Part shown: positions 1 to 64,000 of the stretch, one piece after another
Position numbering within the stretch: the first letter of the stretch is position 1
Layout of the letters: each line of letters opens with the position of its first letter
DNA from: Embleya scabrispora
GTDB taxonomy: Bacteria > Actinomycetota > Actinomycetes > Streptomycetales > Streptomycetaceae
Assembly (NCBI RefSeq): GCF_002024165.1
Contig: NZ_MWQN01000001.1
Coordinates: 3,327,365 to 3,391,364, forward strand
Direction: 5' to 3'
DNA: 64,000 nt
Program-made: the position numbers and the translations under genes
The notes under the pieces: model-generated
Told to the model about the DNA's origin: nothing
The model's database searches: none
The model's input: only the letters and a program-made list of their open reading frames with translations

Positions 1-318
1 CGACGTGGTCTTGCCGACGCCGCCCTTCTGGTTCGCGACCACCATGACGCGGGTGCGCTCGGGGCGGGGCAATCCCTCCGAAGCGCGCCCCATCGTCTCC
101 ACGGCCTGTCTGGCCGCTCGGGCGATCGGGGTGTCTTCGATACCGGGCGCCTCTGTTTCACGTGAAACGTCGACGGCGGCACCCACACGGGGTGCCGGCA
201 TCGAGGCTGTCGGATACTCGGACGGCAACGGTCCACTCTCCTCTCCTGCCGCGGCGACATGGGAACTCGGGCCGACGGAATGACCACGCACTGCGGCGGC
301 ACCCTCAGAGGGTGTCAC
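1..318 (-). CDS. parA: Chromosome partitioning ATPase ParA, N-terminal part
   Basis: Only the first ~106 codons are present; the gene runs off the left edge. The deviant Walker A box KGGVGKTT of the ParA/Soj family is visible next to the edge, preceded by VMVVANQ. ParA binds DNA in its ATP form and moves ParB-parS complexes to segregate origins. The start is uncertain. An ATG at 201 would give a short leader, but the frame stays open upstream, and the GTG at 318 gives the long Ala/Glu-rich N-terminal extension known from Streptomyces ParA. It has a GAGG about 11 bases upstream. A perfect parS site lies inside the coding sequence and encodes part of the extension (VSRET). Confidence 0.9.
   Translation of the reverse strand, partial: MTPSEGAAAVRGHSVGPSSHVAAAGEESGPLPSEYPTASMPAPRVGAAVDVSRETEAPGIEDTPIARAARQAVETMGRASEGLPRPERTRVMVVANQKGGVGKTTS
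155..168. promoter_or_regulatory. parS: parS centromere site (perfect), inside parA
   Basis: GTTTCACGTGAAAC, a perfect 14-base palindrome matching the Streptomyces parS consensus bound by ParB. It lies within the N-terminal coding region of parA. Confidence 0.93.
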
Positions 319-365
319 GTTCCGGCGCGCCTCATCAGGTGAGTAGAAGCGTTTCCACGGAAGGC

Positions 366-379
366 GTTTCACGTGAAAC
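366..379. promoter_or_regulatory. parS: parS centromere site (perfect), parA-rsmG intergenic
   Basis: A second perfect GTTTCACGTGAAAC, between rsmG and parA, upstream of parA. Loading of ParB here could affect parA expression; that is inference. Confidence 0.93.
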
Positions 380-478
380 ACGATCCCGGGTGTGGTCGGG
401 GGACGGCGTTCGCGACACACCCCGAGCGGGCAGGAACGGCGTTTCAGCCGTCCGGCCCAACCCCTGGGGCGAGTTCGC

Positions 479-1231
479 CTACTTGACCGGGCGGCGTCGG
501 GCGGGCTTGGCGGTTCGGCGCGCCTTGGCCGCCTTCGACTCCCTGGGTGCCACGGTGCCGATCCGTACCCGGACGACGGTGGTCAGCGGATCCACGATCC
601 CGGCACCCGCGTGCGCGACCGCCCACGACACCGCGCCGAGCTTGCGCAGGTCCGCCTCCGACTCCAGCAGTTCGTCGGCGGCCGAGTCGCCCTTGAGCGC
701 CAACATCTCGCCGCCGGAGGCGAGCAGCGGCAGCCCCCATCCGGCGAGCTTGGCCAGCGGCGCCACCGCCCGCGCGGTGACCACGTCGGCCCAGGTACGC
801 CCGCGCACCTCCTCGGCACGGCCCCGCAACACCCGTACGTTGTCCAGGCCCAGCTCGTCCACCACCTCGTCGAGGAACGTGGTGCGCCGCAGCAGCGGCT
901 CGACGAGGGTGATCCGCAGGTCCGGACGGACCAGGGCGAGCGGAATGCCGGGCAGGCCACCGCCCGAACCGACGTCGTGCACGATCGCGTTCTCCGCGAT
1001 CAATTCGGCGACCACCCCGCAGTTGAGCAGGTGCCGCTCCCAGAGCCGGCCGACCTCGCGCGGGCCGACCATGCCGCGGCGCACGCCGGGGCCGGCCAGC
1101 ATGTCGGCATAGCGGATCGCGCGGTCGAGGTTGGCCCCGAAGAGCCGCCCTGCCGCTTCCGGAGCCTCGGGCGCGCGTTCGTCCGCCGGCGGGTCGGGGG
1201 TCGTGTCGTCCTGACGTTTCACGTGGAACAT
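479..1231 (-). CDS. rsmG: 16S rRNA (guanine-527-N7)-methyltransferase RsmG (GidB)
   Basis: 250 aa. Class I SAM-dependent methyltransferase that methylates N7 of G527 of 16S rRNA; loss in Streptomyces and mycobacteria is known to give low-level streptomycin resistance. The SAM-binding glycine motif [15 protein letters not shown] lies at residues 86-100, followed by LVEPLLRR. Two adjacent ATGs (1234 and 1231) are possible starts; 1231 gives MFHVKR. The C-terminus is Lys/Arg-rich ([10 protein letters not shown]), typical of actinomycete GidB. A strong hairpin separates it from jag upstream, so it is probably transcribed at least partly on its own. The start codon region overlaps an imperfect parS. 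Confidence 0.95.
1216..1229. promoter_or_regulatory. parS: Near-perfect parS site at the start of rsmG
   Basis: GTTTCACGTGGAAC differs from the parS consensus at one base. It encodes residues 2-5 of RsmG. Sites with one mismatch are often still bound by ParB, but binding here is an inference. Confidence 0.75.
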
Positions 1232-1245
1232 CATCCCAAGAACGG

Positions 1246-1280
1246 CGCCGGCCCCACCTGTGGTGCAGGTGGGGCCGGCG
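1246..1280 (-). terminator. Hairpin terminator between jag and rsmG
   Basis: A perfect 15 bp stem, CGCCGGCCCCACCTG paired with its complement at 1266-1280, with the 5-base loop TGGTG. It lies directly after the jag stop, so it probably ends or attenuates the yidC-jag transcript. There is no T-tract, which is usual in high-GC actinomycetes. Confidence 0.85.
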
Positions 1281-1313
1281 CGACGGTTGGCGGAAACGGA
1301 TCCGGGGATCCGA

Positions 1314-1865
1314 TCAGGCGGGCAGGACGACAACGCAGCGATTGGGCTCCTCGCCCTCCGACTCGCTGCGCAGTCCGGCCTCCGCGACGGTGTCGTGCAC
1401 GACCTTGCGCTCGAACGGGGTCATCGGCTCGAGCTTGAGGGAGGTACCCGCGGCCTTGACCCGTTCCACCGCTTCGCCGGCGATCCGCGCCAGGTTCGCC
1501 CGCTTGGCGGCGCGGAACCCGTCCACGTCGAGCATCAGCCGGCTGCGCTCGCCGGTCTCCCGGTGCACCGCGAGTCGGGTCAGCTCCTGAAGGGCCTCCA
1601 GGACCTCACCGTCACGACCGACGAGGCGCTTGAGGTCGGCGCCGGAGGATTCGCTTTCCTCGCCCGCGATCACCGAGACCGACGCGCGCCCGCCCTCGAC
1701 GTCCATGTCGATGTCGCCGTCGAGGTCGGCGATGTCGAGCAGGGCCTCCAGGTAGTCCGCGGCGATCTCACCCTCCTGTTCCAGACGGCTGATCTCCTCC
1801 GCGGTGAGCGTGATCCGACGCGACGCGGCGGGGAGGTCGACGGCGGGGGTCGTGCCTTCCGTCAC
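1314..1865 (-). CDS. jag: Jag/KhpB-like RNA-binding protein (KH and R3H domains)
   Basis: 183 aa. Member of the Jag (SpoIIIJ-associated) family, encoded beside yidC in most Gram-positive bacteria; related proteins bind RNA and influence cell elongation. An acidic N-terminal part (to about residue 60) precedes a KH-like segment with [11 protein letters not shown] near residues 83-93, then a C-terminal R3H domain with the Arg-x3-His pair R153/H157 in FERKVVH. The GTG at 1865 is chosen because AAAGGAG lies 8-9 bases upstream. It sits 68 bases downstream of yidC on the same strand. Confidence 0.93.
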
Positions 1866-1933
1866 AGGGGAACTCCTTTGTGGACGAGTGAGCGAGTCGT
1901 GGGGGTGGGCGGCGGCCGGCCCGTCGAGGGCGG

Positions 1934-3100
1934 TCACTTCTTCCTCGGGTGCTTCCGGCCCTGTGGCTGCCGGCGCGGACCGGCGTTGCGCGCACCGGAG
2001 TGCGGCGTCCGCGCGGTGGAGCCCTTGACCGCGCCGTTCGACCTGGCGGGTGTGCCGGAGCCGTTGCGCGTCGCGGTGTCGGCGTCGGCGCTCTCCTCGG
2101 CGTCGGCACCGGCCGCCTCCGCCTCGTCCCGGGCCCGAGCCTTGCGCTGCGACTTGGTCAGTCGGGTGGGCTGCTGGCGCCGGGCGGCCTGAGCCTTGAT
2201 CTCGGCCTGCTGCGCGTCGTACTCCGCCTGGTCCATCAGCTTGCCGTCGGGCAGCAGCACCTTGCCCTGCTTGCGCGCCTTCTCCGCCAACTTCTCCTGC
2301 CGCACCTTGAACGCCGGGCTGCCGGGAGTGGGGTTGCGGTTGATCACGAACAGCTGCTGGCCCATCGTCCACACGTTGGTGGTGAGCCAGTAGACGAGCA
2401 CACCGACGGGGAAGTTGATGCCGAAGACCGCGAACATGATCGGGAACGCGTACATCATCAGCTTCTGCTGCTTCGCGAACGGGTTGCCCACGAGCGAAGC
2501 GGGGTCGGTGTTCTTCGTCATCAGCTGGCGCTGGGTGAAGAACTGCGACCCGGACATCAGGATGATCATCACGACCGTGACGATGCGGACCGTGGTGAGG
2601 TCGGCTCCGAGGCTGGAGATCTTGCTCGCCGAGTCGGTGAACTTGGCGGCGATCGGCGCACCGAAGATGTGCGCCTGCTGGGCGCTGTTCACCAGGTCGC
2701 GGTCGATGACGCCGACCGTCCTGTTCTGCGACACCCGCTGGAGCACGTGGAACAGGGCGAAGAAGAACGGCGACTGCACCAGGATCGGAAGGCAGCTCGA
2801 GAGCGGGTTGGTGCCCGTCTCCTTGTAGAGCTTCATCATTTCCTGGGACTGCCGCTCGCGGTCGTCCTTGTACCGCTTCTGGACTTCCTTGATGCGCGGC
2901 TGGAGTGCCTGGAGCCCACGGGTCGCCTTGATCTGCTTCACGAAGAGCGGGATCAGGCAGATCCGGATGACGACCACGAGGCAGACGATGGACAGCCCCC
3001 ACGACCAGCCGCTGTTCTTGCCGAAGATCGGGCTGAACAACGAGTGGAATTGGACGATGATCCACGAGACGGCGGTATATAGGGGGTTAAGAATCCCCAC
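1934..3100 (-). CDS. yidC: Membrane protein insertase YidC (Oxa1 family)
   Basis: 388 aa. Inserts membrane proteins alone or with SecYEG. The first transmembrane segment starts at once ([12 protein letters not shown]), and the groove arginine conserved in the family is R46 in [13 protein letters not shown] cytoplasmic hairpin follows ([20 protein letters not shown]), then the [11 protein letters not shown] and [13 protein letters not shown] segments. The tail of about 110 residues is highly basic ([12 protein letters not shown] and GRKHPRKK at the end), which fits ribosome contact. The GTG at 3100 has GAGGAG about 9 bases upstream. Only 2 bases separate it from the yidD stop, so translation is probably coupled. 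Confidence 0.96.
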
Positions 3101-3102
3101 GG

Positions 3103-3447
3103 TCAAGCTCCTCGGGCGGTGGTGTTCGCACCGGGCGCGGGCTCGGTACGGCCGGTGCTGGACGTCTGCTGCCGCTCCTGCGGCTCCGACTCCGAGCGCG
3201 ACTTCCGCTCGGGAAGTCGCCACGGTCGGCGTGTGCGCGGCGGCACAGGATCGACACCGCCAGAGTTCCAGGGGTTGCAGCGCAGGATGCGCCACACGGT
3301 GAGGTAGGTGCCCTTGAAGGCACCGTGCACGGACATCGCCTCATACCCATAATGCGAGCACGACGGGTAGAAGCGACACACCGGCCCCAGCATCGGGCTG
3401 ATCGTCCACTGATAGACCCGAATGAACCCCATGAACAGGTACTTCAC
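3103..3447 (-). CDS. yidD: Membrane protein insertion efficiency factor YidD
   Basis: 114 aa. YidD assists YidC-dependent insertion. The family core is complete: [23 protein letters not shown] with its conserved cysteines, then [16 protein letters not shown]. The C-terminal ~35 residues are a polar extension rich in Arg, Ser, Glu and Gln that the family does not need. The start codon overlaps the rnpA stop by 4 bases (ATGA), indicating translational coupling. Confidence 0.95.
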
Positions 3448-3947
3448 GCCGTCGCTCCCGGCTTGGCCGCGGGCCCATCCGCTCGAACCGCGACGGGGCG
3501 CCCGGACCGGCCCAGGAGCCGGTCGAACGCTGCGTCCAGATCCCGTGCCAGGTCGGAATGGTCCGCCTGGGCTGCGGGTGGCAATGCCCGTACCACGACC
3601 AGGCTACCTGCCGGAAGCAGGGCCATCCGATCGCGTATGAGGTGGCGTAGCCGACGCTTGACGACGTTACGGACAACAGCGGGGCCGACGGCCTTGCTCA
3701 CGACGAAACCCGCACGCGGTGGTGGAGCTTGCTCCACTTCCGCGTGCGGGTCCTCTGCCACAGATTGGCGCAGGGTGTCCGGCTCGGACGGCCGCGCGGT
3801 CACCGGGGTGCGCGCGGGCGCGCCGAATCCGCTCGTCTCCTGGCGATGCAGGTGGACGACCAGGCTCGGACGGCCGGCTCGACGCCCGCGGCGAACCGCG
3901 ATCGCGAAGTCCTCGCGCCGCCTCAGCCGGTTATCGGCAGGCAGCAC
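3444..3947 (-). CDS. rnpA: Ribonuclease P protein component RnpA
   Basis: 167 aa; the family is usually 110-130. It binds RNase P RNA to mature tRNA 5' ends. The signature [14 protein letters not shown] lies at residues 92-105, and the N-terminus is [20 protein letters not shown]. The extra length is an insertion (about residues 35-76, rich in Pro, Ala and Glu) between the first and second strands, ahead of [14 protein letters not shown]. The GTG at 3947 is chosen by similarity to actinomycete RnpA; the ribosome site is weak. It lies 16 bases downstream of rpmH in the usual pair. Confidence 0.95.
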
Positions 3948-3963
3948 GGAGAGATCCGCGAAC

Positions 3964-4101
3964 TCAGGCGGAAAGCTCCGCGCGGCCCTTGCGGCGACGG
4001 GCAGCAAGGATGGCGCGACCGGCACGGGTGCGCATGCGCAGCCGGAACCCGTGGGTCTTCGCCCGGCGACGGTTGTTCGGCTGGAAGGTGCGCTTGCTCA
4101 C
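3964..4101 (-). CDS. rpmH: 50S ribosomal protein L34
   Basis: 45 aa: [19 protein letters not shown] followed by [20 protein letters not shown], essentially invariant L34. The GTG start at 4101 has GGAG about 9 bases upstream. It is first in the rpmH-rnpA-yidD-yidC-jag operon and divergent from dnaA. Confidence 0.98.
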
Positions 4102-4452
4102 TCGGGGGCTCCAGGATTTGAATCGTGGGCCGGCAGAAAAGACCGCCGGCCACCACCGTACGTCCGCATCGACATGATCTCGGACATGCGGCAGCGGTCG
4201 TCAGACAACTAGACCGGCCCACGGTACGTACCAACAGGCGACGGGGTCAAATGGGGGATCCGGGGCACGTCGCCCACCTGCGGAAACGCCCCATCGGGCA
4301 GGCTGTACACAGGCTGTGGACAACGGCTTGAGCAGGTGGATGGCCGCCACTACCGTGAACTGGTGGAGTCGGACCGGAGCGCTCGCTCCCGGGGTCCGGG
4401 ACACTGGGAGCCCTCCCGAGACCTGCGTCGATGCAATGAAAGAGCGTGCACT
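4102..4452. promoter_or_regulatory. rpmH/dnaA divergent promoter region with a DnaA box
   Basis: 351 bases without a gene. A 7 bp hairpin (GGCCGGC at 4128-4134 with GCCGGCC at 4145-4151) lies in the rpmH leader. On the dnaA side, 4315-4323 is TGTGGACAA, the exact complement of the Streptomyces DnaA box TTGTCCACA; it would allow DnaA to repress its own gene, as is known for Streptomyces dnaA. I did not find clear -35/-10 hexamers. Confidence 0.7.
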
Positions 4453-6444
4453 GTGGCTGACATCACCAGCGACCTCGCCGCAGTCTGGGCACGGTTCCTG
4501 GAACGACTGGCCACCGACGACTCGGTCACGGCCAAGGACAAGGGATGGCTCCAGCGCACCCAGCCGCTGACCCTCTTCTCCGACACCGCACTGCTCGCGG
4601 TGCCGAACGAGTTCGCCAAGGAAGTGCTGGAGACCCGGCTCCGCCAGGTGGTGACGGACGCGCTGAGCCACGGTTTCGGGCGGCCGATCCGTTTCGCGGT
4701 CAGCGTCGAGCCGGGTGCGGGCGAGCCGGAGCAGGTGCCCGAGCGGCACGAGCGCTCGCCCCGGCACGACGACTACAACCCCGGTCCGTACGGGCGTCCC
4801 GCCTACGGCGACCGCTACGGCCGCGACGGCTACCCCCAGGAGCCCTACCCGCAGGAGCCGTACGGCCAGCCGCCCTATCGCCCGGACCGCGACCCGTACG
4901 CCGAGCCGCAATATCAGCAGGACTACCCGCACGAGCGCTACGCGCCCGGACCGTATCGGGATCAGCGCGATCCCCGGGACGCGCGCGATCCCCGCGAGTC
5001 CCGCGAGCAGCGTGATCCCCGGGAGTCGCGCGAGGGCAGGGACGGTCGGGATCCGCGCGATCGGGACCACCGGGACGCCCGCGATCCGCGTGATTCCCGT
5101 GATCAGTACGGATATGGCGGCGGGCAGAGCGGCTCCTCCGATCATCCGGGAATTCCGCCGTCCGACGGGACGCTCTTCGCCGATCGCGAGGACCTGTTCG
5201 GGGCGCCCGGCTTTTCCACACCTCCCGTCCACAGCTTTGTGGATAATTCGACACATCAATCCGGCGACAGAGAGCCGCTTCCGGGCGCCCCACAGCCGCC
5301 GCAACAGGCGCCGCCGCACCAGCCGCCCTCGGTACCGCCGGCCGACGCGCCCGGGAATCGGCCGCTGCGGCTGGCCCGGCCGGGCACCGGTCGCGAGCAC
5401 GGGGTGGTCGAGCACGAGCCCGCCGCGCGGTTGAATCCCAAGTACCTGTTCGAGACCTTCGTCATCGGCTCCAGCAACCGGTTCGCGCACGCGGCCGCGG
5501 TGGCCGTGGCCGAGGCGCCCGCGAAGGCGTACAACCCGCTGTTCATCTACGGCGAGTCGGGACTGGGCAAGACCCACCTGCTGCACGCGATCGGGCACTA
5601 CGCGAAGAGCCTGTATCCGGGCACGCGGGTGCGCTACGTGAGCTCGGAGGAGTTCACCAACGAGTTCATCAACTCGATCCGCGACGGCAAGGCCGACGGC
5701 TTCCGCCGCCGCTATCGCGACGTCGACGTCCTGCTGGTGGACGACATCCAATTCCTGGAGACCAAGGAGCAGACCCAGGAGGAGTTCTTCCACACCTTCA
5801 ATACGCTCCACAACGCGAACAAGCAGATCGTCATCTCGTCGGACCGGCCGCCCAAGCAGCTGGTGACTCTGGAGGATCGACTGCGCAATCGTTTCGAGTG
5901 GGGGCTGTTGACCGACGTCCAGCCGCCCGAATTGGAGACTCGGATCGCGATTCTGCGCAAGAAGGCGATCCAGGAGGGGTTGAACGCGCCGCCGGACGTG
6001 CTGGAGTACATCGCCAGCAAGATCTCCCGGAACATCCGCGAGCTGGAGGGCGCGTTGATCCGGGTGACCGCGTTCGCGAGCCTGAACCGGCAGCCGGTGG
6101 ACCTGCAGCTGACCGAGATCGTGCTCAAGGACCTGATTCCGGACAGTGCGGGGCCCGAGATCACGGCGACCACGATCATGGCGCACACCGCGGCCTACTT
6201 CGGGTTGTCCGTCGAGGACCTGTGCGGCACCTCGCGCAGCCGGGTGCTGGTGACCGCGCGCCAGATCGCCATGTATCTGTGCCGCGAGTTGACCGACCTG
6301 TCGCTGCCGAAGATCGGCGCCCAGTTCGGCGGGCGCGATCACACCACGGTGATGCACGCCGACCGCAAGATCCGCTCGCTGATGGCGGAGCGGCGGTCGA
6401 TCTACAACCAGGTGACCGAGTTGACGAACCGAATCAAGAGCTGA
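4453..6444 (+). CDS. dnaA: Chromosomal replication initiator DnaA
   Basis: 663 aa. Binds DnaA boxes in oriC and opens the duplex. Domain I (residues 1-80) starts [18 protein letters not shown]. Domain II (about 85-325) is very long, as in streptomycetes, and consists of Tyr/Pro-rich and then [14 protein letters not shown]-type charged repeats. Domain III carries Walker A GESGLGKT near 367-374 and Walker B LLVDDIQF near 427. Domain IV has [20 protein letters not shown] and the DNA-contact motif [11 protein letters not shown]. The GTG at 4453 is chosen because domain I begins there, with GAAAGAG about 9 bases upstream. Two DnaA-box-like sequences lie inside the domain II coding region (5212-5246). 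Confidence 0.98.
5238..5246 (-). promoter_or_regulatory. DnaA box inside dnaA domain II coding sequence
   Basis: TGTGGATAA, the complement of the classical box TTATCCACA, with TTTTCCACA (one mismatch) 18 bases upstream at 5212-5220. Both lie in the linker coding region, about 1.3 kb before oriC. Confidence 0.6.
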
Positions 6445-6471
6445 TTCGAGCCCCGATCACCCGCTCGGGCC

Positions 6472-6501
6472 GGCCGGCGTTCCCTTTTCGGGGCGCCGGC
6501 C
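6472..6501 (+). terminator. Hairpin after dnaA
   Basis: GGCCGGCG (6472-6479) pairs with CGCCGGCC (6494-6501); the 14-base loop contains a TTTT run. It starts 27 bases after the dnaA stop. Confidence 0.7.
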
Positions 6502-6544
6502 TTCTTGCGTGCGGTGTGACCTTCGTCTCATCAGCCCCGGCGGG

Positions 6545-7060
6545 GGCGAGTTATCCACCGATCGGCGCCGAGTCGGGCGTCCACACCATGGGGACGACCT
6601 GTTTACCGTCGAGTTCCCCACAATGGCTGCGGGAACCTGGGGACAACGCCGGCGAGCCGGCAGGTCAGGTTCCTGTGGTGATGTGGAGCGGAGTCCTCCA
6701 CAGACTGTGGATAACTTTCCCGTGACGCACCGTCCATCGTCGTGTTGTCCGGTTGTCCACGTCCCGTCCACCGGAAATCGCGGCTTGTCCCCAGGTTGTC
6801 CACGGATCTGTCCACAGTCGGGCCGGTTTCACCCCTTACGGTGAATCCCGAGCCGAACGGCGTCCGCAGGGGGTGGGGACAAGTGGCCTCCGACCTGGGG
6901 ATTGATTGGGGACAACCGGGGGTAAGGCTGGGGACGGTCTGTGGAGCCAATTCGGGCATCCACAGACACAGGGGGTTTATCCACGGGTCCACCCACACCC
7001 CGAAGTGGATAAAAAAGCGCCTCTGACCTGCGCATATACCGGTTATCCACGGTATCCACA
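6545..7060. other. oriC: Chromosomal replication origin oriC
   Basis: The dnaA-dnaN intergenic region holds a dense field of DnaA boxes on both strands. Clear ones are TTATCCACC 6551, TGTGGATAA 6706-6714, TTGTCCACG 6753-6761, TTGTCCCCA 6785-6793, TTGTCCACG 6796-6804, CTGTCCACA 6808-6816, TGGGGACAA 6874-6882 and 6907-6915, TTATCCACG 6977-6985, AGTGGATAA 7004-7012, TTATCCACG 7043-7051 and GTATCCACA 7052-7060, with several weaker matches between. The TTGTCC core is the high-GC Streptomyces form of the box. The right part (7004-7040) is the most AT-rich piece and could be the unwinding site. Boundaries are approximate. Confidence 0.95.
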
Positions 7061-7280
7061 CCCCCTACTACTACGACCACGCGTAGTTCAAGAGCGACCC
7101 ACGGAAAACGGTCGGGGCGGGCCGAATCTGTGGACTGCGGGTTTGCCGGGGGCTGCGCGGGCTGTCGGCGCGGTGCGTCAGACTGTGTCTCGGTGGTAGG
7201 CCCCGACGGCCCGACACCGACGCCGAAACGAACGGCGACCAAACGACAGACGGCCGGCAACGGCAGGAGGCGGTGAACCG
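7061..7280 (+). promoter_or_regulatory. oriC right flank and dnaN leader
   Basis: 220 bases between the last DnaA box and dnaN. No ORF is convincing. GGAGG near 7266 is the dnaN ribosome binding site; promoter hexamers were not identified. Confidence 0.5.
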
Positions 7281-8414
7281 GTGAAGTTCCGGGTCGAGCG
7301 TGACGTTCTCGCTGATGCGGTGGCGTGGACCGCGCGGAGTCTCCCGGCGCGGCCGGCGGTTCCCGTCCTCGCCGGATTGCTCCTGGAGGCGGCGGACCAG
7401 CGGCTGACGCTGTCCAGCTTCGATTACGAGGTCTCCGCCCGCGGCGGCGTCGAGGCCGAGGTGGACGAGCCGGGCCGGGTGCTGGTGTCCGGGCGACTGC
7501 TCGCCGACATCTCCAAGAGCCTGCCGAACCGCCCCGTCGAGGTGTCCACCGACGGGGCCAAGGTGACCGTGGTCTGCGGCAGCGCCCGCTTCACCTTGCC
7601 CACTCTCCCCGTGGAGGACTACCCGGCGCTGCCGGAGATGCCCACCGCCGCGGGCGCCGTCGAGGGCGACGTCTTCGCCGCCGCCGTGGCCCAGGTGGCC
7701 ATCGCCGCCGGCCGCGACGACACGCTGCCGATGCTGACCGGTGTCCGGGTCGAGATCGAGGGCGACCTGGTCACCCTGGCCGCCACCGACCGATACCGGC
7801 TCGCGGTCCGCCAGTTCCACTGGAAGCCCGAGGCCGACGGCCTCTCCTCGGCGGTGGCCCTGGTGCCCGCCAAGACGCTCAACGACACCGCCAAGTCGCT
7901 GACCCAGGGCGACAGCGTGCAGATCGCGCTGTCCGGGGACAAGATCGGCGAGGGCATGATCGGCTTCGAGGGGTCGGGCCGGCGCACCACCACCCGCCTG
8001 CTCGAAGGCGAATTCCCCAAGTACCGCGCGCTGTTCCCGGAGCAGTCGGAGACGGTCGCCACCGTCGAGACCGCGCCGTTCGTGGACGCGGTCAAGCGCG
8101 TGTCCCTGGTCGCCGAGCGCAACACCCCGGTGCGGCTGTCCTTCTCCGACGGCCGACTCGTGCTCGAAGCCGGCTCCGGCGACGAGGCGCAGGCGTCCGA
8201 GGCGATCGAGGCGGGCCTGGAGGGCGAGGAGATCTCGATCGCCTTCAACCCGACCTTCCTGCTCGAAGGGCTCAGCGCGATCAACTCCCCGGTCGCCCAG
8301 ATCTCCTTCACCACGTCCACGAAGCCCGCCGTGATGACCGGCAAGCCCGACGTGGAGGCCGAGGCCACCGACGAGTACCGCTACCTGATCATGCCGGTGC
8401 GGCTCTCCGGCTGA
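7281..8414 (+). CDS. dnaN: DNA polymerase III beta subunit (sliding clamp)
   Basis: 377 aa, the usual length. Forms the ring-shaped processivity clamp of the replicative polymerase. It starts MKFRVERDVLADAVAWTARSL, shows the three-domain clamp pattern and ends with the conserved YRYLIMPVRL. The GTG at 7281 has GGAGG about 11 bases upstream. It lies directly downstream of oriC and is separated from gnd by a strong hairpin. Confidence 0.98.
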   Translation: MKFRVERDVLADAVAWTARSLPARPAVPVLAGLLLEAADQRLTLSSFDYEVSARGGVEAEVDEPGRVLVSGRLLADISKSLPNRPVEVSTDGAKVTVVCGSARFTLPTLPVEDYPALPEMPTAAGAVEGDVFAAAVAQVAIAAGRDDTLPMLTGVRVEIEGDLVTLAATDRYRLAVRQFHWKPEADGLSSAVALVPAKTLNDTAKSLTQGDSVQIALSGDKIGEGMIGFEGSGRRTTTRLLEGEFPKYRALFPEQSETVATVETAPFVDAVKRVSLVAERNTPVRLSFSDGRLVLEAGSGDEAQASEAIEAGLEGEEISIAFNPTFLLEGLSAINSPVAQISFTTSTKPAVMTGKPDVEAEATDEYRYLIMPVRLSG

Positions 8415-8420
8415 TCCGGG

Positions 8421-8461
8421 CGGCGCCGAACCGGGCCGGGACGCGGCCGGGTTCGGCGCCG
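8421..8461 (+). terminator. Hairpin terminator after dnaN
   Basis: CGGCGCCGAACC (8421-8432) pairs perfectly with GGTTCGGCGCCG (8450-8461); further GC pairing is possible in the loop. It begins 6 bases after the dnaN stop. Confidence 0.85.
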
Positions 8462-8613
8462 CGCCGGTGCATACCCCGCGGCCGCACGGGCAACCGCTAC
8501 CCGCGTACCGTCGACGCGGTGAAAGCCCCCGCCCCTACGAGGGCTCCGGGGGTGCGGAAGCGGCCTCGGCGGTGCCCCACCCGGCATCGCAGCAGCGAAC
8601 GAAGGATTTCAGG

Positions 8614-9555
8614 ATGCAGCTCGGACTCGTCGGCCTCGGCAAGATGGGTGGCAACATGCGCGAGCGGTTGCGCCGCGCGGGCCACACGGTGGTGGGCTAC
8701 GACCGCAACCCCGACGTGGCGGACGTCCACAGCCTGGGCGAACTTGTGGACACGCTCGCCGAGCCGCGCGTGGTGTGGGTGATGGTGCCGGCGGGGGCGC
8801 CGACCCAGGCCACCATCGACGAGCTCGGCGAACTGCTGTCCCCGGGCGATGTGGTCGTCGACGGCGGCAACTCCCGCTGGACGGATGACATCAAGCACGC
8901 CGAGGCGCTGGCCGGCAAGAACATCGGATTCGTCGACTGCGGCGTCTCCGGCGGCGTGTGGGGCCGGGACAACGGCTACGCGCTGATGTGCGGCGGAGAC
9001 GCGGCCGACATCGCCAAGGTGCAGCCGATCTTCGACGCGCTCAAGCCCGAGGGCCCGGCCGGCTTCGTGCACGCGGGCAAGGTCGGCGCCGGGCACTTCG
9101 CCAAGATGGTGCACAACGGCATCGAATACGCGCTGATGCAGGCCTACGCCGAGGGCTGGGAACTGCTCGAGGCCGCCGACGTGGTCACCGATGTGCGCGA
9201 GGTCTTCCGCAGCTGGCAGGAGGGCACGGTCATCCGTTCCTGGCTGCTCGACCTGGCCGTGCGCGCGATGGACGACGACGAGCACCTGGAGGGCCTGCGC
9301 GGATACGCGGAGGACTCCGGCGAGGGCCGCTGGACGGTCGAGGCGGCGATCGACCACGCCGTACCGCTGCCCGCGATCACCGCGTCGCTGTTCGCCCGGT
9401 TCGCCTCCCGTCAGGACGACTCGCCGCAGATGAAGATGGTCGCCGCGCTGCGCAACCAGTTCGGTGGGCACGCGGTCACCGCCGCGTCGACGCACAAGGG
9501 CGCCGACGCCCCCGGCGCCGACGTCACGCCGCCGAAGGAGGCCGACGCGGGCTGA
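8614..9555 (+). CDS. gnd: 6-phosphogluconate dehydrogenase, decarboxylating (short YqeC/GntZ-like type)
   Basis: 313 aa, matching the short class rather than the ~470 aa classical enzyme. Oxidises 6-phosphogluconate to ribulose 5-phosphate and CO2 in the pentose phosphate pathway. The N-terminal Rossmann motif is [12 protein letters not shown], then [12 protein letters not shown] and the substrate-binding [13 protein letters not shown]; the catalytic lysine is in [18 protein letters not shown]. Start at 8614 by GGATTTCAGG upstream. A gnd between dnaN and recF is a hallmark of the Streptomyces origin region. Confidence 0.95.
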
Positions 9556-9574
9556 TCCGGCAGCCCGCCCGCCC

Positions 9575-10729
9575 ATGCATGTAGCGCACCTGTCACTCGT
9601 CGACTACCGGTCGTACGCCCGGGTCGAGGTCCCCCTCGAACCGGGCGTGACGGCGTTCGTGGGGCCCAACGGCCAGGGCAAGACCAACCTGGTCGAGGCG
9701 ATCGGCTACCTGGCCACGCTCGGCAGCCACCGGGTCGCCTCCGACGCGCCCCTGGTCCGGCTCGGCGCCGAGCGGGCCTATGTCCGCGCGAGCATCGTCC
9801 GCGAGGACGGCCGCAGCGCGCTGGCCGAGTTGGAGATCAATCCCGGCAAGGCCAACCGGGCCCGGATCAACCGCTCGGCCGCCACCCGGCCGCGCGATCT
9901 GCTCGGGCTGCTGCGCACCGTGCTGTTCGCGCCGGAGGACCTGGCCCTGGTCAAGGGCGACCCCGGGGAGCGCCGCCGGTTCCTGGACGAGTTGCTGACC
10001 GCGCGCACTCCCCGGCTGCTGGGGGTGCGGCAGGACTACGACCGGGTGCTCAAGCAGCGCAACACGCTGCTGCGTACCGCGGCGCTGGCCCGTCGGGCGG
10101 GCGGCGGCCGCAGCGGGGCGCTGAGCACGCTCGACGTGTGGGACGAACACCTGGCCGCGACCGGTGCCGAGTTGACCGCGGCCCGGCTGGACCTGGTCGC
10201 CGCGCTGCAACCCCTGGTGGACAAGGCGTACGACGCGTTGTCCACAGGCGGTGGACCGATCGTGCTCGACTACCGCAGCTCGATGTCGGAGGACCCGCTG
10301 CCCGCGGATCGGGCGGGGATCCACGCGGTGCTCACCGCCGCGATCGCCGCCGGGCGGGCGGCGGAGGTCGAGCGCGGACAGACCCTGGTCGGCCCGCATC
10401 GGGACGATCTCGTGTTGCGGCTGGGCCCGTTGCCCGCGAAGGGCTACGCCAGCCACGGCGAGTCCTGGTCGTACGCGCTGGCGCTGCGGCTGGGCTCCTA
10501 CGAACTGCTGCGCGCGGACGGGGGCGAGCCGGTGCTGGTGCTCGACGACGTGTTCGCCGAGTTGGACGTCACCCGTCGGGCGCGGCTGGCCGAGATGGTC
10601 GCGCACGGCGAGCAGGTGCTGGTCACGGCCGCGGTGGCCGAGGACGTACCGCCCGCGCTCGTGGGCGCGCGCTACGACGTGGCCGCAGGTGAGGTGCGAA
10701 AGGTCGAGGAGGGGGTCGAGGGTGAGTGA
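9575..10729 (+). CDS. recF: DNA replication and repair protein RecF
   Basis: 384 aa. SMC-like ATPase that helps load RecA at single-strand gaps. Walker A GPNGQGKT at residues 30-37, ABC signature region [10 protein letters not shown], and Walker B with D-loop [12 protein letters not shown] near the C-terminus. It starts [14 protein letters not shown], with 19 bases after gnd. A perfect DnaA box sequence, TTGTCCACA, occurs in the coding region at 10238-10246. The stop overlaps the dciA start by 8 bases. Confidence 0.97.
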
Positions 10730-11237
10730 CGAGGGCCACATCCCGTCCGCCCCGGGGAACGCCGGCGCGGCCGAGCCGACGCGCGGCATCGACCTGGCCC
10801 GTGCCGCGCTGACCCAGGCCCGGGCCCAGGCACGCACCCGGCACGACCTCCGGCAGGACCAGGACCGGGCCCGACGTGGCTTGAAACGCAGCGGCTCCGG
10901 ACCCGACGACCGCGACCCGCAGCCGCTGCGACAGATCATGGGACGCCTGGTCAGCGAACGCGGCTGGCAGACCCCGGCGGCGGTGCACGGCGTACTCCAG
11001 CGCTGGCCGGAAATCGTCGGCGCGGCGCTGGCGGCCAACTGCCGTCCGGAACGTTTCGAGGACGGCGAACTCGTGGTGCGCGCCGAATCCGACAACTACG
11101 CCACCCACGTGCGCTGGCTCGCGCCGAAACTGCTCGCCCGGCTCAACCAGGAGCTGGGCGACGGCACCGTCACCTACATCCGCGTCCTCGGTCCGGCCCA
11201 GGAGCGCCGCCGGGGCCAGTGGCGCGCCCAGCCGTAG
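10722..11237 (+). CDS. DciA-like protein (DUF721)
   Basis: 171 aa. DUF721/DciA proteins are thought to recruit or load the replicative helicase DnaB in bacteria lacking DnaC; the position between recF and gyrB is typical of actinobacteria. The first ~70 residues are charged and low in order; the conserved domain covers about 72-160, with [32 protein letters not shown] and [20 protein letters not shown]. The GTG start at 10722 overlaps recF by 8 bases and has GGAGG upstream, so it is probably translationally coupled. Confidence 0.9.
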
Positions 11238-13665
<2,428 letters not shown>

Positions 13666-13746
13666 CCGGCCGGGGCATCCGCCTGCCGGCGGATATCCAC
13701 ATCCGAGTCGGCCCCACGTCACAGCTCGAAAGGACATTGACCAGCA

Positions 13747-16374
<2,628 letters not shown>

Positions 16375-16377
16375 CGC

Positions 16378-17199
16378 GTGAGCACAGACCGGAAGTCGGC
16401 CGGCGGGAGAGGCGAGCGCGCCGACCGGGGTCGAACCGGCGGGCGCGCTGACAGCACGGGTCGCAGCGAGGCGGCGCCGCCGGACGCGGTGCCGCCGAGG
16501 CCGGCCGGTCCACCTCCCGCGCACGGGGCCGGTGCCTCCCGGGACGCGGCGGCGCATCCGCCGCGTCCCGCGGGGCCGACCCCGTTCGCGTCCCCCTTCC
16601 CTGCCGCGGCCGCGGCGAGCGAGGGTACGGAGCGGCCGCCGGCCGCGGTCAACGGCAGGCCGGCCGCGGCCCGTCCGACGGCGGGCGGCACGATCACCAC
16701 GCCGCGCCCGACCCGGGGCACCCCGGCCGGCGGGGCCCCGTCGGCCGCTCACCAGCCGGGGCAGCCCATGGCGCAGCAAGGGGGGCGGCCCGGATCGGGC
16801 TCGGAGCCGCAAGCGCGGCCGAGCGCGCGCACGAGGCGGGCCCGACTGCGGGCGGCCCGGGTGGATCCGTGGTCGGTGATGAAGGTCGGTTTCCTGCTGT
16901 CCCTGGCACTGGGCGTGGTGCTGATGGTGGCGGTGACCGTGTTGTGGCTGGTGCTTGACGGCCTCGGCGTATTCGCCTCGGTCGGCGACACGGTGAAGGA
17001 GGCGACCCAGTCGGAGAACAACTCCGGCTTCGACCTCCAACACTCCCTGTCCCTGAAGAACACGCTCTTCTTCAGCGGCATCGTGGCCATCGTCGACGTC
17101 ATCCTGGTGACCGCACTGGCCACCCTCGGCGCCTTCCTCTACAACCTCACCGCATCCTTCACCGGAGGCATCGAGGTCACCCTGGCGGAGGAGGACTAA
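16378..17199 (+). CDS. DUF3566 membrane protein
   Basis: 273 aa. The DUF3566 family is regularly encoded after gyrA in actinobacteria; function unknown. Residues 1-155 are a Pro/Ala/Gly-rich disordered cytoplasmic segment, RRARLRAARVDPWSVMKVGF starts the domain, and two membrane segments (FLLSLALGVVLMVAVTVLWL and LFFSGIVAIVDVILVTALAT) surround a ~45 residue loop. It starts 3 bases after the gyrA stop with GTG, so it is in the gyrA operon. Confidence 0.9.
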   Translation: MSTDRKSAGGRGERADRGRTGGRADSTGRSEAAPPDAVPPRPAGPPPAHGAGASRDAAAHPPRPAGPTPFASPFPAAAAASEGTERPPAAVNGRPAAARPTAGGTITTPRPTRGTPAGGAPSAAHQPGQPMAQQGGRPGSGSEPQARPSARTRRARLRAARVDPWSVMKVGFLLSLALGVVLMVAVTVLWLVLDGLGVFASVGDTVKEATQSENNSGFDLQHSLSLKNTLFFSGIVAIVDVILVTALATLGAFLYNLTASFTGGIEVTLAEED

Positions 17200-17204
17200 G
17201 GATT

Positions 17205-17233
17205 TTGGTGGCGGGCAAGCGGTGCGGTACGCT
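17205..17233 (+). promoter_or_regulatory. Putative tRNA-Ile promoter
   Basis: TTGGTG at 17205-17210, a 17-base spacer, then TACGCT at 17228-17233, giving a start a few bases before the tRNA at 17250. Only partial matches to the sigma-70 hexamers. Confidence 0.45.
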
Positions 17234-17249
17234 CTCTGAGCACGCACGC

Positions 17250-17323
17250 GGGCCTATAGCTCAGACGGTTAGAGCGCTTCCCTGATAAGGAAGAGGCCAC
17301 AGGTTCAAGTCCTGTTAGGCCCA
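17250..17323 (+). tRNA. tRNA-Ile (GAT anticodon)
   Basis: 74 nt cloverleaf. The acceptor GGGCCTA pairs with TAGGCCC, the anticodon arm is CTTCCCTGATAAGGAAG with GAT, and the T arm contains GGTTCAAGTCC. CCA is not encoded. Confidence 0.97.
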
Positions 17324-17339
17324 CTTACGTACATGCGAG

Positions 17340-17386
17340 TCGAGGGTCCTTTCCCATGCATTGGGGAAGGGCCCTCGATCGTTTTG
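17340..17386 (+). terminator. Terminator after tRNA-Ile
   Basis: TCGAGGGTCCTTTCCC pairs with GGGAAGGGCCCTCGA around the loop ATGCATTG, followed by TCGTTTT. One stem irregularity. Also convergent to the next, minus-strand gene, so it may act in both directions. Confidence 0.85.
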
Positions 17387-17399
17387 GGGTGAAAAGGGT

Positions 17400-18713
17400 T
17401 CAGGCGGCGGAGTTCGAAGGGTCTGTTGTCGGGGTGGCGGTGGGGCTGGGGGGACGGCGGGTTTGGCGGCCGAGGTAGGTGGACCAGGCTTCGGGGCCGC
17501 GGCTCATTTGTACCTCGGGGTCGTCGTCGCGGAGTCGGGTCAGGTGGCGCCGCGCGGCCGAGAGGGCTTCGCCGGGGCCGGGTACGAGTTCCCGTAGGGC
17601 GACGATCGACGGGCCCACTCGACGCGCGTCGTCTCCGTTGGGAATGCGTAGCCACGCCGCGTGGGCGCAGTCGGTGGGGCCGACGACGGTCGTGTGGTCG
17701 TGGGGCAGGCCCCGCATGCGTCGGCGGGCGACGTCTCGGTACAGCTCGCAGGCCTGCAGGTAGCGGCCGGCCATCGCCGACGCCCAGGCGTGCACTTCCC
17801 GAGCGGCCCATGAATCGGGGTGGTCGACCCCCAGGGTGGTCGCCAGGCGGCTGTCCAGCTCCTGGGCCACGAGGACGGCCACCGCGTGGTCACCCGCTTC
17901 ACTGGCCGTGCGAATCCGGGTGAGATCTCCCGTGTACGTCGCCGGGTCGGACGGTTGCAGGAGTATCCGCGTGGGCGGCTCGGCGGTCGTGGCCCCGGAG
18001 GCGGCGAGCGCGGCCGGCGGCGCCCCGGGGTGGACGTTCTCCAGGCGCAACCCGGGCATGTGCGGTACGAGTTCCACGGTGTCGACGGCCAGGCCCGCCC
18101 GTTCGACCACCGCACGGTGGATGTCGGACGGATGCACCTCGGCAGGCGCCCGGGGTACGCCCCGCGACAGCACGGCGGACAGTGCGCGGGTGAACGGGCT
18201 TGTACCGTCCGCCGACTTGGCCGGCGGGTTGATCACGCCCCACACCGGAAGGCTGTTCGTCAGTGGCACCGGGGCGCCGTCGCGTAGTCGGGCCCAGCTC
18301 TGTGTGTCGGTGGCGAAGTCCGCGATGACCAGTGTGTGGCTGTGGGGCCGCGAACGAAGCGCGTTCACCAGCCACTCCCACGGCAGGCCGTCATAGCGCA
18401 CGCTCCGCGGTGTGGAGTCCCGAAGACCGAGGTGCGCGGCGTCGGTGCGATCGAACATCAGCAGACCCGAGACGTACACGACCACGGGCCCGGGGATGCG
18501 CGCCGCCGCCTTGATGCGGCTCAACACCGCGTGCGGGTTGACCGCGTCATCGATCTGAACCACATCGACACCCGAGGCGCGAGGAGCGAAGCACGCCGGA
18601 GGTATCTCGGTCATCGCGCCCAGGTTGGCGCCGGTGCCGCGCAGTTGTCGACGGGACGCACGACCCCGTGCGCTCTCGATCAACAAGAGGTGGCCCCGTA
18701 CAGCAAGGGTCAT
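17400..18713 (-). CDS. Degenerate caspase-like / TPR-like protein, function unknown
   Basis: 437 aa. I do not recognise a named family. The N-terminal half looks like a caspase-type alpha/beta fold: the strand GPVVVYVSGLLMFDR sits where peptidase C14 has its SGHG histidine, and HTLVIADFATD where the DxC cysteine would be, so both catalytic residues are missing. The segment SPFTRALSAVLSRG also matches caspase-like proteins. Residues ~270-400 are helical and resemble TPR repeats (LGVDHPDSWAAREVHAW, MAGRYLQACELYRDVAR). The ATG at 18713 is chosen because GGAGG lies 6 bases upstream; the GTG at 18719 would touch it. Same strand as the frameshifted regulator upstream. Confidence 0.7.
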   Translation of the reverse strand: MTLAVRGHLLLIESARGRASRRQLRGTGANLGAMTEIPPACFAPRASGVDVVQIDDAVNPHAVLSRIKAAARIPGPVVVYVSGLLMFDRTDAAHLGLRDSTPRSVRYDGLPWEWLVNALRSRPHSHTLVIADFATDTQSWARLRDGAPVPLTNSLPVWGVINPPAKSADGTSPFTRALSAVLSRGVPRAPAEVHPSDIHRAVVERAGLAVDTVELVPHMPGLRLENVHPGAPPAALAASGATTAEPPTRILLQPSDPATYTGDLTRIRTASEAGDHAVAVLVAQELDSRLATTLGVDHPDSWAAREVHAWASAMAGRYLQACELYRDVARRRMRGLPHDHTTVVGPTDCAHAAWLRIPNGDDARRVGPSIVALRELVPGPGEALSAARRHLTRLRDDDPEVQMSRGPEAWSTYLGRQTRRPPSPTATPTTDPSNSAA

Positions 18714-18851
18714 CTTCACCCTCCGTTGCTGAGATCAAGAGGAGAGCGAAGCTATCAAGTGCCGTCGTCGTTGGATAGCGATGTCGAACCGACAGGCCGT
18801 GTCCGTCCGGATGCGCCGCATCGGAGCGTGTTCCCGGTCGTCGGGGCTCGA

Positions 18852-19828
18852 TCAAATCGGAGAGGCTTCGGTGGCTTCGGCCGGGTCGGGGGTGGTTGCC
18901 TGTGCGACGAGTGTGGCCAGGCGGGACAGGGCGGTTGCCGCCGGGGAGTTCGGGCGGGCGCGGAAGACGTGGATCTCCAGGGCGGTGTCACCGGTCGGGG
19001 TGGGGACGCGCAGCGTCTCGTAGTCCAGATGCATCGGGCCGACCGCCGGGTGGTGCACGCTCTTGTGGCCGGCGCCGCAGACCAGCACCTTTCCGGTGGC
19101 CCAGATCCGCCGGAAATCGGCGCTGTGCGTGGAGAGTTCGGTGATCAGCGCGGCCAGCTCCGTGTCGTCGGGGTAGCGCCCGGCCGAGACCCGCAGTTGG
19201 CCCACCGCGTCCTCGGCCCGTTCCTCCCACTCGGGGAACACGAGGCGGGAGCCGGGGTCGAGGAAGAGGAACCTGGCGTTGTTGCGGTCGCGGCGGCCCG
19301 GGTCGGCCAGGCCGCCGACGAGTTCGGCGCCCAGGTCGTTCCAGGCCACCGTGTCCAGGCGGTGGTTCGTGGCGAAGGCCGGGAGCCGGGTCAGCGAGTC
19401 CAGGATCTGTTGGATCAGCGGGCTGACCCGGGCCGTTGGCGCGGGGATGCGGCGGGTGCCGGCCAGCGTGATCAGGTGTCGGTGCTCGGCGGCGTCGAGG
19501 CCGAGCGCCCGGGCGAGTGCGTCGAGCACCTCGGGGAGGGCTGGGTGGCCCGACCCTGTTCGAGGCGTACGTAGTAGTCGACGCTGATCCCGGCGAGCTG
19601 GGCCAACTCCTCGCGGCGCAGGCCGCGGACCCGGCGTCGATGGCCGCCGACGAGCCCGACGTGCTCCGGTGCGACGCGGCTTCGGCGGGCCCGCAGGAAG
19701 CCGCCCAGCGCGCGCCGGGCATCGCCGACGCCTTCGACCTCGTCGTCGGTGTGCGCCGCGGGCGGGGCCGCCACCCCGGTGCGCCGCTCGGTGCCGGTCG
19801 TACGCTCGCCCTGCTCCACCCCGTTCAT
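18852..19828 (-). pseudogene. XRE-family MmyB-like regulator, frameshifted
   Basis: The two halves of one gene lie in different frames. The ATG at 19828 (MNGVEQGERTTG) leads to the HTH domain LRREELAQLAGISVDYYVRLEQGRATQPSP. The frame then derails and stops at 19472. The continuation, VLDALARALGLDAAEHRHL and the whole MmyB-type ligand-binding domain (DPGSRLVFPEWEERA, GRYPDDTELAALI, HHPAVGPMHLDYETLRVP), is in the next frame to 18852. Restoring one base in the C run at 19533-19536 gives the usual PSPEVLDALARAL. Either a real knock-out or a sequencing error. Such regulators usually control a divergent oxidoreductase gene, as found here. Confidence 0.85.
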
Positions 19829-19893
19829 GCGGTCAAGTATGCGCGGGCACCGCCCGGACCGGCCCTGTGTGGTCCTCGTGATACCAGGAACGG

Positions 19894-19911
19894 GGTTCCG
19901 CCGGTTGAACC
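19894..19911. promoter_or_regulatory. Possible operator between XRE regulator and oxidoreductase
   Basis: GGTTC (19894-19898) and GAACC (19907-19911) form a short inverted repeat in the 125-base divergent intergenic region. Suggestive only. Confidence 0.3.
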
Positions 19912-19953
19912 GGGTCCTGGCTACCCGTTCGCGCCCGGAGGACCGTTGGTCCC

Positions 19954-20772
19954 ATGAACCCCACCACACCGCAGACCGGCCGGCCCTCGCCCTCGACCTC
20001 GCCGCGAAAGGTCCTCGTCGTCGCCGCCCATCCCGAGCCGCGCTCGCTCAACGGCGCGCTGACCGAGTTCGCCGTCGAGCGGCTGCGGGCGGCGGGGCAC
20101 CACGTGCGGGTGTCCGACCTGTACGCGATGAAGTGGAAGGCGGCCGTGGACGGCGACGACTTCCCGGAGCACGTCGCGGACGACCGCCTTCGGGTGATGG
20201 CCGAGTCGCAGCGGGCCACGCTGGCCGGGCGGCTGGCCCCGGAGATCGCCGCCGAGCAGGAGAAGGTGCTCTGGGCGGACGCGGTCGTCCTGCAGTTCCC
20301 GATGTGGTGGTTCTCCGCGCCGGCGATGTTGAAGGGGTGGATCGACAGGGTGTTCACCGCCGGATTCGCCTACGGTCCGGAGGTCCCGCCCCCGTACAGC
20401 GAGGGCGCGTTGGCCGGGCGGCGGGCGTTGTTGTCGGTGACGGCCGGCGCCCGGGAGACCGCGTTCTCCGACCGGGGCATCCACGGGCGGTTGGCGGAAC
20501 TGCTCTTCCCGCTCCAGCACGGGTTGTTCTGGTTCGCCGGCCTGACCCCGCTGGAGCCGTTCGCGGTGTTCGGTTCGAACGACGTCTCGCCGGAGCGGTT
20601 CGAGGCGGCGAAGGAGGAGTACGGCCGACGGCTGGACGCGCTGTTCACCGACGAGCCGGTGGCCTTCCGCTCGCTCGTCGGCGGCGACTACGACCGCGAG
20701 ATGCGGTTGTTGTCGGGCATCGAGGAGCCCGGGACGAGCGGGATCGACTTGCACGTGCGGTCGGGTGCCTGA
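19954..20772 (+). CDS. NAD(P)H dehydrogenase (quinone), flavodoxin-like fold
   Basis: 272 aa. Member of the NQO1/KefF/MdaB-type flavodoxin_2 family, which reduces quinones or xenobiotics with NAD(P)H. The FMN/FAD-binding N-terminal strand is KVLVVAAHPEPRSLNGAL (residues 19-36); the central motif WADAVVLQFPMWWFSAPAMLKGWIDRVF and SVTAGARET are characteristic. The C-terminal ~60 residues extend the core. Divergent from the broken MmyB-like regulator, a common arrangement in streptomycetes. If the frameshift is real, expression may be constitutive. Confidence 0.88.
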   Translation: MNPTTPQTGRPSPSTSPRKVLVVAAHPEPRSLNGALTEFAVERLRAAGHHVRVSDLYAMKWKAAVDGDDFPEHVADDRLRVMAESQRATLAGRLAPEIAAEQEKVLWADAVVLQFPMWWFSAPAMLKGWIDRVFTAGFAYGPEVPPPYSEGALAGRRALLSVTAGARETAFSDRGIHGRLAELLFPLQHGLFWFAGLTPLEPFAVFGSNDVSPERFEAAKEEYGRRLDALFTDEPVAFRSLVGGDYDREMRLLSGIEEPGTSGIDLHVRSGA

Positions 20773-21011
20773 GTCCGGGGTCCGGTCGCGCCCGATCGGC
20801 CGGTACGCGGGGGTGGTTCGAGGCCGTGAAACGGGCGGCGACCTGCGCGGACCGGCTCCGCCGGAGGCCGACGACCTGCGCTCGGACCACGACTTTCGGT
20901 ATTGGTCGGTGCCTCGGTCCACCTGTTATTGTCGAGCCCGACCCGACCGCAGCGCCCACGGCACGCGGACAGGTGCACGAACGTCACTCGCAGGACGGAG
21001 AGGCCACGCTG

Positions 21012-21149
21012 ATGAAGAAGCTGATCCTGGTGGCTTTGGCTGCTGTAGCCGGCCTGTTGGTCTACCGGCAGATTCAGGCGGATCGGGCCGAGCAGGATCT
21101 GTGGACCGAGGCGACGGACGCGGTTCCGGCGGGTACCGGCACTCGCTGA
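21012..21149 (+). CDS. DLW-39 family small protein
   Basis: 45 aa. A membrane anchor (LILVALAAVAGLLVYRQI) is followed by the family signature QDLW and a short polar tail. These very short proteins are conserved near gyrA in actinomycetes; their function is unknown. ATG at 21012 with GGAGAGG about 13 bases upstream. Confidence 0.88.
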   Translation: MKKLILVALAAVAGLLVYRQIQADRAEQDLWTEATDAVPAGTGTR

Positions 21150-21185
21150 GCAGATCGTGCGGGAGACACCGCAGAGGCTTGACCC

Positions 21186-21234
21186 CACCCGGGGAGTGCC
21201 ACGTTTCACGTGAAACGCCGCCATTCCCCGGGTG
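21186..21234. promoter_or_regulatory. parS: parS site centred in a long palindrome
   Basis: A perfect parS, GTTTCACGTGAAAC, lies at 21203-21216. It is flanked by CACCCGGGGAGTG (21186-21198) and CATTCCCCGGGTG (21222-21234), which are complementary at 12 of 13 positions, so the whole 49 bp is a near-palindrome with parS at the dyad. It may also terminate the DLW-39 transcript. Confidence 0.9.
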
Positions 21235-21283
21235 AGGTGTCGTGAAATCGCGGCCCGGTTGCCGCTAACCTGGTTCGGTACGA

Positions 21284-21356
21284 GGGGCCTTAGCTCAGCT
21301 GGTAGAGCGCTGCCTTTGCAAGGCAGATGTCAGGGGTTCGACTCCCCTAGGCTCCA
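21284..21356 (+). tRNA. tRNA-Ala (TGC anticodon)
   Basis: 73 nt cloverleaf. The acceptor GGGGCCT pairs with AGGCTCC (one G-T pair); D arm GCTCAGCTGGTAGAGC; the anticodon arm carries TGC within CTGCCTTTGCAAGGCAG; T arm GGGGTTCGACTCCCC. CCA is not encoded. Confidence 0.97.
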
Positions 21357-21390
21357 CGCGGGATTCATCCAAGAATCCACAGCTCGCGAT

Positions 21391-21429
21391 ACGACGAAGG
21401 GCCCGGCATGATGCCGGGCCCTTCGTCGT
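21391..21429. terminator. Bidirectional terminator after tRNA-Ala
   Basis: A perfect 19 bp stem, ACGACGAAGGGCCCGGCAT (21391-21409), with its complement at 21411-21429 and a single-base loop as written. It lies between converging tRNA-Ala and the DUF5324 gene and can serve both. Confidence 0.9.
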
Positions 21430-21442
21430 GTGCTCGGGCGGG

Positions 21443-22060
21443 TCAGTCGGTGTCCCGCTTCGGGGCGGTCGAGCGGAACTCGTCCTCGGTGAGCTTGACC
21501 TCGTCGTCGAGGGAAGCGGGAGTGCGCGGGGTGGTGGCGGAGCCCTGGAGGGCCTCGTCGGGTTCGTCGGTCAGCCACTCCGGCCGGGCGTTGCGACGGC
21601 GCCACCACGAGAAGGCCGCGAAGCCGCCGCCCGCGACGAGCGTGATCAACAGGAACTTGCGGCCGCGCGCCCGACGCCGCTTGGCGCGGCCGACCCGGGC
21701 GACGTCCTCGGCGCTGATCTCGCCCTTGAGGACGGACAGTGCGGCGCCGGCCCGCAGGCGGGCCTCGTCGCGGACGGGCTCGGCGGCGCCCCGGGCCTGG
21801 TCGACCGCCGAGTGCACACGCGGAACAACGTCGTGGCGGACCCGATGGCGGGCCGTCTCCACGGCGTGCCCGACGTGCGGTGCGGCCGTCTCCTTGGCGT
21901 TCACCAGCGCGGGTACCACCTTGTCGCGGGTGGTCTCGACCGCTCGCTCACGCGCCGCGCCCGCGTAGTGGATCGCCGCCTCCTTGGCATGCGCGGCGTG
22001 TGGGGCAAGCCGGTCCCTCGTCCTGCCGGTTGCCTCGCGTACCGGATCCATGCGGGTCAC
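21443..22060 (-). CDS. DUF5324 family protein
   Basis: 205 aa. The family is conserved in streptomycetes; function unknown. The first ~120 residues form a long amphipathic Ala/His/Arg-rich helix (HAAHAKEAAIHYAGAARERA), apolipoprotein- or LEA-like. A basic stretch (AKRRRARGRK) leads into one membrane segment (FLLITLVAGGGFAAFSWW) near 140-157 and an acidic tail. ATG at 22060 (TRMDPVREATG); the ATG four codons on is an alternative. Confidence 0.85.
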   Translation of the reverse strand: MTRMDPVREATGRTRDRLAPHAAHAKEAAIHYAGAARERAVETTRDKVVPALVNAKETAAPHVGHAVETARHRVRHDVVPRVHSAVDQARGAAEPVRDEARLRAGAALSVLKGEISAEDVARVGRAKRRRARGRKFLLITLVAGGGFAAFSWWRRRNARPEWLTDEPDEALQGSATTPRTPASLDDEVKLTEDEFRSTAPKRDTD

Positions 22061-22252
22061 GACATCCTCCTCCTCGCCGGGTTCATCCGCTATCTGTTCC
22101 CGACGATCCCGGGATCATGCGCCGCGTATCGGCGCGGGATCCGTACGGTGGAACGGTGTCCGCGACGGTCTCGTGGCAGGAGCCGCCCGCGGCATGCGAG
22201 GATTTCGAGGATTCAAGAAGACCGTCCGTGTAACCGTAGGGAAGGCGCATCA

Positions 22253-22783
22253 GTGGCCGAGGAACTTTTCGCCACCATCAAGACCAACCACGGGGACATC
22301 CGCATCCGGTTGTTCCCGAACCACGCACCGAAGACGGTCGCGAACTTCGTGGAGCTGTCGCAGGGGCAGCGCGAGTGGGTCCACCCGGCCAAGGGGCAGA
22401 AGACCACCGACCGCCTCTACGACGGCACCGTGTTCCACCGCGTCATCTCCGGCTTCATGATCCAGGGCGGTGACCCGCTGGGCACCGGCACCGGTGGCCC
22501 CGGCTACCGCTTCGCCGACGAGTTCCACCCCGACCTGGCGTTCTCCAAGCCGTACCTGCTGGCGATGGCCAACGCCGGACCGGGCACCAACGGTTCGCAG
22601 TTCTTCATCACCGTGGGTGCCACGCCGCACCTGAACAACAAGCACACCATCTTCGGTGAGGTCGCCGACGGGGAGAGCCGCAAGGTCGTCGACGCGATCG
22701 CCGGTACCCAGACCGACATGCGCGACCGTCCCGCCTCCGACGTCGTGATCAACACGGTCGAGGTCGAGACCGTCTCGTCCTGA
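22253..22783 (+). CDS. ppiA: Peptidyl-prolyl cis-trans isomerase, cyclophilin type
   Basis: 176 aa, cytoplasmic (no signal peptide). Cyclophilin catalytic residues are in FHRVISGFMIQGGDP and GTNGSQFFITVGATPHLNN. It starts GTG 22253 (AEELFATIKTNHGDIRIRL) with GGGAAGG about 10 bases upstream. Folding helper; a usual neighbour of the rhomboid and crgA genes in the streptomycete origin region. Confidence 0.95.
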   Translation: MAEELFATIKTNHGDIRIRLFPNHAPKTVANFVELSQGQREWVHPAKGQKTTDRLYDGTVFHRVISGFMIQGGDPLGTGTGGPGYRFADEFHPDLAFSKPYLLAMANAGPGTNGSQFFITVGATPHLNNKHTIFGEVADGESRKVVDAIAGTQTDMRDRPASDVVINTVEVETVSS

Positions 22784-22795
22784 ACCCCGAGCGCA

Positions 22796-22823
22796 CGGGC
22801 CGGGGCCTTCGGGTCCCGGCCCG
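22796..22823 (+). terminator. Hairpin after ppiA
   Basis: CGGGCCGGG (22796-22804) pairs with CCCGGCCCG (22815-22823) just after the ppiA stop. Confidence 0.75.
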
Positions 22824-22839
22824 CGGCGCGTGCCTGAAG

Positions 22840-23727
22840 GTGAGCATGAGCCCCGACGAGCAGCAGCCGAGCGCGACCGGTCCGGCCGGTCCGCCCGTGT
22901 GTTACCGGCATCCCGATCGGGAGTCGAACATTCGCTGTACGCGCTGCGAGCGGCCCGTCTGCGGCGATTGCATGGTGAGCGCGTCCGTCGGCTTCCAGTG
23001 CCCGGACTGTGTCCGGCAGGGCAGTCGGCAGGTACGCGAGGCGCGCACCGTCGCGGGTGGCCGGGTCGCGCCCACGACCGCGACCGCGATCGTGACCAAG
23101 ACCCTGATCGGGCTCAACCTCGCCGTCTTCGTGCTGGTCCAAGTCGTCGGCAACACGTTCGTGGACCGGTGGATACTGGTCGGCCGCTTCTTCATGGGCG
23201 GCGAGTGGCAGGGTGTTGCCGAGGGCCAGTGGTACCGCCTGCTCACCGCGACGTTCCTGCACCAGCAGTTCTGGCACATCGGGTTGAACATGCTCGGCCT
23301 GTGGATGCTGGGGCCGCCGCTCGAGGCGGCGCTGGGCCGGAGCCGGTTCGTCGCCCTCTACCTGGTCGCGGGTCTGGGCGGCAGCGCGCTGTCGTATCTG
23401 ATCGCCGAACCGAACCAGGGCTCGCTGGGCGCCTCGGGCGCGTTGTTCGGGCTGTTCGGCGCGATGATCGTGCTCGGTCGGCGGATGAACTACGACCTGA
23501 AACCGCTGATCATCCTGCTGGCGCTGAACCTGATGATCACGTTCCTCAACATGAGCACGATCGACTGGCGCGCACACCTCGGGGGACTGGTCGCGGGCAC
23601 CCTCGCCGCGATCGGTGTGGTCTACGCGCCGGCGCGGCAGCGGACCCTGGTCCAGGTGGGCAGCCTGCTCGCGGTGTTGGCGATCGTCGTGGCGATCGTG
23701 CTGATCCGGACCGCGCAGATCGTCTGA
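22840..23727 (+). CDS. Rhomboid family intramembrane serine protease
   Basis: 295 aa. An N-terminal zinc-ribbon/B-box-like domain (C21, H24, C33, C36, C41, C44, C54, C57) precedes a six-helix rhomboid core. The serine is S199 in GASGALFG; the catalytic histidine is H246 in RAHLGGLVAG; the loop WYRLLTATFLHQQFWHIGLNM is typical. It cleaves membrane-anchored substrates, unknown here. GTG at 22840 or the ATG two codons later; GAAGGT lies just upstream. Confidence 0.93.
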   Translation: MSMSPDEQQPSATGPAGPPVCYRHPDRESNIRCTRCERPVCGDCMVSASVGFQCPDCVRQGSRQVREARTVAGGRVAPTTATAIVTKTLIGLNLAVFVLVQVVGNTFVDRWILVGRFFMGGEWQGVAEGQWYRLLTATFLHQQFWHIGLNMLGLWMLGPPLEAALGRSRFVALYLVAGLGGSALSYLIAEPNQGSLGASGALFGLFGAMIVLGRRMNYDLKPLIILLALNLMITFLNMSTIDWRAHLGGLVAGTLAAIGVVYAPARQRTLVQVGSLLAVLAIVVAIVLIRTAQIV

Positions 23728-23879
23728 GGCAAGAGAGCAAGAGGCAGCCGGTACGCGACCCCGGGCGCCGTCCGAAGCCCGAGCGTGGTCACTCGATGAG
23801 TCCTACCAATGACCCGGAGTGATGAATCCGGGATGCGAGCCGTTACCCACATCCCGGCCGGTCGTTGGACCGTAATGGG

Positions 23880-23919
23880 TTATCCACAGGATCTGCCCAG
23901 TTATCCCCACTGTGGATAA
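23880..23919. promoter_or_regulatory. Cluster of three DnaA boxes outside oriC
   Basis: TTATCCACA (23880-23888), TTATCCCCA (23901-23909, one mismatch) and TGTGGATAA (23911-23919, perfect on the minus strand) lie within 40 bases of the rhomboid-crgA intergenic region, about 17 kb from oriC. Outside oriC such clusters can titrate DnaA or control transcription. Confidence 0.7.
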
Positions 23920-23965
23920 CTCTGTGGAGTCTCCCCGGGAGAACTCGCTGAGCTGCGCGGACGCG

Positions 23966-24217
23966 CTACTTCCACTGAGTGGAGACGCCGAAGCCGGCGG
24001 CGATGAAGCCGAAGCCGACGACGATGTTCCAGTTCTTCAGGGACTCGATCGGGAAGCGCATGTCGGTCACGTAGAAGACCACGATCCACAGCAGGCCGAT
24101 CGCGAAGAGAGCCAGCATGAACGGCGCCACCCAGCGGCGCGAGTCCAGCTTTATGGTCGTCTTCTTGACCGGCGGCGGGGTGAAGTCGTCCTTCTTACGG
24201 ATCCGGGACTTCGGCAC
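23966..24217 (-). CDS. crgA: Cell division protein CrgA
   Basis: 83 aa. CrgA is a small septal membrane protein that controls FtsZ ring formation and sporulation septation in streptomycetes and recruits division proteins in mycobacteria. A basic N-terminus ([15 protein letters not shown]) is followed by two membrane segments ([22 protein letters not shown] and [14 protein letters not shown]). The GTG at 24217 has AGGAGAG about 7 bases upstream. Convergent with the rhomboid gene, divergent from DUF881. Confidence 0.95.
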
Positions 24218-24332
24218 GAGAGTCTCTCCTGTCGATGTAGCCGGACGAGTGGGTGCGCAGCACACGCGACACGATCCGGTGATGTGTCGGTTAGCGTAGT
24301 CGCTGTCAGGTCCGGAAGGAGGGTACGGCGAC

Positions 24333-25097
24333 GTGCGTATCTTCGCCATGCGGCCGTCCGGGATGTCCTGGCGTGCGATCGTACCCCGATTGTCCGCACT
24401 CGTGGTGTTCGCCCTGGCCGGTCTGCTCTTCTGGATCAGCGCCGACACCTCCCACGGCACCAATCTGCGCAGCGACGCGCAGATGCTCAAACTCTCCGAC
24501 GTGATCCGGGATCAGGGTCGGCGCAACGAGGGTGCCCAGCAGGACCTGTCCAAGCTGCAGCGGGACGTGGACGGGCTGGTCCAGGAGCAGGCCAACGACC
24601 CCCAGGCGCGCGGTCGCATCGACGCGGTCGCGGACCCGGCCGGGGTCACCCCGGTCTCCGGCGAGGGCCTGACGGTCACCCTGACCGACGCCCCGCCCGA
24701 CGCCAAGTCCCGCGTGCCCGGCGTGCGCGAGCCCACCGCCGACGACCTCGTGGTGCACCAGCAGGACATCCAGGGCGTGGTGAACGCGCTGTGGAACGGC
24801 GGCGCGCGGGCGATCCAGATCATGGACCAGCGGATCGTGGCCACGTCCGCGGTGCGCTGCGTCGGCAACACGCTGATCCTGCACGGCCGGGTGTACTCGC
24901 CCCCGTACGTCATCTCGGCGGTCGGCGACATCGGCGCCCTGCGACGTGCTCTGGACCAGAGCAAGAGCGTGTCCAACTACACCGACTACGTCGAGGCGTT
25001 CGGCCTCGGGTGGAAGGTCGAGGACCGCAAGCGCATCGATGCGCCGGGGTATACGGGCCCGCTGGGCCTGGAGTATGCGAAAGTCTCCGGGACGTGA
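24333..25097 (+). CDS. DUF881 family membrane-anchored protein
   Basis: 254 aa. One N-terminal membrane segment ([18 protein letters not shown], residues ~20-37), then an extracellular coiled-coil ([20 protein letters not shown]) and the DUF881 core ([48 protein letters not shown]). DUF881 proteins occur with division and sortase genes; function unknown. GTG start with GGAGGG about 11 bases upstream. It leads the sortase cluster. Confidence 0.92.
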
Positions 25098-25131
25098 TCG
25101 GCAGCGGTGAACCGAGGGGAGTCTGACGACA

Positions 25132-25842
25132 GTGTTGCGGACCACGATGCGAGGCCTCGGGGAGGTCTTCATCACACTGGGCGTCGTCATCCTGCTGTTC
25201 GTCGTCTATCAGCTCTACTGGACCGGCGTGCTGGCCGATCGTGCGCGGGCAGACGAGATGCACAAGCTCGACGAGGCGCGCAAGCGGATCGGGGCGACCG
25301 CGCCCAAGGACGTGCCGGTCGCGCAGGTGCCCGCGGCGCAGGCCCCGTACGAGGACGATGAGCCCTTCGGGACCATGTACATCCCCCGTTTCGGTGACGG
25401 TTGGTACAAGACGATCCGGCCCGGGGTCACGCCCAAGGAGCTGCAGAAGGGCCTGGGTTGGTACAAGGGCAGCGCGCAGGCGGGTCAGGACGGCAACTTC
25501 GCCATCGCGGGGCACCGCAAGACGTACGGCGACCCGTTCCTGAACGTGCCCAAGCTGCAGGTGGGCGACAAGGTCGTGATCGAGGGCATCACCGAGTGGT
25601 TCGTCTACTCGATCGACAAGCCGGTCAGCCTTCCCGGGGACAAGGCGGTCCTGAAGACCGTTCCCGAGGATGTGCACGTGCTCGACCCGGTGCCGGCGAA
25701 GGCCTATACGACGGCCGGGAAATACATCACCCTGACCACCTGCGAACCCGAGTTCGGCAGCACGCACCGGTTGATCGTCTGGGGTCACCTGGAGTCGCGC
25801 ACCCCGCTGTCGTCCGGTCGGCCGGCGGCGTTGCAGGGATGA
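25132..25842 (+). CDS. Class E sortase (first of three)
   Basis: 236 aa. Transpeptidase that anchors surface proteins to peptidoglycan. One N-terminal membrane anchor (VFITLGVVILLFVVYQLYW) and an extracellular catalytic domain with H128 (AIAGHRKTYGDPF), C204 (LTTCEPEFG) and R213 (THRLIVWGHL). The YIPRFGDGWYKTI start of the barrel is typical of class E. In Streptomyces, class E sortases attach chaplins and prefer LAXTG signals (established knowledge). GTG at 25132; 34 bases after DUF881. Confidence 0.94.
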   Translation: MLRTTMRGLGEVFITLGVVILLFVVYQLYWTGVLADRARADEMHKLDEARKRIGATAPKDVPVAQVPAAQAPYEDDEPFGTMYIPRFGDGWYKTIRPGVTPKELQKGLGWYKGSAQAGQDGNFAIAGHRKTYGDPFLNVPKLQVGDKVVIEGITEWFVYSIDKPVSLPGDKAVLKTVPEDVHVLDPVPAKAYTTAGKYITLTTCEPEFGSTHRLIVWGHLESRTPLSSGRPAALQG

Positions 25843-25904
25843 GCGGAGCGGGGATGAGCGAGTCGAACCGCGCGGGCGGCGAGCGAGAGAGGGCCTTGGC
25901 CTGA
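25839..25904 (+). CDS. Possible 21-aa coupled leader ORF
   Basis: An ATG overlaps the sortase stop (ATGA) and its own TGA overlaps the next gene's ATG (TGATG). The peptide (MSGAGMSESNRAGGERERAL) resembles nothing I know. It may exist only to pass ribosomes on to the downstream gene, or be chance. Confidence 0.3.
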   Translation: MSGAGMSESNRAGGERERALA

Positions 25905-26170
25905 TGTACGGCTGGATCTGGCGCACCCTGCCGGGGAACGTGTGGGTGAAGCTCCTGCTCTCCCTGGTCCTGGTGCTGGCCATCGTGTACGCGCTGTTCA
26001 CGTGGGTCTTCCCGTGGGCCGAACCCCTGCTGCCGTTCAGCGATGTGACGGTCGATCAGGACAGCGTGACGAACACCACCGGACCCGGCGGCGCGCCGCG
26101 TCCGGCGGGTGCGACCTCGGCGGGGTCAGCGGGGTCGCCCTCGTCGCTGCCGGGAGGACTGCCGGGATGA
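25904..26170 (+). CDS. Small conserved membrane protein of the sortase cluster
   Basis: 88 aa. One membrane segment (VKLLLSLVLVLAIVYALFTWVFPW) near residues 15-38 and a short conserved stretch (AEPLLPFSDVTVDQD), then a Gly/Pro/Ser tail. Proteins starting YGWIWRxLPG are regularly found here in streptomycetes; function unknown. Its stop overlaps the ATG of the next gene by 4 bases, so the cluster is translationally coupled. Confidence 0.85.
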   Translation: MYGWIWRTLPGNVWVKLLLSLVLVLAIVYALFTWVFPWAEPLLPFSDVTVDQDSVTNTTGPGGAPRPAGATSAGSAGSPSSLPGGLPG

Positions 26171-26805
26171 GCGCGCGCATTCTCGTCGTGGACAACTACG
26201 ACAGCTTCGTCTTCAACCTCGTGCAGTACCTCTATCAACTCGGGGCGACCTGCGAGGTGCGGCGCAACGACGCGGTGACCGTCGAGGAGGCCGAGGAATT
26301 CGACGGCGTACTGCTGTCCCCGGGCCCCGGTACACCCGAGGGTGCCGGGATCTGCATGGAGATGGTGCGCCGCGAGGGCGGCCGGGTGCCGGTCTTCGGG
26401 GTGTGCCTCGGGATGCAGTCCATCGCGGCGGCGCACGGCGCTACCGTTGGCCGGGCGCCCGAGCTTCTCCACGGCAAGACCAGCCCTGTGGTGCATGAGG
26501 GGGCGGGCGTCTTCGCCGGCCTGCCGTCGCCGTTCACCGCGACGCGCTATCACTCGCTCGCGGTGGATCCGGACACGATTCCGGCCGAACTGGAGGTGAC
26601 CGCATGGACCGGGACCGGCGTGATCATGGGCCTGCGGCACCGCGACCGACCGGTCGAAGGCGTGCAGTTCCACCCGGAGTCGGTGCTGACGGAGTACGGC
26701 CACCGGATGCTGGCGAACTGGCTGGTGAGCTGCGGGGACCCGACGGCGCCGAACCGGTCGGCGGGTCTGGCACCCGTCGTCGGGCGCACGCCGCTCCCGG
26801 CCTGA
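26167..26805 (+). CDS. Aminodeoxychorismate/anthranilate synthase component II (glutamine amidotransferase)
   Basis: 212 aa. Class I glutamine amidotransferase that supplies ammonia to a chorismate-using partner for folate or tryptophan synthesis. It begins ILVVDNYDSFVFNLVQYL; the oxyanion strand is LLSPGPGTPEGAG, the nucleophile C is in FGVCLGMQSIAAAHG, and His/Glu are in GVQFHPESVLTEYG. Whether it is PabA or TrpG cannot be told, as no component I gene is in the window. It overlaps the upstream gene by 4 bases. Confidence 0.92.
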   Translation: MSARILVVDNYDSFVFNLVQYLYQLGATCEVRRNDAVTVEEAEEFDGVLLSPGPGTPEGAGICMEMVRREGGRVPVFGVCLGMQSIAAAHGATVGRAPELLHGKTSPVVHEGAGVFAGLPSPFTATRYHSLAVDPDTIPAELEVTAWTGTGVIMGLRHRDRPVEGVQFHPESVLTEYGHRMLANWLVSCGDPTAPNRSAGLAPVVGRTPLPA

Positions 26806-28241
26806 CGGAGAGGTCGATACCCGACGGCGGGTACGGGGCGGGCGCGGCCGGGCCGTACGGGTCGGGGGGCGCCTCGTACGGTCCGGACGGAGGCGGTTCC
26901 CACGCCTCGGGCGGCGGTGGACGGCACGGAGCGGGCGGCGGCCGGCACGGGGCAGGCGGCGGCGGGCGGCACGGGGCGGGTGAACCGGCCCCGTATGCGC
27001 CCGAGGACTATGCGCGGGACCTGGTCGACCCCGGCTTCACGGCACCGCCCACAGCGGCCCTTCCGGCGGTTTCGGATCCGGTTCCGGGCGGGCGCGCGGC
27101 CCGTCGGCGGGCCGCACAGCGGCAGCGGGCCGAGTCGGTCGAGGAGACGGCGGTCTTCATGCCGCCGGCGGCGCCGGCGGCGGCACCTCGGGCGCTGCCG
27201 GGGGCGCGGGCTGCGGCGGGTGCGCCGGACACGGTGGGCGCGACGGACGCCGCGGACGCGTCCGACGCGATCGATGCGTGGTTTCGGACCGACGCGGGGG
27301 TGGTGAGCGCCGATCCGGTGCTCGACCCGGCGTATGCGCCCGCTCCGGAGGCTGTTCCGCGGTCGACGCCGACGCCGGCCGCGGCGGACGGCGGCGCGGT
27401 CGTACCCGGCGGGCGGGCGGAGCGGCGCAAGGCGCAGCGGAAGAAGGCCGGCCGCGGCGGCTCCCGTCCGCCGGCCCGCCCGGAGCCGGCCGCGGGCGCC
27501 GGACGCGCCGCCCGGCGGCGGGCGGCCAAGCCGTCGACGGGCGCGCGGATACTGACCGCCGGCGCCCGCCTCGTGGGGGAACTCGCGATGACGGTGGGCG
27601 TACTGCTGGTCCTGTACGTGGTGTACCTGACCTGGTGGACGAACATCGTGGCGGCGGAGAAGGCCCGGAACGAGGCGCACGACATACAGCAGAGCTGGAA
27701 CGACACGCCCGGCCAGGTGATCGACCCGCGCAACCCCGGCCAGTACGTCGCCCCGAACAAGGGGTTCGCGCTGTTGTACATCCCCCGGATCGGGATGGAG
27801 AAGCAGGCGATAGCGGAGGGCACCGACCGGGGCAAGGTGCTCAACAACGGCCTGGTGGGCCACTACACCGACCCGAAGACGGCGATGCCGTGGGATGCCC
27901 AGGGCAACTTCGCGGTGGCCGCGCACCGCAACGGGCACGGCGAGCCGTTCCGCTACATCAACAAGCTCAAGCCCGGCGACAAACTGGTCGTGGAGACCGC
28001 GACCACGTACTTCACGTACACCGTCGACGCGGACCTGCCGCAGACCTCGCCGTCGCACATCCAGGTGATCGATCCGATCCCCGACAAGGGGCCGTACACC
28101 AAGCCCGGCCGCTACATCACGCTGACCACGTGCACGCCGGACGGCGCCTCGACGTATCGCCTGATCGTCTGGGGCCACCTGGAGGAGGAGCGGCCGCGTT
28201 CCCAGGGCAAACCGGACGCGCTGCTGTCCGGGGCGAAGTGA
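26802..28241 (+). CDS. Class E sortase with long disordered N-terminus (second of three); start unresolved
   Basis: 479 aa from the start given. The catalytic domain is complete: H375 (VAAHRNGHGEPF), C444 (LTTCTPDGAS), R453 (TYRLIVWGHL); one membrane segment (AMTVGVLLVLYVVYLTWW). The ~260 residues before it are low-complexity, including a Gly/His repeat (GGGRHGAGGG) and basic RAARRRAAQRQR blocks. The start is a problem: no ATG or GTG lies in this frame between 26604, deep inside the amidotransferase gene, and 27159. A CTG at 26802 overlaps the upstream stop (CTGA), mirroring the ATGA/GTGA junctions nearby, so it is proposed here. Starting at the ATG at 27159 would cut off part of the basic block. 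Confidence 0.88.
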   Translation: MTERSIPDGGYGAGAAGPYGSGGASYGPDGGGSHASGGGGRHGAGGGRHGAGGGGRHGAGEPAPYAPEDYARDLVDPGFTAPPTAALPAVSDPVPGGRAARRRAAQRQRAESVEETAVFMPPAAPAAAPRALPGARAAAGAPDTVGATDAADASDAIDAWFRTDAGVVSADPVLDPAYAPAPEAVPRSTPTPAAADGGAVVPGGRAERRKAQRKKAGRGGSRPPARPEPAAGAGRAARRRAAKPSTGARILTAGARLVGELAMTVGVLLVLYVVYLTWWTNIVAAEKARNEAHDIQQSWNDTPGQVIDPRNPGQYVAPNKGFALLYIPRIGMEKQAIAEGTDRGKVLNNGLVGHYTDPKTAMPWDAQGNFAVAAHRNGHGEPFRYINKLKPGDKLVVETATTYFTYTVDADLPQTSPSHIQVIDPIPDKGPYTKPGRYITLTTCTPDGASTYRLIVWGHLEEERPRSQGKPDALLSGAK

Positions 28242-28306
28242 CGGCGCATCACATTCCGGTCTCCGGGTCCTGACCGAACTTCTTGTCTGTGCCAAGCTGT
28301 CGACCC

Positions 28307-29062
28307 ATGGGCGCTGTACGCAAAACCATTCGCGTCGGGGCGGAACTCCTCCTGACCCTGGGCCTGGTCGGCCTGCTGCTGTGTGTGCACCAGCTCTACT
28401 GGACCAACTTCGAAGCCCGGGCGGAGGCCCGCAACGAGGTGGAACAACTGCGCAAGGACTGGGCCAGACAGGGCACGCCCGAACCGCCCGCCGCGCAGCC
28501 GCCCACCGACGTCCTGGACGGCCCCACCGACGTGAGCGTGGACGGCGGCAAGGACGGCCAGAAGGTGGTGGGTTCGCACACCATCCGCGGCGAGACGCTG
28601 GCCATCCTGTGGATCCCCAGGCTCGGCTCGGGCTGGTACCAGCCGATCATCGAGGGGTCGAGCCTGGCCTCGCTCTCGAAGGGTGTCGGCCACTACACGT
28701 ACCCGCCCTACGTCGGCCCCGGCGGCGCCGGCAACTTCGGCCTCGCCGGCCACCGCAACGGACACGGCGAGCCGTTCCGCCACCTGAACAGCCTGCGGGC
28801 GGGCGACAAGGTCGTGGTCGAGACCAAGTCCCAGTGGTTCACGTACACGATCGTCAAGGGCCCGTTCATCACCAGGCCCTCCAACGGCTCGGTCCTCACC
28901 GCCCGACCCCCGGATCTGGGCGGGCCCGCAGGGCGCAGCCTGATCACCCTGACCACGTGCGATCCGGAGTTCACCTCCAAGAACCGCATGATCTATTGGG
29001 GCGAACTCACCACGACGGACCCGAAACAGGGCGACGCGAAGCCGGCGGCCCTGCGCCGCTGA
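28307..29062 (+). CDS. Class E sortase (third of three)
   Basis: 251 aa. Membrane anchor near residues 9-27 (AELLLTLGLVGLLLCVHQLYW), catalytic H149 (GLAGHRNGHGEPF), C218 (LTTCDPEFTS), R227 (KNRMIYWGEL). Close to the second sortase in the GHRNGHGEPF motif, so the two probably arose by duplication. ATG at 28307 (GAVRKTIRVG) chosen over a TTG at 28283; neither has a clear ribosome site, and a leaderless mRNA is possible. 65 bases after sortase 2. Confidence 0.92.
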   Translation: MGAVRKTIRVGAELLLTLGLVGLLLCVHQLYWTNFEARAEARNEVEQLRKDWARQGTPEPPAAQPPTDVLDGPTDVSVDGGKDGQKVVGSHTIRGETLAILWIPRLGSGWYQPIIEGSSLASLSKGVGHYTYPPYVGPGGAGNFGLAGHRNGHGEPFRHLNSLRAGDKVVVETKSQWFTYTIVKGPFITRPSNGSVLTARPPDLGGPAGRSLITLTTCDPEFTSKNRMIYWGELTTTDPKQGDAKPAALRR

Positions 29063-29146
29063 GCGCGGGGCGGGTGGGGGCGGTGCGGGGCGCCGGGAGG
29101 GTGTCGTCACGGTTCGGCACCGACGCCGACGATCGGGCGCCGGCGA

Positions 29147-31186
29147 GTGCCCACCGCGGTGATGATGCGCGGCATGGGGCGAGCGCGAACGGGGCGGGCG
29201 GCGTTGATCTACCTCGTCCTCCAAGTGGTGGCGGTGGCGTTGGCGCTGTGGATGAGCAAGCAGTTCCAGGTGGCGCGGTTGTCCGCCACCGCCGTCACGC
29301 TGACGCCGACGTTGCCGGGCGCCTACCTCGCCTGGCTCGCCTACCGCGACGATCGCCGCGAGGGCGCGGACCCGAACGCCAAGGCCGAAGTGCTCGCCGC
29401 CGCCGTCAGGGCCGAGGAGACCCGGCAGCGCGCCCAGTTGACCGGTGACGGCGCACACCGCATCGACCTGGCCTTCCGATACCACCGGGAACCGGCGAAC
29501 AACGCCACGGGAGCCGCCGCCGGCGGCCGTCTGTCCACGGTCACCGACTACTACCGAGGCGTACGCCCCGCCCGCCTGGTCGTCACCGGCGCACCGGGCG
29601 CGGGCAAAACCGTGCTCGCGCTGGACCTCGTCCTGGGTCTGCTCACCGACCCGGCACGCACCGACGCCGACCCCGTCCCGGTACGCATCTCCCTGGCCGA
29701 CTGGAACACCGAACTCCCCCTGGCCACATGGCTCACCGACCAGGTCCACCGGCGCTTCCGCGACCGGGGCATCAGCGCGGCCGACGCCGCCACCCTGGTC
29801 GAGCGGCACCGGATCCTCCCGGTCCTGGACGGCCTGGACGAGATGGACGCCGACACCACCGCCGTGCCGCGCCGCCGCGCCGTGGCCGCGCTGCGGCACC
29901 TCAACGCCTACCAGGACGCGGGCGGCAGCGCGCCCGTCGTGCTCACCTGCCGCACCGCGCAGTATCGCCAACTGGCCGCGCTCGACGTACGGATGCGCGA
30001 GGCGGCCCGCATCGAGATCGACCCGATCACCCCCGCACAGGCCGACGCCTACCTGACCAGCCGCAGCACCGACCCCACCCGTTGGCAACCGGTCGTGGCC
30101 GCCCTGTACGCCGCGCCGACGGGCACCCTCGCCCGCTCCCTCGACACCCCCTGGCGCCTCAACCTCGCCACCACCGTCCACGAGGAACGCGACCCCGACA
30201 CGCTGCTCCCGGTACACGACCCGGCGGACCTGTGCGCCCTGGCCTCCCCCGGCGTGGTCCGCGACCACCTGCTCGGCCACTACCTGCCCGCCGCCGTCCG
30301 CCGACACCCCACCCGGCCCGGCCGGCACAGTCCCGAGCAGACCCACCGCCGGCTCGCCGAACTCGCCGGCCACCTCGCCCGCACGACGCCGACCCCCGGC
30401 ACCGACCTCGTTCTGCACGAGTTGTGGCCCATGGCCGGCCGCCTGCGCGTGCGCGTCGCCGACGCACTCGCCGCACTCCTGACGATCGCGATCCTCGGCA
30501 CCCTGGCCCTGGCGCTCGTCGGCTTCTCCGCAAGCGAGCCGAGCGACGCCGCCATACCGGCCCTGGGCGCCCTGGCCGCTGTGGTGCTCGCAGCCCGTGC
30601 CACGATCCCGGAACCCAAAATCATGCGCCTGCACCGGCTGTACGTCTCCGGCTCCTACCGCGTCCGGGTCATTGCCGGCGTCCTGACGGGCGTGTTCGTG
30701 ATCGTGCTCGCGGTCGCCGTCGCGATCCGGTTCGCCGGCGGGTTCGTGGGAACGATCGCGGAAGGGGTCGTGATCGCGCTCGGGGTCGGCGGCACGGCGG
30801 GTCTGGTGGTGGCATTTGCGGGGCCCCTGACCGACGCTCCTCCCAACGACCCCCGCCGTCCGGTGCGGGACGATCTTGTGGTCGGGCTCGCGTTCGGGGT
30901 CGGGGTCGGGTTCACGTACGGGCTCGTGTTCGGAATTACCGCGGGCTTCGTGGGCGGGCTCACCACCGGGTTGGCGATCGGCCTCCCGGTCGGTCCGTAC
31001 CTGTTCGCGGGCGCCGGCCGCCGCTACCTCGTATTCCTGTGCTGCGCCCGGCGCCGACTGCCTTGGCGCCTGGGCGCGTTCCTGCACTGGTCCTACGACG
31101 CCGGCCTGCTGCGCATCTCCGGCACGGCCTACCAATTCCGCCACCGCGAACTCCAGGAGTGGCTCGCAACCCACCCCGACCCCTGA
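29147..31186 (+). CDS. Membrane-bound NACHT-type STAND ATPase
   Basis: 679 aa. Two membrane segments near the N-terminus (LIYLVLQVVAVALALWMS and TLPGAYLAWLAY), a soluble NACHT domain with Walker A GAPGAGKT (148-155), Walker B ILPVLDGLDEMD (223-234) and sensor VVLTCRTAQYR (264-274), then a C-terminal half with about six membrane segments (ALLTIAILGTLALALVGF onward) ending in a cytoplasmic tail with YQFRHRELQEWLATHPDP. Such proteins are common in streptomycetes; some bacterial NACHT proteins act in phage defence, but this one has no recognisable effector. It sits between the sortase cluster and pknB, which are normally adjacent. Start uncertain among GTG 29147 and ATGs at 29162, 29165 and 29174. 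Confidence 0.88.
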   Translation: MPTAVMMRGMGRARTGRAALIYLVLQVVAVALALWMSKQFQVARLSATAVTLTPTLPGAYLAWLAYRDDRREGADPNAKAEVLAAAVRAEETRQRAQLTGDGAHRIDLAFRYHREPANNATGAAAGGRLSTVTDYYRGVRPARLVVTGAPGAGKTVLALDLVLGLLTDPARTDADPVPVRISLADWNTELPLATWLTDQVHRRFRDRGISAADAATLVERHRILPVLDGLDEMDADTTAVPRRRAVAALRHLNAYQDAGGSAPVVLTCRTAQYRQLAALDVRMREAARIEIDPITPAQADAYLTSRSTDPTRWQPVVAALYAAPTGTLARSLDTPWRLNLATTVHEERDPDTLLPVHDPADLCALASPGVVRDHLLGHYLPAAVRRHPTRPGRHSPEQTHRRLAELAGHLARTTPTPGTDLVLHELWPMAGRLRVRVADALAALLTIAILGTLALALVGFSASEPSDAAIPALGALAAVVLAARATIPEPKIMRLHRLYVSGSYRVRVIAGVLTGVFVIVLAVAVAIRFAGGFVGTIAEGVVIALGVGGTAGLVVAFAGPLTDAPPNDPRRPVRDDLVVGLAFGVGVGFTYGLVFGITAGFVGGLTTGLAIGLPVGPYLFAGAGRRYLVFLCCARRRLPWRLGAFLHWSYDAGLLRISGTAYQFRHRELQEWLATHPDP

Positions 31187-31211
31187 CCCGAACCCACCGA
31201 AGGCCCCACGG

Positions 31212-31248
31212 CCGAGGCCCCGGGAGCGTTCGGCTCTCGGGGCCTCGG
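31212..31248. terminator. Bidirectional terminator between NACHT gene and pknB
   Basis: CCGAGGCCCCG (31212-31222) pairs perfectly with CGGGGCCTCGG (31238-31248), with further GAG/CTC pairing in the loop. It lies between converging genes. Confidence 0.85.
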
Positions 31249-31266
31249 TGCGGGGGTGCCTTCGGG

Positions 31267-33168
31267 TCAGTTCGGCCAGTTGCCGTGGCCGCCTCTCAGG
31301 TCGCCGCCCATGAGCGGGTTGCTGCCGCTGCCGCCGCCCTGGTTGTTGCCGCCGGACGGGGGCGGGCTGCTGGTGCCCGTGTTGCCGCCCGGGGTGCCCG
31401 TGGCCGGAGGGGCCGTGGTGGCCGGGGCCGGGCCCTTGGAGACGGTCAGGTTGATCGTGCCGCCCTCGTTGACCTTCGAGCCCGCGTTCTCGCTCTGCTT
31501 GAACACCTGGCCGGCCGGCTTCTCCGTCGTGTACTGGTCGGAGGACTTGGTGACCTTGAACCCGAGGTTCTCCAGCTTGGCCTTGGCGTCGTCGTAGCTC
31601 AGGCCGATCACCTGCGGCACCTGCACCTGCGTCTTGCCGGTGAAGATGTTGAGGGTGACCTTGTCGCCCTCGTTCAACTCGGCACCCGCGTCGGGGCTGG
31701 TCGAGCAGACGGTGTCCCGGGTGCAGTTGGTCAGCGTCTGGCTGCGCACGGGGTCGGCCAGGAGGCCGGCGTCCTTGAGCTTCTTGGTCGCGTCCTCCTC
31801 GGAGGCGCCCTTGAGGCCCGGCGGGACGGTGGTCTTCTTCGGGCCGCCGAAGGCCCAGACCTGGATGGTGTCGCCCTTCTTGGCGCTGCCTCCGGCCGTC
31901 GGGGTCTGCTTGCAGATGGTCCCCTTGGTCCCGGTGGCGTCCTTGGGGCACTGCGACGGGTCGTTGTTCATGTTGATCTTGAACCCGGCGTTGTCCACCG
32001 CCTTGGTGGCTTCCTCCAGGGTCTTGCCGGTCAGGGTGGGCACCGCCGCCGACTTGTCCTCGCCGTCGCCCATCAGGGTCTTGCCGATGAAGAAGGCGGC
32101 GACCAACACCGCGATGCAGGCCAGCGCCAGCAGGATCCAGGCACCGCCCCGGGACTTCTTCGGCTCGTCCCGGCGGCGGTCGTTGTCGTCGAGTTCGTAC
32201 TGCCCGCCGGCCGGGCCCTGACCGTGTGCCGGGATGACCTGGGTCGCCCCGCCCGCCGTCGGCGGCAGGTACTGCGTCGCCGGGTCGGCCCCCATCGGCG
32301 CGGCCATCACGCTCGGCGCGCCCACCGGCAGGCCGTGCAGCGCCCGCTCGATGTCGGCGCGCATCTCGTCGGCGCTCTGGTACCGGTTGTCCGGGTTCTT
32401 CGCCAGCGACTTGAGCACGATCGAGTCGATGGTCGGCGAGACCTCCGGGTCGAACGTGCTCGGCGGCAGCGGGTCCTCGCGGACGTGCTGATAGGCCACC
32501 GCGACCGGGGAGTCACCGATGAACGGCGGGCGTTCGGTCAGCAGTTCGTAGAGCAGGCAGCCGGTGGAGTACAGGTCGGTCCGGGCGTCCACGGTCTCGC
32601 CGCGGGCCTGCTCCGGGGACAGGTACTGGGCGGTGCCGATCACGGCCGCGGTCTGCGTCATGGTCATGCCGTTGTCGGCCATGGACCGCGCGATGCCGAA
32701 GTCCATCACCTTGACCGTGCCCTGCCGCGTCAGCATGACGTTGGCGGGCTTGATGTCGCGGTGGATGATCCCGTTGCGGTGGCTGTACTCCAGCGCCTGG
32801 AGCACGCCGGCGGTCATCTCCAGAGCCCGTTCCGGCAGCAGCCGGCGGCCGGAGTGCAGCAGCTCGCGCAGCGTCGAGCCGTCCACGTACTCCATCACGA
32901 TGTACGGGATCGAGATCCCGTCGATGTAGTCCTCGCCGGTGTCGTAGACCGCGACGATCGCCGGGTGGTTCAACGAGGCGGCCGACTGCGCCTCGCGGCG
33001 GAACCGGGCCTGGAACGTTGGGTCACGGGCGAGATCGGCGCGCAGTGTCTTGACCGCCACACTGCGTCCCAGACGAATGTCACGGCCCATGTACACCTCG
33101 GCCATGCCACCACGGCCGAGGACCGCGCCGATCTCGTACCGGTCGCCGAGGCGACGCGGCTCTTCCAT
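31267..33168 (-). CDS. pknB: PASTA-domain serine/threonine protein kinase PknB
   Basis: 633 aa. Membrane kinase that senses peptidoglycan fragments and controls cell-wall growth. Kinase domain 10-275: glycine loop GRGGMAEVY, K40, HRDIKPANV (D138), DFG 156-158, SPE in YLSPEQARG. A juxtamembrane linker, then one membrane helix (ILLALACIAVLVAAFFIG) near 346-363, then three extracellular PASTA repeats (starting VPTLTGKTLEEA, VPPGLKGASEED and VPQVIGLSYDDA; the first two carry cysteine pairs) and a Gly/Ser/Pro tail. ATG 33168 with GGAAG upstream. Last gene of the fhaA-pknB operon. Confidence 0.96.
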   Translation of the reverse strand: MEEPRRLGDRYEIGAVLGRGGMAEVYMGRDIRLGRSVAVKTLRADLARDPTFQARFRREAQSAASLNHPAIVAVYDTGEDYIDGISIPYIVMEYVDGSTLRELLHSGRRLLPERALEMTAGVLQALEYSHRNGIIHRDIKPANVMLTRQGTVKVMDFGIARSMADNGMTMTQTAAVIGTAQYLSPEQARGETVDARTDLYSTGCLLYELLTERPPFIGDSPVAVAYQHVREDPLPPSTFDPEVSPTIDSIVLKSLAKNPDNRYQSADEMRADIERALHGLPVGAPSVMAAPMGADPATQYLPPTAGGATQVIPAHGQGPAGGQYELDDNDRRRDEPKKSRGGAWILLALACIAVLVAAFFIGKTLMGDGEDKSAAVPTLTGKTLEEATKAVDNAGFKINMNNDPSQCPKDATGTKGTICKQTPTAGGSAKKGDTIQVWAFGGPKKTTVPPGLKGASEEDATKKLKDAGLLADPVRSQTLTNCTRDTVCSTSPDAGAELNEGDKVTLNIFTGKTQVQVPQVIGLSYDDAKAKLENLGFKVTKSSDQYTTEKPAGQVFKQSENAGSKVNEGGTINLTVSKGPAPATTAPPATGTPGGNTGTSSPPPSGGNNQGGGSGSNPLMGGDLRGGHGNWPN

Positions 33169-33374
33169 AACTTCCAGCCCTTCCCTTACCGGTCCACGGC
33201 CTTCGGTCTTCGGCCGGCCGGTACCGCGGCGATTGCCCCGACGGTCCGGCACGTTCTCCGACACGGTACCGGTGTGGCGGCCCGGCGGGCCGTCACACCC
33301 GAGCCACGAGGGCACGTCGATATCTGATTGCAGTAGTGCTCGGAGTGACTATCGGGGTGATCGTGTGCCATGGC

Positions 33375-34904
33375 TCACTTCTTGACCACGGCTTCCATGA
33401 TCGCCTTGGCGATCGGGCCGGCGAGCTGGCCCCCGGCGATGTCGCTGCGGTCGATCTCGGTGTCCGGCTCCACCACGACCGCGACGGCCACACTCTTGCC
33501 GTCCGGGCCCTTGGCGTACGAGACGAACCACGCGTACGGCTTCTTGCCGTTGTTGAACCCCTGCTGCGCGGTGCCGGTCTTGCCGCCGACCTCGACGCCC
33601 GGGATCGCGGCCGGCTTGCCGGTGCCGTCCTTGACGACGGCCTGCATCATGTCCCGCAGCTGTGCCGAGACCTCGGGCGAGACCGCCTCGCTGATCATCT
33701 GCGGTTGGGTCTTCTCCAGCACCGAGAGGTTCTGCGCCCGCAACTCGTCCACCACGTACGGCTTCATCACCTTGCCGTTGTTGGCGATCCCGGCGGCGAC
33801 CATGGCCATCTCGATCGGGGTGGCCGCCACGCTCTCCTGGCCGATCGAGGCCCGCATGAGCTGTCCGCCGTCGTTGCTGCCCGGGAACAGGCTGGGCTTG
33901 GCCCGCGTGGGGATGTCGAGCGGATTGGTGTTGACACCCTTGCCGAAGTTGTTGAAGCCGAACTTCTCGGCCTGCTCCTTGAGCTTCGCCTCGCCGACGT
34001 CGGTGCCGAGCTGGGCGAAGACGGTGTTGCAGGACAGTTCGAGCGCCCGCTGCAGGGTGGCGCCGATGCAGCCCTGGTGCGAGGCCTCGCTCAGGCCCTG
34101 GTTCGAGGACGGGTAGAACAGCGTGTCGCCCTTGAGCGGGACCGCCGGCGCCTCGTTCGGCTTGGCCTTGCCCTCGGACAGCGCCGCCGCCGCGGTGATC
34201 AGCTTGAAGGTCGACCCGGGCGGATAGGTGTAGCGCAGCGCCCGGTTGTCCATCGGCATCTTCGGGTCGAACTTGGTGTCCGGCTTCTTCAGCTTCGGAT
34301 TGGTGTCCAGGGTCATCTGGTCATACGCCTCGGCCACCGCGTTGCGGTCGTTCTGGGCCAGCACGTTCGGGTCGTAGGACGGCGTGCTGACCATCGCCAG
34401 CACCTTGCCGGTGTCCGGGTCGAGCGCCACCGCCGCGCCGGTCTTGTCCTTGAGGCCGTTGTACGCGGCCTCCTGCGCCTTGGCGTTGATCGTCAGCGCG
34501 ACGTTGCCGCCCCGGGTGCCCTTGTTGGTGACCGTGTCGAGCACCTTGCGCACGAACAGCCGGCTGTCCTTGCCGCTGAGGATGTCGTCGTCGAGGTTCT
34601 CCAGCAGGTTGCTGCCGACGAACGGCGAGATGTAGCCGGTGACCGGCGCGTACATCGGGCCGAACTCGTACTTGCGCAGGAACTCGTACTGTTTGTCGTC
34701 GGTCTTGACCGAGCTGGTGATCGGCTTGTTCTCGACCAGGAAGTCGCCTCGCGGATGCGAGTACTTCTCGTAGATCGCCCGCTTGTTGTGGCTGTTGTTC
34801 GCGTAGTCGTCGGCCTTGACGACCTGGACCCAGTTGGCCCGCAGCATCAGTGCCGCGACCAGGATCAGACAGAAGACGGAGACCCGCCTCAACGGTTTGT
34901 TCAC
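33375..34904 (-). CDS. pbpA: Class B penicillin-binding protein PbpA
   Basis: 509 aa. Transpeptidase that cross-links peptidoglycan with the RodA glycosyltransferase. One N-terminal membrane anchor (VSVFCLILVAALMLRANW); pedestal domain; transpeptidase motifs STFK (231-234, from PPGSTFKL), SCN (291-293) and KTG (442-444, in GGKTGTAQQ). GTG 34904 has GGGAGGG about 8 bases upstream. It follows rodA by 34 bases; the PBP-RodA pairing and the FHA/kinase neighbours match the mycobacterial and streptomycete cluster. Confidence 0.95.
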   Translation of the reverse strand: MNKPLRRVSVFCLILVAALMLRANWVQVVKADDYANNSHNKRAIYEKYSHPRGDFLVENKPITSSVKTDDKQYEFLRKYEFGPMYAPVTGYISPFVGSNLLENLDDDILSGKDSRLFVRKVLDTVTNKGTRGGNVALTINAKAQEAAYNGLKDKTGAAVALDPDTGKVLAMVSTPSYDPNVLAQNDRNAVAEAYDQMTLDTNPKLKKPDTKFDPKMPMDNRALRYTYPPGSTFKLITAAAALSEGKAKPNEAPAVPLKGDTLFYPSSNQGLSEASHQGCIGATLQRALELSCNTVFAQLGTDVGEAKLKEQAEKFGFNNFGKGVNTNPLDIPTRAKPSLFPGSNDGGQLMRASIGQESVAATPIEMAMVAAGIANNGKVMKPYVVDELRAQNLSVLEKTQPQMISEAVSPEVSAQLRDMMQAVVKDGTGKPAAIPGVEVGGKTGTAQQGFNNGKKPYAWFVSYAKGPDGKSVAVAVVVEPDTEIDRSDIAGGQLAGPIAKAIMEAVVKK

Positions 34905-34938
34905 GGTGTTTCCCTCCCCTGGACGTGCGGTGCGGCGG

Positions 34939-36606
34939 TCACGGGTTCGGCCCGCCGGAGCCGCCCTGGCCCGGAGGGCCGAATGGAGCTCCGCCACCGG
35001 GGTTCGGCGGGGGGACGAATGGTCTGGGTGGCGTTCCGGAGCCGCCCGGAGGCGGGCTGCCGGGGCCACCGGGGGCGCTCGGCACCCCGCCCGCCACGGT
35101 CAGCGCCTCGGGATCGGGAGCCGAGGAACCGTCGGCGGGCGTCGCGCTCGGCGGCGGGGTGGTGCCCCCGGCCGGAGTGCCGTCGCGGCCCGAGGCGTGC
35201 GAGCCGCGACGAGGAGCAACTCCCGCGCCCGGGTCGAAGGTTCCGGCGGGCGGTGCGGGCCGGCGGGCGGTGTCGCTGATCCGGATCAGGATCGCCACCA
35301 GCGCCCAGTTGGTGATCACGGACGAGCCGCCCTGGGCCAGGAACGGCATCGTCATACCGGTCAGCGGGATCAGGCCGGTGACACCGCCCGCGACCACGAA
35401 GACCTGGAGCGCGATGGTGACCGACAGACCGGCCGCGAGCAGCTTGCCGAACGGGTCGCGCGCGGCCAGCGAGGTACGCAGACCACGCTCGATCAGCAGC
35501 GCGTACACCATGAAGATGGCCATCATCCCGGCCAGGCCCAACTCCTCGCCGACCGTGGTCAGGATGAAGTCGCTGCGCGCGGCGAAGCCGATCTCGGTCG
35601 GGTGGCCCTGGTTGAGGCCGGTGCCGAGCAGGCCGCCGGTGCCGTAGCCGAACAGGGCCTGGGCCAGCTGCTCGGACTGTACCGACCCGCTGCCGTTGTA
35701 GGCGGCCAGCGGATCCAGCCAGGCCGCCACGCGGTCGTGCACGTGCGGTTCGAGCGTGCCGACCACGACCGCGCCGCCGATGGCCATGAACAGACCGAAC
35801 AGCAGCCAACTCGTGCGCTCGGTGGCCACGTAGAGCATGACCACGAACAGCCCGAAGAACAGCAGCGAGGTGCCGAGGTCGCGCTCGAACACCAGGATCA
35901 GGATGCTCAGCAGCCACACCACCACGATCGGGCCCATGTCCCGACCGCGCGGGAAGTACAGCCCCATCACCTTGCGGCTGGCCAGCGCGAGCGCGTCGCG
36001 TTTGGCCATCAGGTAACCCGCGAAGAAGATCGTCAGCACGATCTTGGTGAACTCGCCGGGCTGGAAGTTGAACGGGCCGAGCCGGATCCAGATCTTCGCG
36101 CCGTACATGTCGCCCGGGAACGGGATCGGCGACACGAGCAGGACCAGCGCGAGCGCCATGAACGTGTACGTGTAGCGCTGGAGCAGCCGGTGGTCCTTCA
36201 GGAGCACCACGATGCCCACGAACAGCCCGATGCCGATCGCCGAGTACATCAGCTGCGAACCGGCCGCCGCGGTGCCGTGCCTGCCGCCCAGGCCGATGCC
36301 CTTGACGATGTCCAGGTCGAGCCGATTGATGAACATCAGGCCCATGCCGTTGAGGAACGTGGCCAACGGCAGCAGCAGCGGGTCGGCGTACGGCGCGAAC
36401 TTGCGGACCAGCAGGTGCGCGATTCCCGCGAAGACGCCGAGGCCGAAGCCGTACTTGATCACGCTGCCCATGGGCAGTGACCCGTCCCCCGCCAGTCCCA
36501 CGTTGGCGTAGGCCAGCATCGGCACCAGGACCGCGAATCCGAGCATCATCAACTCGGTGTTGCGGCGATTCGGTGCGGCTTGGGGGGTGATCGTCGTGTT
36601 GCTCAC
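34939..36606 (-). CDS. rodA: SEDS peptidoglycan glycosyltransferase RodA (FtsW/RodA/SpoVE)
   Basis: 555 aa; the polytopic core (about 440 residues, roughly 10-12 membrane helices) polymerises lipid II with PbpA. Diagnostic motifs: IRLGPFNFQPGEFTKI, FERDLGTSLLFFGLF, the GYGTGGLLGTGLNQGHP loop and FILTTVGEELGLAG. The last ~115 residues are a Pro/Gly-rich disordered cytoplasmic tail. GTG at 36606, 10 bases after the PP2C gene. Confidence 0.95.
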   Translation of the reverse strand: MSNTTITPQAAPNRRNTELMMLGFAVLVPMLAYANVGLAGDGSLPMGSVIKYGFGLGVFAGIAHLLVRKFAPYADPLLLPLATFLNGMGLMFINRLDLDIVKGIGLGGRHGTAAAGSQLMYSAIGIGLFVGIVVLLKDHRLLQRYTYTFMALALVLLVSPIPFPGDMYGAKIWIRLGPFNFQPGEFTKIVLTIFFAGYLMAKRDALALASRKVMGLYFPRGRDMGPIVVVWLLSILILVFERDLGTSLLFFGLFVVMLYVATERTSWLLFGLFMAIGGAVVVGTLEPHVHDRVAAWLDPLAAYNGSGSVQSEQLAQALFGYGTGGLLGTGLNQGHPTEIGFAARSDFILTTVGEELGLAGMMAIFMVYALLIERGLRTSLAARDPFGKLLAAGLSVTIALQVFVVAGGVTGLIPLTGMTMPFLAQGGSSVITNWALVAILIRISDTARRPAPPAGTFDPGAGVAPRRGSHASGRDGTPAGGTTPPPSATPADGSSAPDPEALTVAGGVPSAPGGPGSPPPGGSGTPPRPFVPPPNPGGGAPFGPPGQGGSGGPNP

Positions 36607-36616
36607 GGCGCTCCCC

Positions 36617-38206
36617 TCAGTTCGTTCCGGCGGTTCCGGCCGGTCGCGGATAACACTGCTTGGCCAACTCGGCCTCTTCGGCGCTCAGTCCCGCGCCGGG
36701 TGCCTCCGGTGTCGCCGCCGGTGGTGTCGTACTCGGTGGTGCCGAACTCGGGGGGGCACTCGGGCTCATGGTCGTGCCGCCCTTGCCCCGACCACCCGGC
36801 TCGGTGGGCGGCGCGGTCGAACTCCGGCCGCTGCGCGAGGCCGTGGTCGAGGTGTGCTTGGCGGCGGGCAGGTTGGTCTGCAGCGCCGCGGGGAGGCCCT
36901 GGACCTGCTGGGGGAACGCGTCCACGCTGCCCGCCGGCTGGGCGCCCGGGTTGCCGGGAGTCTCGTTCTTCCTCATGTCCTGCGCCGCGTACGACCTGCG
37001 GCACACGTCGGCCTGCCGCTTGAGCCGGTCGATGGTGTGCCGGGCCTCGCTCAGACTGGACGCGTCCAGCGTGCTGTTGACCGCGTCCCGATTGGTCTGG
37101 CCGAGCAGCGACAACTTCAGGTCGTCGTAACTCTGGTACGTGCTGGCGAGGTTGAGGCCCAGGATCTTCGAGTCGATCCCCCGGTAGATCGCTACGTGGT
37201 CTCCTTTGTCGGCCACGAAGTATTGCGTCTGGGTCCAGTAGTAGGCGCCGCCGAGCGCCGCCACCAGCACCGCGACGCCGCCCCAGACGGGCAGCGTCTT
37301 GCGCAGGGTGGACTTCGGCTTGGGCTTGCGCCGGCTGCCCGGCTCGGAGACCAGGGCCTCGGTCTCGTACTCGCCGGCGGTCAGCTCCCGGGCCCGGGAG
37401 GCCGGGGTGGTCGGCAGCGTCGTGGTGTCGTCCACCACGGCCGCGACCGCCCCCACCACGATCGGGCTGTCGGAGGGCTGGTCGGAGGGGTCGACCACGT
37501 CCGCGACGATGCAGGTGATGTTGTCCGGGCCGCCGCCGCGCAGCGCGAGCTGGATCAGCTCCTGGACCGCGTCGTTCGGATTGCCGTAGGTGAGGAGGGT
37601 GGTCTCCATCGTCTCCCGGCTGACCACCCCCGACAGGCCGTCGCTGCAGATGAGGTACCGGTCGCCGGGCCGGGCCTCGCGCACCGACAGGTCCGGCTCG
37701 ACGTGGCCGCGCCCGTCCAGCGCGCGCATCAGCAGCGAGCGCTGCGGATGGTGGTCGGCCTCCTCCTCGGTGATCCGACCCTCGTCGACCAGGCGCTGCA
37801 CCCAGGTGTGGTCCTGGGTGATCTGCTCCAGGGCGCCGTCACGCAGGAGGTAGGCGCGGGAGTCGCCGATGTGGGCGAGGCCGAGTCGGCTCCCGGTCCA
37901 CAACAGCGCGGTCAACGTGGTCCCCATGCCCTCGAGCTGGGGATCGTCGTCGACCATCACGCGCAGTCGGTCGTTGGCACGATCGACCGCCGAACGCAGC
38001 GCGTCGAGCAGGTCGGCCCCGGGCACGTCCTCGTCGAGTTCGACGATGGTGGACAGGACTTCGGAGCTGGCGACTTCGCCCGCTGCCTGCCCGCCCATGC
38101 CGTCGGCGACCGCGAGCAGGCGAGGACCGGCATACCCGGAGTCCTCGTTGCCTTCTCGGATCATGCCCTTGTGGGATCCGGCGGCGAAGCGGAGAGAGAG
38201 GCTCAT
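36617..38206 (-). CDS. pstP: PP2C-type Ser/Thr phosphatase PstP
   Basis: 529 aa. Dephosphorylates kinase targets and reverses PknB signalling. PP2C metal motifs: NEDSG near residue 20, LLAVADGMGGQAAGEVAS, RYLICSDGLSG, GGPDNITCIVADV. One membrane helix near residues 312-330 (VWGGVAVLVAALGGAYYW), then an extracellular part with a predicted helical segment and a long Pro/Ser/Thr tail. ATG 38206; 5 bases after fhaB. Confidence 0.95.
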   Translation of the reverse strand: MSLSLRFAAGSHKGMIREGNEDSGYAGPRLLAVADGMGGQAAGEVASSEVLSTIVELDEDVPGADLLDALRSAVDRANDRLRVMVDDDPQLEGMGTTLTALLWTGSRLGLAHIGDSRAYLLRDGALEQITQDHTWVQRLVDEGRITEEEADHHPQRSLLMRALDGRGHVEPDLSVREARPGDRYLICSDGLSGVVSRETMETTLLTYGNPNDAVQELIQLALRGGGPDNITCIVADVVDPSDQPSDSPIVVGAVAAVVDDTTTLPTTPASRARELTAGEYETEALVSEPGSRRKPKPKSTLRKTLPVWGGVAVLVAALGGAYYWTQTQYFVADKGDHVAIYRGIDSKILGLNLASTYQSYDDLKLSLLGQTNRDAVNSTLDASSLSEARHTIDRLKRQADVCRRSYAAQDMRKNETPGNPGAQPAGSVDAFPQQVQGLPAALQTNLPAAKHTSTTASRSGRSSTAPPTEPGGRGKGGTTMSPSAPPSSAPPSTTPPAATPEAPGAGLSAEEAELAKQCYPRPAGTAGTN

Positions 38207-38211
38207 TCAGG

Positions 38212-38751
38212 CTACCTGCGCAGCTCGATAACGGTCTTGCCGATGCGGATCGGCGCACCGAGCGGCACGGGGGTCGGACCGGTCAGGCGCGTACGGTCCA
38301 GGTAGGTACCGTTCGTCGACCCGAGGTCTTCGACCACCCAGCTGCCGTCGGGCGCAGGGTAGATGCGGGCGTGCCGACTCGACGCGTAGTCGTCGTCCAA
38401 CACGATGGTCGAGTCGTGCGCCCGGCCGATGGTGATCTGCTGATCCGTCAGATTTATCGTCGTGCCGGTCAGCGAGCCTTCGGTGATCACCAGTTTGCTC
38501 GGGCTGTTGTTGCGTTGGCCGCGGCGGGGCCGGGCCTGCTGCCGCTGCGGAGGCGGGGCCGGCTGCGCCTGCGGAGGCGGAGTGGCACCTCCTCCGGCTG
38601 CGGCCGGCGCGGCGGTTCTGCGCCGCGTGGGTCGTTGGGTCACGCGTGTGCCGAAGAGGTCGCTACGGATCACCTGTACGGCGACGATCACGAACAACCA
38701 CAGCACAGCGAGGAAACCCAACCGCATAACGGTGAGGGTCAGCTCAGACAT
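38212..38751 (-). CDS. fhaB: FHA-domain protein FhaB (FipA-like)
   Basis: 179 aa. An N-terminal membrane helix (LGFLAVLWLFVIVAVQVI) and a Pro/Gln/Arg linker precede a C-terminal FHA domain that binds phosphothreonine: ITIGRAHDSTIVLDD, SSRHARI, DLGSTNGTYL. In actinomycetes it links PknB signalling to division. ATG at 38751 (SELTLTVMRLG). 10 bases after fhaA. Confidence 0.95.
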   Translation of the reverse strand: MSELTLTVMRLGFLAVLWLFVIVAVQVIRSDLFGTRVTQRPTRRRTAAPAAAGGGATPPPQAQPAPPPQRQQARPRRGQRNNSPSKLVITEGSLTGTTINLTDQQITIGRAHDSTIVLDDDYASSRHARIYPAPDGSWVVEDLGSTNGTYLDRTRLTGPTPVPLGAPIRIGKTVIELRR

Positions 38752-38761
38752 GCGCCCGTTG

Positions 38762-39649
38762 TCACCCCTCGGCTTGGCGGAACACGACAGTGGTGCTGCC
38801 GAGCACGATGCGCGATCCGTCCCGCAGGCCGGCACGTTGGCAGTGCTGGCCGTCGACGACGATCCCATTGGTCGAACCGAGGTCCGTGATCGACGCCGGG
38901 GCGCCTACGCGGATCTCGGCGTGGTGCCGCGAAACGCTCGGATCGTCGACGCGAACTTCCACATCGGTGCTGCGGCCCAACTTCACGACCGGGGCGGTGA
39001 GCTCGTGACGCACCCCGTTGACCTCCAGCCAGGTACGCAGCCGCGGTGCCGGCGGCGGAGTCTGACCGTAGCCGGCCTGCTCCCCCGGCTGTGGCCGGGG
39101 CGGCGTTCCCGGGGTCCCGGGCGGGCCGAAGGGGGGTGGTGCGGGCACCCCGGGCGGGGGTGGCCCGCCGGGTCGACCGTATCCATAACCCTGCGGTGGC
39201 TGCTCGGGTTGCGGCCCCCCGCCCGGGAAGGGCGATGCCTGCGGGGGCTGCTGCTGCTGTTCCAGGTGGGACTGGCTGCCCGCGAGTGCCTGACTGCGCA
39301 CCCGGTACAGACCCGTGTCCAGATCGTCGGCATGTTCGAAGTGGACCTCGACGGGGCCGATGAACGAGTAGCGCTGCTGTTGCGCGTAGTCGCGCACCAC
39401 GGTCGCCAGCTCACCGCCGAGTTGCTGCACGTACGGGCTCAGGCGCTCATAGTCGTGTTGTCCGAGCTCGACGACGAAGTCGTTCGGGACCATGGTGCGG
39501 TCTCGGTTCCAGATCGTCGCGTTGTTGTCGCACTCGCGCTTGAGCGCGCTGGCGATCTCGACGGGCTGGACATCCGACTTGAACGCCTTGGCGAAGGCGC
39601 CGTTGACCAGGCCCTCGAGCCGTTGCTCGAACTTCTTCAGGGGACCCAC
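38762..39649 (-). CDS. fhaA: FHA-domain protein FhaA (DUF3662 + FHA)
   Basis: 295 aa. The N-terminal DUF3662 domain (LKKFEQRLEGLVNGAFAKAF, residues 4-120), then a Gln/Pro/Gly linker and a C-terminal FHA domain (VKLGRSTDVEVRVDD, SRHHAEI, DLGSTNGIVVDG). In mycobacteria FhaA binds phosphorylated MviN and regulates cell-wall synthesis. Two GTGs compete: GGAAGGAG abuts the one at 39655 but lies 6 bases before the one at 39649, so 39649 is chosen. First gene of the fhaA-fhaB-pstP-rodA-pbpA-pknB operon. Confidence 0.95.
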   Translation of the reverse strand: MGPLKKFEQRLEGLVNGAFAKAFKSDVQPVEIASALKRECDNNATIWNRDRTMVPNDFVVELGQHDYERLSPYVQQLGGELATVVRDYAQQQRYSFIGPVEVHFEHADDLDTGLYRVRSQALAGSQSHLEQQQQPPQASPFPGGGPQPEQPPQGYGYGRPGGPPPPGVPAPPPFGPPGTPGTPPRPQPGEQAGYGQTPPPAPRLRTWLEVNGVRHELTAPVVKLGRSTDVEVRVDDPSVSRHHAEIRVGAPASITDLGSTNGIVVDGQHCQRAGLRDGSRIVLGSTTVVFRQAEG

Positions 39650-40036
39650 GGGCACCTCCTTCCGTACGCGATCGGCCGGTCCGGTCCTACAGTCTGCTCA
39701 CTGATCGTATCCACGCGTGGGAAACGGGCGCGGTTCCCTACCGTGGCCACTGTAAGGAGTGTTGGCTTCCACAGGGATTCCTACACCCTGTCGACCCCTC
39801 GGTGGCTCGCTTGCAGTAGTTGTGCCGCGACCGTGTGCGTGGCCCGGGTCGAAGCCCGTTCACCGTACGGTGCAGGGCAAGCATGCCGGAGAGGCGGGGG
39901 TCGTGGGGATCCCGGTACGGAAAGATGAACCGTTGGTTGCTCAGGGTGGCCATACGGATGCTCATGGTGTGAGCCATGGGGGCTGCGGGTAAGGATTCGT
40001 AATGGGCCTCGGGCCCGTGCTAATCTTTGATTGCTC
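39650..40036. promoter_or_regulatory. fhaA / tRNA-Leu divergent intergenic region
   Basis: 387 bases without a supported gene. It should hold the promoter of the fhaA-pknB operon and of tRNA-Leu; TAATCT at 40021-40026 is a possible -10 for the tRNA. No other clear structure seen. Confidence 0.5.
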
Positions 40037-40120
40037 GCGCGGGTGGCGGAATAGGCAGACGCGCTGGATTCAGGTTCCAGTGCCCGAAAGGGCGTGGGGG
40101 TTCAACTCCCCCCTCGCGCA
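40037..40120 (+). tRNA. tRNA-Leu (CAG anticodon)
   Basis: 84 nt with a long variable arm. The acceptor GCGCGGG pairs with CTCGCGC (one wobble), the anticodon stem is CTGGA/TCCAG around TTCAGGT with CAG, the variable arm is TGCCCGAAAGGGCGT, and the T arm is GGGGGTTCAACTCCCCC. CCA is not encoded. Confidence 0.97.
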
Positions 40121-40126
40121 CCGAGC

Positions 40127-40157
40127 AAAGGCCCCAGGTCATCGACCTGGGGCCTTT
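40127..40157 (+). terminator. Terminator after tRNA-Leu
   Basis: AAGGCCCCAGGTC (40128-40140) pairs perfectly with GACCTGGGGCCTT (40144-40156) around a 3-base loop, ending in a TTTT run. Confidence 0.92.
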
Positions 40158-40220
40158 TCGTATGTCGGGCCGTGTGTCGTGCATGGCCGGTCGTGGGCTG
40201 CGTCCGGGGAGGATCGGTAC

Positions 40221-41603
40221 ATGTCGGGGACTTCGATGGGGCGGGAATTTCCCGTTCCGGGTTTTCGGGACAGGTCGGATGTCGCGTCCAAGGCGCTGGG
40301 CAAGGGCCTGCGCAAGCGGGTGTCGCGGTCCGCGCACGCGGCGTTCGAGCCGGCGGTGGATCGTCCGGACGTGGTGGAGAGCGTCGAGCGCTCCAACGTC
40401 GGGCGGCTCGAACACCTGGTGCCGTTGCGGATCGGGCGGATGGCGGCCTCGCCGTTCGCGTTCCTGCGCGGGGCGGCCGGGTTGATGGCGGCGGATCTGG
40501 CGGCGGAGCCGGTGACGGGGCTGACCGCACAGATATGCGGTGACGCGCACGCGGCGAACTTCGGGGTGTTCGGCACGGCCGAGGGTCGGCTCGTGATGGA
40601 CCTCAACGACTTCGACGAGACCGTGCAGGGACCGTGGGAGTGGGACCTCAAGCGGCTGGTGGCCTCGCTCGTGGTGGCGGGTCGGGTCGGCGGGCTCGAC
40701 GAGGACGCGTGTCACACGGCGGCCTACGACGCCGCCGCGTCGTATCGCAGGACGATGGCGCTGCTCGCCGGGATGCCGGTGCTTCAGGCCTGGAACGCGA
40801 TCGCCGACGACTCGCTGGTGGCGCACGCGGACGCGGACGAGTTGTCCGGGCTGCTGGCGCAGGTCACCGCGAAAGCGCGGCGCAACACCAGCGCGCGGTT
40901 CGCGGCCAAGTCGACCGCGCGGCGCTCCGACGGCACCTGGCACTTCGTCCCCGATCCGCCGGTGCTCACCGCGGTGGACGACGACCTCGCCCGCGCGGTG
41001 GCGGGCGGCCTGGAGAGCTACGTGGACACCCTCTCCACCGAGCGGCGGCCGCTGTTGGCCCGGTTCGCGGTGGAGGACGTGGCGTTTCGGGTGGTCGGTA
41101 CCGGCAGCGTCGGCACGCGGGCCTATGTGGTGCTGCTCCTGGGCAACGGTGACGAGCCGCTGGTGCTGCAGGTGAAGGAGGCCCGTCCGTCGGCGCTGGC
41201 GCCGTATCTGCCGCCCACCCGGGTCGAGCACGAGGGGCGTCGGGTGGTGGTCGGGCAGAAGTGGATGCAGGCCGGCACCGACGCGCTGCTCGGCTGGACC
41301 TCGATCGACGGGCGCGACTTCATGGTGCGGCGGTTCCGCAATATGAAGGGCAGCATCGACGCGACGCTGCTGGCCGCGCACGAGATAGACGACTACGCGC
41401 GGATGACCGGCGCGCTGCTGGCCCGGGCGCACAGCCACTCGGTGGACCCGCAGGTGTTGGCCGGCTACTGCGGGAAGAACGACCGGCTGGAGGACGCGTT
41501 CGCGCGGTTCGCGGTGCGATATGCGGATCGGACGGAGGCCGACCACGAACAACTGCTCGCCGCCGTGCGCTCGGGACGGCTGCCGGCCGAGACCGGGGTC
41601 TGA
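40221..41603 (+). CDS. DUF2252 family protein
   Basis: 460 aa. DUF2252 proteins have a kinase-like (APH-type) fold; function unknown. Motifs: GDAHAANFGVFG (residues ~111-122), LVMDLNDFDETVQGPWEWDLKRL, resembling the HGD and DFD active-site motifs of APH kinases, and VRRFRNMKGSIDATLL near the end. ATG at 40221 with GGGGAGG 8-9 bases upstream; the frame is open further upstream through the tRNA, which cannot be coding. Confidence 0.92.
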   Translation: MSGTSMGREFPVPGFRDRSDVASKALGKGLRKRVSRSAHAAFEPAVDRPDVVESVERSNVGRLEHLVPLRIGRMAASPFAFLRGAAGLMAADLAAEPVTGLTAQICGDAHAANFGVFGTAEGRLVMDLNDFDETVQGPWEWDLKRLVASLVVAGRVGGLDEDACHTAAYDAAASYRRTMALLAGMPVLQAWNAIADDSLVAHADADELSGLLAQVTAKARRNTSARFAAKSTARRSDGTWHFVPDPPVLTAVDDDLARAVAGGLESYVDTLSTERRPLLARFAVEDVAFRVVGTGSVGTRAYVVLLLGNGDEPLVLQVKEARPSALAPYLPPTRVEHEGRRVVVGQKWMQAGTDALLGWTSIDGRDFMVRRFRNMKGSIDATLLAAHEIDDYARMTGALLARAHSHSVDPQVLAGYCGKNDRLEDAFARFAVRYADRTEADHEQLLAAVRSGRLPAETGV

Positions 41604-41929
41604 CCGGGGCGACCGAGCCGGAGGCGTGGGACGACTCGGGGCGATTCCCTCGTGCGCGTTGCCGCGCACGAGGGCTTCGTGTCGTGGACCGGCCGGCGGG
41701 GTGTTCCGGCGCGGTCGCCGCTCCCGGCCGCGCCTTCGGGGCGGAAAGCGGGCGGGGGACGGGGGCGTGCGGGCGGCGGGAGCATGGGGTGTGCCGGCCG
41801 CCGCGTGTGCGGGGTGCCCGGGGGAGGGCGAGCCCCGACCGTGCCTTCCTTCGAGGAGAGCGCGCCGGAAGGACGGCACGTTCGTGGGCATGCCGGATGA
41901 AGGGTGGACCCTTCATCCGGCCGTGCGCA
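41604..41929. other. Intergenic region after the DUF2252 gene
   Basis: 326 bases with no gene I can support, although several frames are open because of the high GC content. It contains one strong terminator (41647-41674); otherwise nothing recognised. Confidence 0.6.
41647..41674 (+). terminator. Terminator after the DUF2252 gene
   Basis: CCCTCGTGCGCG (41647-41658) pairs perfectly with CGCGCACGAGGG (41663-41674) around the loop TTGC. Confidence 0.88.
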
Positions 41930-42517
41930 CTATGACTGCTTCATCGACGCGATGGACGCTCGCGTGAACTCGATGAGGTGCTTGCGCCGGTTCGCCCGGG
42001 CCTCCTCGGACTCCGAGTCGGCCCCGAGCAGTACCCGCGACATCTGCGGCATCGTCTGTTGCCAGGCGGCGACGCCGATGAGCGAGTAGAGCAGCTGGGC
42101 GACGTCGGGCGAGGGCTTCACGCCGAGGTGATCGGCGAACTCCTGAAGTTTCGCGGCGTAGCTCGTGACTCGCCGCTCCTCGTCCGGAACCGGGTCGTGC
42201 CCGTAGTACAACGCCTCCCACACCAGCAGCCGGAGCAATTCCGGGCGGGCGCAGTAGAAGTCGTACACCTGGGCGATGTACTCGGCCGGGTCGTCGTTGG
42301 GCATCGTGACGACCGTGTTGAGCTCTTGGAGCGACTCCGTCAGCACGTGCTGGAAGAGCTGCTCCTTGTTGCCGAAGTACGCGTAGATGCGCTCCTTGTT
42401 CACCCCGGCGCGCAGGGCGATGCGGTCGACGCGGGCGCCGGCGATGCCGTGCTCGGCGAACTCCGCGCGGGCGGCGTCGAGAAGTTTGGCTCGGGTGCGT
42501 GCGGTGTCGGGCGGCAT
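41930..42517 (-). CDS. TetR family transcriptional regulator
   Basis: 195 aa. The N-terminal HTH is typical: LLDAARAEFAEHGIAGARVD, IALRAGVNKERIYAYFGNKE. The C-terminal ligand domain resembles the TetR_C_33-like group (YIAQVYDFYCARPELLRLLV). Ligand and target unknown; the divergent neighbour is the J-domain-like gene. An inverted repeat just upstream may be its operator. Confidence 0.92.
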   Translation of the reverse strand: MPPDTARTRAKLLDAARAEFAEHGIAGARVDRIALRAGVNKERIYAYFGNKEQLFQHVLTESLQELNTVVTMPNDDPAEYIAQVYDFYCARPELLRLLVWEALYYGHDPVPDEERRVTSYAAKLQEFADHLGVKPSPDVAQLLYSLIGVAAWQQTMPQMSRVLLGADSESEEARANRRKHLIEFTRASIASMKQS

Positions 42518-42539
42518 GGCTGGATCTTATCCCCTCTAG

Positions 42540-42555
42540 CCAACTGCTTTGTTGG
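42540..42555. promoter_or_regulatory. Possible TetR operator
   Basis: CCAAC-TGCTTT-GTTGG, a 5 bp inverted repeat 23 bases upstream of the TetR start. Confidence 0.35.
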
Positions 42556-42699
42556 ATCGACTGGCCAGGGACGGCCTGACCATGCTGCCCTACCACATAG
42601 GCTGCTGGGGGGTGTTGCGAGTGATTTGATCTTCAAAGTCCGGCAGAGGTGCCCGCCGGCCGGTGTCGCGCGGGAACAGAACAGCACACAAGGGACGTG

Positions 42700-43506
42700 A
42701 TGGACGAGGTCAGCGCGCCGACCCCCTGGTCGGACCCCGAAATCGCCGAGTTGGAGCGACAGGTCGCCGCCGAGGAGACCGCGTTGCTCGACGACGAAGT
42801 GGATGTGACGACCCTTCAGGTCGAGCTGGACAACCTGGCGATCGTGCACCACCGCCGGCTCGGTCCGCTCTACGAGCGGCTGGACGAGTTGGACGCCTTG
42901 ATCGCGGAGGCGATCGCGGCGCACACCGGCGATCCCGCGGACATCCGGCGCGCGGTCGAATTGCGTGGTGTGGTCACGGACATGCCGGACTTGGACTCGC
43001 TTTTGGGCGCCCTCGACGGGGCGCCCGGCGCGGAGGGCGGTTCGGCCGAGGAATCGATGCCGGTGCCGGAGGTGCACCGGGTCAGCCCCGGCGCCGAGGC
43101 GCGCAAGCTGTTTCGCGAGCTGGCCCGCCGGGCGCACCCGGACCTGGTCCAGGATCCGGAGGAGAAGCAGCGCCGGGGTGCCTTCATCGCCCGGGTGAAC
43201 GCCGCGTACGCGCGCGGCGACGTGACCGAGCTCCTGGCGTTGGGTACGGAATGGGCCACGTCTCCGGAGGGTGCGAGCGGTCCGGGCACCGAGGGCCGGG
43301 GGCAGTGGTTGCGCAGCCGGCTGGCCTGGCTCACCCATCGCCGGACCGAGTTGGCCGGGCTGCGCGAGGAGCTGATGGCGGGTGCGATGGGGCAGCTGCT
43401 CCAGCTCGCCCCCGACGATCCGGACGGTCTGCTCGAACATCTGGCCGACCAACTCCTGCACGACATCGCGGAGAAGGAGAAGGTGCTCGGCACCCTGGTG
43501 CCGTGA
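42700..43506 (+). CDS. J-domain-like coiled-coil protein
   Basis: 268 aa. Residues 10-80 form a predicted coiled coil (IAELERQVAAEETALLDDEV). Residues ~131-180 resemble a J domain with the HPD triad in ARKLFRELARRAHPDLVQDP, which would stimulate a DnaK-type ATPase; a second helical segment (WLRSRLAWLTHRRTELAGLR) follows. No zinc-finger or G/F region, so not a DnaJ. ATG 42700, or the GTG one codon earlier, with AAGGGAC about 5 bases upstream. Confidence 0.8.
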   Translation: MDEVSAPTPWSDPEIAELERQVAAEETALLDDEVDVTTLQVELDNLAIVHHRRLGPLYERLDELDALIAEAIAAHTGDPADIRRAVELRGVVTDMPDLDSLLGALDGAPGAEGGSAEESMPVPEVHRVSPGAEARKLFRELARRAHPDLVQDPEEKQRRGAFIARVNAAYARGDVTELLALGTEWATSPEGASGPGTEGRGQWLRSRLAWLTHRRTELAGLREELMAGAMGQLLQLAPDDPDGLLEHLADQLLHDIAEKEKVLGTLVP

Positions 43507-43670
43507 TCGGCCGCCGCGGCCGGTGCCCGGGCCGCCCCCGTCCGCGCGTGTGTCGGGGGGACGAGCGGGCGGTTCGCCCGTTCGGGGCACCTGTGCGCGG
43601 CGCCGATGACCGACAATGTGCGATGAGCGCGGCCGGACGGGTTCCGGGCGCCTGACCTCCCGGAGATCCG

Positions 43671-44003
43671 ATGCACATGTCGCCCCCGCCGGCCGTGGCC
43701 GCCGCCGCGGTTCCCGACGACGCCTTCGTACTGGACGTACGGGAGGCGCACGAGTGGGACGCCGGTCATGTGGCCGGCGCCCGGCACATCCCGATGAGCA
43801 CGCTGCTCGACCGGATCGACGAGGTGCCGCACGACACCCGGGTGTACGTGATGTGCCGGGTCGGCGGCAGGTCCGCGCAGGTCACCCACTATCTGGGCGA
43901 GCAGGGCTGGGACGCGATCAACGTGGACGGCGGGATGCTCGCCTGGGAGGCCGCGGGGCGGCCGATGGTGAGCGAGACCGAGGCCGCGCCGGCGGTGGTC
44001 TGA
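43671..44003 (+). CDS. Rhodanese-like sulfurtransferase domain protein
   Basis: 110 aa, a single rhodanese domain. The active-site cysteine is in VMCRVGGRSAQVTHYL, with family motifs VLDVREAHEWDAGHVAGARHIP and VDGGMLAWEAAG. Moves sulfane sulfur or acts as a phosphatase-like module; substrate unknown. GGAG lies about 7 bases upstream of the ATG. Confidence 0.93.
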   Translation: MHMSPPPAVAAAAVPDDAFVLDVREAHEWDAGHVAGARHIPMSTLLDRIDEVPHDTRVYVMCRVGGRSAQVTHYLGEQGWDAINVDGGMLAWEAAGRPMVSETEAAPAVV

Positions 44004-44045
44004 GGCCCGCCGCGCCGCCGCCTCCGCTCGGGACGGCCGTTCGGC

Positions 44046-44735
44046 TCAGGACCGCCGTTCCGCGATGAACACCGCGGTCGCCTCGGCGGTCACCTCCCCG
44101 TCGGCGCGGATCTCACCGGTCGCGAAGCTCTTGCGTCCTTCGCGACCGGTCCAGCGGCCGGTCAGCTCCAGCGGTACGTCGTAGGGCGTCGCCCGGCGGT
44201 AGCGGATGTCGAGGCCGGCCGTCAGCCCCGGCGCCCCGGCCGCGGACGCGGCCACCCCGAGGAGCTGGTCCAGGATCACCGCCACGATGCCGCCGTGCGC
44301 ACGCGCGGGCGGGCCGCCGTGTGCCGCTGTCAGCGTGCATCGGGCGTGGATCTCCACCGGAGCGGGCTCCGCCGCGGCGTCGGGCCTGGGGGTGACCTCG
44401 GCGAACACCAGCCGGGGCGCCTGCGGGTTGAGCCGTCCCGAGCCCATCTGGGTCAGATGCTCCAGCCGCCCGTCCGGGTACCGGATCAGCGAGACCGCCT
44501 GCGGGCGGCGGGCCGCGCCGAGCAGCGCGGTCAGCTCGGCGATCCGCCCGGCCGCGTCCGCGCGCACCGCCGCGTCCACGTCGGTCCACACCACCGCCTC
44601 GACCAGATCCCGCACCCGGTCCGCGAGGTCGAGCGCTTCCGGGGTCACGCTCTCCGGCCCGGGCAGGGTGCCGGCCATCAGTTCGGCGAGGGCGGTGGCC
44701 GAGGCCGGCGGCAGCGGCCTGGTGTTCGAGTTCAT
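44046..44735 (-). CDS. PaaI-like hotdog thioesterase
   Basis: 229 aa. The C-terminal half is a hotdog fold with ARAHGGIVAVILDQLLGVAA and LDIRYRRATPYDVPLELTGR, the 4HBT/PaaI pattern for acyl-CoA hydrolysis. The N-terminal ~85 residues are helical and specific to this group. It is divergent from an acyl-CoA ligase gene, suggesting a joint role in acyl-CoA turnover (inference). ATG 44735 with GAAGGGA upstream. Confidence 0.85.
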   Translation of the reverse strand: MNSNTRPLPPASATALAELMAGTLPGPESVTPEALDLADRVRDLVEAVVWTDVDAAVRADAAGRIAELTALLGAARRPQAVSLIRYPDGRLEHLTQMGSGRLNPQAPRLVFAEVTPRPDAAAEPAPVEIHARCTLTAAHGGPPARAHGGIVAVILDQLLGVAASAAGAPGLTAGLDIRYRRATPYDVPLELTGRWTGREGRKSFATGEIRADGEVTAEATAVFIAERRS

Positions 44736-44896
44736 GCCCGTCCCTTCGGAACGCTTGCTGGAACCTGCCGAGAACGCCCATCCCTCACGACGCGGTTCTT
44801 GATCTTGCCAAGAATGCGGGCCAAGGATATGACGGTGCATCAGATCTAACGGTCTATCAGACCCGGCGGGGCCGGATCGCGGTGAGGGAGTGCGGC

Positions 44897-46543
44897 ATGG
44901 TGACGATCGCGGAACTCGTACATCGCCAATGGGGCGACGAGCGGACCGGGCTGCACTTCGAGGACCTGACCTGGACGCACGACCGGATCGCCCGCGACGC
45001 CGCCGCCCGGGCCGCGCTGCTCGCCGACCTGCTGCCGCGCGGAGTCGAGCCGCACGTGGGCGTCCTGCTCGACAACGTGCCCGAATTCCCGCTCTGGTTG
45101 TCCGCCGCGGCGGTGGCGGGAGCCACCCTCGTGGGAGTGAACTCGACACGCCGCGGCGCGGAGTTGGCGCGCGACATCACCCACGCCGAGTGCGCCGTCC
45201 TGGTCACCGAGCGGGCGCACCTGCCGCTGCTCGACGGATTGGAACTGGGCATCCCGGCGCAGCGGATCCTGGTGGTCGACGACCCCGGCTACGCCGACCT
45301 GCTGCGGCCGTACGCGGACGCCGCGCTGCCCACCCGGAGCGTCGAGCCGTCGGACCGGCTGCTGATCGTGTTCACCTCCGGCTCCACCGGCGCGCCCAAG
45401 GGGGTCATCTGCTCGCAGGGCCGGTTGGCCGGCGCGGGCAGCGCGCTGACCGCGCAGTTCGGCTTCGGCCCGGACGACGTCAACTACGTGTGCATGCCGA
45501 TGTTCCACGGCAACGCGCTGATGGCGAACTGGGCGCCGGCGCTGCGTGCGGGCGGCGCGGTCGCGCTGCGCCGCCGATTCTCCGCGTCGGCGTTCCTGCC
45601 CGACGTCCGCCGCTACGGCGCGTCCTACTTCACCTACGTCGGGCGCGCGATCTCGTATCTGCTGGCCACCCCGGAGCGGCCCGACGACCGGGACAACCCG
45701 CTGCGCGCCGGGTTCGGCACCGAGGCGGGCGCGGTGGACATGGCGCGCTTCGAGGCGCGCTTCGGATGCGCGCTCACCGAGGGATACGGCTCCTCGGAGG
45801 GCGGGATGAGCGTCAACCGGCGGCCCGGCACGCCCCCGGGCGCGGTCGGTCCGTGTCCGGAGCACGCCGCGGTGCTCGATCCGGCGACCGGCGAGGAGTG
45901 CGCGCGGGCCGAGTTCGACGCGGCGGGTCGGCTGGTCAACGGGGACGCCGCGATCGGAGAACTGGTCAACACCGGGCGCAGCGGGTTCGAGGGCTACTGG
46001 CGCAACGAGCAGGCGTCGGCCGCCCGGTCCCGGGACGGCCGCTACTGGACGGGCGACCACTTCTACCGGGACGCGGCCGGGTACCTCTACTTCGCCGCGC
46101 GGGCGGACGACAAGCTGCGGGTGGACGGGGAGAACCTGGCGGTGGCCACGATCGAGGGCATCCTCGCCCGCCACGCGCCGTTCGAGGTGGTGGTCGTGTA
46201 CGGGGTGCCGGACCCGGTGACCGGAGACCTGGTGATGGCGGCCGCGCAGGTGCGCGAGGGGGCCGCCTTCGACCCCGGGGAGTTCGCCGCGTTCATCGCC
46301 GAACAGCCGGACCTGGGCACCAAGATGGCGCCGACGTTCGTGCGGGTGGTGGACACGGTGCCGACCACCGCGACCAACAAGGTGCACAAGGTCGGATTGC
46401 GCCGCGAGGGATTTCGCACGACGGACGAGGTGTGGTGGCGTCCCGAGCGCGAGGGGGCCTATCGCCCGCTCGACGACGCCGGGCGGGAGGAGCTGATCGG
46501 GCGCTACCGCGCGCACGACCGGGAGCACGTGCTGGACCTGTGA
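44897..46543 (+). CDS. AMP-dependent acyl-CoA synthetase/ligase (FadD-like)
   Basis: 548 aa, full length. ANL-superfamily enzyme that adenylates a carboxylic acid and transfers it to CoA. Motifs: P-loop-like LIVFTSGSTGAPKG, A5 ALTEGYGSSEGGMS, A7 WTGDHF, A8 FAARADDKLRVDGENLAV, and the C-terminal lysine region TTATNKVHKVGLRREGF. The substrate cannot be told from the sequence. The ATG at 44897 is preferred to the GTG at 44882 because GAGGGAG lies 6 bases before it. Divergent from the thioesterase. Confidence 0.93.
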   Translation: MVTIAELVHRQWGDERTGLHFEDLTWTHDRIARDAAARAALLADLLPRGVEPHVGVLLDNVPEFPLWLSAAAVAGATLVGVNSTRRGAELARDITHAECAVLVTERAHLPLLDGLELGIPAQRILVVDDPGYADLLRPYADAALPTRSVEPSDRLLIVFTSGSTGAPKGVICSQGRLAGAGSALTAQFGFGPDDVNYVCMPMFHGNALMANWAPALRAGGAVALRRRFSASAFLPDVRRYGASYFTYVGRAISYLLATPERPDDRDNPLRAGFGTEAGAVDMARFEARFGCALTEGYGSSEGGMSVNRRPGTPPGAVGPCPEHAAVLDPATGEECARAEFDAAGRLVNGDAAIGELVNTGRSGFEGYWRNEQASAARSRDGRYWTGDHFYRDAAGYLYFAARADDKLRVDGENLAVATIEGILARHAPFEVVVVYGVPDPVTGDLVMAAAQVREGAAFDPGEFAAFIAEQPDLGTKMAPTFVRVVDTVPTTATNKVHKVGLRREGFRTTDEVWWRPEREGAYRPLDDAGREELIGRYRAHDREHVLDL

Positions 46544-46667
46544 GCCGCGGTCGCGAAAGCCGTGGGGAACGGGTGGTCGGCGGGAGTTTCGGTACGCCCC
46601 GCCGACCGGACCCGGTAGCGTGCCGGGCGCACGGGTCCGGATCGGACCCATCGACCACGGGAGAGGC

Positions 46668-47492
46668 ATGCAGTCGCCTGACGACGCGGTGCCCGGGCAA
46701 CCGGTGGATCGGTCGAAGCCGACAGTCGGGTCCGAGGCGGCGGCGCTGGGCACCGCGACCGGCGGACCGACGACTGATCCGGGTCCGGCACCCGGCACAC
46801 CATCGCCCGCCGTCCGCATCCCGGAACAGGCGGGGGAGCGTTCTGCCGTCGACGTGCCGACGGACACGGCGGTGCCCGCCGACGAGCGCCGGTCGATCGC
46901 GGTGCGCTCGGTCACGGCGGTGTTCGCCGTCCTCGCGATCCTGGTGACCCTCGTCCACGTCTTCTTCGTGTTCCTGCACGTGGCGCCGAGCAACGCGCTG
47001 AGTCAGGAGTACCAGAAGGAGACCGGCACCTGGATCTACCCCTACTTCGAGCAGAACTGGGCGCTGTTCGCGCCCAATCCGATGTCGGAGAACTTCCGCG
47101 TGCAGGCACAGTCGCGGGTGCGCGGTCCGGACGGCGCGGTCGTCGAGTCGGACTGGTCCGACCTGACCCTGGACGACCTGAACCACATCCGGGGCAATCC
47201 GTATCCGAGCAAGGCCGACCAGAACATGATCCGGCGCGCCTGGTCCAGCTACGCCGACAGCCACGACGCCAAGGACGAGTCGGCGATCGGCAGCCGCGGC
47301 CCGCTGACCCAGCGCTACCTGCGCCGGATCGTGGTGCACCGCTTCCAGGACGCGGGCCTGAACCGCTCGCTGGAGTCCATCCGGATCCGGGTCGCGACCA
47401 CGGCGATCGGCAAGCCCGACGCGAGCCCCGGGCCGACGACCTCGTACCGCACGCTCGGCTGGTGGGAGACGAAGCCCGATGACTTCCGGTGA
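46668..47492 (+). CDS. DUF5819 family membrane protein
   Basis: 274 aa. A disordered Pro/Thr/Ala N-terminus, one membrane helix (VTAVFAVLAILVTLVHVFFVFL, ~82-104), then an extracellular domain with WIYPYFEQNWALFAPNPMSENF, the family hallmark. Function unknown. Overlaps the HTTM gene by 14 bases; the two families occur as a pair in streptomycetes and probably act together. ATG 46668 with GGGAGAGG upstream. Confidence 0.9.
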   Translation: MQSPDDAVPGQPVDRSKPTVGSEAAALGTATGGPTTDPGPAPGTPSPAVRIPEQAGERSAVDVPTDTAVPADERRSIAVRSVTAVFAVLAILVTLVHVFFVFLHVAPSNALSQEYQKETGTWIYPYFEQNWALFAPNPMSENFRVQAQSRVRGPDGAVVESDWSDLTLDDLNHIRGNPYPSKADQNMIRRAWSSYADSHDAKDESAIGSRGPLTQRYLRRIVVHRFQDAGLNRSLESIRIRVATTAIGKPDASPGPTTSYRTLGWWETKPDDFR

Positions 47493-48774
47493 GTCGCGGC
47501 CGCCCGACGCGGCGAGCCCGTTCCATCGCGTGGAGGACGCCGCCGGCCGCGCGCTGGTCGGGGCCCTGGACGCGATCAGTACACGTACCTTCGCGGTGCA
47601 CCAGGCGGCGCTGCTGCGGATCGGCTACGGCCTGGTGTTCCTGGTCGGCCTGCTCCGCGAGTACCTCAACCGCCGGGAGATCTGGGGCGATCGGTCGGCC
47701 TGGTCGCCGGACATGGCCCGGGAGTTGCTGAACGGCATCGAGGGCGTGAGTCTGCTGCTCGAAAGCGACTCGCGCTGGTGGTTCGAGGGCGTCTACCTGG
47801 CCGCCATCGTGGTCAGCGCGCTGTTCGTGCTCGGCTGGCACACCCGGGCGACGGGCGTCTTGTTCGCCGTCATGGTGGTGTCGTTCAACAGCCGCTCCAT
47901 CCTGATGACCGACGGCGGCGACACCGTCCTGCTGCTGATGTCGATCTACCTCGCCTTCACCGCCTGCGGACGGGTGTGGTCGCTCGACGCCCGCCGGGCC
48001 CGCCGCACCGGGGTGCGCCCGGGCACCGGTCCCGGGCACGAGGTCGGGGTGCTCGTCGGGCTGATCGCCATGGTCGTGCTCGGCACCACCTGCCGGGCCG
48101 ACTCGTGGGCCGTGCACCCCGAGTTCTCCTTCGCGTTCGTGTGCCAATGGATCTGGCTCCCCGGGATCCTCGTGGTCTTCGGCGCGCTGTGGCGACTGCC
48201 GCGCGAGGTGGAGCAGGTACGGGCCGGCCTGGTCACCGCGGTGCACAACTGCGCGCTGTTCGTGATCGCCGCCGAGGTGTGCTTCATCTACGGCGCGGCC
48301 GGTCTGTACAAGGTGCAGGGCTCGTACTGGCAGGACGGCACGGCGATGCACTACGTGCTGAACCTGGAGTACTTCGCGCCGTGGCCCGGGGTCAGCCACA
48401 CACTCGCCGCGAACACCGAGATGGGCGTCGTGCTGGCCTACCTGACGGTGTTCGTCCAGGTCGGCTTCGTCTTCATGCTGTTCGCGAAGCGGGTCAAGTA
48501 CGTCGCGATCGTGATCCTGCTCGGCATGCACTTCGGCATCGCCGTCCTGCTCGGCCTGCCCGCGTTCTCCGCGTCGATGTCGGTGGGCGACGCGCTGTTC
48601 CTGCCCACCGCGTTCTTGATCTGGACCCGCTCGCGGGTGATCGGGCGGCTCGCGGCCCGGCTGCGGCGCGGGCCCGCGCCGCCGGCGGAGGCGCCGGCCG
48701 ATCCCCGGCCGCCGGCCGTGCCGCCCCCGTCCGACGGGCCGGCGGGGTTGTCGCCGACCGCGACGCGCGCCTGA
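47479..48774 (+). CDS. HTTM-domain membrane protein (vitamin K-dependent carboxylase-like)
   Basis: 431 aa. Several membrane helices in the HTTM arrangement of gamma-carboxylase relatives: LLRIGYGLVFLVGLLREYL, FNSRSILMTDGGDTVLLLMS, IYGAAGLYKVQGSYWQDGTA, HYVLNLEYFAPWPG. HTTM proteins are proposed to act on lipids, quinones or proteins; the catalytic role is not established here. A Pro-rich tail of ~50 residues. Starts inside the DUF5819 gene. Confidence 0.92.
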   Translation: MTSGESRPPDAASPFHRVEDAAGRALVGALDAISTRTFAVHQAALLRIGYGLVFLVGLLREYLNRREIWGDRSAWSPDMARELLNGIEGVSLLLESDSRWWFEGVYLAAIVVSALFVLGWHTRATGVLFAVMVVSFNSRSILMTDGGDTVLLLMSIYLAFTACGRVWSLDARRARRTGVRPGTGPGHEVGVLVGLIAMVVLGTTCRADSWAVHPEFSFAFVCQWIWLPGILVVFGALWRLPREVEQVRAGLVTAVHNCALFVIAAEVCFIYGAAGLYKVQGSYWQDGTAMHYVLNLEYFAPWPGVSHTLAANTEMGVVLAYLTVFVQVGFVFMLFAKRVKYVAIVILLGMHFGIAVLLGLPAFSASMSVGDALFLPTAFLIWTRSRVIGRLAARLRRGPAPPAEAPADPRPPAVPPPSDGPAGLSPTATRA

Positions 48775-48788
48775 CCGAAGCCACCGTG

Positions 48789-48823
48789 CCCCGCCCGACC
48801 CGCGCCGCGCCGGTCGGGCGGGG
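48789..48823 (+). terminator. Terminator after the HTTM gene
   Basis: CCCCGCCCGACC (48789-48800) pairs perfectly with GGTCGGGCGGGG (48812-48823). Confidence 0.88.
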
Positions 48824-48848
48824 GCGCGCCGGGTCCTAGGCTGCTGCC

Positions 48849-49610
48849 ATGGACCCCCACGACGTCGATGCCCGGGCGCGCCGGCTGGCCGCGGAGCCCG
48901 GGGTGGTGCTGCTCGACGGCTTTCACGCGGTCAAGCACGCGCTGCGGTTCGGCGCGGAGGTTTCCCTGGTGATGACCACCGACCGGGCCGCGGTCCGCGC
49001 GCTCGCCGACGAACTCGCGGCCGACGTGGGCGAACACCTGGACGAGACGGCGATCGAGGTGTCGGAGCCCCTGCTGCGCGAACTGGTTCCGCGCGGCAGC
49101 CCCACCGGAGTGCTCGCCTTCGCCCGGCGTCCCGGACCGGCGCCCCCGGGCGAGCGCGCCGCGCCCGTCGTGCTCCTGGAGAATCCGCGCAACCTGGGCA
49201 ACGTCGGCGCGGTGATCCGGCTGGCCGCCGGGTTCGGCGCCGCCGCCGTGCTGACCACCGGCGACCTCGACCCGTGGCATCCGCACGTGATCCGGGGCAG
49301 CGCGGGACTGCACTTCGCCACCGGGGTGGCCCGGGTCGACCTCGACGAGCTGCCGGACGGGCCGCTGTTCGTGCTCGACCCCGAAGGCGACGACCTGCGG
49401 GCCACCGACATCCCCGACGACGCGGTCCTCGCCTTCGGCACCGAACGACACGGCGTCTCCGCGGCGTTGCGCGGACGGGCCGACCGACGTGTGGCCATCC
49501 CGATGCGGCCGAAGGTCTCCAGCTACAACCTGGCCACCAGCGTCGGCATGGCCCTCTTCCGCTGGTCCTGCACCTCCGCGAACGCGCCGGCACGGGCGGA
49601 GGCGACGTGA
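48849..49610 (+). CDS. SpoU/TrmH family RNA 2'-O-ribose methyltransferase
   Basis: 253 aa. The C-terminal SPOUT domain shows the three motifs VVLLENPRNLGNVGAVIRLA, LAFGTERHGVSAAL and RRVAIPMRPKVSSYNLATSV; an N-terminal substrate-binding domain precedes it. Methylates a ribose of tRNA or 23S rRNA; target unknown. It overlaps the next gene by 4 bases (GTGA), starting a tightly coupled group of four. Confidence 0.93.
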   Translation: MDPHDVDARARRLAAEPGVVLLDGFHAVKHALRFGAEVSLVMTTDRAAVRALADELAADVGEHLDETAIEVSEPLLRELVPRGSPTGVLAFARRPGPAPPGERAAPVVLLENPRNLGNVGAVIRLAAGFGAAAVLTTGDLDPWHPHVIRGSAGLHFATGVARVDLDELPDGPLFVLDPEGDDLRATDIPDDAVLAFGTERHGVSAALRGRADRRVAIPMRPKVSSYNLATSVGMALFRWSCTSANAPARAEAT

Positions 49611-50473
49611 GCGGCCACGACGCCATCGTGCTCGCCGGCGGCGCGGCCCGGCGGCTGGCCGGCGCGGACAAGCCGGGCCTGCTCGTGGCCGGTGTCCCGC
49701 TGCTCGACCGGGTGCTCGCCGCGGCGGCCGGCGCCGAGCGCACCATCGTGGTGGGCCCGCGCCGGCCGACCCGCCGCGAGGTGGTGTGGGTGCGCGAGGA
49801 CCCGCCCGGCGGCGGCCCGGTGGCCGCGCTCGCCGCCGCGCTGCCCGCCGTGCGGGCCGACGCGGTGGTCCTGCTCGCGGCCGATCTGCCGTTCCTGTCC
49901 GCCGCGTTGCTCGACCGCCTGGTGGCCGCGCTCGGTCCCGACCGGGAGCCCGACGCGCCGGCCGGCGTGGTCGCGGTCGACGCCGACGGGCGCGACCAGT
50001 ACCTGCTCGCCGCCTACCGCACCGCCGCGCTGCGCACCGCGCTCGCCGGCCTGGGCGAGCCCGCCGGGGCGGCGCTGCGCCGGGTGGTCGGCCCGCTCGC
50101 GACGCGCCGGATCCAGGCCGGTCCCGACGCCGCCTTCGACTGCGACACCTGGGCGGATGTGCGCGACGCGCGAGCACGGTCGGGGAGGATGGACACAGCC
50201 CCGAAGAGGAGAGACATGACTGGCCTGGACGAGTGGACCGAAGCGGTCAAGCAGGAACTGGGCATCGAGTTGGACGTGGACATCGCGGCGCTGCTCGACA
50301 TGACCCGGGTGGCGGCGCACAACGTGCAGCGACCCGCCGCGCCGCTCACCTCCTTCCTGGTCGGTTACGCCGCGGCCATGCGCGGCGGCGGCGCCGACGC
50401 GGTGGCCGAGGCGTTGCGGCAGGCGCGCGAACTCGCCGAGCGTCGGGGCCCCGACGCCGAACCGGACGCCTGA
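49607..50473 (+). CDS. MobA-like NTP transferase fused to DUF6457
   Basis: 288 aa. N-terminal MobA-type nucleotidyltransferase (IVLAGGAARRLAGADKPGL, VVLLAADLPFLSAALL, DQYLLAAYRTAAL, DCDTWAD), which attaches GMP to molybdopterin; the adjacent moeA supports molybdenum cofactor work. From residue ~204, DUF6457 follows (LDEWTEAVKQELGIELDVDI, NVQRPAAPLTSFLVGY). The C-terminal domain has its own ATG at 50217 with AGGAGAG 4 bases before it, so it may also be made as a separate ~85 aa protein. The stop overlaps the moeA ATG (TGATG). Confidence 0.88.
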   Translation: MSGHDAIVLAGGAARRLAGADKPGLLVAGVPLLDRVLAAAAGAERTIVVGPRRPTRREVVWVREDPPGGGPVAALAAALPAVRADAVVLLAADLPFLSAALLDRLVAALGPDREPDAPAGVVAVDADGRDQYLLAAYRTAALRTALAGLGEPAGAALRRVVGPLATRRIQAGPDAAFDCDTWADVRDARARSGRMDTAPKRRDMTGLDEWTEAVKQELGIELDVDIAALLDMTRVAAHNVQRPAAPLTSFLVGYAAAMRGGGADAVAEALRQARELAERRGPDAEPDA

Positions 50474-51693
50474 TGGTTCCTCGGGAGAGCCGGACCGTGC
50501 CGCGCCCCGAACCGCACGCGCCGGTGCCGTCGGCGCTCGGCTGGCCGGAGGCCCGGGCCACCGCGCGCGCGGCCGGGCGACCGCTGCCCGCGGTCTCGCG
50601 CACCCTGCACCACGCGCGCGATCACGTGTTGGCGCGGCCGATCGTCGCGCTCACCGACCTGCCCTCCTTCGACACCTCCGCCATGGACGGCTGGGCGGTC
50701 GCCGGTCCCGGGCCGTGGCGGGTGCGCGGCCGGTTGCTCGCGGGCGACCCGGGTGGAGAGATCGGGGTGATGCGCGACGGGGACGCGGTGGAGATCGCCA
50801 CCGGCGCGCGGGTGCCGCACGGGGCCACCGCCGTGCTGCGCAGCGAACAGAGCCGGGTCGAGGGGCGCACGCTCTTCGCCGACGCGCACATCCAGCAGGG
50901 CACCGACATCCGCGCGTGCGGGCAGGAGTGCCGACGCGGCGACGAACTGCTGCCGGCGGGCACCACGGTCACTCCCGGGGTGACCGGCCTGGCCGCCGCG
51001 TCCGGCTACGACGAACTGGTCGTGGTGGACCGGCCCCGGGTGGAACTGCTGGTGCTGGGCGATGAGTTGTTGGATTCCGGGCTGCCTCGGGAGGGCCGGA
51101 TCCGGGACGCGCTGGGCCCGCTGATCACGCCGTGGTTGCGCACCCTGGGCGCCGATCTGCTGCGGGTGCGCCGGGTCGGCGACAATCCGGACACGCTGCG
51201 CGCCCACGTGAGCGGGTCGCGGGCCGATGTGGTGATCACCACCGGCGGTACCGCCGACGGTCCGCGCGACCACGTACACGGGCTGCTCGCCGAATTGGCC
51301 GCGGACGTCCTCGTGGACGGCGTCGCGGTGCGTCCCGGGCATCCGATGTTGCTCGCCCACCTGCCGGGCGAACGCCCTGGCGCCGGGCGGTATCTGGTCG
51401 GCCTGCCGGGCAATCCGCTGGCCGCGGTCGCCGGCATGCTCACCCTCGCGGTGCCGCTGCTGCGCCGATTGTCCGGGCGGCCCGAACCGCGCCCGCGCCG
51501 GATCCGGGCCGGTGCCGACATCGCCGGTCACCCGCACGACACCCGCCTGGTGCCGATGCGCGGGGATCGGCCGCTGGCCTTCGCCGGACCGGCGATGTTG
51601 CGCGGGCTCGCGGTCGCCGACCGGATCGCGGTGGTGCCGCCGGGCGGGGTGCGCGCCGGCGATCCGGTCGAGGTGCTGGCGGCGCCCCGGTGA
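50473..51693 (+). CDS. moeA: Molybdopterin molybdotransferase MoeA
   Basis: 406 aa, standard length. Inserts molybdenum into adenylated molybdopterin. Motifs: DLPSFDTSAMDGWAVAG, EIATGARVPHGATAVLRSEQ, VVITTGGTADGPRDHVHGLL, VGLPGNPLAAVAGML. A C-terminal domain IV (ADIAGHPHDTRLVPMRG) is present. Overlaps the upstream MobA/DUF6457 gene by one base and the K+ channel gene by 4. Confidence 0.94.
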   Translation: MVPRESRTVPRPEPHAPVPSALGWPEARATARAAGRPLPAVSRTLHHARDHVLARPIVALTDLPSFDTSAMDGWAVAGPGPWRVRGRLLAGDPGGEIGVMRDGDAVEIATGARVPHGATAVLRSEQSRVEGRTLFADAHIQQGTDIRACGQECRRGDELLPAGTTVTPGVTGLAAASGYDELVVVDRPRVELLVLGDELLDSGLPREGRIRDALGPLITPWLRTLGADLLRVRRVGDNPDTLRAHVSGSRADVVITTGGTADGPRDHVHGLLAELAADVLVDGVAVRPGHPMLLAHLPGERPGAGRYLVGLPGNPLAAVAGMLTLAVPLLRRLSGRPEPRPRRIRAGADIAGHPHDTRLVPMRGDRPLAFAGPAMLRGLAVADRIAVVPPGGVRAGDPVEVLAAPR

Positions 51694-52838
51694 GGACGGT
51701 GCGTGTTCCCGACGACCGCCCGGCCGATCGGCGCGGGCCGCGCGGCGCGCTGACCCGACCGCTGCCGGCGCTGCGCAAGCGAGCCGAGGGGCCGGCGGGC
51801 CTGGCCGGTCAGGCGGGCGCGACCGTCCACATCCCCAAGGACCGACCCGGGCCGCTGGTGCAGGTGTTGCGCCGCTTCGGGATGGCGCTGCTGGTGCTGG
51901 CGTTGACGATCCTGGTCGTCTACGTCGACAGCGACGGCTATCGCGACACGGTGGACGAGCACGTCTCGTTCCTCGACGCGGTCTACTACGCGACGGTCAC
52001 CCTCTCCACCACCGGCTACGGCGACATCACCCCCGCGAGCGACGGCGCCCGCCTGGTGAACGTGGTGCTGATCACCCCCCTGCGGGTGGTCTTCCTGATC
52101 ATCCTGGTCGGCACCACCCTCGAGGTGCTCACCGAGCGCACCCGGGAGCAGTTGCGGCTCAACCGTTGGAGGTCCACGTTGCGCGACCACACCGTCCTGG
52201 TCGGCTACGGCACGACGGGATACAGCGCGGTGCACACGCTGATGGCACAGGGCGTCTCGCGCGAGAACATCGTCGTGGTCGACTCCGACCCCGAGGCGGT
52301 CGCCGAGGCGAGCGACGACGACCGGCTCGTGGTGGTCTCCGGCGACGCGACCCGGGCGGAGGTGCTGCGCCGGGCCGAGGTCGAGCGGGCGCGGAACATC
52401 ATCGTGTCGGTCAATCGGGACGACACCGCGGCCCTGGTCACGCTGACCGCACGGCAGTTGAACCGGCGCGCGTGGATCGTGGTCGCCGTGCGCGAGGACG
52501 AGAACGCGCCGCTGATCCGGCAGAGCGGCGCCGATTCGGTGGTCACCACCGCCAGCGCCGCGGGCCGGCTGCTCGGGGTCTCCATGCTCAGCCCGAACGT
52601 GGGCGAGGTGATGGAGGACCTGATGCACTACGGCGAGGGCATGGACCTGGTCGAGCGGCCGCTCGACAAGCACGAGACGGGCAAGTCGCCGGGCGAGTGC
52701 GGTGATCTGGTGGTGGCCGTGGTGCGCGGACACCGCACGCTGCGGCACGACGATCCGGAGGCGGCGGTGCTCGGCGCGGGTGACCGACTCGTGGTGATCA
52801 AGACCCATAAGCCCCGTCCCAAGCCGGGTGACTCATAG
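51690..52838 (+). CDS. Potassium channel with TrkA-N/RCK domain
   Basis: 382 aa. Two membrane helices (GMALLVLALTILVVYVD and LVNVVLITPLRVVFLIILVG) flank a pore loop with the selectivity filter TLSTTGYGD near residue 107-112, followed by an RCK (TrkA-N) nucleotide-binding domain (VLVGYGTTGYSAVHTLM) and a TrkA-C-like end. MthK-like architecture. GTG start overlaps the moeA stop; a second GTG three codons on is possible. Confidence 0.93.
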   Translation: MRTVRVPDDRPADRRGPRGALTRPLPALRKRAEGPAGLAGQAGATVHIPKDRPGPLVQVLRRFGMALLVLALTILVVYVDSDGYRDTVDEHVSFLDAVYYATVTLSTTGYGDITPASDGARLVNVVLITPLRVVFLIILVGTTLEVLTERTREQLRLNRWRSTLRDHTVLVGYGTTGYSAVHTLMAQGVSRENIVVVDSDPEAVAEASDDDRLVVVSGDATRAEVLRRAEVERARNIIVSVNRDDTAALVTLTARQLNRRAWIVVAVREDENAPLIRQSGADSVVTTASAAGRLLGVSMLSPNVGEVMEDLMHYGEGMDLVERPLDKHETGKSPGECGDLVVAVVRGHRTLRHDDPEAAVLGAGDRLVVIKTHKPRPKPGDS

Positions 52839-52847
52839 GCTGGGGGC

Positions 52848-53828
52848 ATGTACGCCATCACGATTGCCGAGCCGGGCGGACCCGAGGTACTGACCTGGGG
52901 CGAGGTCCCGGACGAGAAACCCGAACCCGGCGAAGTCCTGGTGGAGGTGGCCGCCACGGCGGTCAATCGGGCCGACCTGATGCAGCGACAGGGGTTCTAC
53001 CGGCCGCCGCCGGGCGCCTCCGCATACCCCGGTCTGGAGGCGTCGGGCCGGATCGTCGAGGTCGGCGCGGGCGTGTCCGGCTGGGCCGTCGGCGACGAGG
53101 TGTGCGCGCTGCTCGCGGGCGGCGGCTACGCCGAGCGGGTGCGGGTGCCCACCGGCCAACTGCTCCCGGTGCCCGAGGGGGTGGACCTGATCTCGGCGGC
53201 GGCGCTGCCCGAGGTGGTCTGTACGGTCTGGTCGAACGTGTTCATGGTGGCCCATCTGCGCAAGGGCGAGAACTTCCTGGTGCACGGCGGATCCAGCGGC
53301 ATCGGCACGATGGCGATCCAACTGGCGAAGGTGGCCGGCGCGCGCATCCTGACCACCGCCGGATCGGCCGCCAAGCTGGAGCGCTGCCGCGAGTTGGGTG
53401 CCGACGTGACCATCGACTACCGCGGCGAGGACTTCGTGGCCCGCGTCGCGGAGGCCACCGCCGGCGCCGGGGTCGACGTGATCCTGGACAACATGGGCGC
53501 GAAGTACCTCGACCGCAACGTGGACGCGCTCGCGGTGAACGGGCGACTGGTGGTGATCGGGCTCCAGGGCGGCACCCGGGGCGAATTGGACCTCAACAAG
53601 CTGTTGATGAAGCGGGCCGCGGTGGCCGCGACCTCGCTGCGGGCCAGGCCGGTCGCGGAGAAGTCGGCGATCGTGGCGGCGGTGCGCGAGCACGTGTGGC
53701 CGCTGGTGGCGGCCGGGCGGGTCGTGCCGATCGTGGACCGGGTGATGCCGGTGGCCGAGGCGGCCGACGCGCACCGCGTGCTCGAGGAGAGCGGACACAT
53801 CGGCAAGGTCGTGTTGCGGGTGCGCTGA
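52848..53828 (+). CDS. Zinc-free quinone oxidoreductase (MDR superfamily, PIG3-like)
   Basis: 326 aa. NAD(P)H-dependent quinone or enone reductase. The GroES-like N-terminal part (ATAVNRADLMQRQGFYRPPP, PGLEASGRIVEVG) lacks the zinc ligands. Rossmann motif VHGGSSGIGTMAIQLAKVAG near residues 144-163. RAVAATSLRAR and VMPVAEAADAHRVLEESGHIGK are typical of the PIG3/QOR subgroup. 9 bases after the channel gene. Confidence 0.94.
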   Translation: MYAITIAEPGGPEVLTWGEVPDEKPEPGEVLVEVAATAVNRADLMQRQGFYRPPPGASAYPGLEASGRIVEVGAGVSGWAVGDEVCALLAGGGYAERVRVPTGQLLPVPEGVDLISAAALPEVVCTVWSNVFMVAHLRKGENFLVHGGSSGIGTMAIQLAKVAGARILTTAGSAAKLERCRELGADVTIDYRGEDFVARVAEATAGAGVDVILDNMGAKYLDRNVDALAVNGRLVVIGLQGGTRGELDLNKLLMKRAAVAATSLRARPVAEKSAIVAAVREHVWPLVAAGRVVPIVDRVMPVAEAADAHRVLEESGHIGKVVLRVR

Positions 53829-53947
53829 CGGGAGCTTGCGGGGGAGGTGGGCCGATCTGCCGCCGGACGAATGAAAATCGGATGAACGCACCGGTGCGGC
53901 GTATGTCGCTGGATGGGACTTTTGTCGATTTTCCTTAATCTGACGAC

Positions 53948-54661
53948 ATGCCTACCCCCGGCGGCTTCGCGCGTCGACTGGCTGCCGGGTGCGTGTGCGC
54001 GGCGGTCCACGTCCTCCCCGGCTTCGCCGCGCTCGCGAGCGCGGCGCCCGTACCCCCGCCCGTCCCGGTCGACGGATCGGCGCCGCCCGCGGAACAGGCC
54101 GCCACCGACGCGGGATCACCGGCGGGCCCGCACGGTCGCGCGCCCGCCGCACCCGGGTTGCGGCCCGATCCGCCGGTGTCGCCGCAGGAGCCGGTGGTGC
54201 CCACCACGCCGGCCGAACCCGCGCCGATCACCGACGCGCCCACCCAACAGGAGTGGGATCGGCTGCTCGACCGGCTGGCCCGACACGGTGTCCGGCCCGT
54301 GACCGACGAGTCGGGGCAGGCGGTCCTCGACGTCGAGCGGGAACTCCTGCTCACCGGGGGGACCGAGGGTCTGGACGCGCTTCGATCCTGGGGGGCGGAG
54401 ATCACCGGGGACGATCGACCCGGGGTGTACGCCGTGCGCTCCGGCGGGCGAGTCGTCGCGTGGTATCTGGTGGAGGCCGGGCCGAACACCTCGACCGACG
54501 CCTCCGCTCCCGCCACCCCTCCGGCCTTCGATGCGCCGCCCACCCTGCCCAGAACCGGCCCAAGCGTTGTGAATTTGACTCTGATCGCCCTCGGAGGAGC
54601 CGGTATCGTCTGCGCCGGTGGACTGCTCGTCCGGTGTTCCCCTGCGCCGCGACGACGCTGA
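53948..54661 (+). CDS. Putative LPXTG cell-wall anchored surface protein
   Basis: 237 aa. N-terminal signal peptide (RRLAAGCVCAAVHVLPGFAALASAAP), a Pro/Ala/Gly-rich stalk, a short domain of ~75 residues (QEWDRLLDRLARHGVRPVTD onward) that I do not recognise, then a sortase signal: LPRTG at 200-204, a hydrophobic helix (VVNLTLIALGGAGIVCAGGLL) and the basic tail RCSPAPRRR. Likely a substrate of a sortase, perhaps one of the three class E enzymes in this window, although those mostly use LAXTG. Confidence 0.82.
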   Translation: MPTPGGFARRLAAGCVCAAVHVLPGFAALASAAPVPPPVPVDGSAPPAEQAATDAGSPAGPHGRAPAAPGLRPDPPVSPQEPVVPTTPAEPAPITDAPTQQEWDRLLDRLARHGVRPVTDESGQAVLDVERELLLTGGTEGLDALRSWGAEITGDDRPGVYAVRSGGRVVAWYLVEAGPNTSTDASAPATPPAFDAPPTLPRTGPSVVNLTLIALGGAGIVCAGGLLVRCSPAPRRR

Positions 54662-54805
54662 GCGGCAGGACGGGCGTCGGTCCCGCCGGGCAGACTGTGT
54701 GTCTGGCGCATCGCGGATGAAGGGTGCAGGCTCGTCGAGGATGCGGATCGGGATACGGGGTTACCTTCCGGCGACGTCCGTCCGATGGTGGGGGGAGGAG
54801 GCGTG

Positions 54806-55612
54806 ATGTGGTCGATCCGCGGGTTTCACCGGCGGATTCCGGTGGCACCGACGATCATCGCGTTGGCCCTCATCACGCTGCTCGTGCTCACCAACGTCTG
54901 GGGCGCCGGACCCGGGGTCCGGGCCCGGCACGACGGGGCCGCGCCGAGTCCGGCCGACATCCCGCCGCAACTGCCCGCCCAGGACCAGAGCATCGAGGCC
55001 ACCCCCACCCCGACCGGCGGCACTTTGCCAGCGCCCGCCGGGCAGCCGAACGCCGGTGGTCAGCCGGTCCCGGTGCCCACGATGACGGTGACCGAGACCA
55101 TGGCCCCCCGGGCCGCACAGGACACCGGTTCCGGCAATCGGCCCGCGACGGGCGGTACCTCGTCCCCCCTCGGCGAACCCGCCACCGGCGGATCGGGCGG
55201 CACCCCCACCACCGGCGGCGGCGATCCGGGCAGCCCGCCCCCGCTGGGCCAGCGCTTTCGGGTGACCGACCTGCGGATCGTCGCCGACCGGGCGAACGGC
55301 TCCTACGTGTGGTGCAACGGGCTCGAACAGATACAGCTGATCGGGACCGTGCTCGTGGACGGGGTCGGCCCCGGCGACGTGGTCTATCAGTGGGTCTACG
55401 ACAAGGTGCGGGTGTTCCCGCCGGACATCATGCGCTTCACCGGCTCGGGGCCGCGCCAGCAGAGCCTGTCCGTGCCCTGGCCGATCCCGCCGCAACTGCT
55501 CGGTGAGGTCAGCGGCGTGGTGCAACTACTGATCCTGCAGCCGGTGGCCAACGCCCAGACCCAGCGCTACACGTTCGACTTCCGCTGCCGGGGCCCGTTC
55601 TCCGGCAACTGA
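54806..55612 (+). CDS. Membrane-anchored extracellular protein, function unknown
   Basis: 268 aa. One N-terminal membrane segment (APTIIALALITLLVLTNVWG), a ~105-residue Pro/Thr/Gly-rich linker and a C-terminal beta-rich domain (LRIVADRANGSYVWCNGLEQ, VYQWVYDKVRVFPPDIM, RYTFDFRCRGPF) with two cysteines that could form a disulfide. I do not recognise the domain. The ATG at 54806 (or GTG 54803) is chosen because GGGAGGAGG lies 5-6 bases upstream. Confidence 0.78.
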   Translation: MWSIRGFHRRIPVAPTIIALALITLLVLTNVWGAGPGVRARHDGAAPSPADIPPQLPAQDQSIEATPTPTGGTLPAPAGQPNAGGQPVPVPTMTVTETMAPRAAQDTGSGNRPATGGTSSPLGEPATGGSGGTPTTGGGDPGSPPPLGQRFRVTDLRIVADRANGSYVWCNGLEQIQLIGTVLVDGVGPGDVVYQWVYDKVRVFPPDIMRFTGSGPRQQSLSVPWPIPPQLLGEVSGVVQLLILQPVANAQTQRYTFDFRCRGPFSGN

Positions 55613-55738
55613 CTCCGAGCCGGCCCGGTCGTCGTGCCGCCGCTGCTCGCGGGCCTGCTCGCGGCGCTTTTGACACGATCGCGCGCGGTGCTGCGCGGGA
55701 GGACGGCATAACCCCCCGGCGCTCCTAGGATGAGATGC

Positions 55739-56272
55739 ATGGATACGCCGAACAGCGAAGCGAATGGTGAGAACCCGCAGGTGGTGATCGTCGGGCCGGA
55801 TGGCATGGCGCTCGGCGGCGGCCTCGGTGAAGAGGGCGGTGAACTCGCGGTGACCGACATGGTCGAACAGCCCGCGAAGGTCATGCGCATCGGAAGCATG
55901 ATCAAGCAGCTCCTCGAGGAGGTGCGCGCGGCTCCCCTCGACGAGGCGAGCCGGGTGCGCCTGAAGGAGATCCACGCCAGCTCGATCAAGGAACTGGAGA
56001 AGGGGCTCGCCCCGGAACTGGTCGAGGAGCTGGAGCGCCTGTCGCTTCCGTTCACCCACGACTCGGTGCCCAGCGAGTCCGAGCTGCGGATCGCGCAGGC
56101 ACAATTGGTGGGATGGCTCGAAGGGCTGTTCCACGGCATCCAGACCGCGCTGTTCGCCCAGCAGATGGCGGCGCGCGCGCAACTGGAGACGATGCGTCGG
56201 GCGCTGCCGCCCGGCGTGGGACCCGGGGGACAGGGCGAGCCGCCGCACACCCAGTCGGGTCCGTATCTCTAG
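55739..56272 (+). CDS. bpa: Bacterial proteasome activator Bpa (DUF2587)
   Basis: 177 aa. Ring-forming, ATP-independent activator of the 20S proteasome in actinobacteria. Conserved core: VTDMVEQPAKVMRIGSMIKQ, LLEEVRAAPLDEASRVRLKE, LVGWLEGLFHGIQTALFAQQ. The C-terminus ends GPYL, matching the GQYL-type motif that docks on the proteasome. ATG 55739 (DTPNSEANGE) is preferred; the ATG at 55730 adds three residues. Confidence 0.95.
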   Translation: MDTPNSEANGENPQVVIVGPDGMALGGGLGEEGGELAVTDMVEQPAKVMRIGSMIKQLLEEVRAAPLDEASRVRLKEIHASSIKELEKGLAPELVEELERLSLPFTHDSVPSESELRIAQAQLVGWLEGLFHGIQTALFAQQMAARAQLETMRRALPPGVGPGGQGEPPHTQSGPYL

Positions 56273-56345
56273 CCTTCGGCATCGTCCGGAGCCCTCGGGA
56301 TCGTCCGGACGACGGGTCCGGGCCCCCACCGTCGCGGGGCGGATC

Positions 56346-56372
56346 GGGGCGGCGCCTGCCCGGCGCCGCCCC
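56346..56372 (+). terminator. Terminator after bpa
   Basis: GGGGCGGCGCC (56346-56356) pairs perfectly with GGCGCCGCCCC (56362-56372) around a 5-base loop. Confidence 0.85.
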
Positions 56373-56489
56373 GGTGCGCTCGCGTCGGGTCTCTGACAGG
56401 CTGTCGGCGGTACGACGGGAGCGCTGTTCGGTAGGTCGACTCGCGGGGCCGTCGTGCCCGAGTCGTGAAGCGTGGAGGGCGGCCTGACG

Positions 56490-57644
56490 GTGACCGTTTC
56501 GGGGGACCCGGCTCGGGCGAGCGGGCGCGTCTTCGGTGGCGGGCGATATCGCACCGGACGGCGGATCGGCGGCGGCGGGATGGCCGTGGTGCACGAGGCA
56601 CACGACCTGATGCTCGATCGGCTCGTCGCGGTCAAACGGCTGCGCAGCGATCTGGCCGAGGACACCGTCGCGCGTTCGCGCTTCGCCCGCGAGGCCGAGC
56701 ACGCGGCGGCGCTGGACCATCCCACCATCGTCCGTGTGTTCGACACCGGTGCCGACCCCGGCGAGGACGGGGTGCTGGTGCCGTGGATCGTGATGGAGCT
56801 GGTGCGCGGGATCACCCTGCGCGACCTGCTGGAGGCGCACGGCCCGGTGCCCTGGCCGCGCGCGCTCGCGATCACCGCCAAGGTGCTCGACGCGCTGGAG
56901 TACAGCCACGATCGTGGCCTGGTGCATCGCGACATCAAGCCGGTCAACGTGATGATCACCCCGGACGGCGCGGTCAAGGTGATGGACTTCGGCATCGCCC
57001 GCGCACTGTTCGTCACCGACGGCGCGCTGACCGACCCCGGTCGGATCATGGGCACGCCGCAATACTTCTCGCCCGAGCAGGCGTTCGGGCATCCCGCCTC
57101 CACCCGCAGCGACCTGTACTCGGTGGGCTGTCTGTTGCACGAGCTGCTGGTCGGTGTGCCGCCGTTCGACGGCGGGACCGCGGTACACATCGCGTACCGG
57201 CACATGCGCGAGGACCCGACCCCGCCGTCGGCGTACCGCCCCGATCTGCCGGGCGCGATAGACGACCTGGTGCTGCACGCGCTGCGCAAGGACCCGCACC
57301 TGCGCTTCGACACCGCCGGGCGGATGCGCGAGTCGGTGCGGCGGATCCTGCCGGAGAACGTCTGGGACTCGGTCCTGTACGGCGCGGGCGGGCCGCCGCG
57401 GCCGGCCGGGCCGGGTCCGGGACCGGCGCCCGTGCCGGGGCCGATGGGGCACCGCCCGGGCCGCCCGCCGATCGGTGGCCCGCCGTGGGCGCGGGTGTTG
57501 TCCGGCTTCGGGCCGCGGGCCCGTTCGGCGGGCGCGCACAGCGCACCGGGCGGGCACGGTCGCCGGGCCGGCGCCGGTGCCGCGTTCGCGGCGACGGTGC
57601 TCGGTGTACTGGCCGTGCTCGCGTCCATCCTGATGTTGCGCTGA
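56490..57644 (+). CDS. Serine/threonine protein kinase (PknB-like, no PASTA)
   Basis: 384 aa. Kinase domain with glycine loop IGGGGMAVVHEA, VHRDIKPVNVMI, MDFGIARALF and the activation segment GTPQYFSPEQAFG. A Pro/Gly-rich linker leads to one C-terminal membrane helix (FAATVLGVLAVLASILML) with almost nothing outside, so any signal is not sensed by an extracellular domain. The GTG at 56490 is preferred to 56472 because GGAGGG sits ~11 bases upstream. Confidence 0.93.
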   Translation: MTVSGDPARASGRVFGGGRYRTGRRIGGGGMAVVHEAHDLMLDRLVAVKRLRSDLAEDTVARSRFAREAEHAAALDHPTIVRVFDTGADPGEDGVLVPWIVMELVRGITLRDLLEAHGPVPWPRALAITAKVLDALEYSHDRGLVHRDIKPVNVMITPDGAVKVMDFGIARALFVTDGALTDPGRIMGTPQYFSPEQAFGHPASTRSDLYSVGCLLHELLVGVPPFDGGTAVHIAYRHMREDPTPPSAYRPDLPGAIDDLVLHALRKDPHLRFDTAGRMRESVRRILPENVWDSVLYGAGGPPRPAGPGPGPAPVPGPMGHRPGRPPIGGPPWARVLSGFGPRARSAGAHSAPGGHGRRAGAGAAFAATVLGVLAVLASILMLR

Positions 57645-58057
57645 ACCCGAGGCCGCGCGCCCCATGGGTCGCCCGGCCCGGACGCCGGGGTCGGCCCGGC
57701 CCGCGGAAGCCCTCGGCCGGGAGTCCGGAATCCCGTTACCATGGGCTCTCCGCACCGGAGTACCGCCGATCCCGGTATCGTTTCGGGACTTGACGCGAGG
57801 ATGCACCACATTTCATCAGCACATGGGCGCGGGCCGCAGCCCCGACGCCACGTGAGGGGACTGTCGAGGATGATCGCCGAGTCCCCGGCCACAACCCCGA
57901 CGCCCGAGACGGCGTGCCTTTGTGGCCGGCCGATCGTTGGAACCGTCGTGCTCCCCCGCTCCCGTGGTGTTTTCCGCTCTCCCCTGCTCGCGGCGGACCG
58001 CATCGCCACAGTTCGGCGGCCCCGAGCGGGTCGCCCCGACGTGCAGGGCGAGGAGCG
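57645..58057. other. Intergenic region between the two kinases
   Basis: 413 bases without a supported gene. A -35-like TTGACG lies at 57790-57795, without a good -10. Probably the promoter region of the second kinase; nothing else recognised. Confidence 0.5.
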
Positions 58058-59626
58058 ATGACCGCGCCGAAGGGACCGGACGACCGCGAGGCGTCCGGCA
58101 CACAGGTGAAGACGGTCGGATCCGGCCGCTACGAACTCGGTCGCCAACTCGGTCGAGGCGGCATGGCCGAGGTGCTGATGGCCCACGACGTGCGGCTAGG
58201 CCGCACGGTCGCGGTCAAGACGCTGCGCCCGGACCTGGCCCAGGACCCGGTCGCCCGCTCGCGGTTCGGCCGCGAGGCGCAAAACGCCGCGTCGCTGAAC
58301 CACCCCGCGATCGTGTCCGTCTACGACACCGGCGAGGACCGGGTCGGCGACGAGTTGGTGCCGTTCATCGTGATGGAGTGCGTCGAGGGTCGCACCGTTC
58401 GGGAACTGCTCGGCGAAGGCAATCCGATACCGCTGGAACAGGCGCTGCGGGTCACCGAGGGGATCCTGGAGGCGCTGGAGTACAGCCACCGCCACGGCAT
58501 CATCCACCGCGACATCAAGCCCGCGAACGTGATCATCACCAACTCGGGCGCGGTCAAGGTGATGGACTTCGGGATCGCCCGCGCGATGCACAGCGCGGCG
58601 ACCACGATGACCCAGACCGGCATGGTGATGGGCACGCCGCAATACCTGTCGCCGGAGCAGGCCCTGGGCCGCACCGTCGACGCGCGCAGCGACCTGTACT
58701 CCAGCGGTTGCCTGCTCTACGAACTGCTGGCGCTGCGTCCGCCGTTCAACGGGGACACCCCGCTGTCCGTGGTCTACCAGCACGTGCAGGACGATCCGCG
58801 CCCGCCGTCGATGATGGATCCGCGCGTGCCGCCGCACCTGGACGCGATCGCGTTGAAGGCGCTGGCCAAGAACCCCGACGATCGTTACCAGACGGCCGAC
58901 GAGATGCGGATGGACATCCGCCGCGCGCTGGCCGGTCAGCAGGTCTCGGTGGCGGTTCCGCCGCGGGTGCCGACCCAGCAGGGTCAGCGGCCCGAGTTCG
59001 GCTCGTGGAGCCAGGTGGCCCCCGGGGCGACGGCGGTGTCGCCGCAGACCGGATCGACCGAGGCCACCGCGGCGATGCCGCCGCTGGCGGGCCGGCCCGC
59101 CGACGGCACGCGGCAGCCGGGGGCCAACGACGGCGGCACTGGGCAACTGCCGATCGTGGCACCCGCCTCGGGGCGGCCCAAGCGCAAGTTGCCGCTCTAC
59201 CTGGTGGCCGCGCTCGCGGTGGTCCTGATCGCGGTCGGCGCGGTGTTCCTGGTCAAGGGCTTTCCGGGCGACGACGACAGCCCGTCGAAGACGGACGAGA
59301 AGCAGAGCGGCCAGACCAACGGCGGCGAAGGCGCACAACCGGCGGCGTCGGTCGGTGCCACCACGGACACCAACAGCAAGCCGACCGCGAGCACGCCGCC
59401 GAGCAGCCCGCAGCAGACCCAGCGGACCACCTCGACGCCGACGAACACGTGGCGGGATCCGGGCGGGACGTCGTCGGGGCAGACACACGCGCCGAGTTCA
59501 CCGCCGCCCACCAAGCCGTCGGAGACGAACAGCCAGCCGGCCTCCCCGCCGCCCACGAAGCCCGGCGACACCACCAAGGGCGGTTCGGGCGGCGGGTCGC
59601 CGCCGGCGACCGGCAGTTCCAACTGA
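58058..59626 (+). CDS. Serine/threonine protein kinase with short extracellular tail
   Basis: 522 aa. Kinase domain close to PknB (GRGGMAEVLMAHDVRLGR, HRDIKPANVIITNSG, MDFGIARAMHSAATTMTQTG, YLSPEQALGRTVDARSDLYS). Linker, then one membrane helix (LYLVAALAVVLIAVGAVFLV) and a Ser/Thr/Pro/Gly-rich extracellular tail of ~125 residues without PASTA repeats; the sequence PPPTKP occurs twice. ATG 58058 with GAGGAG 3-4 bases upstream. Confidence 0.94.
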   Translation: MTAPKGPDDREASGTQVKTVGSGRYELGRQLGRGGMAEVLMAHDVRLGRTVAVKTLRPDLAQDPVARSRFGREAQNAASLNHPAIVSVYDTGEDRVGDELVPFIVMECVEGRTVRELLGEGNPIPLEQALRVTEGILEALEYSHRHGIIHRDIKPANVIITNSGAVKVMDFGIARAMHSAATTMTQTGMVMGTPQYLSPEQALGRTVDARSDLYSSGCLLYELLALRPPFNGDTPLSVVYQHVQDDPRPPSMMDPRVPPHLDAIALKALAKNPDDRYQTADEMRMDIRRALAGQQVSVAVPPRVPTQQGQRPEFGSWSQVAPGATAVSPQTGSTEATAAMPPLAGRPADGTRQPGANDGGTGQLPIVAPASGRPKRKLPLYLVAALAVVLIAVGAVFLVKGFPGDDDSPSKTDEKQSGQTNGGEGAQPAASVGATTDTNSKPTASTPPSSPQQTQRTTSTPTNTWRDPGGTSSGQTHAPSSPPPTKPSETNSQPASPPPTKPGDTTKGGSGGGSPPATGSSN

Positions 59627-59640
59627 CATCCGAGAACCCG

Positions 59641-59680
59641 GAACCCCGCGCGGGTCACCATCGGTGACGCGCGCGGGTTC
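59641..59680. terminator. Terminator between kinase and APH-like gene
   Basis: GAACCCCGCGCGGGTCACC (59641-59659) pairs with GGTGACGCGCGCGGGTTC (59663-59680) with one bulge and one mismatch. It lies between converging genes. Confidence 0.75.
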
Positions 59681-59706
59681 TCATTTCCGGGAGGGCGCTC
59701 GGCCGC

Positions 59707-60717
59707 TCAGCCCAGGAAGGCTTCCAATACCTCGTCGTAGGCCATCGTCCACCACACGATCAGCGCGGCGGAGGCGGGGAACAACGGGGCACAGCGCGGG
59801 TCGTGTTCGAGGTAGTGCCGGGTGAGCATCCAGAAGTCGTTCAGCCGCTCCCACCACAACCGGTGCACGGCGGCGGCGAGTTGGGTCGGCCCCGGATCCA
59901 GGATCGCCCGATATCCGGCGACGAAGCCGCGCACCCGGTCGAGGTCGAGCGTCCCCGAGATGCGGTCGGTGAAGAAAATCAGCGCGGCCCGGACCAGTTC
60001 CTCGGTGTGGGGCAGCGCGGCGAGCCGGTCCCAGTCGATGATCGCCACCGGGTCGTTGTCCCGGTAGAGCACGTTGAGCGGGTGGAAGTCGCCGTGCACG
60101 TAGCCGGTGTGCGGCGCGTCGTGGTCGCGCGGTCGCCGGTGCGCGTGCCGCAGCAGCAGCGCGCGCCGCTCGATCAGGCGCAGTTCGGCGAGCCGGTCGA
60201 AGGAGTCGTTCTCGGGTCGGGCCCGGATCCCGGTGAGCAGGCGCTCGATGGTGACCAGGGATTCGTGCGGGTCGGCGGTCGGGACGAGGAGCGGCTGCTG
60301 GATGGGAGGCAACAGACGCGGCAGCGTGACGTGTACGCCGCCGAGCAGCGCGCCCACCCGCGTACACCCCCGGGCGTCGAGTTCGGCGCCGCGCCGATGG
60401 ATGCCGTCCACCCAGGGATACAGGGCGAACCAGCGGCCGCGCGAGGACAGTACGGTGCGCCCGCGCCGGTCGGTCACCGGTGCGATCGCGGGTATGCCGC
60501 AGGCGGCGAGCCGCTGCGTGGTCCGGTGCTGGAATCGGATCGTGTCGGGTCGTTGGTCCAGATAGTGCTTGAGAAACCAGCGTCCCCTGGTGGTGACGAC
60601 CTCGTAGCCTCGGTTGAGCAGGCCCTCGGCGATGGGCCGGAACGAGAGAGCCTGGCCGACCCGATAGCGGTCGATCGTCACAGCCAGTGGGGACCCTGGC
60701 CGAGAGGGGGAATACAC
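59707..60717 (-). CDS. Phosphotransferase of the APH/choline kinase-like family
   Basis: 336 aa. Kinase-like fold: GYVHGDFHPLNVLYRDND holds the catalytic HGDFHPxN motif and AIIDWDRLAALPHTEELVRA the DxD metal motif. The N-terminal part (GYEVVTTRGRWFLKHYLDQR) corresponds to the ATP lobe. Substrate unknown; could be an aminoglycoside, homoserine or sugar kinase. GTG at 60717. Confidence 0.88.
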   Translation of the reverse strand: MYSPSRPGSPLAVTIDRYRVGQALSFRPIAEGLLNRGYEVVTTRGRWFLKHYLDQRPDTIRFQHRTTQRLAACGIPAIAPVTDRRGRTVLSSRGRWFALYPWVDGIHRRGAELDARGCTRVGALLGGVHVTLPRLLPPIQQPLLVPTADPHESLVTIERLLTGIRARPENDSFDRLAELRLIERRALLLRHAHRRPRDHDAPHTGYVHGDFHPLNVLYRDNDPVAIIDWDRLAALPHTEELVRAALIFFTDRISGTLDLDRVRGFVAGYRAILDPGPTQLAAAVHRLWWERLNDFWMLTRHYLEHDPRCAPLFPASAALIVWWTMAYDEVLEAFLG

Positions 60718-60769
60718 AGCGTCAATCTATGTCACGGTGAGCAATCACGTAACTACTCTGTGCAACCTT

Positions 60770-60783
60770 CACGCGTAAGCGTG
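60770..60783. repeat. Short inverted repeat upstream of the APH-like gene
   Basis: CACGC-GTAA-GCGTG, followed shortly by another CACGCG. Could be an operator or the end of the HAD transcript. Confidence 0.35.
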
Positions 60784-60850
60784 TCTTTGGCGTCACGCGT
60801 TCGTGGAGCCGGTTGGTCCGTACACCGAAACCGGCCGCCATGCCGCCCCC

Positions 60851-61654
60851 TCAGCCGAACAACTTTTCCAACACCTCGGCCACGCCGTCGTCCTGATTGC
60901 TCCCGGTATGCCGGGTCACCGCCGCCAGTACGTCGGGATGTGCATTGGCGACCGCGTAGGCCTGTCCGGCCCAGGCGAGCAGCGGCAGGTCGTTGGGCAT
61001 GTCGCCGAACGCCACCACGTCCTCGGTGCGGATACCGCGCTGCGCGCAGAACCAGGCCAGCGTACTGGCCTTGCTGATGCCGAGGGCACTGATCTCGACG
61101 AGAGCGATCGAGGAAGAGTGGGTGAACTCCGCGTACGCCCCCGCCCGGTCGCGGGCCAGCGCGAGGAACACGTCGGGGTCGAGGCTGTGGTGTCGGGCGA
61201 GCAGCTTGAGCACCGGGCCGGTCAGCAACTCCTCGACCGGACCCACCGCGTGCACGATCGACACGTCGCGCTCCAGCGCGGGATAGGTCGGCTCGTGCAT
61301 GAAGCCGGTCTCGGTCTCCACCGCGAAGGTGACGTCGGGCACCGCCTCGCGCAACAGCCGACTGACCTTGCGCGCGGCGGTGACGTCCATCGTGTGGGTG
61401 CCCACCACCCGCTCGCCGCGCAGGTCGTAGACCACCGCGCCGTTGCCGCAGATGGCCAGTCCCCGGTGGCCGGTGACCTCCGCGACGCGCTTCATCCAGC
61501 GGGGCGGCCGGCCGGTGACGAAGACCACCTCCGCACCCGAGGACTCCACCAGCTCCAGAGCGGCGAGCGTACGCGCGGAAATGGACCCGTCGTCACGCAC
61601 GATGGTGCCGTCGAGGTCGGTGGCCACTAGACGTGGGCGATTCGTGATGGTCAC
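60851..61654 (-). CDS. HAD superfamily hydrolase, Cof type
   Basis: 267 aa. Phosphatase of sugar phosphates, flavins or similar. HAD motif I DLDGTIVRDDG (near residue 13), motif II VVFVTGRPP, motif III lysine in LGISKASTLAWF, motif IV VVAFGDMPNDLPLLAWAG. The large C2-type cap is present. GTG at 61654 (TITNRPRLVATD) with GAGGA about 8 bases upstream. The repeat region starts ~170 bases upstream of it. Confidence 0.92.
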   Translation of the reverse strand: MTITNRPRLVATDLDGTIVRDDGSISARTLAALELVESSGAEVVFVTGRPPRWMKRVAEVTGHRGLAICGNGAVVYDLRGERVVGTHTMDVTAARKVSRLLREAVPDVTFAVETETGFMHEPTYPALERDVSIVHAVGPVEELLTGPVLKLLARHHSLDPDVFLALARDRAGAYAEFTHSSSIALVEISALGISKASTLAWFCAQRGIRTEDVVAFGDMPNDLPLLAWAGQAYAVANAHPDVLAAVTRHTGSNQDDGVAEVLEKLFG

Positions 61655-61825
61655 GGGTACATCCTCGCTCGAAAACGATTCTCCGAGCACGGCGGTCCCC
61701 ACCCGGGCCGGGTGGGGCCTGCGGCGTCGCGCCGGGGCTGGGTGGGGGCCGGGGCGTCGCGCCTGGCCGGGTCGGATCCGGCGGCAGCACACCGGGCCTG
61801 AGTCGGAATCGCGGTGTTGCTTTTT

Positions 61826-62033
61826 GTTGGGCGCTTCGCGCCGGCTCGCGAGGCACCGCTTTTCTGCTCCCCCGCTTCGCTCCTCCGCAGAAAAGCGGCA
61901 CCCCGCTCGCGGCTGTGCGCCCCTCCGCTTCGCTCCGGGTCGCCCAGCCCAAAAAACAAGCGGCGGCTCCGCCGCTCTCCGCGCTTCGCGCGTCGATCAC
62001 CACCTCGGCCCCACTCGTGGGCGCTGACGCGCC
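61826..62033 (+). repeat. Long GC-rich repeat element, copy A (inverted relative to B)
   Basis: ~208 bases running from GTTGGGCGCTTCGCGCCGG to GTGGGCGCTGACGCGCC. It is the imperfect reverse complement of copy B (62151-62354): the inner 17 bases (62017-62033) match the complement of 62151-62167 exactly, and the outer ~25 bases (61828-61853) match 62327-62352. A nested hairpin CCGCTTTTCTGC (61856-61867) / GCAGAAAAGCGG (61887-61898) is perfect. Short CGCTTCGC palindrome-like units recur. No coding sequence is supported. Confidence 0.85.
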
Positions 62034-62150
62034 GACGGGATGCGCCGACGACTCGGGTCGCCGGGCAAGGCCCACATCGCGGCGGTGGTCAGGTGGGGTG
62101 GGACGCGCGTCGTGTCGCGAGCCTGGCGTCCCCGACCGCTCGTCCCCCGT

Positions 62151-62354
62151 GGCGCGTCAGCGCCCACGACCCGGGCTGCCCACGCGATCGACGCGCGAAG
62201 CGCGGAGAGCGGCGGAGCCGCGGTTTTGTGGGTCGGATGGCCCGGAGCGAAGCGGAGGGACAGCCGGCCCCGAGCGAGGGGCCGCTTTTCTGCGGAGGAG
62301 CGAAGCGGGGGAGCAGAAAAGTGGTCCCTCGCGAGCCGGCGCGAAGCGCCCTAC
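62151..62354 (-). repeat. Long GC-rich repeat element, copy B
   Basis: Reverse-complement partner of copy A, separated from it by 117 bases of unrelated sequence. The nested hairpin is kept with one mismatch: CCGCTTTTCTGC (62282-62293) and GCAGAAAAGTGG (62313-62324). Together A and B could form a cruciform of about 200 bp arms. Confidence 0.85.
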
Positions 62355-62438
62355 AAGAAGCAACGCGGCGCCCGCGACTCCGCCCGCCCACGGGCTTTTT
62401 TCGCGAGTCGGGCGTTGCGACCGCCACCCCCGCGGCGC

Positions 62439-62532
62439 GCCGGCGCCCACGCCCCAGGCCACCCACGCGATCGACGCGCGAAGCACGGGAGCAGAAAAGT
62501 GGTCCCTCGCGAGCCGGCGCGAAGCGCCCAAC
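62439..62532 (-). repeat. Long GC-rich repeat element, copy C (internally deleted)
   Basis: Direct copy of B that keeps both ends (CCCACGCGATCGACGCGCGAA and GAGCAGAAAAGTGGTCCCTC onward, each slightly shortened here) but lacks about 100-130 bases of the middle, including one arm of the nested hairpin. It ends 2 bases before the stop codon of the LLM oxidoreductase gene. Confidence 0.82.
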
Positions 62533-62534
62533 AG

Positions 62535-63422
62535 TCAGCCCAGCTGCCCCAAACCCTCACACGCGATGCGCTCGAACACCGCCTGGTCCGCCGCAAAAAC
62601 CGAATCCGGAATCGGCCAGTGAATGGCCAATTCGGTAATGCCCAGCTCCCGGTAGCGCCCCGCGTAGTCGACGAACGCGTCCATCGAGTCGAGTGGGCGC
62701 TCCAGGGTCGAACCCTGGAGGAGGACCCGCTCCAACTCCTCCGGCTTGCGGCCCTCGCTCGCGCAGATGTCGGACAGCCGGGCCAATTGCTCGGCGATCA
62801 CCTTCGGGCAGACCTCGGCCGGCACCCCCTTGGGGTCGCGGGTGTCCCCGTAGGTGATCCATCCCTGGCCGTGCCGGGCGGTCAGGCGCATCCCGCGCGG
62901 CCCGGTGGCCGCGAGGTACATGGGCACCCGGGGCCGCTGCCGGCCGCCCGGGATCATCCGCACGTCCTCGGCGGTGTAGTAGGTGCCCCGGGAGGTCACG
63001 GCCGGTTCGGACAGCAGCCGGTCGAGCAGGGGGACGAACTCGGCGAGCCGATCCGCGCGCTCCTTCGGGGTCCACGGCTGCCCGCCCAGGGCGGTGGCGT
63101 CGAAGCCGTTGCCGCCCGCGCCGACTCCCGCGATCAACCGGCCGCCGGAGATGTCGTCGATGGCGGCGAGGTCCTTGGCGAGGGTCACCGGGTGGCGGAA
63201 GTTGGGCGAGGTGACCATCGTGCCCAGGCGCAGCCGCTCGGTGGCCGCGGCGGCGGCGGTGAGGGTGGGGATCGCGCCGAACCAGGTGTGCTCCCGGAAG
63301 CTGCGCCAGGACAGGTGGTCGTACGTGTACGCGGCGTGGAAGCCCAGGTCTTCGGCCTGTCGCCAGATCTTTCGGCCCTCGGTCCAACGGTGGATCGGGA
63401 GGATCACAGTGCTCAAACGCAT
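62535..63422 (-). CDS. LLM class F420-dependent oxidoreductase
   Basis: 295 aa. Luciferase-like TIM barrel; actinomycete members use coenzyme F420. Motifs: FHAAYTYDHLSWR, LRLGTMVTSPNFRHPVTLAK, GRLIAGVGAGGNGFDA, YLAATGPRGMRLTARHGQGW. The substrate cannot be told. ATG at 63422 (RLSTVILPIHRW). It is the neighbour of a TetR gene on the same strand, 50 bases upstream, which may regulate it. Confidence 0.92.
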   Translation of the reverse strand: MRLSTVILPIHRWTEGRKIWRQAEDLGFHAAYTYDHLSWRSFREHTWFGAIPTLTAAAAATERLRLGTMVTSPNFRHPVTLAKDLAAIDDISGGRLIAGVGAGGNGFDATALGGQPWTPKERADRLAEFVPLLDRLLSEPAVTSRGTYYTAEDVRMIPGGRQRPRVPMYLAATGPRGMRLTARHGQGWITYGDTRDPKGVPAEVCPKVIAEQLARLSDICASEGRKPEELERVLLQGSTLERPLDSMDAFVDYAGRYRELGITELAIHWPIPDSVFAADQAVFERIACEGLGQLG

Positions 63423-63472
63423 CCGTCGACCATACGTGCCCGGTCGGGTCGCCCCCGCGGGCCGGCCTGCCG

Positions 63473-64000
63473 CTACCGCACGAACGCCCCCGCCCGGGTG
63501 GCCGCCTCGGCCGCCGCCGCCGCGCGGTCCGCGCTCGCCTCGTCGAGCGGGTCGCCACTGGCCAGGAGTCGGTAGTACAGCGGCGCCGACACCGCCCGGA
63601 TCACCTCGTGCGGATCGGTGCCCACCGGCGCCTCGCCGCGCTCGATCGCGGCGGTCACACACGGCGCCCATTCACCCACGCGCGTGGCGTAGAAGGCGTG
63701 CAGCGCCGCCGCGGTCCGCGCGTCGCAGGTCGCCGCCGCGATCACCGCCTTGAACAGCGCGCCCTGGCGCTCGTCCACCAGCGTGCGGCGGACCAGGTGC
63801 GCGTTGGTGCGCAGGTCGCCGAGCAGCGAGCCGGTCTCGGTTCGCGACACCGAGCTGTCCGCCATCTCCACCAGCAGGTCCGCGACCAGGCCCGTGGCGC
63901 TGCCCCAGCGCCGGTACACGGTGGTCTTGCCGACCTCGGCGCGCTGTGCCACCTCGGCCAGGTCCAGTCCGGCGAAGCCCCGCTCGGCGAGCAGGTCCCC
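63473..64000 (-). CDS. TetR/AcrR family regulator, partial (N-terminus beyond window)
   Basis: The last ~175 codons of the gene; the start lies beyond the right edge. The HTH end is visible (LLAERGFAGLDLAEVAQRAEVGKTTVYRRWGS, quoted in part as GFAGLDLAEVAQRAEV), then a TetR_C_11-like ligand domain (AHLVRRTLVDERQGALFKAV, APLYYRLLASGDPLDEASAD). Ligand unknown. The GTG at 63952 is an internal valine, not a start. Confidence 0.92.
   Translation of the reverse strand, partial: GDLLAERGFAGLDLAEVAQRAEVGKTTVYRRWGSATGLVADLLVEMADSSVSRTETGSLLGDLRTNAHLVRRTLVDERQGALFKAVIAAATCDARTAAALHAFYATRVGEWAPCVTAAIERGEAPVGTDPHEVIRAVSAPLYYRLLASGDPLDEASADRAAAAAEAATRAGAFVR

Follow-up and report, generated by a model that had tools for sequence, protein, structure and literature searches.

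The bcr1-bcr18 repeats of the Bacillus cereus group include some with a conserved RNA secondary structure that are transcribed in UTRs (PMC3446304 and work cited there). REPs are 20-40 bp long, are marked at one end by a GTAG or CGTC tag and are often accompanied by a tyrosine transposase (PMC2817692, PMC3733652), and the bacterial MITEs NEMIS, RUP, ERIC and bcr1 are listed in PMC3733652. The telomeres of Streptomyces, of ~180 nt, form a series of hairpins on one strand, with GNA loops and compensatory changes (PMC7205883). We found no structured interspersed family of this sort described in Streptomycete-type actinobacteria. Here, we analyzed a three-copy repeat in a 64,000-nucleotide stretch of DNA (the window; C1:3327365-3391364) from an Embleya genome of 11.0 Mb, and its relatives in this and other genomes.

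Two copies at the window locus are complete arms covering positions 1-205 of our family model R1: copy A at 61825..62034 on the minus strand (207.3 bits, E 2e-56) and copy B at 62150..62355 on the plus strand (218.4 bits, E 2e-59). Copy C, at 62433..62533 on the plus strand, is an internally deleted arm (53.6 bits, E 1e-13); the training set of R1 includes copies A and B, with copy C outside it. The folding strand, which begins with GGCGCG, is the plus strand in copy B and the minus strand in copy A, whose 5' end is at 62034 and 3' end at 61825. The initial annotation had described A and B as imperfect inverted repeats with exact inner and outer matches, and C as a direct repeat of the ends of B that has lost the middle. 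This geometry holds: the inverted segments 61795-61957/62223-62385 and 61958-62033/62151-62226 are in register and each 84% identical, the gap is ~115-117 bases, and no mismatch interrupts the inner match GGCGCGTCAGCGCCCACG or the outer match GGGCGCTTCGCGCCGGCTCGCGAGG. Copy C corresponds to B in direct repeats D1 and D2 (62427-62488 versus 62144-62205, 87%; 62473-62550 versus 62295-62372, 83%) and, as had been noted, ends directly at the stop codon of an LLM gene (luciferase-like monooxygenase, PF00296, E 8.3e-44) at 62535..63422 on the minus strand. A nested 12 bp hairpin had been claimed for both full copies; it is perfect in copy A and has one G-T pair in copy B. On the other side, the repeats neighbour a HAD hydrolase gene (PF08282, E 1.8e-45; 60851..61648, minus strand), and the interval 61705..61824 comprises the tail on the 3' side of copy A together with a short minisatellite of ~30 bp, in which TRF counts 2.3 units (61705-61772), a layout typical of the family. 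The predicted RNA fold of 61815-62385 (571 bases) has z = -24.6 relative to shuffled sequence, largely owing to pairing between the two arms. The repeats of the window are far beyond chance.

The genome search returned 56 matches with copy A as query and 93 with the whole element. Far from being confined to the window, which would have counted against a mobile or structured element, the family has at least 52 near-complete arms in this genome, at at least 33 intergenic loci, with 13 inverted pairs; by homology, it comprises about 50 dispersed non-coding copies. Each repeat unit consists of a single arm (~205 bases), the inverted pair being a secondary arrangement. The ends of the unit are sharply defined in the end sequences of 70-odd arms, with GGCGCG at the 5' end following a variable base context and CCCAACA/CCCAATA at the 3' end; on the folding strand the unit starts with GGCGCGTCAGCGCC and finishes with GGCGCGAAGCGCCCAACA, the 3' end usually being GCGCCCAACA. 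Most inverted pairs consist of a type-A arm and a type-B arm around a common spacer, represented in the window by 62035..62149. Pair-length matches to the window element elsewhere in the genome extend over 540-600 bases with 86-94% identity, and the inverted pairs seem to spread as a ~560-bp unit.

Several loci show further arrangements. A tandem array of ~635-bp units, each with two arms in the same orientation, adjoins an inverted pair at L071 (G000:C1:4445690-4447714). A second small common motif (around CTCGGCCGCGTAGCGGACG..GCGCCACGTGCG) lies beside some arms, in the inner flanks of L060, L061, L065 and L083, which suggests sub-families with inner modules of their own. The inner flank of L072 (1280-1560) contains several tandem ~79-bp units ending in TTGTCCTCAAGCGCCGGACGGGCTGG, distinct from the minisatellite on the 3' side.

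The GGCGCG strand folds into six hairpins, most of them with GNA or GNNA loops. In copy B, all on the plus strand, these are H6 at the 5' end of the unit (62151..62164, loop GTCA), H5 (62192..62204, loop GAA), H4 (62209..62221, loop GGA), H3 (62230..62270, with a GCGAAGC tip and five covarying pairs), the nested long hairpin H2 (62274..62332, with a purine-rich loop, a GCGAAGC tip and seven covarying pairs) and H1 at the 3' end (62338..62350, loop GAA). GNA caps are found on H1, H4, H5 and the tips of H2 and H3. The loops vary mainly at their inner positions, with rare exceptions: GAA or GCA in H5 and GAA or GGA in H1, with GGA in H4 and GTCA, rarely GTAA or GTGA, in H6. In E. scabrispora, H1 is GGCGACGAAGTCGCC or GGCGCCGAAGGCGCC, while the 5' end stays GGCGCG. 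The stems of H4-H6 are invariant in 55 arms.

RNAalifold predicted the local hairpins from a plain sequence alignment (A1); after removal of four pairs that were long-range or weak, 54 pairs were counted. Standard pairs fill 99.0% of the cells at these 54 pairs. Compensatory changes on both sides occur at 13 pairs and amount to 158 cells, compared with 50 in shuffles and at most 13 when the partners are slid by 1-3 columns; the counts are inflated by shared descent and gene conversion, so that the events are not independent. In a held-out fourth species outside the alignment (G003), the stems of H2 and H3 differ in sequence yet still pair, H5 has apposed G and A bases at the place of two Watson-Crick pairs in the others, and H1 is remodelled in most copies. 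The earlier suggestion of a structured element is thus borne out by a secondary structure conserved with compensatory changes, whose main hairpins are kept in the divergent G003. A long-range pairing of H6 with H1, present in the minimum-energy fold, was rejected: H1 changes in E. scabrispora and H6 does not, which favours the local hairpins.

The changes within the stems also indicate which strand matters. Stem wobbles on the GGCGCG strand are almost all G-U rather than A-C (75:1); with both wobble classes scored alike, the ratios among distinct variants of H2 and H3 are 44:0 and 8:1, and the ratio in the held-out G003 is 23:0. The isolated A-C cases lie at the edges of H3 in L105 and L119 and in H1 of L093. 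The folding strand beats its complement in predicted fold with both RNA and DNA parameters. Template switching, like any process that treats both strands of a DNA duplex alike, should prefer neither wobble class, so the excess of G-U supports selection on the GGCGCG strand, although strand-biased cytosine deamination could mimic part of it.

These data bear on the view that the repeats are a mutational by-product, in which template switching during replication, together with slippage, would generate palindromes and minisatellites in GC-rich intergenic sequence and make them more perfect, and the covariation would reflect the mutation process instead of function. Template switching can indeed produce compensatory changes and invert loops (PMC8794818, PMC8604942), and one arm, L119 of E. 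scabrispora (G002:C158), has an inverted H2 loop on a perfect stem, the signature of this process; minisatellites are also abundant beside arms. However, neither the strand-specific preference for G-U nor the invariant stems of H4-H6, with the same loop types in four species, is expected from such a process, and local slippage is not enough to disperse a defined unit of ~205 nt. We consider a purely mutational origin distinctly improbable.

Since paired bases have changed together, a folded single strand is probably the working form of the element. Stems with several G-U pairs are common, which makes RNA a simpler reading than single-stranded DNA and probably the likeliest functional form, with single-stranded DNA accounting for the structure almost as well. 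An element acting at the DNA level would use the same strand in a cruciform or displaced state, recognised by a protein, with any RNA being incidental; its models would be the REPs recognised by tyrosine transposases and the GNA-capped hairpins of Streptomyces telomere overhangs. GNA loops are a hallmark of those telomere hairpins, which show compensatory changes too (PMC7205883), the inverted pairs form a huge palindrome, G-T wobbles are tolerated in DNA as well, and no promoter is seen in the window element. The two ends of NZ_CP108785.1, a linear replicon of Embleya sp. NBC_00888 (L211, L212), are identical and carry 3'-strand hairpins with GTA, GGA and GTA loops; this is an Embleya telomere. 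The element nevertheless has no model match to this telomere, R1 finding nothing in the replicon ends, and neither a REP tag at its arm ends nor a transposase among the sampled neighbours; the many copies with several G-U pairs per stem would also be better tolerated by RNA. A DNA-level role therefore appears to us rather unlikely, if worth keeping in mind. A telomere origin of the family was likewise rejected on the missing model match; the contig ends of the window genome that were examined are not telomeres.

The family is also present in E. hyalina, E. scabrispora and two other Embleya. When 61 genomes were searched at the DNA level, full-length copies turned up only in the four genomes of the same genus, with short weak matches in three others. 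A covariance model built from 55 arms detected the element in 4 of 81 genomes sampled from the taxonomic family, all four of the same genus, and in none of the 77 sampled genomes outside Embleya, under stricter filters that lose weak matches. Among 84,980 species genomes, with the window genome itself left out, a 32-base core of the element is confined to Embleya scabrispora DSM 41855 and E. hyalina NBRC 13850; it occurs in no viral contig. The phage search gave no match, and the plasmid search only an Embleya replicon. Among the genera searched, the family is, on these matches, restricted to Embleya. The 5.7-Mb linear replicon of Embleya sp. NBC_00888 carries one complete copy and one remnant (NZ_CP108785.1:3646049-3646420; L210:4000-4449). 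The two are in direct orientation, the remnant coming after the complete arm and ending at a gene's stop codon, which reproduces the layout of copies B and C in the window beside a different gene. Rfam gave only chance-level matches below the gathering scores in the window region and none at five related loci. No description of the repeat was found in the open-access literature searched, which misses most subscription journals, and the passages searched in the Embleya genome papers do not mention it. The initial view that the element is undescribed agrees with these searches.

Most of the sites that could be matched in E. hyalina are occupied in both species, and the flanks of many of them are ~95% identical. 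The mean distance between an arm and its orthologue is 0.139, compared with 0.136 when partners are re-dealt among eight sites. Arms are thus no closer to their orthologues than to other arms: at orthologous sites their locus identity is lost, and the family undergoes concerted evolution. Other sites differ in occupancy. At the window locus, E. scabrispora has an empty site and E. hyalina a single, decayed arm; three loci occupied in the window genome (L054, L072 and L074) lack the element in E. hyalina, and two of them, L054 and L072, lack it in E. scabrispora as well. We infer from these empty sites that the family is mobile. A comparison of L129 (G001:C27:98000-113000) with 61716-68439, which extends past the window end, shows that E. 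hyalina has a 5.26-kb segment, the LLM gene included, in the opposite orientation to that in the window genome and E. scabrispora, with one breakpoint at the decayed arm.

Occupancy of this kind would also suit a selfish, short MITE-like element moved in trans by a transposase, with a fold that serves transposition and brings the host no benefit. Its defined ends and the strong differences in copy number among lineages, down to the one complete copy of the NBC_00888 replicon, are what such an element would show. On the other hand, the predominance of sites occupied in both species speaks against it, as does the lack of terminal inverted repeats; no target-site duplication is visible at the empty sites, where the intergenic flanks are too diverged to place exact junctions, and the alignments leave 100-200 extra unmatched bases beside the arm. 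No autonomous partner was seen either: ten sampled neighbouring proteins include no transposase and belong to ordinary Pfam families or none. We regard a MITE-like parasite as quite unlikely. A parent element with arms flanking a transposase was rejected in the same survey, the inverted pairs lying a few hundred bases apart and the sampled neighbours being ordinary genes. Insertion linked to tRNA genes was also discarded; the only ARAGORN call, located within a minisatellite next to one arm, is probably spurious.

The two sides of the unit differ in their surroundings. Arrays of ~30-bp units, or of double that length, occur in 39 of 66 outer (3') flanks, in 1 of 39 inner (5') flanks of single arms and in none of 60 random stretches of the window. 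Unit sequences vary among loci and between orthologues, and 14 matches to one unit form in the window genome lie nearly all beside arms. One orthologous site (L068 and L092) shows very fast minisatellite turnover: the units of the 3'-side array are ~15 bp long (CTCGATCCCTCGCGC) in one species and ~29 bp long in the other. The conserved 3' tail (..ACGACTCCGGCCC) resembles one minisatellite unit, so the arrays may grow from the tail. One could imagine a genus-specific interspersed, telomere-like family of GNA hairpins that is propagated and homogenised through a single-stranded intermediate, RNA or ssDNA, and seeds the 3' ~30-bp minisatellite. If true, it would be a bacterial counterpart of the SINE (short interspersed element), with its own hairpin-recognising machinery; we offer this as a long shot.

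The gene adjoining the 5' end points towards the arm in 23 of 35 callable single arms of three species, more clearly at short distance; the gene calls are rough, being based on a simple codon model, and each orthologous site entered the count on its own, which leaves the 23:12 excess as weak evidence. The gene context of callable sites is mixed (10 convergent, 10 co-directional, 6 divergent), and a role solely as a terminator of convergent genes was rejected on these numbers. The window element contains 7 terminator-like sites against 1.0 expected and no sigma-70-like promoter, so that its transcription would depend on read-through. On its way to the HAD gene, a transcript of the LLM gene would pass copies C and B, both antisense, and then copy A, which it would read in sense. 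At L054 the upstream gene has a hairpin of its own, also in species lacking the element, and a terminator is not needed there.

We favour, with moderate confidence, a role of the family as an RNA terminator or stabiliser in 3' UTRs. The functional form would be a folded single strand, the chain of six hairpins from GGCGCGTCAGCGCC to GGCGCGAAGCGCCCAACA, acting as RNA. The copies are intergenic and tend to follow a co-directional gene, so a transcript reading through such a copy would bear the fold on its 3' side; there the fold would terminate or stabilise the RNA and shield the gene beyond. New intergenic sites would rarely be reached, by some route, and resident copies would overwrite one another by gene conversion, keeping the family uniform within a species. 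The reading as a whole, a genus-specific interspersed family that likely acts as RNA on the 3' side of genes, spreads rarely and is homogenised by gene conversion, has in our estimate about an even chance of being right.

Defined ends, strand-specific covariation, lost locus identity and a one-sided minisatellite make the family a clean test system. With it one can ask whether such repeats act as RNA or as ssDNA or arise as by-products of mutation, and by what means the intergenic regions of bacteria expand. The comparison of G-U with A-C wobbles between strands helps to separate selection on a single strand from template-switch artefacts and is applicable to other repeat families.

Of the readings first proposed for this locus, a non-autonomous mobile element, a REP/BIME-like family and a structured RNA all hold in a general sense, and a true REP or a classical MITE does not, there being no tag and no terminal inverted repeats of the single unit, nor any target-site duplication visible in the diverged flanks. 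Like the Streptomyces telomeres, the unit is a one-strand series of GNA-capped stems, a structural likeness without a model match, but its copies are internal, intergenic and about 50 in number. With REPs and BIMEs (RAYT) it shares an extragenic palindromic nature and alternating orientation, as in the 13 inverted pairs of the window genome. It differs in being a ~205-nt unit with six hairpins instead of a single palindrome of 20-40 bp, and the GTAG/CGTC tag is not found at the ends of the 70-odd arms, CGTC preceding the 5' end only in one arm of many pairs. Like MITEs, it falls in the 70-300 bp class, is non-coding, dispersed next to genes and foldable when transcribed, with orthologous sites both occupied and empty (the window locus, L054, L072, L074). 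Unlike MITEs, the single unit lacks terminal inverted repeats, since H1 changes in E. scabrispora and the 5' GGCGCG stays; the inverted pairs do have long inverted arms, and single arms are common. The bcr1-bcr18 repeats (PMC3446304 and work cited there) are likewise taxon-restricted and intergenic, but unrelated in sequence and host phylum, and the Embleya family is set apart by its six GNA/GNNA hairpins, its frequent inverted pairs and its one-sided ~30-bp minisatellite. While fitting the full definition of no described family, the Embleya repeats are in kind closest to the bcr repeats, the NEMIS/ERIC-type MITEs and the BIMEs.
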